A stretch of DNA of 38,631 nucleotides from an uncultured Bacteroidota bacterium. Lineage in GTDB: Bacteria; Bacteroidota; Bacteroidia; Bacteroidales; UBA12481. The position numbers and the translations under genes were made by a program. The stretch is taken from NCBI GenBank assembly GCA_903919065.1, contig CAIXHD010000573.1, positions 1-38,631 of the forward strand, in the 5' to 3' direction. Shown here piece after piece: positions 1-38,631 of the stretch (positions within the stretch are counted from its first letter, which is position 1; the number at the start of each line of letters is the position of its first letter). Below the pieces are notes generated by a model. It was given only the letters and a program-made list of their open reading frames with translations. It ran no database searches and was not told the DNA's origin.

Positions 1-162
1 ATTATTGCTCACAGGCTTTCCACCATCCAGAATGCTGACCAGATCTTTGTGGTCAAGGAGGGTAAAATAGCTGAACAGGGGACGCATGCTGAACTATTGA
101 AATTAGACGGAGAATATCGCTATCTGTTTGAACTTCAAAACCATGGAATCCAACAAACCTAA
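1..162 (+). CDS. ABC transporter ATP-binding/permease protein, C-terminal fragment (5' truncated by window edge)
   Basis: Frame 1 reads [60 protein letters not shown] is the H-loop (switch) region of ABC exporters. Not in the ORF list because there is no start codon in the window. Confidence 0.9.
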
Positions 163-829
163 CAGAAGCTCGATCAGCATCAGTAATGAAATTGCCGTTC
201 TGTTTCCTGAGATAGTCATTGGCTTTTTGGAAGCTAAAATAGAGAACAGTCCGGGCCATCAAGAGCTCTGGAGACTTCTGACCGACAGATGCGATGAAAT
301 TTCCGCCACTATGGATGAGGAAAGTATCCGTCAGGTTGAAGGCATTAGTGCAGGTAAACAAGCATACAGGCATCTTGGCAAAGACCCCAACCGTTACCGG
401 CTCTCCGCTGAAGCTTTGATGAGAAGGGCAGCCAAAGGGAAAGGACTGTATTCAATTACATCTGCGGTAGATTCATTGAATCTGGTATCTCTTAAAACAG
501 GAATCACGATCGGGGGATTCGATGCTGATCAAGTCGAAGGCGACATTGAGCTGGGAATAGGTATTCAGGGCGAGGAATTTATTGCTATCGGCCGGGGACC
601 GTTAAATGTGGAAAGGCTTCCCGTATACCGCGATCAGGCCGGAGCCATCGGCAACCCGACATCAGACAGCGAAAGAACCCAAATTACCTTGCAGACAGAG
701 CACATTTTAATGCTGATAACCGGTTTTTATGGCACGAAAGGAATCGACCTTGTATTTGAACAGTTAATATCCTTATTATCTGATTACTGCGAATGCAAAC
801 AACATATTACCGGATTCATAAGAAATTGA
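143..829 (+). CDS. B3/B4 tRNA-binding domain-containing protein (PheT B3/4-like)
   Basis: [36 protein letters not shown]...[21 protein letters not shown]...; B3/4-domain pattern ([24 protein letters not shown]). Start taken at the internal ATG at 143; overlaps the end of the ABC gene. Confidence 0.75.
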
Positions 830-2181
830 TGATTATGAAGTCAAAAGTTCTGATAGCCCTTATTGCCTTGAAAATCTTTTTTGGGTGCCATATCTCAGGA
901 GCCCAGGAAGTCAAGAGTTTCCCATTTGATCCGCTGGTAACCTTAAAAGCCTGGAATTATGACAAGCTGATAAAAACCATGGGCAGCGGAGAAGAGATTA
1001 TCAGTAAGATTAACAATCAGGACTATGTTTCCGGGCTTCGCTACAAGGCGGATCTTCTTGGAATACAGGGTACGCTTGAATATACTTTCACTCAGGATAG
1101 TATTTCCAGTTTTCATTTCAGGTTCCTTCATACAGCGAGAGTTGTGAATGCCGACCATTCCGACAGGAGAACCCGAGATCGTTCAGCGAGCCGTGAATCG
1201 GAACTTGCAATACAAAAGCTGGATTCACTGCAAAAGCTGGATTCTATTAGCCGGGACTCGGTGATTAAGGGTATAACCGGCATAATGGGTGAGCCTTTCA
1301 GTAATGGTCCAACCCCAGTCACAGAAAAAACTGCCAGACATTCTGCTATCTGGATAAACAATGGCTTTTCGTGCCAATACAAGGATTACGTTGATTACAG
1401 TGAAATAGCATTTTCCCTACCCTATGTGCCTTTATGGCTGGTCGGGGAATTCAGCATTCCTAATAAAACCCAAATCATAAGCAAAAGGAATATAAAGACT
1501 AAAAAGATTAGCTGTACAGCGAGTCTGATGGGTTTTACATCCAGTGCGCCAAGAATTACCTATGCTGATTTCTTTCTTTTTATGGAATATTCAGGGGGAC
1601 AGAAATTCCTCGTCAGCATTCCAAAAAATCCTATGGATTATATGTATAATCAGCGATGGGTTGAGTTTTGCACCAGGCAAATGTTTCATATAAGCATTCC
1701 GGAGAATTCCATCGGATATCTCTCTTCAATGTCATTTGAAGACTGTGATGGTGACGCTGTTCCTGAGGTCTGGATTCAGGTTCGCGGAGATAAGCAGGGA
1801 AATCAGTCACGGCATCTTTTGTATTCCATTCAATTCAAGGAGCCGAACCTCATATTCGATACTGACGACCTTATCCCGACCGAAATCAGTTTTTTGAGTA
1901 GCTCACAGATTCTTGTTTCATGGCCTGACGGGGCCTCCAGGGAGATCACATTACCCAAGCCCCTTAATATTCCTTCTAAAGCCCAAAAGATTCATCCGAA
2001 AGGACTTAAATATCTTAAAACAACAAAACTCAATAGTGATGGGAGTGCCAATTTCATCGGAGGAATTGAATTGCGCTTGTCTCCCGAATCACCAGTATTA
2101 GGAATTTTGGAAATCACCTTTAAACACACCCCTGGTGCTTGGGAAACTGACCAGATTATTTTTGTGCCACAGAATAAGTAA
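829..2181 (+). CDS. hypothetical secreted protein
   Basis: ORF with ATGA-type overlap (stop TGA 827-829, ATG 829); N-terminal hydrophobic signal [26 protein letters not shown]; no family recognised. Confidence 0.7.
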   Translation: MIMKSKVLIALIALKIFFGCHISGAQEVKSFPFDPLVTLKAWNYDKLIKTMGSGEEIISKINNQDYVSGLRYKADLLGIQGTLEYTFTQDSISSFHFRFLHTARVVNADHSDRRTRDRSASRESELAIQKLDSLQKLDSISRDSVIKGITGIMGEPFSNGPTPVTEKTARHSAIWINNGFSCQYKDYVDYSEIAFSLPYVPLWLVGEFSIPNKTQIISKRNIKTKKISCTASLMGFTSSAPRITYADFFLFMEYSGGQKFLVSIPKNPMDYMYNQRWVEFCTRQMFHISIPENSIGYLSSMSFEDCDGDAVPEVWIQVRGDKQGNQSRHLLYSIQFKEPNLIFDTDDLIPTEISFLSSSQILVSWPDGASREITLPKPLNIPSKAQKIHPKGLKYLKTTKLNSDGSANFIGGIELRLSPESPVLGILEITFKHTPGAWETDQIIFVPQNK

Positions 2182-2245
2182 TTCTTGTAACAAGATGTGT
2201 CATCATGCGTCTTATGACCAGGCAAACACTTAAACCATCGTTAAC

Positions 2246-2965
2246 ATGAAACTTACAAATTTTTCAGCAGGAATTGCTTTTATATTATTGCTGACAGCAG
2301 GCTGCATGGAGAACGGACAGTTCGGCATCCGTGGTGAGGGTCCCGTGGTAGAAAGAAAAGTTGATATCGGCACCATCAGAGGGATTTCCCTTCCTGGTTC
2401 AGCTAAACTTTTTCTGACACAGGGATCGGTTCAGGAAGTTCGGATTGAAGGGCAGGAGAATATCATTAACAACCTTAATTTGAAGGTTTCCGGCGAAATA
2501 TGGCATATTGACAATAAAAAATCGGTATGGCAAAGTGAACCCCTTAAGATTTACATTACTCTTGAAACCCTTAAATTGATTGATATTTCAGGATCGGGCG
2601 AAGTTGAATACGTGAACCATTTCTCCGATCAGAATGATCTTGAGGTTCGTATTTCCGGGTCAGGAGAAATAAAGCTCGATTTAGATTCCAAAGACATAAG
2701 TGCGAATATAACCGGCTCTGGCGACCTGTTCCTCAAAGGCTCAGCAAGGGATCTTGATTTTCGTATTTCGGGATCTGGCGGTATCAGCGGCTTCGAACTT
2801 AAAGCTCAGAATGCAGATGTCAGGATCACCGGTTCCGGAGGCATGGAACTCAACCTGCAGGAGCGCCTGAATGCCCATATCAGTGGAAGCGGAAGTGTTC
2901 GGTATGAAGGCAGTCCAAAAGTTGACACCTCGATCACTGGCAGCGGGAGTGTTCGCTCACGTTAG
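2246..2965 (+). CDS. head GIN domain-containing (DUF2807) lipoprotein, putative auto-transporter adhesin
   Basis: Lipoprotein signal LLLTAGC followed by repeated ISGSGE/ITGSGD/ISGSGG motifs typical of DUF2807 beta-helix proteins. Confidence 0.85.
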   Translation: MKLTNFSAGIAFILLLTAGCMENGQFGIRGEGPVVERKVDIGTIRGISLPGSAKLFLTQGSVQEVRIEGQENIINNLNLKVSGEIWHIDNKKSVWQSEPLKIYITLETLKLIDISGSGEVEYVNHFSDQNDLEVRISGSGEIKLDLDSKDISANITGSGDLFLKGSARDLDFRISGSGGISGFELKAQNADVRITGSGGMELNLQERLNAHISGSGSVRYEGSPKVDTSITGSGSVRSR

Positions 2966-2969
2966 CATT

Positions 2970-3490
2970 ATGGAAATCAACCTGATTATTACAAAATTTT
3001 ACCCTTCTGACAGCCTGGCTTATCATGTTTTACTAACTCATAGCATGGCCGTGGCAAGAAAGGCTGTTGATCTGGCTCTTAATTTGAACCTCAGTAATAA
3101 GGAGGTGGAATTTATCACGGAAGCTGCATTGCTTCATGACATTGGCATCATTTACACCTCGGCTCCGCAAATTGGGTGCTTTGGTGATCTCCCGTATATA
3201 TGCCATGGATATAAAGGTCATGACCTCCTGATTTCGGAAGGATTACCACTTCATGCATTAGTTTGTGAGCGGCATACCGGAACCGGACTAACTTTGAATG
3301 ACATTGACGGATTTGGTGGACTTTTACCCCGGAGGCCTATGGAACCGATATCTCTTCCGGAAAAACTGATCACCTATTGCGACAAATTTTTCTCAAAAGA
3401 CCTGACAAAGCTTGAAGAAGAGAAGTCTTTTGAATCAGCTTTGGCTGGAATACTCAAGTACGGAGAAGATAAAGGGAATATATTCAGAGA

Positions 3491-3515
<25 letters not shown>
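2970..3515 (+). CDS. HD domain-containing phosphohydrolase (HDIG-type)
   Basis: H...AALLHDIGI motif, conserved downstream H (HGYKGHDLL, CERHTGTGL). Start taken at ATG 2970 after the previous stop. Confidence 0.85.
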
Positions 3516-7188
<3,673 letters not shown>

Positions 7189-8202
7189 TTACCTGGTTTT
7201 AACAGGAGTGAGACCAACGGTTTTTATCAGGAAAGATTCAGTGGCTGTGTATACTTTCATCCAATTCGGATTGGTAAGATCGCAACCGATCACATGAGCT
7301 CCGGCATCAGGAAATGCAACAGATACTTTCTTATCGGAAGCAGTTCCGAGCTTTTCGTACATCCAAAGGATCTTTGGAACGCTTACCGTATTGTCCTGAT
7401 GTTCCTTGTCCTTATAATAATATCCAACAAATACAGGCTGCGTAACCTTTTTGAACACACTGGGTTTCATAGTTTTTACAACCAGTTTCTGAAGATATAC
7501 CACCGCTTCCACACGGTATTTATTGTTCCAGAAAGGATCAGTTTTCGGGTCTTCAGCAAGTATCCTGTATTTTCCACCCGATATCATTCTTCCGAGCTGA
7601 AGTCCAAATGGCCCACCCAATAAAAAGCTGGCCTTATTGGCAATCCTGACATTTGGGGAATAGAGTATTACTGCAGCAACAATATCCGGATAGTCAGCAG
7701 CCATTTGCAAGGCCAGCGTTCCACCCGTGGATGTTCCCATGAGAATTACCTTTTTTCCGAGAGCCTTTGCAATTACCAAAGCCTCTTTGGCAGAATTCCA
7801 TAGATTATCCGGAGTCATATTTAACAATGGATCAGGGGAGATCAGTCCATGTTCTGCCAGACGCGGGATATAGGTATTCATGCCGAAAGCCTTGCCAAGA
7901 TTTACATGGGTTGGATTTCCTTCTTCAGGAGATGCAGAAAATCCGTGAAGGTAAAGAAGACAATATGGGGTTTGCTCTCTTGTATTTTCATTGAAATAAA
8001 TTACCTGTGAGATATTACCCGGCTTAATATTGGGAACAGCGAGTTCCTTAAGTATAACATATCTTCCTGCTTCTGAGCAAGTGACAGAAATAACAGGGAG
8101 GTCCTTGGTTAAATGGACCTTTGACTGTGCAGGTCCGGCCATGATGGTCATTGTTAAAACCATCAGGATTCCGGCGGTCAGTAATAGTCTTTTGTTTTTC
8201 AT
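7189..8202 (-). CDS. secreted alpha/beta hydrolase (esterase/lipase-like)
   Basis: Signal peptide; LLYLHGFSASPEEG oxyanion region and nucleophile elbow GTSTGG; C-terminal H in GAHVIG. Confidence 0.85.
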   Translation of the reverse strand: MKNKRLLLTAGILMVLTMTIMAGPAQSKVHLTKDLPVISVTCSEAGRYVILKELAVPNIKPGNISQVIYFNENTREQTPYCLLYLHGFSASPEEGNPTHVNLGKAFGMNTYIPRLAEHGLISPDPLLNMTPDNLWNSAKEALVIAKALGKKVILMGTSTGGTLALQMAADYPDIVAAVILYSPNVRIANKASFLLGGPFGLQLGRMISGGKYRILAEDPKTDPFWNNKYRVEAVVYLQKLVVKTMKPSVFKKVTQPVFVGYYYKDKEHQDNTVSVPKILWMYEKLGTASDKKVSVAFPDAGAHVIGCDLTNPNWMKVYTATESFLIKTVGLTPVKTR

Positions 8203-8229
8203 AGTTAGGTTATCAGTTTTCCATTTTTT

Positions 8230-8967
8230 CTAATGAAATAATACCCCCTGATCAGAAGTTGCAAGGATATCGGCAATATGAAGGCATCGAATACCAAGAT
8301 GCTGTTTCCGGATATAAGAATCAAGATGCATAAGACACGACATTTCCGTTGAAACTATATATTCAGCACCTGTTGACAGGGCATTTTCAACCTTTTGTTG
8401 TGCCATAGCGGTTGAAATGGGTTCATGTTTTATGGAGAAAGTTCCGCCAAATCCGCAGCACGTATCGGTATCAGGCATTTCGAGGAGTTCCAGTCCCCTA
8501 ACTTTCTCAAGCAGTGCCCGGGGTTCGCTCCTGATGCCGTATTCACGAAGAGCTGCACAGGAATCATGGTAGGTTACCTTTGCCCTGAACCGGGCACCTA
8601 CATCTTTCACCTGCAAAACATTAACCAGAAAATCAGTAAATTCATAAATCTGGGAACGCAGTCTGTTATATTGGTTCAGGTATATGGTACCTTTCAGAAG
8701 TCCGGCATAATAATTCTTAACGTACCCGGCACAGGAAGCTGAGGGACAAACAATTGGCCGGGAAGCGCTGAAATCGTCGATAAATTTATTAGCCAGATCT
8801 CTGGCTATATCCCAATGTCCGGCATTGTAAGCGGCCTGACCGCAACAGGTTTGTTCCGGATTATAAAACACTGTACACCCAACATTTTCCAGTACACGAT
8901 GAACATTCCAACCAGTATCAGGATAAAGCTGGTCCACAAAACAAGGCATGAAGAGATCGACTTCCAT
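8230..8967 (-). CDS. (Fe-S)-binding protein, LutA/YkgE family (two CCG domains)
   Basis: MPCFVDQLYPDTGWNVHRVLENVGCTVFYNPEQTCCGQ ... CPSASCAGYVK ... TYHDSCAALREYGI ... DTCCGFGGTFSIKH. Confidence 0.88.
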   Translation of the reverse strand: MEVDLFMPCFVDQLYPDTGWNVHRVLENVGCTVFYNPEQTCCGQAAYNAGHWDIARDLANKFIDDFSASRPIVCPSASCAGYVKNYYAGLLKGTIYLNQYNRLRSQIYEFTDFLVNVLQVKDVGARFRAKVTYHDSCAALREYGIRSEPRALLEKVRGLELLEMPDTDTCCGFGGTFSIKHEPISTAMAQQKVENALSTGAEYIVSTEMSCLMHLDSYIRKQHLGIRCLHIADILATSDQGVLFH

Positions 8968-9027
8968 AATGGGATAAAAGTATCGAAAACAAGACGATTT
9001 CCGTCAAGGAGAGGCAAATATGACTCT

Positions 9028-9981
9028 CTATAAAATTGCTTCGGCTATTTTTCTGATATTATCAGCACGCCCCATGGTAAAGAAGTGGATAATGGGCACT
9101 CCGGAGGCGATCAGCTCCTTGGATTGCTGAATGGCCCATTCAATGCCCACCTGCCTTACTTCATCATTATTTTTACACTTATCCATTTCTCTGGAAAGTT
9201 CAGCAGGAATATCGACTTTGAAGGTTTGGGGCAGAATATTCAGGTGACGTTTTATAGACACAGGCTTAATCCCAGGAATTATGGGTACTTTGATTCCTGC
9301 ATTGCGGCATGCCTCCACAAAGCTGAAAAACTTGCTGTTATCGAAAAACATCTGGGTAACAACATATTCGGCACCTGCCTCAATTTTTGCTTTCAGATGA
9401 GCCAGGTCGCTCTCAAAATTTGGCGCCTCGATGTGTTTTTCAGGATAAGCTGCGACTCCGGGCGAGAAATCCAGTGGCTCCGGATTTTCCAGATCATCTT
9501 CCAGATATTTGCCCTTATTCAAATCAACCACCTGCTTGAGCAGGTCGATGGCATGAACATGCCCGTTTCTGGTCGACAAAAACCTACCAGTCAATGGATT
9601 GGCATCACCCCTGACAATTAAAATATTATGAATTCCCAGATAATGCAGATCAATAAGTGCATCTTCCGTTTCTTCCTTTGAGAAACCGCCGCAAATAAGG
9701 TGTGGAACCACATCAACCCGATACCGGTTTTGTATAGCGGCAGAGATTGCTACAGTACCCGGCCTTTTCCTGACCACCTTTGGTTCCAGCAATCCATCGG
9801 GTCTTTCTTTAAGATCGACTTCGGCCTGATGATAGGTTATATTGATGTATGGAGGTTTAAACTCCATCAATGGATCCAGTGTATCATAAATAGTATGAAT
9901 ACTTGATCCTTTTGTCGGCGGAAGTATTTCAAAAGAAAATTTCGGCCCTTTCAATTTCTCAATGTGTTCGGTTACTTTCAT
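9028..9981 (-). CDS. metF: methylenetetrahydrofolate reductase
   Basis: [68 protein letters not shown]. Confidence 0.95.
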
Positions 9982-12900
9982 TTATAATTCAAATGAGTTG
10001 ACATTTGCTTCTCGGCATGGAGAACAGATATTCCCCTGCGCCTTGCATAATCGTTGATCTGGTCCTCGCCGATTCGTCCAACCTGGAAGTATCGCGATTC
10101 AGGGTGTGCAAAATATAGACCGGCAACTGACGCTCCGGGATGCATAGCCAAGGTTTCGGTAAGTACGATGCCAGTGCGTTTTTCTGGATCCAGGATTTTG
10201 AACAGGGTAAGCTTATCCTCATGGTCAGGGCAACTTGGATAGCCAATTGCAGGACGGATTCCGCTATAGGCCTCTTTAAGCAGCTCTTCCGTTTTAAGGT
10301 TTTCCCCGGGTGAATGTCCCCATATTTCTTTTCTTACCTCTTTATGAAGAAATTCCGCGAATGCTTCGGCAAGGCGATCCGCAAGCACCTTGATCATGAG
10401 AGATCGGTAATCGTCATTCTCTTCAGCGAATTCCCTGCTTTTTTCATCACAGCCAATTCCGGCGGTTGCTGCAAACAAACCCACAAAATCCTTATGCCCC
10501 AGTTTCTCGGGTGCAACAAAATCAGAGAGGCAAAGATTCGGTTCTCCTGCTTCCTTAACTTCCTGATTACGTAAGAAATAGAATCGTTCCAACTCCCGGG
10601 CAGGATCTTCATGATCATATACGATTATATCCTCCTGATCGGAATTTGCCGGCAAAATACCAACTATTCCATTTGCCTTCAACCATTTATGCTCAACTAT
10701 ATCCTTAAGCATCTCTTCAGCATCAGCAATCAAACTTTTTGCCTCTGTACCTTTAAGCGGATCTTCAAGAATTGCAGGGTACCTCCCGCGAATATCCCAG
10801 GTATAAAGGAAGAACGACCAATCTATATAAGGGATAAGTTTTTCGATTGGATAATCAAAGAATTCAATGAATCCCTGATGATTGGGTTGAATGATACCTG
10901 CTCCACCCTCCCAATTCAACTTAAATGCATTTTCTCTGGCTTTTGCCAATGAAACATGACCTTTTGCATGATCACGGCCTGCGTATTCTATTCTGATTTT
11001 ATCATAATCGGCCTTGATCTCCAATTTCCTGGCCTCGCCACGTTCTTCGGAAAGCAGATTGCTTGCAACGCCCACTACTCTGGAAGCATCTCTCACATGT
11101 ACGACAGGACCGTTATAAAAAGGATCAATCCTCAGTGCAGTATGTAATTCAGAGGTCGTTGCGCCACCAATAAGAAGTGGAATATGAAGTCCGGCTTTCT
11201 TCATTTCTCCGGCAACATAAGCCATTTCTTCCAATGATGGTGTGATCAGTCCGCTGAGGCCGATCATGGATGCTTTTTCCCGAATCGCGGTATCAATGAT
11301 TTTCTCGGCAGGAACCATTACGCCAAGGTCAATTACCTCATAATTATTGCATTGGAGGATGACACCAACAATGTTTTTACCAATATCATGAACATCTCCT
11401 TTAACAGTGGCAAGTACAACTTTACCAGCATTTCCTGTGCCCGTACCGTTAAGCTTCTGGGCTTCGATAAAAGGGGTAAGATAAGCGACCGCCTTTTTCA
11501 TTACCCTTGCGCTTTTGATGACCTGAGGGAGGAACATTTTTCCTGAACCAAAGCGGTCACCGACGACACCCATGCCCTCCATGAGCGGCTGTTCAATTAC
11601 CTCAAGGGCGAGCTGGAATAAATGCCTGGCCTCTTCAACATCCTCCTCTATATAATCAGCAATACCGGCAACCATGGAATGTATCAGCCTGTCCTTAACA
11701 GGAAGTGACCGCCAATCTTCCACGTGCCCCACACTTTTTTTATCTGTTTCACCCGTTCTCTCGGCATAGGCAAGCAACCTGTCGGTGGCATCCTTTCTTC
11801 GGTACATCACCACATCCTCAGCAAGCTTCAGTAAGGCAGGATCAACCTCATCATACACCTGAAGCATGGAAGGATTTACAATGCCGACATCCATACCAGC
11901 ACGAATGGCATGGTAAAGAAAAACAGCATGCATGGCCTGGCGGATATTCTCACGCCCGCGAAAGGCGAATGACAAGTTACTCACGCCTCCGGAAACCTTA
12001 ACTCCAGGAAGATTTTGTTTTATCCAGCGAGTTGCCTCAATGTAATTTAGTCCGTAACGGTTATGTTCTTCCATACCGGTAGCTAAAGCCAGTACGTTTG
12101 GATCGATGATAATATCTTCAGGTGGAAATCCGGCCTTGTTTACCAGCAAATCGTAAGAGCGGCGGGCGATTTCTATCTTTCTTTCAACGGTGTCAGCCTG
12201 GCCGGCCTCATCAAAAAGCATAACTATTACGGCAGCTCCAAAACGACGCAGAAACTCTGCCTGCTCAAGAAAGATTTCTTCACCGGCTTTCAGGCTTATT
12301 GAGTTTACCACCGTCTTTCCCTGTGTATTCTTCAAACCCTCCTGAATGGCAGAGAATCTTGATGAATCAATCATAACCGGAACCCTGGCTATGTCAGGAT
12401 CTGTGGCCACCATACGCAGAAATCTTCCCATTGCCTCCGGTGCATCAAGAAGCGGATCATCCATGCAAACATCTATCATCATGGCGCCACCTTCAATCTG
12501 TTCCTTGGCAACACTTAGTGCTTCCTCGAATTTTGATTCACGGATAAGCCGTGCGAATTGTTTCGACCCTGCAACATTGGTACGTTCACCAATATTGATA
12601 AAATTAGATTCAGGGCGGATAACCAGCGGCTCTAATCCGGAAAAAACCGTGGGATTCTGTAGGGGAGGACCCATGAGTCCTCCCACTTCTGTAATGGGAG
12701 GACACACGGGTCCTCCCCTACGCGCATTAATTTTATCGGCAACCCCGGCGATGGCACGAATATGATCAGGGGTTGTTCCGCAGCATCCTCCGATGAGGTT
12801 TACCAAACCTTCCTCCAAAAATATTCTGATCCAATCAGCCATTTCACTTGCAGATTGGGTATAATCACCAAGTTCATTCGGAAGTCCGGCGTTGGGATGT

Positions 12901-13721
12901 GCTGAGGTAAAGATCGGATTGCCATCTCTGGTTTTCCTTCCATTTGTTAAACGTTTCAGCTCCCTCAGATATGGAAGCAGCTCCTTCGCTCCCAGAGCAC
13001 AATTTATCCCTATTATCAGTGGATTTGCATGCAATACGGAGTAAAAGAAAGCCTCAAGGGTTTGCCCCGAGAGGGTCCTGCCACTTGCATCTGTGATAGT
13101 CACAGAAATTACGATCGGCCACTCCTCGCCCCGGGTCCTGAATTCCTCCTGCAAACCATAAATTGCTGCTTTGGCATTCAGAGTATCAAATATCGTTTCG
13201 ATAAGAAATCCATCCACGCCACCATCCAGTAAGGCAGCAGCCTGTTGCTGGTAAGCTTCAGCAAGCTGATCGAAAGTTATATTACGAAATCCTGGATCAT
13301 CCACCTTTGGCGACATGGAAGCGGTGCGATTGGTAGGTCCGATGGCACCTAAAACAAATGCTTTATCGCCGGCAGCCCTACGAGCAATTTTCGCAGCCTC
13401 CAGATTAATCTGATATACCAGGTGACCCGTATGATAATCTGCCTGTGAAATTGAATTGGCATTAAAGGTGTTGGTCTCAATAACCCTGGCCCCTGCCGCA
13501 ATATACTGGCAGTGAATATCATAAATATAATCAGGTCGGGATAAATTCAGGAGGTCATGATTACCTTTTAATAACTGGGGATGATCGGTAAGCTCTCCCG
13601 ACCGGTAATCTGATTCTGTTAAACGAAGTTTCTGAACCATAGTGCCCATAGCACCATCCAGAATAAGTATTTCGGACGATAAAGCCTCAGATAATCGTTT
13701 ATATGCAGGATTTTTTATCAT
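9978..13721 (-). CDS. metH: cobalamin-dependent methionine synthase
   Basis: [25 protein letters not shown] (Zn/Hcy domain), [16 protein letters not shown] (pterin domain), [13 protein letters not shown] (B12 domain), activation domain [11 protein letters not shown]. Start placed at [10 protein letters not shown] (13721), 1 bp after the hom stop, rather than 13757. Confidence 0.97.
12659..12721. repeat. 63-nt palindromic element embedded in the metH coding sequence
   Basis: GTAGGGGAGGACCC (12659-12672) is the exact reverse complement of GGGTCCTCCCCTAC (12708-12721); inner GTCCTCCCA (12677-12685) pairs with TGGGAGGAC (12695-12703). Each half also folds alone: GGGAGGAC-CCATGA-GTCCTCCC and GGGAGGAC-ACACGG-GTCCTCCC. 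Confidence 0.85.
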
Positions 13722-13722
13722 A

Positions 13723-14940
13723 TCAGTCAATTTTCCCTGTCCATGCGACGAAAACATTGAGTTTTCTGATCAGGTTCTTCATTTTATGCAATGTATCAAG
13801 TTTTATCTTTCCAATAACATAATTATAGGCCGGACCTGTGTATTTCTCCGAAACGGACTCGAAATCAAAATGACTGAGGTCGACCAGATCATGATAACGA
13901 AGATAAACTTCGACGGTAATATCCCTTGTGTACAATGGAGAAGCGAAAAAGTTCAATTTTTTGTATTCATAGCGGTAGTGGTGTTTCCTCGCGGTGATGT
14001 CGGAAAGCACTGCTGAACCAGTTGGGAAGGCACCAGCTCCTTTGCCGAACATAAATTGCTTATCGTAAAACTGGCCTTCAATAATAACTCCATTATATTC
14101 TTCCTCAACACTATAGATATACTCATCTGCACTAACGAACTTAGGCAAAACAAACATGGTGAATTTCTTTCCGTTCACCTTGCTTACCTGGGCAACCAGC
14201 TTTATTTTCTTACTCTTTTCCCTGGCATACAGGATATCGTGTTCAGAAACATTGCTGATCCCATAATGGAATACCTCCTCGGGATCCACCAGTGTACCAA
14301 AGCCATGCAGGGCCAGGATAATCAGTTTAAACATGCTGTCGAAGCCATCAACATCAAATGATGGATTACTTTCTGCAAACCCAAGTTCCTGCGCATATTT
14401 AAGAGCATCATCATAGGTCCAGCCTTGCTGAAAAATCCTGGTCAGGATAAAATTTGATGATCCGTTAAGGATACCGGTAATAGACTGCAAAAGGTCGTTA
14501 TCATAGTATTCCTCGAGATTTCGGATTACAGGAATGCTTCCACAGGCTGAAGCATCGTAGAGAAGTGCAACCCCATGAGTGCGCTGAAGTTCAATCAGCT
14601 CCTTCAAATGATGGGCAAGCATGTTTTTGTTTCCAGAAACAACTGATTTCCCATTCATTAAGGCTGTTTTAACTATCTGATAAGCAGCATCTGCATCATC
14701 AATCAATTCCACAATAAGATTTATTTCCGGATCGTTAAGCAGATCATGAGGGTTGATTGTAACAAGTCTGGAATCAATGGTTCTGGGCTTATCCTTTTGC
14801 TTCACACAGACAATCTTAATGGTAGCATCTGCAGTCTGAACCTCCTGTAATACTTTATATAGGCCCTGCCCCACCACGCCGAACCCAAAGAGTCCGATCA
14901 CGAGTTTGTTTTGCTTTTCAGTTGTCATATTTTCAGTCAT
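13723..14940 (-). CDS. homoserine dehydrogenase
   Basis: [84 protein letters not shown]. Confidence 0.93.
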
Positions 14941-15958
14941 TTATGATGGGTTTTAAAATATTGGTAAGGGCTTCGACTTCAATCAGGAAGCCATCGTGCC
15001 CGTAAAATGAATCAATTTCAAAATATTTTGAATCAGGAACAAATTCGGCAATTAGCTTTTGTTCCTCTGGTGGAAAGAGCAGATCGCTTGATATTCCAAC
15101 AGCTATTGTTTTAGCCTTTATACATGACAGTGCAGGTTGGAGTCCCCCGCGGCCTCGTCCGACGTTATGGGAATCCAGCGTTTTGGTAACAGTATCGTAG
15201 GAATAGGCATTAAACCGGCGATCCAGTTTTTGTCCCTGGTATTGCTGATAAGAAGCAGCTTTGAAATCTTCAAGCTTATTTTCATCCGGATCGGTCTGAG
15301 TATGCTGATAGGTATGCCTGTTGCGGTAGCTGAGCAAGGCCATTGCGCGGGCAGCGCGTATCCCTTTAGATCCACCATCGGCCTGACCCAGTGCAAAAGT
15401 TTCATCGGCCATCAGAGCCATCCGCTGTGCCTCGTTAAAAGCTATTCCCCAGGCAGAAGCCCGTGCATTGGTAGCCACCGGTGCAATGTACCGGAAGAGT
15501 TCAGGTTCCTGAATGGCCCATTCAAGAATCTGCTGGCCTCCAAGTGACCCCCCGATACCAAGGTGAATTTTCTTTATACCAAGGAATTTCCTGAGTTCAT
15601 CCAGAACCTGAACAACGTCTCTCACAGTGATCAGCGGAAAACTATGCAAATAAGGATTGCTTGTTTCAGGATCGATTGAAATGGGACCCGTTGTTCCATA
15701 ACATGACCCTGGAATATTAGCACAGATAATAAAGTATTTATCGGTATCCATCAGCAAGCCCGGGCCAACCATACCCGGCCACCAGTCGTAAACGTCAGAA
15801 TTTGCAGTTAAGGCGTGGCAGACCCAAATAACATTATCAAGAGTCTCATTCAGCTTGCCGAAAGTATGGAATGCGACCTGATATTTGGGCAGGATCGCTC
15901 TGTTTTCCAGCTGGAGCGGCTTCGTAAATTCAAATATATGAGGTTCGAGTTGTGTCAT
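14933..15958 (-). CDS. metX: homoserine O-acetyltransferase
   Basis: NVIWVCHALTANSDV, ITVRDVVQ, GIGGSLGGQQILEWA, DSFYGHDGFLIE. Confidence 0.93.
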   Translation of the reverse strand: MTQLEPHIFEFTKPLQLENRAILPKYQVAFHTFGKLNETLDNVIWVCHALTANSDVYDWWPGMVGPGLLMDTDKYFIICANIPGSCYGTTGPISIDPETSNPYLHSFPLITVRDVVQVLDELRKFLGIKKIHLGIGGSLGGQQILEWAIQEPELFRYIAPVATNARASAWGIAFNEAQRMALMADETFALGQADGGSKGIRAARAMALLSYRNRHTYQHTQTDPDENKLEDFKAASYQQYQGQKLDRRFNAYSYDTVTKTLDSHNVGRGRGGLQPALSCIKAKTIAVGISSDLLFPPEEQKLIAEFVPDSKYFEIDSFYGHDGFLIEVEALTNILKPIIND

Positions 15959-17229
15959 AACTGATTGATTGCCTGTTCAAAATCTATGATAATATCATCA
16001 ATATGCTCGAGTCCCACAGAAACCCTGAACAGGTTGGGATGAACACCTGCAGCAATCTGCTCAGCCTCGCTCAATTGCTGATGAGTAGTAGCTGAAGGTT
16101 GAATAATCAGAGTGCGTGAGTCACCAACATTGGCCAGATGGCTGACAAATTTGAATTTCTCAACCAGATGACGGTTCACCAGTTTATCTCCTTTTAAAAT
16201 AAATGTCAGGACTCCACCGAAGCCATTACTTAAGTATTTCTTAGCCAGACTATGATTCTGATCGCCGGGAAGGCCAGGATAACCCACTTTTTCAACTCTT
16301 GGGTGCTTATGAAGAAATTCAGCAAGTTTAAGTGTGTTTTCACACTGGCGGTCGAGTCGGAGCGAGAGGGTTTCCAAACCCTGAAGGAGCAGGAATGCAT
16401 CAAACGGGCTAAGAGACGGACCGAAGTCACGTAATCCGATTGTCCGTGCACGCACGATATATGCTTGGTTTTTAAACTGCTCAAACCATTTGAAGCCATG
16501 ATATTCCGGGGATGGTTCTGTTAATTGTGGGAACTTGCCGTTATCCCATGGAAAATTCCCGCCGTCGATAATTACCCCTGCTATAGTTGTACCATGACCA
16601 CCAATCCATTTTGTAGCAGATTCGACAACAATGTTTGCACCATAATCTATTGGCCGGCAAAGATATCCCCCTGCGGCAAAGGTATTATCAACGATCAATG
16701 GGATTCCGTATTTCTCACCCAAACGGGCAAAAGCTTCAAAATCCGGTATGGAGAATCCCGGATTACTAATAGTTTCAACATAAAGCCCACGGGTATTCTG
16801 ATCTATAAGTTTCTCGAAATCAACTACCTGGTCTGACACAGAGAACCGGACATCGACACCCAGGTTTTTAAAACTGTGACGAAACTGGTTTAATGTCCCT
16901 CCATATAAGAAAGGTGAGGATATGAGGTTATCGCCTGGTTTAAGAATATTATTCAGGGCAATAAACTGGGCAGCATGTCCGGAGGAAACAGCGAGCGCTC
17001 CGGTACCACCTTCGAGGGCTGCAATTCTCTTTTCAAAGACCTCAACAGTAGGGTTTGAGATTCTTGTATAAATATGTCCTGCTTCTTTAAGATCAAAAAG
17101 TGCGGCAGCATGATCTGCATCACGAAAAACATAGGAAGTAGTCTGATATATTGGTACAGCCCGGCTAAGAGTATCTGAATCAGGCTGATGCCCGGCATGG
17201 ATCTGCAGCGTTTCAAATTTGTACGACAT
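15955..17229 (-). CDS. metY: O-acetylhomoserine aminocarboxypropyltransferase/sulfhydrylase
   Basis: FETLQIHAGHQPD, PIYQTTSYVF, YTRISNPTVEVFEKRIAALEGG, SATKWIGGHGTTIAGVIID. Start taken at MSYKFETLQ (17229). Confidence 0.95.
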   Translation of the reverse strand: MSYKFETLQIHAGHQPDSDTLSRAVPIYQTTSYVFRDADHAAALFDLKEAGHIYTRISNPTVEVFEKRIAALEGGTGALAVSSGHAAQFIALNNILKPGDNLISSPFLYGGTLNQFRHSFKNLGVDVRFSVSDQVVDFEKLIDQNTRGLYVETISNPGFSIPDFEAFARLGEKYGIPLIVDNTFAAGGYLCRPIDYGANIVVESATKWIGGHGTTIAGVIIDGGNFPWDNGKFPQLTEPSPEYHGFKWFEQFKNQAYIVRARTIGLRDFGPSLSPFDAFLLLQGLETLSLRLDRQCENTLKLAEFLHKHPRVEKVGYPGLPGDQNHSLAKKYLSNGFGGVLTFILKGDKLVNRHLVEKFKFVSHLANVGDSRTLIIQPSATTHQQLSEAEQIAAGVHPNLFRVSVGLEHIDDIIIDFEQAINQL

Positions 17230-17306
17230 GGCAATAAGATTAAATTGGTTTTGCACGATAACTCATGCGGTAAAAAGTAAACTAAGATAACATCAAAAGA
17301 GATTGA

Positions 17307-17405
17307 CCAATGCTCAGGTCTGGAGTTCAGGGGCAAGCTGGTTTAGGCTTACCCCAAAAGCATTAACATATCCAGCATCCGGAGGGTGGAAAAAATCTGA
17401 TATGT
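17307..17405 (-). ncRNA. putative structured 5' leader (candidate cis-regulatory RNA) of the met operon
   Basis: On the minus strand: P1 ACATATCAG/CTGGATATGT (17397-17405 with 17366-17375, one bulge); P3 AATGCT/AGCATT (17359-17364 with 17309-17314) enclosing P2 GGGGTAAGC/GCTTGCCCC (17347-17355 with 17330-17338, one G.U). No match to a SAM-I core by eye. Confidence 0.4.
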
Positions 17406-17441
17406 AGAATGTTTTGAGATCATACTGCTTATTTCGGTTGG

Positions 17442-17472
17442 CAAAGTTAAAACGATTTTTCTAAAACGCAAA
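17442..17472 (-). promoter_or_regulatory. Bacteroidetes-type promoter for the met operon (TTTG-N19-TAACTTTG)
   Basis: Minus strand TTTG (17469-17472), 19-nt spacer, TAACTTTG (17442-17449), matching the TTTG/TANNTTTG consensus; predicts a leader of about 200 nt. Confidence 0.65.
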
Positions 17473-17480
17473 TTGAAAAA

Positions 17481-17564
17481 GGGCATCGGGTTTCGGGTAT
17501 GGGGTATCGGGTGTCGGGTGTCGGGTATCGGGTATCAGGTATCGGGTATCAGGTATCGGGTGTC
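17481..17564. repeat. heptamer tandem array 1, consensus GGGTATC, 12 units
   Basis: gggcatc gggtttc gggtatg gggtatc gggtgtc gggtgtc gggtatc gggtatc aggtatc gggtatc aggtatc gggtgtc, no indels. Confidence 0.95.
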
Positions 17565-17632
17565 GTATGTTTTAAAAATTAGTAGATTTAACCACTCGAT
17601 GAAATAAATGTTTGAACACAAATTTTAAGGCT

Positions 17633-18757
17633 ATGATAGCAGGCATTTTTAAAGAAAAAGCCGGTGAAAACAGGGTTATCCTATTGCCCGAAACCGTTGC
17701 TGAACTGATTAAGAAGAAGGTTGAAGTATGGGTGGAGAAGGGAGCAGGAGAAGCTTCATACTCTTCAGATGAACAATATGAAAATGCTGGTGCAAAGATC
17801 AAAAGTGCAGATGATATACTCAAGGGAGCTGATTTGTTGTTAAGGATTTCTCCACCAGAGGATCAATGGCTCAAGAAAATCAGTGGAACACAGGTTTGGA
17901 TTGGTATTCTTAATCCTTTATCTGAGAAAGAGCTTGTGCAGGAGCTTATCGACCATAAACTAACAACATTCAGTCTCGATATTCTTCCCCGAACGAGCCG
18001 CGCGCAGGCCATGGATATTTTATCATCGCAGGCAACGGCTGCCGGATATCGCGCTGTATTGGACGCTGCGATGCACCTTCCAACTTTTTTCCCAATGTTC
18101 ATGACTGCAGCCGGTACGATCACCCCTGCTAAAGTGTTGATACTTGGTGCTGGAGTTGCAGGATTACAGGCTATCGCCACCTCCAGAAAGCTGGGAGCAA
18201 GAGTGGAAGCATTTGATGTGCGCACGGCGGTTAAAGAGGAAGTGGAAAGTCTGGGTGCAAAGTTTGTTGAAGTTGAAGGAGCAAAAGATGATAAGGCTGC
18301 TGGTGGTTATGCTGTTGAGCAATCCGAAGACTATCAGAAAAAACAGCGACAGGCGGTTCATGACCATGCTGTAAAGAGTGATGTTGTAATTACCACGGCT
18401 CAGATTCCGGGTAAAATGGCTCCGAAGTTATTAATGAAGGCAACCGTTGAACAAATGAAGCCCGGCTCCGTGGTAGTTGATCTGGCTGCATCAACCGGCG
18501 GAAACTGCGAGCTTACAGTGAACGGCAAGACTATTGAACACCATGGGGTGAGGATTATCGGCCAGTCATTTTATCCATCTACGATCTCTAAGGATGCGAG
18601 TAAGATGTTTGGAAAAAATGCACTGAATTTCATGAGCCTCATCATTAATCCCGAAGGTTCCCTGAATCTGAATTTCGCAGATGATATTGTATCAGGGACC
18701 TGTGTTACCCATAATGGAGAAATCATCAATACAAGAGTAAAAAGTCTCTTCTCATAA
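17633..18757 (+). CDS. pntA: NAD(P) transhydrogenase subunit alpha (part 1)
   Basis: GIFKEKAGENRVILLPETVAELIKKKVEVWVEKGAGEASYSSD; KVLILGAGVAGLQAIATSRKLGARVEAFDVR. An in-frame ATG also exists at 17612; AAGG lies just upstream of 17633. Confidence 0.93.
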   Translation: MIAGIFKEKAGENRVILLPETVAELIKKKVEVWVEKGAGEASYSSDEQYENAGAKIKSADDILKGADLLLRISPPEDQWLKKISGTQVWIGILNPLSEKELVQELIDHKLTTFSLDILPRTSRAQAMDILSSQATAAGYRAVLDAAMHLPTFFPMFMTAAGTITPAKVLILGAGVAGLQAIATSRKLGARVEAFDVRTAVKEEVESLGAKFVEVEGAKDDKAAGGYAVEQSEDYQKKQRQAVHDHAVKSDVVITTAQIPGKMAPKLLMKATVEQMKPGSVVVDLAASTGGNCELTVNGKTIEHHGVRIIGQSFYPSTISKDASKMFGKNALNFMSLIINPEGSLNLNFADDIVSGTCVTHNGEIINTRVKSLFS

Positions 18758-18769
18758 AATTCCTAAGCC

Positions 18770-19072
18770 ATGCATGAAATACTAAGTTTTATCTACGTCA
18801 ATAAAGAGGCGATTTTTATAATCGCCCTGTCCATTCTTCTGGGAATTGAAGTGATTTCACATGTTCCTGCCATCCTCCATACACCGTTGATGTCGGGGGC
18901 CAATGCTATCCATGGTGTTGTAATTATTGGAGCGATCATCGTGATGGGACATGCCGATACGACTGCATCCATGATTTTGGGTTTTCTGGCAGTTGTGCTG
19001 GGGACGCTAAATGTTGTAGGCGGATTTGTTGTTACCGACCGGATGTTGGAGATGTTCAAAAAAAAGAAATAA
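18770..19072 (+). CDS. NAD(P) transhydrogenase alpha subunit C-terminal (membrane) part
   Basis: 100-aa hydrophobic protein between pntA and pntB: GIEVISHVPAILHTPLMSGANAIHGVVIIGAI...VVGGFVVTDRMLEMFKKKK. Confidence 0.93.
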   Translation: MHEILSFIYVNKEAIFIIALSILLGIEVISHVPAILHTPLMSGANAIHGVVIIGAIIVMGHADTTASMILGFLAVVLGTLNVVGGFVVTDRMLEMFKKKK

Positions 19073-19081
19073 TCAAGGACC

Positions 19082-20518
19082 ATGAATATATTACAAAATA
19101 TCCCCATAGGTGATTCCGTTCTCGAAATCAGCTATCTGATTGCTTCCGTACTGTTCATTTTCGGCCTTAAGATGCTCAGTCATCCTGAAAGTGCCCGAAA
19201 AGGCAACTTCCTGGCTGCCATAGGGATGGTATTAGCCATTGTCTGCACGCTGTTGTTTCACCGAAAAGACGGAAAACCAATTGAACATTTGGGATTGATT
19301 TTGGCTGCCATTGCTATTGGAACTGCCATCGGATGGGCCATTGCTGTTAAAGTTAAAATGACTGCAATGCCTCAGCTGGTCTCCTTTTTCAATGGTATGG
19401 GGGGTGCCGCGGCTGCGCTAATTTCATTGATGGAATTCCCGAGAATGGCACCCGAACTGATCCAGCAACATGGCATGCTGAATGGTCATGCAATTGCCAT
19501 ACTACTTGGTTTAGTTATCGGTAGTGTTTCATTTGCCGGGAGTATGATTGCCTTTGGAAAGCTGGCTGAGAAAATCGGTGATCCGAAGCTTAAGTTCATG
19601 CGGGTGGTCAACCTTCTGTTTCTGGTAGGAATATTGATATTTGTGGTAGTGATTCTCTCCCAGGGCAAAGTTGAGCCAAAAGATATCAGTTGGATGGCGT
19701 ATGCCCTTTTAGGATTTTCCCTGATTTACGGTATAACCTTTGTAATCCCCATCGGTGGTGCAGACATGCCTGTTGTGATCTCCCTGCTCAATTCATTTAC
19801 CGGGGTGGCAGCAGCCATGGGTGGATTCCTATACAACAATCAGGTTATGCTCACGGGAGGTATTCTGGTTGGATCGGCCGGTACCATACTGACCGTGCTA
19901 ATGTGTAAAGCAATGAACCGTTCACTTCTCAATGTTATCATCGGAGCTTTCGGAGGCGGTGGAGCAGGTTTGGACAAAGTAGCCGGATCCATGAAAGAGA
20001 TCAGTGTCAGCGATGCAGCAGTACTTTTAAGCTACAGTCAGAAAGTGGTTATCGTTCCCGGCTATGGTCTGGCGGTTGCACAGGCACAGCATATCTGTCA
20101 TGAAATGGAAAAGCTGCTCGATGAAAAGGGAGTCAATGTCCGTTATGCCATACACCCCGTTGCGGGCCGCATGCCCGGTCACATGAACGTATTGCTTGCC
20201 GAGGCCGACGTTTCTTACGATAAGCTCCATGAGAGCGAAGAGATCAATGACGATATGCGCAATGTGGATGTTGTGGTTGTTATCGGCGCCAACGATGTCG
20301 TTAACCCTGCTGCAGCAGATGATCCGTCCAGTCCGATTTACGGTATGCCAGTGGTCAGGGTATGGGAAGCAAAAAGTGTTATCGTGATGAAACGCGGTAT
20401 GGGTAAAGGCTATGCAGCGATTGAGAACTTCCTTTTTTACAATGCCAATACCAGGATGCTTTTCGGAAATGCAAAGGACAGTATTCAGAAGCTGATTGGG
20501 GAGATTAAGAATTTGTAG
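19082..20518 (+). CDS. pntB: NAD(P) transhydrogenase subunit beta
   Basis: PQLVSFFNGMGGAAAALIS; VVISLLNSFTGVAAAMGGFLYNN; VIVPGYGLAVAQAQHICHEMEKLL; YAIHPVAGRMPGHMNVLLAEADV. Confidence 0.96.
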   Translation: MNILQNIPIGDSVLEISYLIASVLFIFGLKMLSHPESARKGNFLAAIGMVLAIVCTLLFHRKDGKPIEHLGLILAAIAIGTAIGWAIAVKVKMTAMPQLVSFFNGMGGAAAALISLMEFPRMAPELIQQHGMLNGHAIAILLGLVIGSVSFAGSMIAFGKLAEKIGDPKLKFMRVVNLLFLVGILIFVVVILSQGKVEPKDISWMAYALLGFSLIYGITFVIPIGGADMPVVISLLNSFTGVAAAMGGFLYNNQVMLTGGILVGSAGTILTVLMCKAMNRSLLNVIIGAFGGGGAGLDKVAGSMKEISVSDAAVLLSYSQKVVIVPGYGLAVAQAQHICHEMEKLLDEKGVNVRYAIHPVAGRMPGHMNVLLAEADVSYDKLHESEEINDDMRNVDVVVVIGANDVVNPAAADDPSSPIYGMPVVRVWEAKSVIVMKRGMGKGYAAIENFLFYNANTRMLFGNAKDSIQKLIGEIKNL

Positions 20519-20519
20519 G

Positions 20520-20603
20520 CAGTCGGCAGTACTCAGTCTTCAGTACTCAGTACTCAGTACTCAGTACTCAGTACTCAGTCTTCAGTACTCAGTTGGCAGT
20601 CGG
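20520..20603. repeat. heptamer tandem array 2, consensus CAGTACT, 12 units
   Basis: cagtcgg cagtact cagtctt (cagtact)x5 cagtctt cagtact cagttgg cagtcgg, starting 2 nt after the pntB stop. Confidence 0.95.
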
Positions 20604-20626
20604 CAGGAGGCACTGATATAAATAGG

Positions 20627-20648
20627 CCCCGGTTTTAACCGGGGTTTT
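20627..20648. terminator. palindromic terminator CCCCGGTT-TT-AACCGGGG followed by TTTT
   Basis: Perfect 8-bp stem 20627-20644 plus TTTT, between convergent pntB and desaturase genes. Confidence 0.6.
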
Positions 20649-20714
20649 AAAATGAATTGTCATCAAGCGCAGCAACTCATTTTTATTTTTGTCCCCTTCT
20701 TCGCCTCTTGAGCT

Positions 20715-21722
20715 TTAATTTCTGGCTTCAGTGAAGCTCACCAGCCTGTTCGATTTTTCGTCCCAAAGCCGAAGCCTGAGTGATTTAAAACTCTGTGCTA
20801 AAGTTATTGGTTCAATTTTCCGGAACAAAGCATTTTCATTATGGCACTTTTCCAGCTTATAATTGGGGATACGTGCGCTGAGGTGATGAACATGATGAAA
20901 TCCGATATGTCCGGAAAACCACTGGAGCAAGCGGGGCAATTTATAAAATGAACTGCCATTAAGTGCCACGGTTTCATAGTCCCATACTTTATCGCGGTAC
21001 CAATGAACCCCATTGTATTGATGCTGAACATAGAAAAGCCATACACCCCAAATGGCTGCGAAATAATAAACCGGCAGCTGAATTAGGATCAGTGTCTTAA
21101 ATCCAATTAAAAGACCGACACCCCCAAAAAGAATGATAATGGCAATATTGGTCCATACGATATTCCATTTCTCCCGCGATTGAAGGTTTCGGGTAAAAAT
21201 CCTGTTTTGAACGATAAAAATCAACGGAGGTGCAATCAGAAACATGACTGCAGGATTCCGGTAAATGCGATAAAAAGTCCTTTTGTACCACTTTGCCGCT
21301 TTATATTCCTCCACTGTCATGGTCAGAACATCTCCTATCCCGCGCTTATCCAGGTTCCCGACAGTAGCATGATGTTTATTGTGGCTGCGGTGCCAGGAGT
21401 GATAAGCGGTGAACGTGAGTAATCCGGTAAAGAAGCCTATCCATTCATTCCACACGGGCTTTTTAAAAAACGATTTATGGCCGCAATCGTGAAAAATAAT
21501 GAATATCCGAACCATGAATCCGGCCGCAGGAATTGCCAGTGCCAGGGTAATCCAGTAAGAAATATCAATACTGAAATACATAAGTAACCAGATCACCAAT
21601 AACGGGCCGACAGAATCTATTAACTGCCAGATACTCTTTCTGAGATCAGGAAAATTATATTTCGAAATGATGGTCCTCCAGCTTGGATCACCAACGTTTT
21701 TGGTTGCATCAACAGTTTCCAT
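20715..21722 (-). CDS. fatty acid desaturase
   Basis: Histidine boxes HDCGHKSFF, HNKHH, HVHHL. Start at METVDATKN (21722) with AAGGGAG 8 nt upstream. Confidence 0.92.
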   Translation of the reverse strand: METVDATKNVGDPSWRTIISKYNFPDLRKSIWQLIDSVGPLLVIWLLMYFSIDISYWITLALAIPAAGFMVRIFIIFHDCGHKSFFKKPVWNEWIGFFTGLLTFTAYHSWHRSHNKHHATVGNLDKRGIGDVLTMTVEEYKAAKWYKRTFYRIYRNPAVMFLIAPPLIFIVQNRIFTRNLQSREKWNIVWTNIAIIILFGGVGLLIGFKTLILIQLPVYYFAAIWGVWLFYVQHQYNGVHWYRDKVWDYETVALNGSSFYKLPRLLQWFSGHIGFHHVHHLSARIPNYKLEKCHNENALFRKIEPITLAQSFKSLRLRLWDEKSNRLVSFTEARN

Positions 21723-21821
21723 GATTAGAACTCCCTTCACTTACTAATTTACGAAAAAAAAAATAATAAAAGAAGGTTGACGCCTGGAAAGGGTAAAAGT
21801 TGAGGGTCAAAAGCCAATTTA

Positions 21822-21990
21822 GAGATTCGAGGGCCAGTTTTGAATTTTGAAATCACAAAGTCAAGTGGGTGCAGAGTCACCCGCTTGGTTTCGTGGAATG
21901 CGACGAGGTCCCGTTTTTCAACGGGATGACACTTCTCCGAGGCAAACCTGATATTGGAACTTCAAAATTCAAAATTGGTCTTCGAATCTC
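21822..21990. repeat. 169-bp MITE-like/structured palindromic element with 30-bp inverted termini
   Basis: Left GAGATTCGAGGGCCAGTTTTGAATTTTGAA (21822-21851) against reverse complement of right arm GAGATTCGAAGACCAATTTTGAATTTTGAA (21961-21990): 27/30 identical, all three differences G versus A. Interior hairpins CAAGTGGGTG/TCACCCGCTTG and CCCGTT-tttc-AACGGG. Confidence 0.8.
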
Positions 21991-22010
21991 ATCCTTTCGG
22001 CTTAGTGGTC

Positions 22011-23408
22011 TTAATCAATAAGTATCTGAAGCTCCCGTTCTTCTTTCCAGCGACCGCGGGTAAAATCAGGGAATTTCACTGGAACGGAGCCAAGTTCAAC
22101 AGAGATTTCAGATATCGGAGTAACTACGCTCCAGGCAGCAGCATCATAAACGTCCATATCCAGCTGTACTCCCCTGTTCAAATTATCGATGATCCTGTAA
22201 ATCTCAACAAAGTCCATTCCACCGTGGCCACCATATTTGGTAATCTCAGCTTTAAGTTTTGTCCAGATTGGGTGATTATACTCAGTTTTATATTTCTGAT
22301 AGTCCGCATCTTTCAGCCAGTCGTGCCCTTTTTCTCCAATGCACAAGCGGCTTGGATAACCTTCATGGTACGCCTTGGTTCCGGCGAGTGAATTCTTTCT
22401 GGAATACGGTCTGGGGGTAACAATATCATGATATAATTGAATCATGCGCCCTTTATTGGTTTTGATCAGGCAGGTATTCATATCACCATGTTTGAAATCA
22501 GTCCGGTTATAAAACTCATTATCAGGGCTCACTGTTTTTGAAAACTCAGTATAAGAAGCCTGAAGTGAGCTTTGCGAGACCAGGTATTCCATACGGTCGC
22601 CGCGATCGATATTCATGTATTGGGTGACAGGTCCTAATCCATGTGTTGGATAGATATTACCGTCATGTGCCAGATTATGCCTGATCCTCCATTTATTATA
22701 ATAGGAATCATCAAAGAGCATTGATCTCAAATTATGGATATAAGCAGCCTCGCCATAGGTCAGAGTTCCGAACACACCTTTTCGTGCCATGTTTAAAATC
22801 CACAGTTCTTCTTCACCATAGCAGCAATTCTCCAGCATCATGCAATTCCTTTGAGTCTCTTCGGCCGTGTTGACCATTTGCCAGCACTCCTCCAGTGTTG
22901 TGGCAGCCGGAACTTCAATAGCAACGTGCTTGCCTTTTCGCATGGCTTCAACAGCCATAGGCACATGCATATCCCATTGAGTGAAAATAAAGACGAGATC
23001 TATATCATCCCTGGCCACCAATTCTTTCCAGGCATCAGCCTTACCTTTATAAACCACAGGGTTCTGTCCTCTTTTCTTTAGGGCTTCAAAGGACCGGTCG
23101 GCGTAACGTTCCTGAATATCACAAATGGCAACAATCTTAGCTTTATCGGGGCATAATGCATCGACGAGCATGGTCATGCCTGAGCCGCGATTGCCAAGAC
23201 CAATAATCCCCACCCTAACCTGTTTGATCGGTGGCACCTTCAATCCGATCACAGACTTTCCCATGCTTGCAGGTGTTTGCGAAATACGGTCAATGATCTC
23301 GTTAATTTCAGGAGTCCCCTTTGCACTGATCAATTGTGGAATTCCCATGAATGCTCCGGTTAACGCTGAAATTCGCAGGAAAGACCTGCGGTCGACATGT
23401 CCTTTCAT
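22011..23408 (-). CDS. Gfo/Idh/MocA family oxidoreductase; GH109 alpha-N-acetylgalactosaminidase-like, Tat-like signal
   Basis: DRRSFLRISALTG signal; VRVGIIGLGNRGSGM Rossmann motif; RHNLAHDGNIYPTHGLGPVTQYMNI resembles GH109 enzymes. Confidence 0.85.
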   Translation of the reverse strand: MKGHVDRRSFLRISALTGAFMGIPQLISAKGTPEINEIIDRISQTPASMGKSVIGLKVPPIKQVRVGIIGLGNRGSGMTMLVDALCPDKAKIVAICDIQERYADRSFEALKKRGQNPVVYKGKADAWKELVARDDIDLVFIFTQWDMHVPMAVEAMRKGKHVAIEVPAATTLEECWQMVNTAEETQRNCMMLENCCYGEEELWILNMARKGVFGTLTYGEAAYIHNLRSMLFDDSYYNKWRIRHNLAHDGNIYPTHGLGPVTQYMNIDRGDRMEYLVSQSSLQASYTEFSKTVSPDNEFYNRTDFKHGDMNTCLIKTNKGRMIQLYHDIVTPRPYSRKNSLAGTKAYHEGYPSRLCIGEKGHDWLKDADYQKYKTEYNHPIWTKLKAEITKYGGHGGMDFVEIYRIIDNLNRGVQLDMDVYDAAAWSVVTPISEISVELGSVPVKFPDFTRGRWKEERELQILID

Positions 23409-23547
23409 ATTGTTTTTTATAAGTTGATGGCTTAAAAGTAGTGTCTTCGCTCAGATTCTGCAATGGGCAGGATTTTTTTTATAACTTTTTTGTTTAATGA
23501 TTAAAAGTGTATTTTTAACAGTTATTCTTAAGAATTACCAGAAGGTT

Positions 23548-25164
23548 ATGGAAAAATTTGTAATAGGACTTGATTTCGGGACCGATTCGGTGCGTGCTGT
23601 AATAGTAAATGCTGCAAATGGCAGTGAAGTATCGAATGCGGTATCCTGGTATCCAAGATGGAAAAAAGGTCTTTATTGTAATCCCATAAAGAATCAATAC
23701 AGGCAGCATCCGTTGGATTATCTTGAATCCATGGAAACTGTCATAAAAGAAGCCCTGGCTGCGGCACCTTCAGGGACAGGGGGTAAAATAGCCGGTATTT
23801 CATTTGACACCACCGGTTCCACTCCTGTATTAATAGATAAAAATGGCACCCCGCTGGCTTTAAATCCGTTGTTCAGTGAGAATCCCAATGCTATGTTTAT
23901 TCTGTGGAAAGACCATACTGCTATTGGTGAAGCAGCAGAAATCAACACATTATGTTCAAAATGGAAGATCGACTACTCAAAATATGAAGGTGGAATTTAT
24001 TCATCAGAGTGGGTATGGGCAAAAATTCTTCATGTTTTAAGAGTTGATGAAACAGTGCGACAGGAAGCGTACTCCTGGGTAGAGCATTGCGATTGGATGC
24101 CAGCTGTTTTAAGTGGAAACACAAAACCGGAAGAGCTGATAAGGAGCCGTTGTGCTGCGGGTCATAAAGCCATGTGGCATGAAGACTTCGACGGTCTTCC
24201 ATCCGAAGAATTTCTCGGAGCGCTTGATCCGCTCCTGGTTTCGTATAGAAAAAGGCTGTACACTGAGACCTGGCCGGCAGATAAGAAGGTTGGCATTTTA
24301 CTTCCCGAATGGGCTGAGAAATTTGGAATCAGCGGGGAAGTAACAATTTCAGCCGGAGCTTTCGACGCCCATATGGGTGCCGTAGGAGGCAGCATTAAGC
24401 CATATTCACTGCTTCGGATTATGGGAACATCCACTTGTGACATACTCATTGCTCCGCCTGAGGATATGCTTGGAAAATTGATTCCGGGTATTTGCGGACA
24501 AGTTGACGGATCGGTAGTCCCAGGAATGATTGGTCTGGAAGCCGGTCAGTCTGCTTTTGGCGATGTTTATGCGTGGTTCAAAAAAATAGTAGGCTGGCCC
24601 ATACAATATTTATCTGATCCTGCTGAGCGGGAAAGGATCAGTGATTCAATTCTTGACAGGCTTGCCGAAGAAGCAAGCAAATTAGCTGATGATGATACTA
24701 TTCCGGTTGCTAACGACTGGTTTAACGGTAGAAGAACACCTGATGCGGATCAAACTGTGATGGCAACCATAACAGGGTTAACTCTTGGTACTGATGCACC
24801 CATGATTTTCAAGGCTCTCGTTGAGGCAACAGCTTTTGGCAGCAGGGCAATTGCAGAAAGGTTCATTGAACATGGAATTCCAATCCGGGAGGTTATAGCT
24901 ATTGGAGGCGTTGCCAAGAAATCAGCTTTTGTGATGCAAACACTTGCTGATGTGATGAACACAGAAATCAGGGTTACCTCGGCAGATCAGGCATGTGCTT
25001 TGGGAGCCGCCATGTTTGCAGCTACAGCAGCAGGCATTTATCCAAAAGTTGAAGACGCTATGGATGTCATGGGACAGGGTTTTGATGAGGTTTACCGCCC
25101 AAATCCTGAAAAAGTTTCCTATTACAACCTGAAATATGTTAAATATAAAACATTGGCTTTCTGA
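23548..25164 (+). CDS. araB: ribulokinase (FGGY family)
   Basis: FVIGLDFGTDSVRAVIVNAANG; RWKKGLYC; AGHKAMWH; ATAFGSRAIAERFIEHGIPIREVIAIGGVAKKSAFVMQTLADVMN. Start at MEKFVIG (23548). Confidence 0.93.
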   Translation: MEKFVIGLDFGTDSVRAVIVNAANGSEVSNAVSWYPRWKKGLYCNPIKNQYRQHPLDYLESMETVIKEALAAAPSGTGGKIAGISFDTTGSTPVLIDKNGTPLALNPLFSENPNAMFILWKDHTAIGEAAEINTLCSKWKIDYSKYEGGIYSSEWVWAKILHVLRVDETVRQEAYSWVEHCDWMPAVLSGNTKPEELIRSRCAAGHKAMWHEDFDGLPSEEFLGALDPLLVSYRKRLYTETWPADKKVGILLPEWAEKFGISGEVTISAGAFDAHMGAVGGSIKPYSLLRIMGTSTCDILIAPPEDMLGKLIPGICGQVDGSVVPGMIGLEAGQSAFGDVYAWFKKIVGWPIQYLSDPAERERISDSILDRLAEEASKLADDDTIPVANDWFNGRRTPDADQTVMATITGLTLGTDAPMIFKALVEATAFGSRAIAERFIEHGIPIREVIAIGGVAKKSAFVMQTLADVMNTEIRVTSADQACALGAAMFAATAAGIYPKVEDAMDVMGQGFDEVYRPNPEKVSYYNLKYVKYKTLAF

Positions 25165-25390
25165 AAGAAGCTAAATATTTCATTTTTTATCCAAATTTCT
25201 ATCGGTTGAAATCAAATAAAATAGTGCTGAAAAGCAGAAAAAACAGAATTCTCTTTTATATTTGTGCCTGACGAATGCTTTTGAAACCTAGATACTACAT
25301 GTACTTACCTGAAAAATGGTAATAGACGGGAATTAATTTTCTACAATTTAATTTTTGTTCATTTATTGTTTAACCAAATACTAATTTCCT

Positions 25391-28300
25391 ATGAGTAGCA
25401 AACTTAGCTTGAAGAAGTGCTTCACTATTACGGTGACAGCATTTTTTATGTTCGCAAGCGTTTATGCACAGCAGCTCAAGGTAAGCGGAAAGGTCACGGA
25501 TGCGTCGACCAATGAAGCTTTATCTGGGGCTAATGTTGCACTGAAAGGATCAGGAACAGGCATTACCACGACTGACGGAAACGGCGCTTACACGCTGTCC
25601 GCCAACAGGGGTGGTGTTCTGGTGTTCTCATTACTGGGTTACGCAACCCAGGAGGTCGCTGTTGGTACTTCAACCACTATCAATGTTGCATTAAGGGCAC
25701 AGGCCAATGAATTGAATGAGGTTGTTGTAACAGCTTTAGGTATTCGCCGTTCCCAAAAGGCTTTGGGGTATGCCGTTAGTAAGATCGATTCAAAAGATCT
25801 GACGAACGTAGGTACTCCAAACTTCGGATCAGCCATGTACGGTAAGGCATCCGGGGTAAGAATCACTTCAGCTCCAGGGGGAGCTACAAGTGCGGTGAAC
25901 ATCAACATCAGGGGTATGAACTCTATCAACTTCAGCAACCAGCCGTTGATCATCGTGGATGGTGTACCTATCCGCAATGGTGAAAACAACAATGCCGGTT
26001 ACTGGGGAGACCAGAGAATCCGTGGAAACGGCTTAGTTGACATCAACCCATCTGACATTGACAACCTTACCGTTCTTAAAGGCGCATCTGCATCTGCACT
26101 TTACGGATCAGAAGCTGCTAACGGTGTTGTGGTTATCACCACAAAAAGAGGCACTCAGCGTCAGGGTTTGGGCATTGAAGCCAATTACACCTATCTGAAT
26201 GAAACACCTGCATTTCTTCCTCCTTTCCAGAACGATTATGGTCCTGGATATGATATGGGAACCAACGTTAACAATTTCGGCGCTAACCAGGATGGTTGGT
26301 TATTTGCCACTGTTGAAGGTGCCCAGATTCGCAGGCCGATCTATCGCGCTTATGCTCAGTTCGGACCAAAATTTGATGGCCAGCCGGTTATCGGATGGGA
26401 CGGAAAAGTTCATCCTTACGTAGCTCAGCCTGACAACTGGAAAAACCTTTTCAGAACTGGTTTCAACTCAACTGCTAACGTTGCAGTTAACAAATCCGGT
26501 GATTGGGGAAATGTTCGTTTCTCTTATACCCGTATGGATTATCAGGGAACACAAAGGGGTGGCGAACATAATCGTAACACATTCAATTTAACATCAACAT
26601 TGAATCTTCACAAAAACCTGAAGGTTGATATCGGTGTAAATTACATCAATCAGTTTACGAAAAACCGTCCTTACCTGATCAGCCGTATCACCAATAACTA
26701 CGGAGGTTTCCTCAGTCGTTTTGATGATGCTCAGTGGTATCTCGACAAATATCAGACCAGCAAGGGATATTATTTCCGCATGGCCAGCCAGCCAAGTGCA
26801 ACTCCAAATGAGAACATTCAGTATAACCCAAGGGCTACTGACTTGCTCGATTTCTTCTGGAGAACCCTTCGCACTCAGAACCTGGAAAAACAGGATCGTT
26901 TGATCTCCAATGCAACTGCAACCTGGACCATTCTTCCGGGCCTGACCTTCAGGGGCAGAATTGCTAACGATTTCACCGCTGTCGGTATTGAAAACCGTGA
27001 TCCCAACTCTGTACCAATCAGTTTGGGCAACTCCGGTGGTTTCAGCCTGAGCAACACCATGTATTCCACTTTCTACGGAGACGCTATGTTATCTTATGAT
27101 AAAAAGTTATCCGATGATATTGGTTTAGTTGTCAATGCTGGTTTTAACGGCCGCAGAGAAACTTACAAATCAACCAGTGCATGGACCGTTGATGGTTTGA
27201 GCACCGAAAACTGGTTCCACCTGAATGCATCTGTTAACAGAGGTTCTTCAAACGGAGGCGGTGACTATAACGAACTCCTGAAATATGCTTTCTTCGGAAC
27301 CGCAGCTTTCAGTTACAAAGATTTTGCTTTTGTTGAATTCACAGGTCGTCAGGAATCATCTTCCACACTGCCTCCCGGAAGCAACACATTCTTCTATCCT
27401 TCAGTTAACGGTAGCTTTATTTTCTCCGATGCATTCAGCATGCCAAGCTTTATTGATTATGGTAAAGTTCGCGTAGGCTGGGGTATTGTAGGTAACGCTC
27501 CTCCAATGTATGCTGCAAGCAATGCATACAACCAGGGAACAGTAAACGGTATCGTTTACAACACCGTTTCCGGAAGTTATGGTAACGACAAAATCAGACC
27601 AGAAGAAAAGCATGAATTCGAAGCAGGTACCGAGATGAAATTCTTAGGAAACCGCTTAGGTTTAGAATTTAACTTCTACAGCAATAAGATTGTTGACCAG
27701 ATTCTGTGGTTATCAGTTCCTACCACTGTTGGTGCCGGCAGCATGCTGACCAACATTGGCGAATTGAAGAACGTAGGTATTGAAGCTTCATTATATGGTA
27801 CTCCTGTTCAGTCGAAAGATTTCAAATGGGATATCCGTGGCAACTTTGCTAAAAACCGCAACGAAGTTGTTAGCTTGATGGCAGGTGTTGATCGCCTGAC
27901 TCATGCCAACATCGATGCAGGTGCTGCTTTGATTGTTTCCGAACCGGGCCAGCCGATGGGTGACATTCTTTGCTACTTGCCTAAAGTTGACGCCAGTGGC
28001 AATATGATCGTTGATCCAGTTGACGGTATGTATCAGATTGACTTTACCGAAATGAAAAAAGTAGGTAATGTTACTCCTGACATCGTTGGTGGTATTGGCA
28101 ACTATGTTGAATACAAAAACTTCTTTGTTGATTTCACAATCGACTTCAACCTTGGAAGCCAGGTTATGTCAATTGCCCGTCAGTATATGAAGGGTGCCGG
28201 TATGTTTGAAGAAACCCTGCAATACAGGGATGCAGAACATGGCGGTACAGCTTATTATATCAATGCCGACGGCAAGAAGATCGCTGACGTTGCAAGTGCA

Positions 28301-28720
28301 CCATCAGGAGCTAAAATCTTCAATGACGGAGTTGTTCTTCCTGGTGTAAAACCTGACGGAACACCTAATGATGTTATCGTTGATGCAGCTAACTACTACC
28401 TGAATACTTACACATGGGGTGCAAACCCGGCATGGGGTATTCCATACAGCCGTTACGATGACGCCGTTGTAAACAACGACTATATCAAATTCCGCGAATT
28501 ATCCATTGGCTACAATTTGCCAACGAATATTGCCAAGAAGGTTGGATGCAGCAATCTGAGAGTATCTCTGATTGGAAGCAACCTTTTCTATATCTATCGC
28601 ACCATGAAGGAATTTGATGCAGAAACTAACCTTGGATCCAGCTGGGTAAACCAGGCTATTGTTAACGGATCAACTGCTGCTACCAGAAGCCTTGGTTTCT
28701 CAATCCGCGCAAGTTTCTAA
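25391..28720 (+). CDS. SusC/RagA family TonB-linked outer membrane protein
   Basis: Carboxypeptidase-like regulatory domain (VSGKVTDASTNEALSGANVALKG), NELNEVVVTALGI, plug NINIRGMNSINFSNQPLIIVDGVPI, VLKGASASALYGSEAANGVVVITTKRG. Confidence 0.97.
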   Translation: MSSKLSLKKCFTITVTAFFMFASVYAQQLKVSGKVTDASTNEALSGANVALKGSGTGITTTDGNGAYTLSANRGGVLVFSLLGYATQEVAVGTSTTINVALRAQANELNEVVVTALGIRRSQKALGYAVSKIDSKDLTNVGTPNFGSAMYGKASGVRITSAPGGATSAVNINIRGMNSINFSNQPLIIVDGVPIRNGENNNAGYWGDQRIRGNGLVDINPSDIDNLTVLKGASASALYGSEAANGVVVITTKRGTQRQGLGIEANYTYLNETPAFLPPFQNDYGPGYDMGTNVNNFGANQDGWLFATVEGAQIRRPIYRAYAQFGPKFDGQPVIGWDGKVHPYVAQPDNWKNLFRTGFNSTANVAVNKSGDWGNVRFSYTRMDYQGTQRGGEHNRNTFNLTSTLNLHKNLKVDIGVNYINQFTKNRPYLISRITNNYGGFLSRFDDAQWYLDKYQTSKGYYFRMASQPSATPNENIQYNPRATDLLDFFWRTLRTQNLEKQDRLISNATATWTILPGLTFRGRIANDFTAVGIENRDPNSVPISLGNSGGFSLSNTMYSTFYGDAMLSYDKKLSDDIGLVVNAGFNGRRETYKSTSAWTVDGLSTENWFHLNASVNRGSSNGGGDYNELLKYAFFGTAAFSYKDFAFVEFTGRQESSSTLPPGSNTFFYPSVNGSFIFSDAFSMPSFIDYGKVRVGWGIVGNAPPMYAASNAYNQGTVNGIVYNTVSGSYGNDKIRPEEKHEFEAGTEMKFLGNRLGLEFNFYSNKIVDQILWLSVPTTVGAGSMLTNIGELKNVGIEASLYGTPVQSKDFKWDIRGNFAKNRNEVVSLMAGVDRLTHANIDAGAALIVSEPGQPMGDILCYLPKVDASGNMIVDPVDGMYQIDFTEMKKVGNVTPDIVGGIGNYVEYKNFFVDFTIDFNLGSQVMSIARQYMKGAGMFEETLQYRDAEHGGTAYYINADGKKIADVASAPSGAKIFNDGVVLPGVKPDGTPNDVIVDAANYYLNTYTWGANPAWGIPYSRYDDAVVNNDYIKFRELSIGYNLPTNIAKKVGCSNLRVSLIGSNLFYIYRTMKEFDAETNLGSSWVNQAIVNGSTAATRSLGFSIRASF

Positions 28721-28742
28721 TAACGACTAAACATTTAGAAAT

Positions 28743-30299
28743 ATGAAAAAAAGAGTTTATATAGCATTATTGGCCTTTGCTTCATTCGCGATCGTTTTTA
28801 ACGGATGCAAGAAAAGCGAACTGGAAACATTATACCCGAATCCGGGCCAATCCTCAACTGCTTCTGTCGAGAATTTCCTGACAGGAGTTTTAGCGAGTGC
28901 CAATGAGGTAGTATTACCTACCTATTGGAGATTTTTCGTTGTTGAACAGCCTACGCTGGGCCATTATACCCATACTATGGGCTGGATCAATTCGAAAGAT
29001 CAGTTTATTCCACCGGCAGCTGCTATGGATTGGAGATGGAACGTATATTATAATACGGTTACCCAATTCAGGGTTATGGAAAACCTGTACAGCAAACTGG
29101 AAGCATCAGCTCAGGTTGAATACAGAATCTTTATGATGGCTGCTACTATTTTCTTCTATGATCAAACTCAGCAGACTGTTGACTTGTTTGGTGATATTCC
29201 TTGGACCGAAGCAGGAAGAGTTCGTCAGATTGGTAATCTCGACGAGGCGCTTCCTAAATACGACGACGCCAAGACTATCTACACCACCATGCTGGCCGAC
29301 CTGAAAGTTATGGCTGATGAGTTTGCGACCACCCTCTCGGTTCCTACTTTCTATGCCGGTTTATTCGCGAAGAAAGATTTCCTGAATCATGGTAGTTTGA
29401 TTTTATGGCAGAAGTATTGCAACTCATTGCGCTTAAGAATGCTGATGCGTGCTTCCGATGTAATGCCGACTACTGAAATTGGCGAAATTCTTGGTAATCC
29501 AACTAAGTACCCGGTTATCGACAACAATGCTGAAGCCACCATGCTTGACGAACCAGGACCAGATCTTTATGCTGGTCAGGGTATCCGCTCGGCTATGGAA
29601 ACATGGGGTGTTTATGACATCGCTCCTTATTCCATGGTTAAGAACATGGTTGACAATGGTGACCCAAGGTTGGTGATCACTTTTGATCCCAATAAGGCCG
29701 GTGTATACATTGGTATGAACCCAGTGGACAATGCCACTCTTCAGAATCAAAAACTGACTGATGGTCTGGTTTCAAGGTATGATACATCATCATTTACCAG
29801 AAACACCTTGTTCCCGGGATTTATCATGACCGCTGCTGAAGTTAGTTTCCTTGAATGTGAAGCCTTCCAGAAAGGTTTTGCAACAGGAAATGCAAAAGCA
29901 GAATATGAAGAAGGAATTCATCACTCCATTGAAATGTGGTATAAAATCAATGCAACCGGTACTTACAGAACTCCTGTAACCATGCCGACTGCTGGTGAAA
30001 TTACAGCTTATCTCAACAGCCCTGCAGTAAACTGGGATGGAAATGCTGATAAAATGGCCTTGATTGGTACCCAGAAATGGCTGAACACCGGTCTGGCACA
30101 AATGCCACAAACCTGGGCTGAGTTACGCAGACTTGATAAGCCAGCGTTAGCCTTCCCGGAAGATGCAACCAGTCAGCAGAAAGTTCCGCCAGTAAGGTGG
30201 TTATATCCTGTAACTGAAAAAGATCTCAACGGCACTAACTACAATGCAGTTAAAGCTCAGAGCGATCTGAACAATAAAGTTTTCTGGGATATCAAGTAA
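28743..30299 (+). CDS. SusD/RagB family nutrient-binding outer membrane lipoprotein
   Basis: Lipoprotein signal FNGCKKSELE; DLFGDIPWTEA; WQKYCNSLRLRMLMR; AEVSFLECEAFQKGF; immediately downstream of susC. Confidence 0.93.
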   Translation: MKKRVYIALLAFASFAIVFNGCKKSELETLYPNPGQSSTASVENFLTGVLASANEVVLPTYWRFFVVEQPTLGHYTHTMGWINSKDQFIPPAAAMDWRWNVYYNTVTQFRVMENLYSKLEASAQVEYRIFMMAATIFFYDQTQQTVDLFGDIPWTEAGRVRQIGNLDEALPKYDDAKTIYTTMLADLKVMADEFATTLSVPTFYAGLFAKKDFLNHGSLILWQKYCNSLRLRMLMRASDVMPTTEIGEILGNPTKYPVIDNNAEATMLDEPGPDLYAGQGIRSAMETWGVYDIAPYSMVKNMVDNGDPRLVITFDPNKAGVYIGMNPVDNATLQNQKLTDGLVSRYDTSSFTRNTLFPGFIMTAAEVSFLECEAFQKGFATGNAKAEYEEGIHHSIEMWYKINATGTYRTPVTMPTAGEITAYLNSPAVNWDGNADKMALIGTQKWLNTGLAQMPQTWAELRRLDKPALAFPEDATSQQKVPPVRWLYPVTEKDLNGTNYNAVKAQSDLNNKVFWDIK

Positions 30300-30323
30300 G
30301 AAATCCTTGAGGATGATAAAAGT

Positions 30324-30356
30324 AAAAGGCCGGGGAAACCCGGCCTTTTCTTTTAT
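30324..30356 (+). terminator. intrinsic terminator after susD
   Basis: AAAAGGCCGGG-GAAA-CCCGGCCTTTT (30324-30349), 11-bp stem with GNRA-type loop, then CTTTT. Confidence 0.9.
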
Positions 30357-30410
30357 TGGTAGATGAGATTTTAAAATAACGAAGCCAATAATCACCTGAT
30401 TACATCGAAT

Positions 30411-30430
30411 CCGCCGGTTAAAACCGACGG
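30411..30430. repeat. intergenic palindrome CCGCCGGTTAAAACCGACGG
   Basis: CCG-c-CGGTT-AA-AACCG-a-CGG; core resembles the pntB terminator palindrome. Confidence 0.6.
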
Positions 30431-30464
30431 CTAATGATATTAGAATCCAATGCTCCCAACTCTT

Positions 30465-30540
30465 GTCTTCCGTCTATCGTCGATCGATCTTCGTCTTCCG
30501 TGTTCCGTCTATCGATCTTCTTCTTCGTCTACCGTCTTTT
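30465..30540. repeat. heptamer tandem array 3, GTCTATC/GTCTTCC-like, about 11 units
   Basis: gtcttcc gtctatc gtcgatc gatcttc gtcttcc gtgttcc gtctatc gatcttc ttcttc(6) gtctacc gtctttt. Confidence 0.85.
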
Positions 30541-30603
30541 TGTTATGCCTCACTTTGTTCGGCATGATCCGCCGGGGGGTGCTCACACCAAAGGGTTAGC
30601 AGC

Positions 30604-30708
30604 CTTGCGATAATCCTTCGGATTAAGCGTTTACTTTTCCCGGGGATCTTATCGAACAAGTTCGTAAGATCCCCGAAAAAAGCAAACGCCTGCTTCGCAT
30701 ATCGCAAA
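30604..30708. repeat. composite palindromic element next to tRNA-Ser
   Basis: GCGTTTACTTTTCCCGGGGATCTTA (30627-30651) versus reverse complement of 30665-30689, GCGTTTGCTTTTTTCGGGGATCTTA (22/25); inner CGAAC-aa-GTTCG; outer TTGCGATA (30605-30612)/TATCGCAA (30700-30707). Confidence 0.75.
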
Positions 30709-30718
30709 GCAGGCGTTT
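30676..30718 (-). terminator. terminator hairpin of tRNA-Ser
   Basis: Minus strand AAACGCCTGCTT-loop-AAGCAGGCGTTT (12-bp stem, 30684-30718) then GCTTTTTT, starting directly after the CCA. Confidence 0.8.
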
Positions 30719-30808
30719 TGGCGGAGAAAGAGGGATTCGAACCCCCGGTGCCCTCGCAGGCACAACGGTTTTCAAGACCGCCGCGATCGACCACTCTGCC
30801 ATTTCTCC
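30719..30808 (-). tRNA. tRNA-Ser (anticodon TGA), CCA encoded
   Basis: Minus strand GGAGAAATGGCAGAGTGGTCGATCGCGGCGGTCTTGAAAACCG...GGGGGTTCGAATCCCTCTTTCTCCGCCA: GGAGAAA/TTTCTCC acceptor, GGTTCGAATCC T-arm, long variable arm, CTTGAAA anticodon loop. Confidence 0.95.
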
Positions 30809-30984
30809 GAGACGCAAAAGTAAAAATATTTCTTGAATTTCCGACACCCTATACAATAAACCCTCTGAAAGCCCTACAAACACTGGTATTTCGTCCAAAA
30901 TATGGAAAAGGTGAGTTTTAGTTAGTTTTTAGGTGTTTTTTGTTGAAAAATGTTAGTAAAAAGCTAAAAAAACATAGGGCGGAA

Positions 30985-31015
30985 TTTGCTTAAGATCAAT
31001 AATGGCCTAATTTTG
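30985..31015 (+). promoter_or_regulatory. Bacteroidetes-type promoter for the HU gene (TTTG-N19-TAATTTTG)
   Basis: TTTG 30985-30988, 19-nt spacer, TAATTTTG 31008-31015, upstream of ATG 31058. Confidence 0.7.
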
Positions 31016-31057
31016 TATAAGATTGCAACTATTCACTAACCCATAAAAACTATTTTT

Positions 31058-31330
31058 ATGAACAAAGCACAATTAATTGACGCCATCGCAAAAGATGCAA
31101 ATCTTACTAAAGCTGATGCTAAAAGAGCATTGGATGCATTCGTAAAAACAACTGCCCATACCCTGAAAAGTGGTGGACGTGTTGCTCTCGTCGGTTTTGG
31201 ATCATTTTCTGTTTCGGCAAGAAATGCCCGTACCGGTCGCAACCCACAAACAGGTGCTCCGATTAAAATCGCTGCAAAAAAAGTGGTAAAATTCAAAGCA
31301 GGAACTGAACTCACCGGAAAAGTAAAATAA
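31058..31330 (+). CDS. HU family DNA-binding protein
   Basis: [66 protein letters not shown]. Confidence 0.97.
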
Positions 31331-31349
31331 CCGGCGTAAATTATTGACA

Positions 31350-31377
31350 GGGAGTGCGATGCACTCCCTTTTTTTTT
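31350..31377 (+). terminator. intrinsic terminator of the HU gene
   Basis: GGGAGTGC-GAT-GCACTCCC (31350-31368) followed by an uninterrupted T tract to 31377. Confidence 0.9.
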
Positions 31378-32046
31378 ATGGATGCATTAATAGATTACCT
31401 GTCGCAATTTGCAACTCCCAGAAGAGTTCAACTGTTCAAGGATGTTGCTGCAAACAGAACCAGATATATAACTCCTGTTCTGGAGGATATTTTTCAAGCG
31501 CAAAATGCCAGCGCAGTTCTTCGGACCTGCGAATGTGTAGGCATTCAGGATATCCACATCATAGAGGAAAGAAACCGCTTTGAGCCAATCGCAGATGTTG
31601 AACTCGGGTCTGCCCAATGGTTATCAACCTTTAAATACAATAAGCCAGGCGGTGAAAATATGACGGAGGCTATTCAAACACTAAAAAGAAATGGCTATCG
31701 CATTGTTGCAACTACACCGCATCTAAAAGAAGTTTCGCTGGATAATTTAAATCTTGCCAAAGGAAAAGTCGCACTTCTATTCGGCACAGAGCTTAAAGGA
31801 CTCACGGAACAAGCTCTATCTCAGGCTGATGAATTTGTCAGAATTCCAATGACAGGATTTACTGAGAGCTTTAATATTTCCGTTTCTGTAGCGATTGTTA
31901 CGTATACCCTAATGCGTGAATTAAGAAATTCGTATCTTCCGTGGAAATTAACTGACACTGAACAGAAGGAATTAGTGCTTGAATGGTTACGAAAAAGCAT
32001 CAAAGATTCTGAACTGCTGGAAAAAAGATTTAATTTTGGAAAATAA
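31378..32046 (+). CDS. TrmH/SpoU family RNA 2'-O-methyltransferase
   Basis: NASAVLRTCECVGIQDIHIIE; KVALLFGTELKGLTEQALSQADEFVRIPMTGFTESFNISVSVAI SpoU motifs. Start 31378 (MDALIDYL), because 31354 lies inside the terminator stem. Confidence 0.92.
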   Translation: MDALIDYLSQFATPRRVQLFKDVAANRTRYITPVLEDIFQAQNASAVLRTCECVGIQDIHIIEERNRFEPIADVELGSAQWLSTFKYNKPGGENMTEAIQTLKRNGYRIVATTPHLKEVSLDNLNLAKGKVALLFGTELKGLTEQALSQADEFVRIPMTGFTESFNISVSVAIVTYTLMRELRNSYLPWKLTDTEQKELVLEWLRKSIKDSELLEKRFNFGK

Positions 32047-32057
32047 AATCAGGAACT

Positions 32058-32780
32058 ATGGCCATTAAACCAATGAATTGCATCATCATCGAAGATTATG
32101 ATGAATCTCGAAAACTGGTGGAAATTTTTGTTGAGAAAACCCGGATGCTGAATCTTGTTGGTTCATATGGCTCAGCAGTTGAAGCCATTAACGACAACAA
32201 TCTTTCCGAAAAAGTCGATCTGGTTTTTCTCGATATTGAGCTTCCGGAAATGTCAGGTATGGAATACCTGAAGACATTGGAAGAAAGCCCTGTAGTTATC
32301 ATTCTTTCTGCGCAGGAAAAATATGCATTGGAAGCATTCCAATATGATGTAACTGACTACATTTTGAAACCAATAACCTACGCCCGGTTTTATAAAGCTG
32401 TATCTAAGGCCTACTCTCACTGGCGCAGGCAGAATAATGTACAGAAGGCCCAGAACGATATATTTATCAAAAAAGGCAACAGTCTGGTTAAACTGAGCTA
32501 TGAAGATATTGTCTGGATTGAATCGATGGAAAACTATGTTCTTGTGGTAACCTCGAAAGAAAAAATTGTTGTTCATTTCACACTCAAAGCCATACTTCAA
32601 AAGCTTCCTGCAGATGTTTTTTTACAGACCCATCGTTCGCATATTGTAAATCTGAATAAGATTGATGCTATTAAAAGGAGCAGCCTGATCCTGAGGGAAG
32701 GCATCATGGAACTTGAAGTTCCGGTTGGTAAATCCTATCGCGATCAACTGCTTTCCAGCCTAAACCTGATGTCGCACTAA
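32058..32780 (+). CDS. LytTR family DNA-binding response regulator
   Basis: Receiver domain (IIEDYDESRK, DLVFLDIELPEMSGMEYL, DYILKPI) plus LytTR domain (DIVWIESMENYVLVVT, FLQTHRSHIVNLNKID). Confidence 0.95.
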   Translation: MAIKPMNCIIIEDYDESRKLVEIFVEKTRMLNLVGSYGSAVEAINDNNLSEKVDLVFLDIELPEMSGMEYLKTLEESPVVIILSAQEKYALEAFQYDVTDYILKPITYARFYKAVSKAYSHWRRQNNVQKAQNDIFIKKGNSLVKLSYEDIVWIESMENYVLVVTSKEKIVVHFTLKAILQKLPADVFLQTHRSHIVNLNKIDAIKRSSLILREGIMELEVPVGKSYRDQLLSSLNLMSH

Positions 32781-32784
32781 CCGT

Positions 32785-33975
32785 ATGAACGGTTCGAAGG
32801 AATTATTTCTTAAATATTTAGGTCAAACATCTCCTTATCCTCTTGGACTCGAAGTCTCAAAAGCGGAAGGTTGCTACCTCTATGACCCTTCCGGGAAAAA
32901 GTACCTCGATCTGATCAGCGGGTTCTCCGTAAATAACCTGGGGCATTCAAATCCCGGAATCATCAAGGCCATTCATGAACAGGTAGATCTGTACCTTCAT
33001 ACCATGGTTTATGGTGAACTGATCCAATCACCGCAAGTAAAATATGCCTGGGAACTTGTGAATAACCTGCCCGATAGTCTCAATCAGGTATATTTCGTCA
33101 ACTCAGGATCCGAAGCCGTGGAAGGCGCCCTCAAATTAGCTAAAAGATATACCGGAAAACATGAAATTGTTTGCTTCCGTAACGCTTATCACGGCAGTAC
33201 GCACGGAGCCTTGAGCGTGATGGGAAATGAAACGTATAAAACTGCCTTTCGCCCTCTCCTCCCCTCCATAAAAATAATTGAGTTTAATAACCTCGTTGCC
33301 TTAGAGTCTATTTCTACCGCCACCGCCGGGGTAATTATCGAACCAATACAAGCCGAGGCAGGAATTTCTGTTGCGGAATCCGACTTCTTTAAAGCGCTCT
33401 TAAATCGATGCAGGGAGGTCGGGGCACTTTTGATTTTTGACGAAATACAAACCGGTTTTGGCCGGACCGGTACATTATTCAACTTCGAACAGACCGGAAT
33501 AGTACCAGATATTCTATTGCTGGCCAAGGCTTTAGGAGGCGGAATGCCCTTAGGAGCCTTTATTGCCTCATCGGAAATCATGAGCCACCTCACTCATAAT
33601 CCAGCTCTTGGCCATATCACCACTTTTGGCGGGCATCCGGTTTGCTGTGCCGCCGGATTAGCCTCGCTTGAAATTCTTCTTGAGGGAAAATTGATCTTGC
33701 GCGCAAATCATCTCGAAAAATTAATCCGGGAAAACCTTAAGCATAAATCGATATTGGAAATCCGTGGAAAAGGGCTTTTACTGGCTGCAAAACTGGATTC
33801 CGAAAGCAGGGTAACCCGGTTTTTTGACCTAAGCCTAACCAACGGATTGCTTTTTGACTATTTTCTTTTCTGCAAGGACAGTATCCGGATAACTCCGCCG
33901 CTTATCATGACGGATGAAGAAACACTTGATATGTGCCGGATTATTATTGAGACTTTAGATCAATCAGGCGAATAG
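32785..33975 (+). CDS. class III (acetylornithine/ornithine-type) PLP aminotransferase
   Basis: VYFVNSGSEAVEGALKLAKRYTGKHEIVCFRNAYHGSTHGALSVMG; LIFDEIQTGFGRTGTLF; LLAKALGGGMPLGAF. Confidence 0.92.
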   Translation: MNGSKELFLKYLGQTSPYPLGLEVSKAEGCYLYDPSGKKYLDLISGFSVNNLGHSNPGIIKAIHEQVDLYLHTMVYGELIQSPQVKYAWELVNNLPDSLNQVYFVNSGSEAVEGALKLAKRYTGKHEIVCFRNAYHGSTHGALSVMGNETYKTAFRPLLPSIKIIEFNNLVALESISTATAGVIIEPIQAEAGISVAESDFFKALLNRCREVGALLIFDEIQTGFGRTGTLFNFEQTGIVPDILLLAKALGGGMPLGAFIASSEIMSHLTHNPALGHITTFGGHPVCCAAGLASLEILLEGKLILRANHLEKLIRENLKHKSILEIRGKGLLLAAKLDSESRVTRFFDLSLTNGLLFDYFLFCKDSIRITPPLIMTDEETLDMCRIIIETLDQSGE

Positions 33976-33976
33976 C

Positions 33977-34588
33977 CTATTTGACTTCAAAATCAAGTAG
34001 GACCCGACCCTCAATATCCGCGACAAGATGGTCGCCGGGCTTAACAGGTCCAACTCCTGCGGGAGTTCCGGTAAAAATGAGATCCCCCATCTGGAGGGTA
34101 AAAAATCGGGAAGCGTAGGCAATCAGATACTCAAAAGAAAAAATCATCTCTGAAGTATTGCCGGCCTGAACCTTTTTTTCATTAAGGGCCAATCCAAAAT
34201 TCATTGTGTGAACGTCCGCGAATTCAGCCTTTGAAACAAAAACGCCGACAGGTGCTGAATTATCGAATGCTTTTGCCGTTTCCCAGGGATGGCCTTTCTC
34301 TTTGGATCGCTGCTGAATATCCCTGGCGGTAAAATCAATACCAACAGTTAATTCCTCAAAATAGCGATCAGCAAAATTTTCCGCTATATTTTTCCCGACC
34401 CGGCAAATTTTTATAACAATTTCACACTCATGGTGAACATCTGAGGAAAAATCAGGATAAAAGAATGGCTTGTTGCCTTTTACCAAAGCAGTATCAGGCT
34501 TCATAAAAACTATCGGCTCCTCTGGAATGGCATTATTAAGCTCCTTCGCATGAGCACCGTAGTTGCGTCCTATGCAAATGATTTTCAT
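33977..34588 (-). CDS. fumarylacetoacetate hydrolase family protein
   Basis: MKIICIGRNYGAHAKELNN...EPIVFMKPDTALV...HHECEIVIKI...GDLIFTGTPAGVGPVKPGD. Confidence 0.93.
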   Translation of the reverse strand: MKIICIGRNYGAHAKELNNAIPEEPIVFMKPDTALVKGNKPFFYPDFSSDVHHECEIVIKICRVGKNIAENFADRYFEELTVGIDFTARDIQQRSKEKGHPWETAKAFDNSAPVGVFVSKAEFADVHTMNFGLALNEKKVQAGNTSEMIFSFEYLIAYASRFFTLQMGDLIFTGTPAGVGPVKPGDHLVADIEGRVLLDFEVK

Positions 34589-35406
34589 TATTTTGATTCT
34601 CTGAGTTTAAGGTAAAGCCTGGTTATGACCTTCTTGGTATAGGCAGGAAAGTCGCCATCCATCATCCAGCTGTAATAGGATTTCTCGCGGGCGAAAACAT
34701 CCATAACCTTCATGCCCTTATACTTACCAAAATTAAAAACTTCATCGCCAGCTTCATTGAAGACAATACGGCCGGCAAAATCAGCAAATTTATTACCCTG
34801 ACCGATTGACGACAGGGATTCCACGGTACGGCCAAGATCGGTATATCTTTCCAGCTGAGCCTGCAGGATTTCCCAGGTAGCTTCCACATCGGCAAGGGCC
34901 GAATGGGCGTTGGTAAGATCTTTGTTGCAATAAAATTTATAGGCCGCAGCAAGATTCCTGGGCTCCTTCATGAAAAATATCGCCTGAACATCAACAAATT
35001 TGTTCTCTTTCAGGTCGATATCATAACCAACACGGGCAAACTCCTCGGCCAGCATCGGGATGTCAAACTTATCAGAATTATACCCCCCCAGATCACAACC
35101 CTTGATCATAGCAGCTACTTCACCGGCAATCATTTTAAAGGTCGGAGCATTGGCCACATCGGCATCGGTGATACCATGAATTTTTGTAACCTCTGGCGGA
35201 ATAGGCATTTCGGGATTAACCCGATAAGTTTTAGTTGTTTTATCTCCGTCTCCATTAACTTTTATCAGAGCCAGTTCCACGATCCTGTCGTTGGCGATAT
35301 TCAGACCTGTAGATTCAATATCGAGAAATACGATCGGACGGTGAAGTTTTATATTGATAAAAGGGAAACCGGCCTGATCTTCGTTTGTTGAAGTTTTTTT
35401 TGTCAT
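34588..35406 (-). CDS. DnaQ-like 3'-5' exonuclease (DNA polymerase III epsilon-like)
   Basis: IVFLDIESTGLNIANDRIVELALIKV; VTKIHGITDADV; GGYNSDKFDIPML; NAHSALADVEATWEIL (DEDDh motifs). Confidence 0.9.
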   Translation of the reverse strand: MTKKTSTNEDQAGFPFINIKLHRPIVFLDIESTGLNIANDRIVELALIKVNGDGDKTTKTYRVNPEMPIPPEVTKIHGITDADVANAPTFKMIAGEVAAMIKGCDLGGYNSDKFDIPMLAEEFARVGYDIDLKENKFVDVQAIFFMKEPRNLAAAYKFYCNKDLTNAHSALADVEATWEILQAQLERYTDLGRTVESLSSIGQGNKFADFAGRIVFNEAGDEVFNFGKYKGMKVMDVFAREKSYYSWMMDGDFPAYTKKVITRLYLKLRESK

Positions 35407-35410
35407 GGTG

Positions 35411-35438
35411 TATAAAAAGAACCCCGCCGAAGCGGGGC
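35411..35438 (-). terminator. intrinsic terminator between dnaN and the exonuclease gene
   Basis: Minus strand AGCCCCGC-TTCG-GCGGGGTTCTTTTTATA (stem 35422-35437, UUCG loop). Confidence 0.8.
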
Positions 35439-35443
35439 TATAA

Positions 35444-36574
35444 TCATGTATTAATCATCATTGGCATTAACAGCATCAGGAGATTTTCATCCTCTGATTC
35501 CTCCTCTTTCGGAACCAGTATACCGGCTCGGGTTGGATCGGCAAGTTCAGCTACTACCTCTTCACCTATTATATTGCTGAGAATATCTATCAGGAACAGA
35601 GATTTGAATCCGATCTCCATAGGATCTCCACCGTACTGGCAATTCAGCTTCTCGACAGCAGAAATCGAATAATCGATATCCTGAGCAGAAACGATAAGCT
35701 GATTTGAGGTAAGCTGTAATTTCACCAGGTTACTTGCCTGATTGGAATACACAGAAACCCTCCGGAGGGTATTCAGGAAAAGCTGGCGGTTGATATAAAC
35801 CTTGTTTGGGTTATTTTTTGGTATAACCGATTCGTAAGCCGGGTAGTTGCCCTCCACCAGCCTGCAAATCAGTTTATATTCTGACAATGTGAATATTGCA
35901 TTTTTCTCATCAAAGGCCAGATTAACATCATTTTCTTCGCGGGGAAGGATATTTTTCAACAGATTGGCCGGCTTCTTTGGCAGAATAAATGAGGAATCCT
36001 TTTCGCTCTTTATATCATTCCTTCTGTATCTGACGAGTTTATGTGCATCGGAAGAAACGAACGTAACATGATCCTCACGGATTTCGATAAGGATACCATT
36101 CATCACAGGCCTCAGCTCATCGTCGGCTGTAGCGAAGAGAGTACGGTTAATCCCTTTGTTGAGGGAATCAGCAGGGAACGAAACCTCTGTCACCCTATCT
36201 TCCTTGAGTCCCTGGAGAACCGGAAAATCAATCCCCGGCTTGCCAACAATACTGAATTTACCATTTTCGGAAACGATATCTATTCCGAGAGAATCCAGGT
36301 TTACATCAAAGGTAAGCGGCTGTTCCGGGAACTCCTTAAGTGTATCAATCAGTATCCTGGCGGGGATTGCTATGGATCCGTCTCCATCGGCATTTTCCAT
36401 GGACAGACTGGTGATCATAGTGGTCTCCAAATCGGATGCGGTAACCACTAATACACTCTTATTCAACTGAAACAAAAAATTATCCAGTATTGGAAGGGTA
36501 TTTTTTGTACTGATCACACGGCTGATAGCCTGCAGGTGTGACAACAGATCGGTGCTGGAAATGATAAACTTCAT
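35444..36574 (-). CDS. dnaN: DNA polymerase III subunit beta (sliding clamp)
   Basis: MKFIISSTDLLSHLQAISRVISTKNTLPILDNFLF; SDAHKLVRY; FLIDILSNI; C-terminal LLMLLMPMMINT. Confidence 0.95.
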   Translation of the reverse strand: MKFIISSTDLLSHLQAISRVISTKNTLPILDNFLFQLNKSVLVVTASDLETTMITSLSMENADGDGSIAIPARILIDTLKEFPEQPLTFDVNLDSLGIDIVSENGKFSIVGKPGIDFPVLQGLKEDRVTEVSFPADSLNKGINRTLFATADDELRPVMNGILIEIREDHVTFVSSDAHKLVRYRRNDIKSEKDSSFILPKKPANLLKNILPREENDVNLAFDEKNAIFTLSEYKLICRLVEGNYPAYESVIPKNNPNKVYINRQLFLNTLRRVSVYSNQASNLVKLQLTSNQLIVSAQDIDYSISAVEKLNCQYGGDPMEIGFKSLFLIDILSNIIGEEVVAELADPTRAGILVPKEEESEDENLLMLLMPMMINT

Positions 36575-36634
36575 AATACTTTCCTGTTAAACAATCAATT
36601 TGGTCGATTTGCCCTCTAAAAATAGTAAAAATCT

Positions 36635-37639
36635 TCAATTAGCCGGTACCGCAAAATAGTTCATCCCGACAAATAATGGGTTGAAAACAAAGTACTGTAT
36701 CACAACCCATTGTTTTCCGTCGATCAGCGCCCACAACCGCTCATCATCCCAAATCAGAGGATTACCATCCGGATCGAGTTTACCGAAAGCAGGGCGTCTC
36801 CATGCAGTCAGTTTTTTAACATTGCCTGTCCGGTCTTCCACAGATAACTTCGCATATGGCTTTGCAGCTAACAGGGAATCCCTGGTCTTTTGCTCCAGAC
36901 TATCTTTAAAAAATTCAAGGTTTACTTTTTCAAATTTGCTGATATAATACCGAACGGCTACTGTATCAAGCGGTCCGGAAAGCCCGGCACCCGACGGTGA
37001 GCTAATTGCAAACTGATTATTCCCGCCTGTTACCAGTGTAAACGACGATTTGGGATCTACGAAATTTTCCAGCGACACCGACTTTATATCATTGAAATTA
37101 TAATCGAAAATAGCAGTTGATCTCCAGCCAACCTCCTCCACAAAAAAGCGCGACGACAGATAGCCGACAAAGCCTGGAATGTGGATCACAAAGGGTACAG
37201 ATGAACCTTCGAGCATCATGAATGTTCCCATCTGATCCTGTGTGGGGCCCCCGACATAAATAATTTTCAGCAGTTTCTTTTTATGATAAACCTCCACCTT
37301 GGTGTTTCTGGTAGCCAGCATTCTTACTGCATTATCGAGCATTGATGTCGACACCGGTGATTTAACCCGAAGGCGGTTAAGCGTCTTCAGTAGGTTATCG
37401 ATTGCATCGTTCCTGACTTTAAAATTATCATTCACCATCCAGTGATCGCCCGTCCGGGTAAGGGTAACCTGCTGATTATCCTTCCGCACCATAAAAATAC
37501 GATCAATTGAGGCAGTATCTTCCACTGCAAAATCCCGAAGTTCACGCTTTATGGAGCTGTTGCTGTTACGGGAGATCAGAAAAATGGCTACAATTCCGAG
37601 TACGGCAATGAGGCCTATTATTATTGTATTTTTCTTCAT
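36635..37639 (-). CDS. DUF4340 domain-containing protein
   Basis: MKKNTIIIGLIAVLGIVAIFLISR single TM; DFAVEDTASIDRIFMVRKDNQQVTLTRTGDHWMVND; next to gldG. Start at 37639. Confidence 0.75.
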   Translation of the reverse strand: MKKNTIIIGLIAVLGIVAIFLISRNSNSSIKRELRDFAVEDTASIDRIFMVRKDNQQVTLTRTGDHWMVNDNFKVRNDAIDNLLKTLNRLRVKSPVSTSMLDNAVRMLATRNTKVEVYHKKKLLKIIYVGGPTQDQMGTFMMLEGSSVPFVIHIPGFVGYLSSRFFVEEVGWRSTAIFDYNFNDIKSVSLENFVDPKSSFTLVTGGNNQFAISSPSGAGLSGPLDTVAVRYYISKFEKVNLEFFKDSLEQKTRDSLLAAKPYAKLSVEDRTGNVKKLTAWRRPAFGKLDPDGNPLIWDDERLWALIDGKQWVVIQYFVFNPLFVGMNYFAVPAN

Positions 37640-37640
37640 A

Positions 37641-38631
37641 TCACTTCGAATACTTACGTTTTCGGATAAACATATACACAAATCCCATGATCAGAACGAT
37701 TAAAACCGGGAGTCCTACATTAAGGACGCGCCAAAACATCAGCTCACGGTTGATTTTAATTCGGTCGAGTAATCTGACCTTAACTTCCCGGGTCCTGAGA
37801 GAGGTCACCCCGGAATCGTCAAGCAGGTAATTCACACAATTCAGAAGAAACTCACGATTGCCAAAAGTTGTATTCGTGTACTGGTCAAAACCAAGCGGCT
37901 GGCTTAAAAACTTACCATCCTTCACTTTAACAACATTGCGTGCACAGTCACCGTCGGCCACAACAATCATTTTTGTTGGCACCTGACTTTTATCGTAAAC
38001 CTTAAACACGCCATTATTGGCAAATTCGTTCATCAGCCTGTTTTTATAATGGCTGGTAAATTCGCCTTCCATCATTACCGCAACAGGCAGGTTTTGCAAG
38101 GAGAATCTTGAAGGATCGAGTTTTTCAGAAAAAATATCCATGGAAACCCTTATAGGCGAGCGGATGATGCGGCTTTGCATTGAAGAGCTCAGAATCACAT
38201 ATTTGCGAACTTTCGGATCCTCACCAACGGTATCGATCGGACTAACAAAATCGAATTTTACCGGATTAATATTCCGGGAAACCGGACTATCGTCGCGACC
38301 CATAATTATTGGGAAGAACGGGAAATAGGCCAATTCAAGCTTAGGTTGTTCAGCCCCGGTTGGAGTGCTGTTAACAGGCATCATAGCACACTGGAAGTCC
38401 TGTACCAGGCTTGAGTTGATCCGGGCGCCATAGGAATAAATTATATCACCCAGATTAATCTCGCTATTGATAACACCCATTGTTTCCCGCGCAGATTCAA
38501 GCTGGCTCATATCTACCTTAACAGCATCAACGAGCCATAATACCTTGCCGCCCTTCATGATAAACTGATCGATGATAAACTTATCCTTCTCGGAGTATTT
38601 CGTTTTAGGATCAGCAATAACAATGGCCTGA
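37641..38631 (-). CDS. gldG: gliding motility-associated ABC transporter substrate-binding protein GldG, C-terminal part (runs off window)
   Basis: Open frame continues to the window edge (AIVIADPKTKYSEKDKFIIDQFIMKGGKVLWLVDAVKVDM...); C-terminal TM FWRVLNVGLPVLIVLIMGFVYMFIRKRKY. Confidence 0.88.
   Translation of the reverse strand, partial: QAIVIADPKTKYSEKDKFIIDQFIMKGGKVLWLVDAVKVDMSQLESARETMGVINSEINLGDIIYSYGARINSSLVQDFQCAMMPVNSTPTGAEQPKLELAYFPFFPIIMGRDDSPVSRNINPVKFDFVSPIDTVGEDPKVRKYVILSSSMQSRIIRSPIRVSMDIFSEKLDPSRFSLQNLPVAVMMEGEFTSHYKNRLMNEFANNGVFKVYDKSQVPTKMIVVADGDCARNVVKVKDGKFLSQPLGFDQYTNTTFGNREFLLNCVNYLLDDSGVTSLRTREVKVRLLDRIKINRELMFWRVLNVGLPVLIVLIMGFVYMFIRKRKYSK

Follow-up and report, generated by a model that had tools for sequence, protein, structure and literature searches.

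How a palindromic repeat could lie in frame within a core metabolic gene is the question raised by metH of an uncultured member of the Bacteroidales. In the window, the whole stretch of 38,631 nt that was analysed, the frame of this gene runs through a 63-nt palindrome composed of two inverted REP units, arranged as follows:

9978-13757, reverse strand: metH, cobalamin-dependent methionine synthase, 1259 aa, all domains intact
12659-12721, no strand assigned: inverted REP pair (REPIN/BIME-like), 63 nt or 21 codons, GTAG heads outward
12696-12721, reverse strand: REP unit 1, in metH coding sense, with GTAG head at 12718-12721 and 22-nt hairpin at 12696-12717; reads R(R)GGPVCPP
12685-12695, no strand assigned: inter-hairpin spacer, 11 nt, giving 33-nt start-to-start spacing
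12659-12684, forward strand: REP unit 2, in the opposite orientation, with GTAG head at 12659-12662 and hairpin at 12663-12684; reads VGGLMGPPL on the metH strand

Each REP unit of the 63-mer has the form GTAG-GGGAGGAC-N6-GTCCTCCC. The preliminary description of this DNA had reported a palindrome here with perfect arms of 14 nt (outer) and 9 nt (inner), and an 8-bp hairpin in each half with the common stem GGGAGGAC/GTCCTCCC; both its coordinates and this architecture are correct. The 63-mer matches its own reverse complement at 54/63 positions; none of 100 mononucleotide shuffles of metH exceeded 38, and the next-best 63-mer of the window reached 46. Its RNA is predicted to fold into a single long stem (-58.9 kcal/mol, z -9.5). 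Two inverted REPs at short spacing are the hallmark of REPINs and BIMEs, and pairs resembling this one are also present on contigs C15 and C467 of the same draft genome, hereafter G000. The description had further remarked that both strands are open here and that this may be what lets such an element survive in a gene. One of the three antisense frames is indeed open across the 63-mer, but this openness is no more than chance gives, because three of the six frames are open and GC-matched random 63-mers average 3.15.

The host gene encodes a complete MetH that scores far above the cut-off of the NCBIfam equivalogs PRK09490/TIGR02082 and contains the Pfam Hcy (residues 31-337) and pterin (390-628) domains, the B12 domains and the activation domain. 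The frame reads through the element, which specifies residues 346-367 and thus falls between the end of Hcy at 337 and the start of pterin at 390, in the open frame and interdomain linker to which it had been assigned. An AlphaFold2 model of residues 33-601, based on 44 homologs, has a mean pLDDT of 89.5, with values below 50 at residues 356-365, a modelled loop with a helix on one side and a strand on the other. The peptide of the element is predicted to be a low-confidence loop.

The hairpin is a repeated sequence. G000, the source of the window, holds 44 exact copies and 0 matches to a reversed control pattern. All 44 bear GTAG/CTAC heads, 40 on one side and 4 on both sides ('double foot'), and all are palindromic stem-loops with an unpaired 5' GTAG, as defines GTAG REPs. 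Also in keeping with that class, the copies are many, dispersed and mostly intergenic, with further diverged copies beyond the exact ones. Within G000, clear gene-internal sites are limited to metH and a RAYT gene; other in-frame copies (on C343, C295, C339, C467, C106, C92 and C465) were not counted as intragenic because the REP lies within the first ~60 codons of the covering frame, and the true start codon is probably downstream of it. The genomic hairpins, their GTAG heads and the inverted pairing bear out the earlier proposal of a REP/BIME-like doublet, and two of the checks suggested with it, a genomic copy count and a search for a RAYT/TnpA_REP gene, returned the 44 exact hairpins and such a gene. 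The notion of an ordinary GC-rich linker that merely resembles a repeat draws on the fact that the linker varies within the genus even in members without REPs (G007 and G008), but 44 exact GTAG-headed copies against 0 for the control reject a unique or ordinary sequence and leave this notion a negligible probability.

Of 60 genomes searched, six contain the hairpin, every one a member of G000's genus, with 28 copies in the sister species G011, 9 in G009, 8 in G005, and 2 each in G006 and G010; the same search gave no copies in the genus members G007 and G008. Related GTAGGGG[C]GGAC hairpins are found in scattered genera of the phylum (7/173 sampled, its own genus included). These counts come from fragmented draft assemblies, several of which are metagenome bins, with a contamination estimate of 4.3% for G000. 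Repeats of other arrangement were also seen: the window carries intergenic heptanucleotide tandem repeats of GTACTCA and GGGTATC types (20515-20612 and 17481-17577), and contig C462 of G011 (L217:1444-1762) has a tandem REP array with a 33-nt period and both strands open, with the putative reading (KEKGGHTGPPV)n.

A candidate for the enzyme that moves these repeats is encoded in the same genome:

contig C15, locus L075, 1742-2398: RAYT/TnpA_REP (HUH/Y1), 218-aa frame containing the motifs NHFH, WQ and YIRNNP

One REP pair adjoins this gene (1672-1741) and another lies in frame inside it (2007-2067), so that a putative HUH/Y1 transposase is accompanied by REPs of the same family, the arrangement expected of RAYT-associated repeats. 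The protein matches Pfam Y1_Tnp above the cut-off and NCBIfam REP_Tyr_transpos below the equivalog cut-off (55.8 vs 80 bits). TnpA_REP subclass 2.4 is abundant in Bacteroidetes and has REPs in frame inside its tnpA_REP genes; in these REPs the base of the stem consists of three G-C pairs, and double-foot GTAG...CTAC forms occur among them (Quentin et al. 2018, PMC6006769). G000 shares with this subclass the NH[IFV]H, WQ and YIxNNP motifs, the three-G-C stem base, the double-foot REPs, the in-frame REP between HUH and Y, and the Bacteroidetes host (PMC6006769). By motifs and REP placement, the C15 RAYT would be 2.4-like. Unlike what is described for subclass 2.4 (PMC6006769), the family is here also seen within metabolic genes of its hosts, as a REP pair in metH and as a REP in the phosphofructokinase gene of a sister species, G009. 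The closest relative of the C15 RAYT (64% over residues 121-200) is in G011, the second most REP-rich genome after G000, and it too has GGGAGGAC REPs adjoining. Each of the RAYT-like genes L188, L189, L194 and L202 of sister species carries an in-frame palindrome of a different kind; the palindromes seen in such genes are GGGCACCC in G009 and G011, GGGCGGGG in G006 and GAGACGCG in G011, a pattern to be expected under co-evolution of transposase and repeat. A Y1 transposase on C213 was rejected as the cognate enzyme: its match is IS200-like, and no GGGAGGAC REP was seen adjoining it.

We then traced the linker across relatives, measuring it as the GGCCGT-to-NIGERTN stretch of MetH. In 31 MetH sequences whose hosts fall outside the family to which the genus belongs, its length is 57 residues, with a single case of 58; G003, of the same family and another genus, has 62 residues, and members of G000's genus have 65-75. 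The extra residues are therefore confined to the lineage among the MetH relatives compared, as the preliminary description had anticipated, and the outcome that it named as contrary, a 63-mer unique in the genome within a phylum-wide linker, is at odds with both the 44 hairpins and the linker of ~57 residues elsewhere. REP or REP-derived sequence (RGGPxSPP-like) occupies the same place and frame in G000, G010, G006 and G011, and these four cluster together on the MetH tree (support 87/90). In G010, the nearest relative of G000, the element is decayed. The linkers of G006 and G011 carry variant stems, GGGAGGGC/GCCCTCCC and GGGTGGAC/GTCCACCC, respectively, each perfectly paired with both arms changed; the GGGTGGAC/GTCCACCC variant was not found elsewhere in the G011 genome or in the rest of the genus. 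The G005 linker holds a different palindromic repeat, to which other copies in that genome are related, and no REP or palindromic repeat was seen in the linkers of G007, G008 and G003. There is no clean empty site for metH because the linker is already expanded in every genus member. The G005 repeat is of a second GC-rich palindromic family (GTATGGGCG...CGCCC type; L079 linker region, L212-L216), which is present there in metH and in a GH106-like gene; a G008 gene holds a related repeat. In G006, metH carries a further in-frame REP (contig C110, L230:730-751), read as GRALEPSH, in a loop of the Hcy domain that precedes the linker; like the linker copy, from which it is separated by 250 bp, it is of the GGGAGGGC variant.

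Synonymous sites of G000 and its nearest relative are close to saturation, with fourfold sites 36% identical, and the G000 REP stems match the family exactly. At this level of divergence the perfect G000 copy cannot be a mere retention by neutral descent. The simplest reading is insertion or rewriting after the G000/G010 split, and the alternative account is selection on the hairpin, kept either as an mRNA stem that slows ribosomes between domains or as a DNA or RNA structure that regulates metH. The predicted RNA stem is very stable, and the stems in G006 and G011 have stayed perfect despite changes on both arms. Such changes could also arise, however, by template-switch repair of imperfect palindromes or by replacement with another REP, and the decayed element in G010, together with three genus members that have no repeat or a different one in the linker, makes a retained function improbable.

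We consider it very probable that a non-autonomous dimer of GTAG-type REPs lies here in a tolerant MetH linker, and that the RAYT of the same genome has most likely spread it in trans. The repeat family, its GTAG heads, the RAYT with the same REPs, the intact frame and the genus-confined linker expansion are direct observations; on this reading, a subclass 2.4-like HUH/Y1 transposase (RAYT/TnpA_REP) would move the dimer in trans, and the dimer lies in the surface linker that joins the homocysteine domain of MetH to its methyltetrahydrofolate domain. Its survival there could be explained by a length of 63 nt, or 21 codons, by its being read in a frame without stops, of which the GTAG head leaves two in this orientation, and by a Gly/Pro-rich flexible peptide in a loop tolerant of length change; the peptide would be translated and neutral for MetH. 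The linker apparently gained a REP once, in an ancestor of the four species, and this REP may later have decayed, diversified or been rewritten, in G000 by a new copy of the REP type that is abundant at present. This last step alone would differ if the REP had arrived by gene conversion or recombination onto the older linker REP and not by a new transposase event. Such a route is conceivable but the less likely one: diverged REP relics occupy the same position and frame in sister species (RGGPxSPP), but the best other full-length match to the 63-mer in the genome is 80%, and at other loci its two hairpin loops are found apart from each other.

In-frame copies are not limited to metH in the sister species, where selected copies were surveyed. 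The phosphofructokinase of G009 (contig C89, L224:1530-1551) has an in-frame REP, read as VGEDPSVLP, inside the PFK domain; its orthologs in G000, G010, G011 and G006 have unrelated loop sequence of varying length without a REP. A TPR protein of G006 also contains an in-frame REP, and a GH106-like protein of G005 an in-frame copy of the other (GTATGGGCG-type) family.

Intragenic GTAG and CGTC REPs, some translated in frame, were described in 2013 (Di Nocera et al., PMC3733652), where intragenic dimers or groups encode 20-30 aa and flexible linkers or loops are proposed as tolerated sites. Those GTAG REPs are, like the metH element, GTAG-tagged short stem-loops that form inverted dimers and are in some cases translated in frame (PMC3733652). 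In the text of that survey, GTAG families are assigned to Proteobacteria, Cyanobacteria, Chloroflexi and the PVC group, with Bacteroidetes not listed for GTAG; methionine synthase is not mentioned in the main text, and metH may be listed in the supplements (PMC3733652). The metH element also resembles REPINs, in which an inverted REP doublet is the repeated unit and is RAYT-linked (Bertels and Rainey 2011, PMC3116915). Unlike REPINs, many of the G000 copies are single hairpins. REPIN copy number in Pseudomonas is also higher than in G000. The likeness to Rickettsia RPEs that had been noted holds for behaviour, since these too are palindromic repeats in frame within protein genes, but not for family: RPE-4/-6 are described as CGTC REPs without a dedicated transposase (PMC3733652), whereas GTAG heads and an associated RAYT rule out a Rickettsia-type identity and place the metH element closer to RAYT-linked REPs.

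In-frame REP insertions are thus already known in other bacteria; what is unusual here is that they recur at a single enzyme linker. Our analysis adds a core cobalamin enzyme of Bacteroidales to the proteins with putatively translated REPs, and with it a core metabolic gene, a matched RAYT and the recurrence at one linker. The genus offers, in this one linker, a series of states (perfect, variant, decayed, absent, other family) on which the birth of protein loops from mobile palindromes could be tested. We tentatively suggest that, in this genus, the MetH Hcy-Fol linker may be a recurrent landing and rewriting site for mobile palindromes of at least two families and, from this recurrence together with the in-frame REPs in phosphofructokinase and other genes, that RAYT systems may be a steady source of new protein loops in Bacteroidales.
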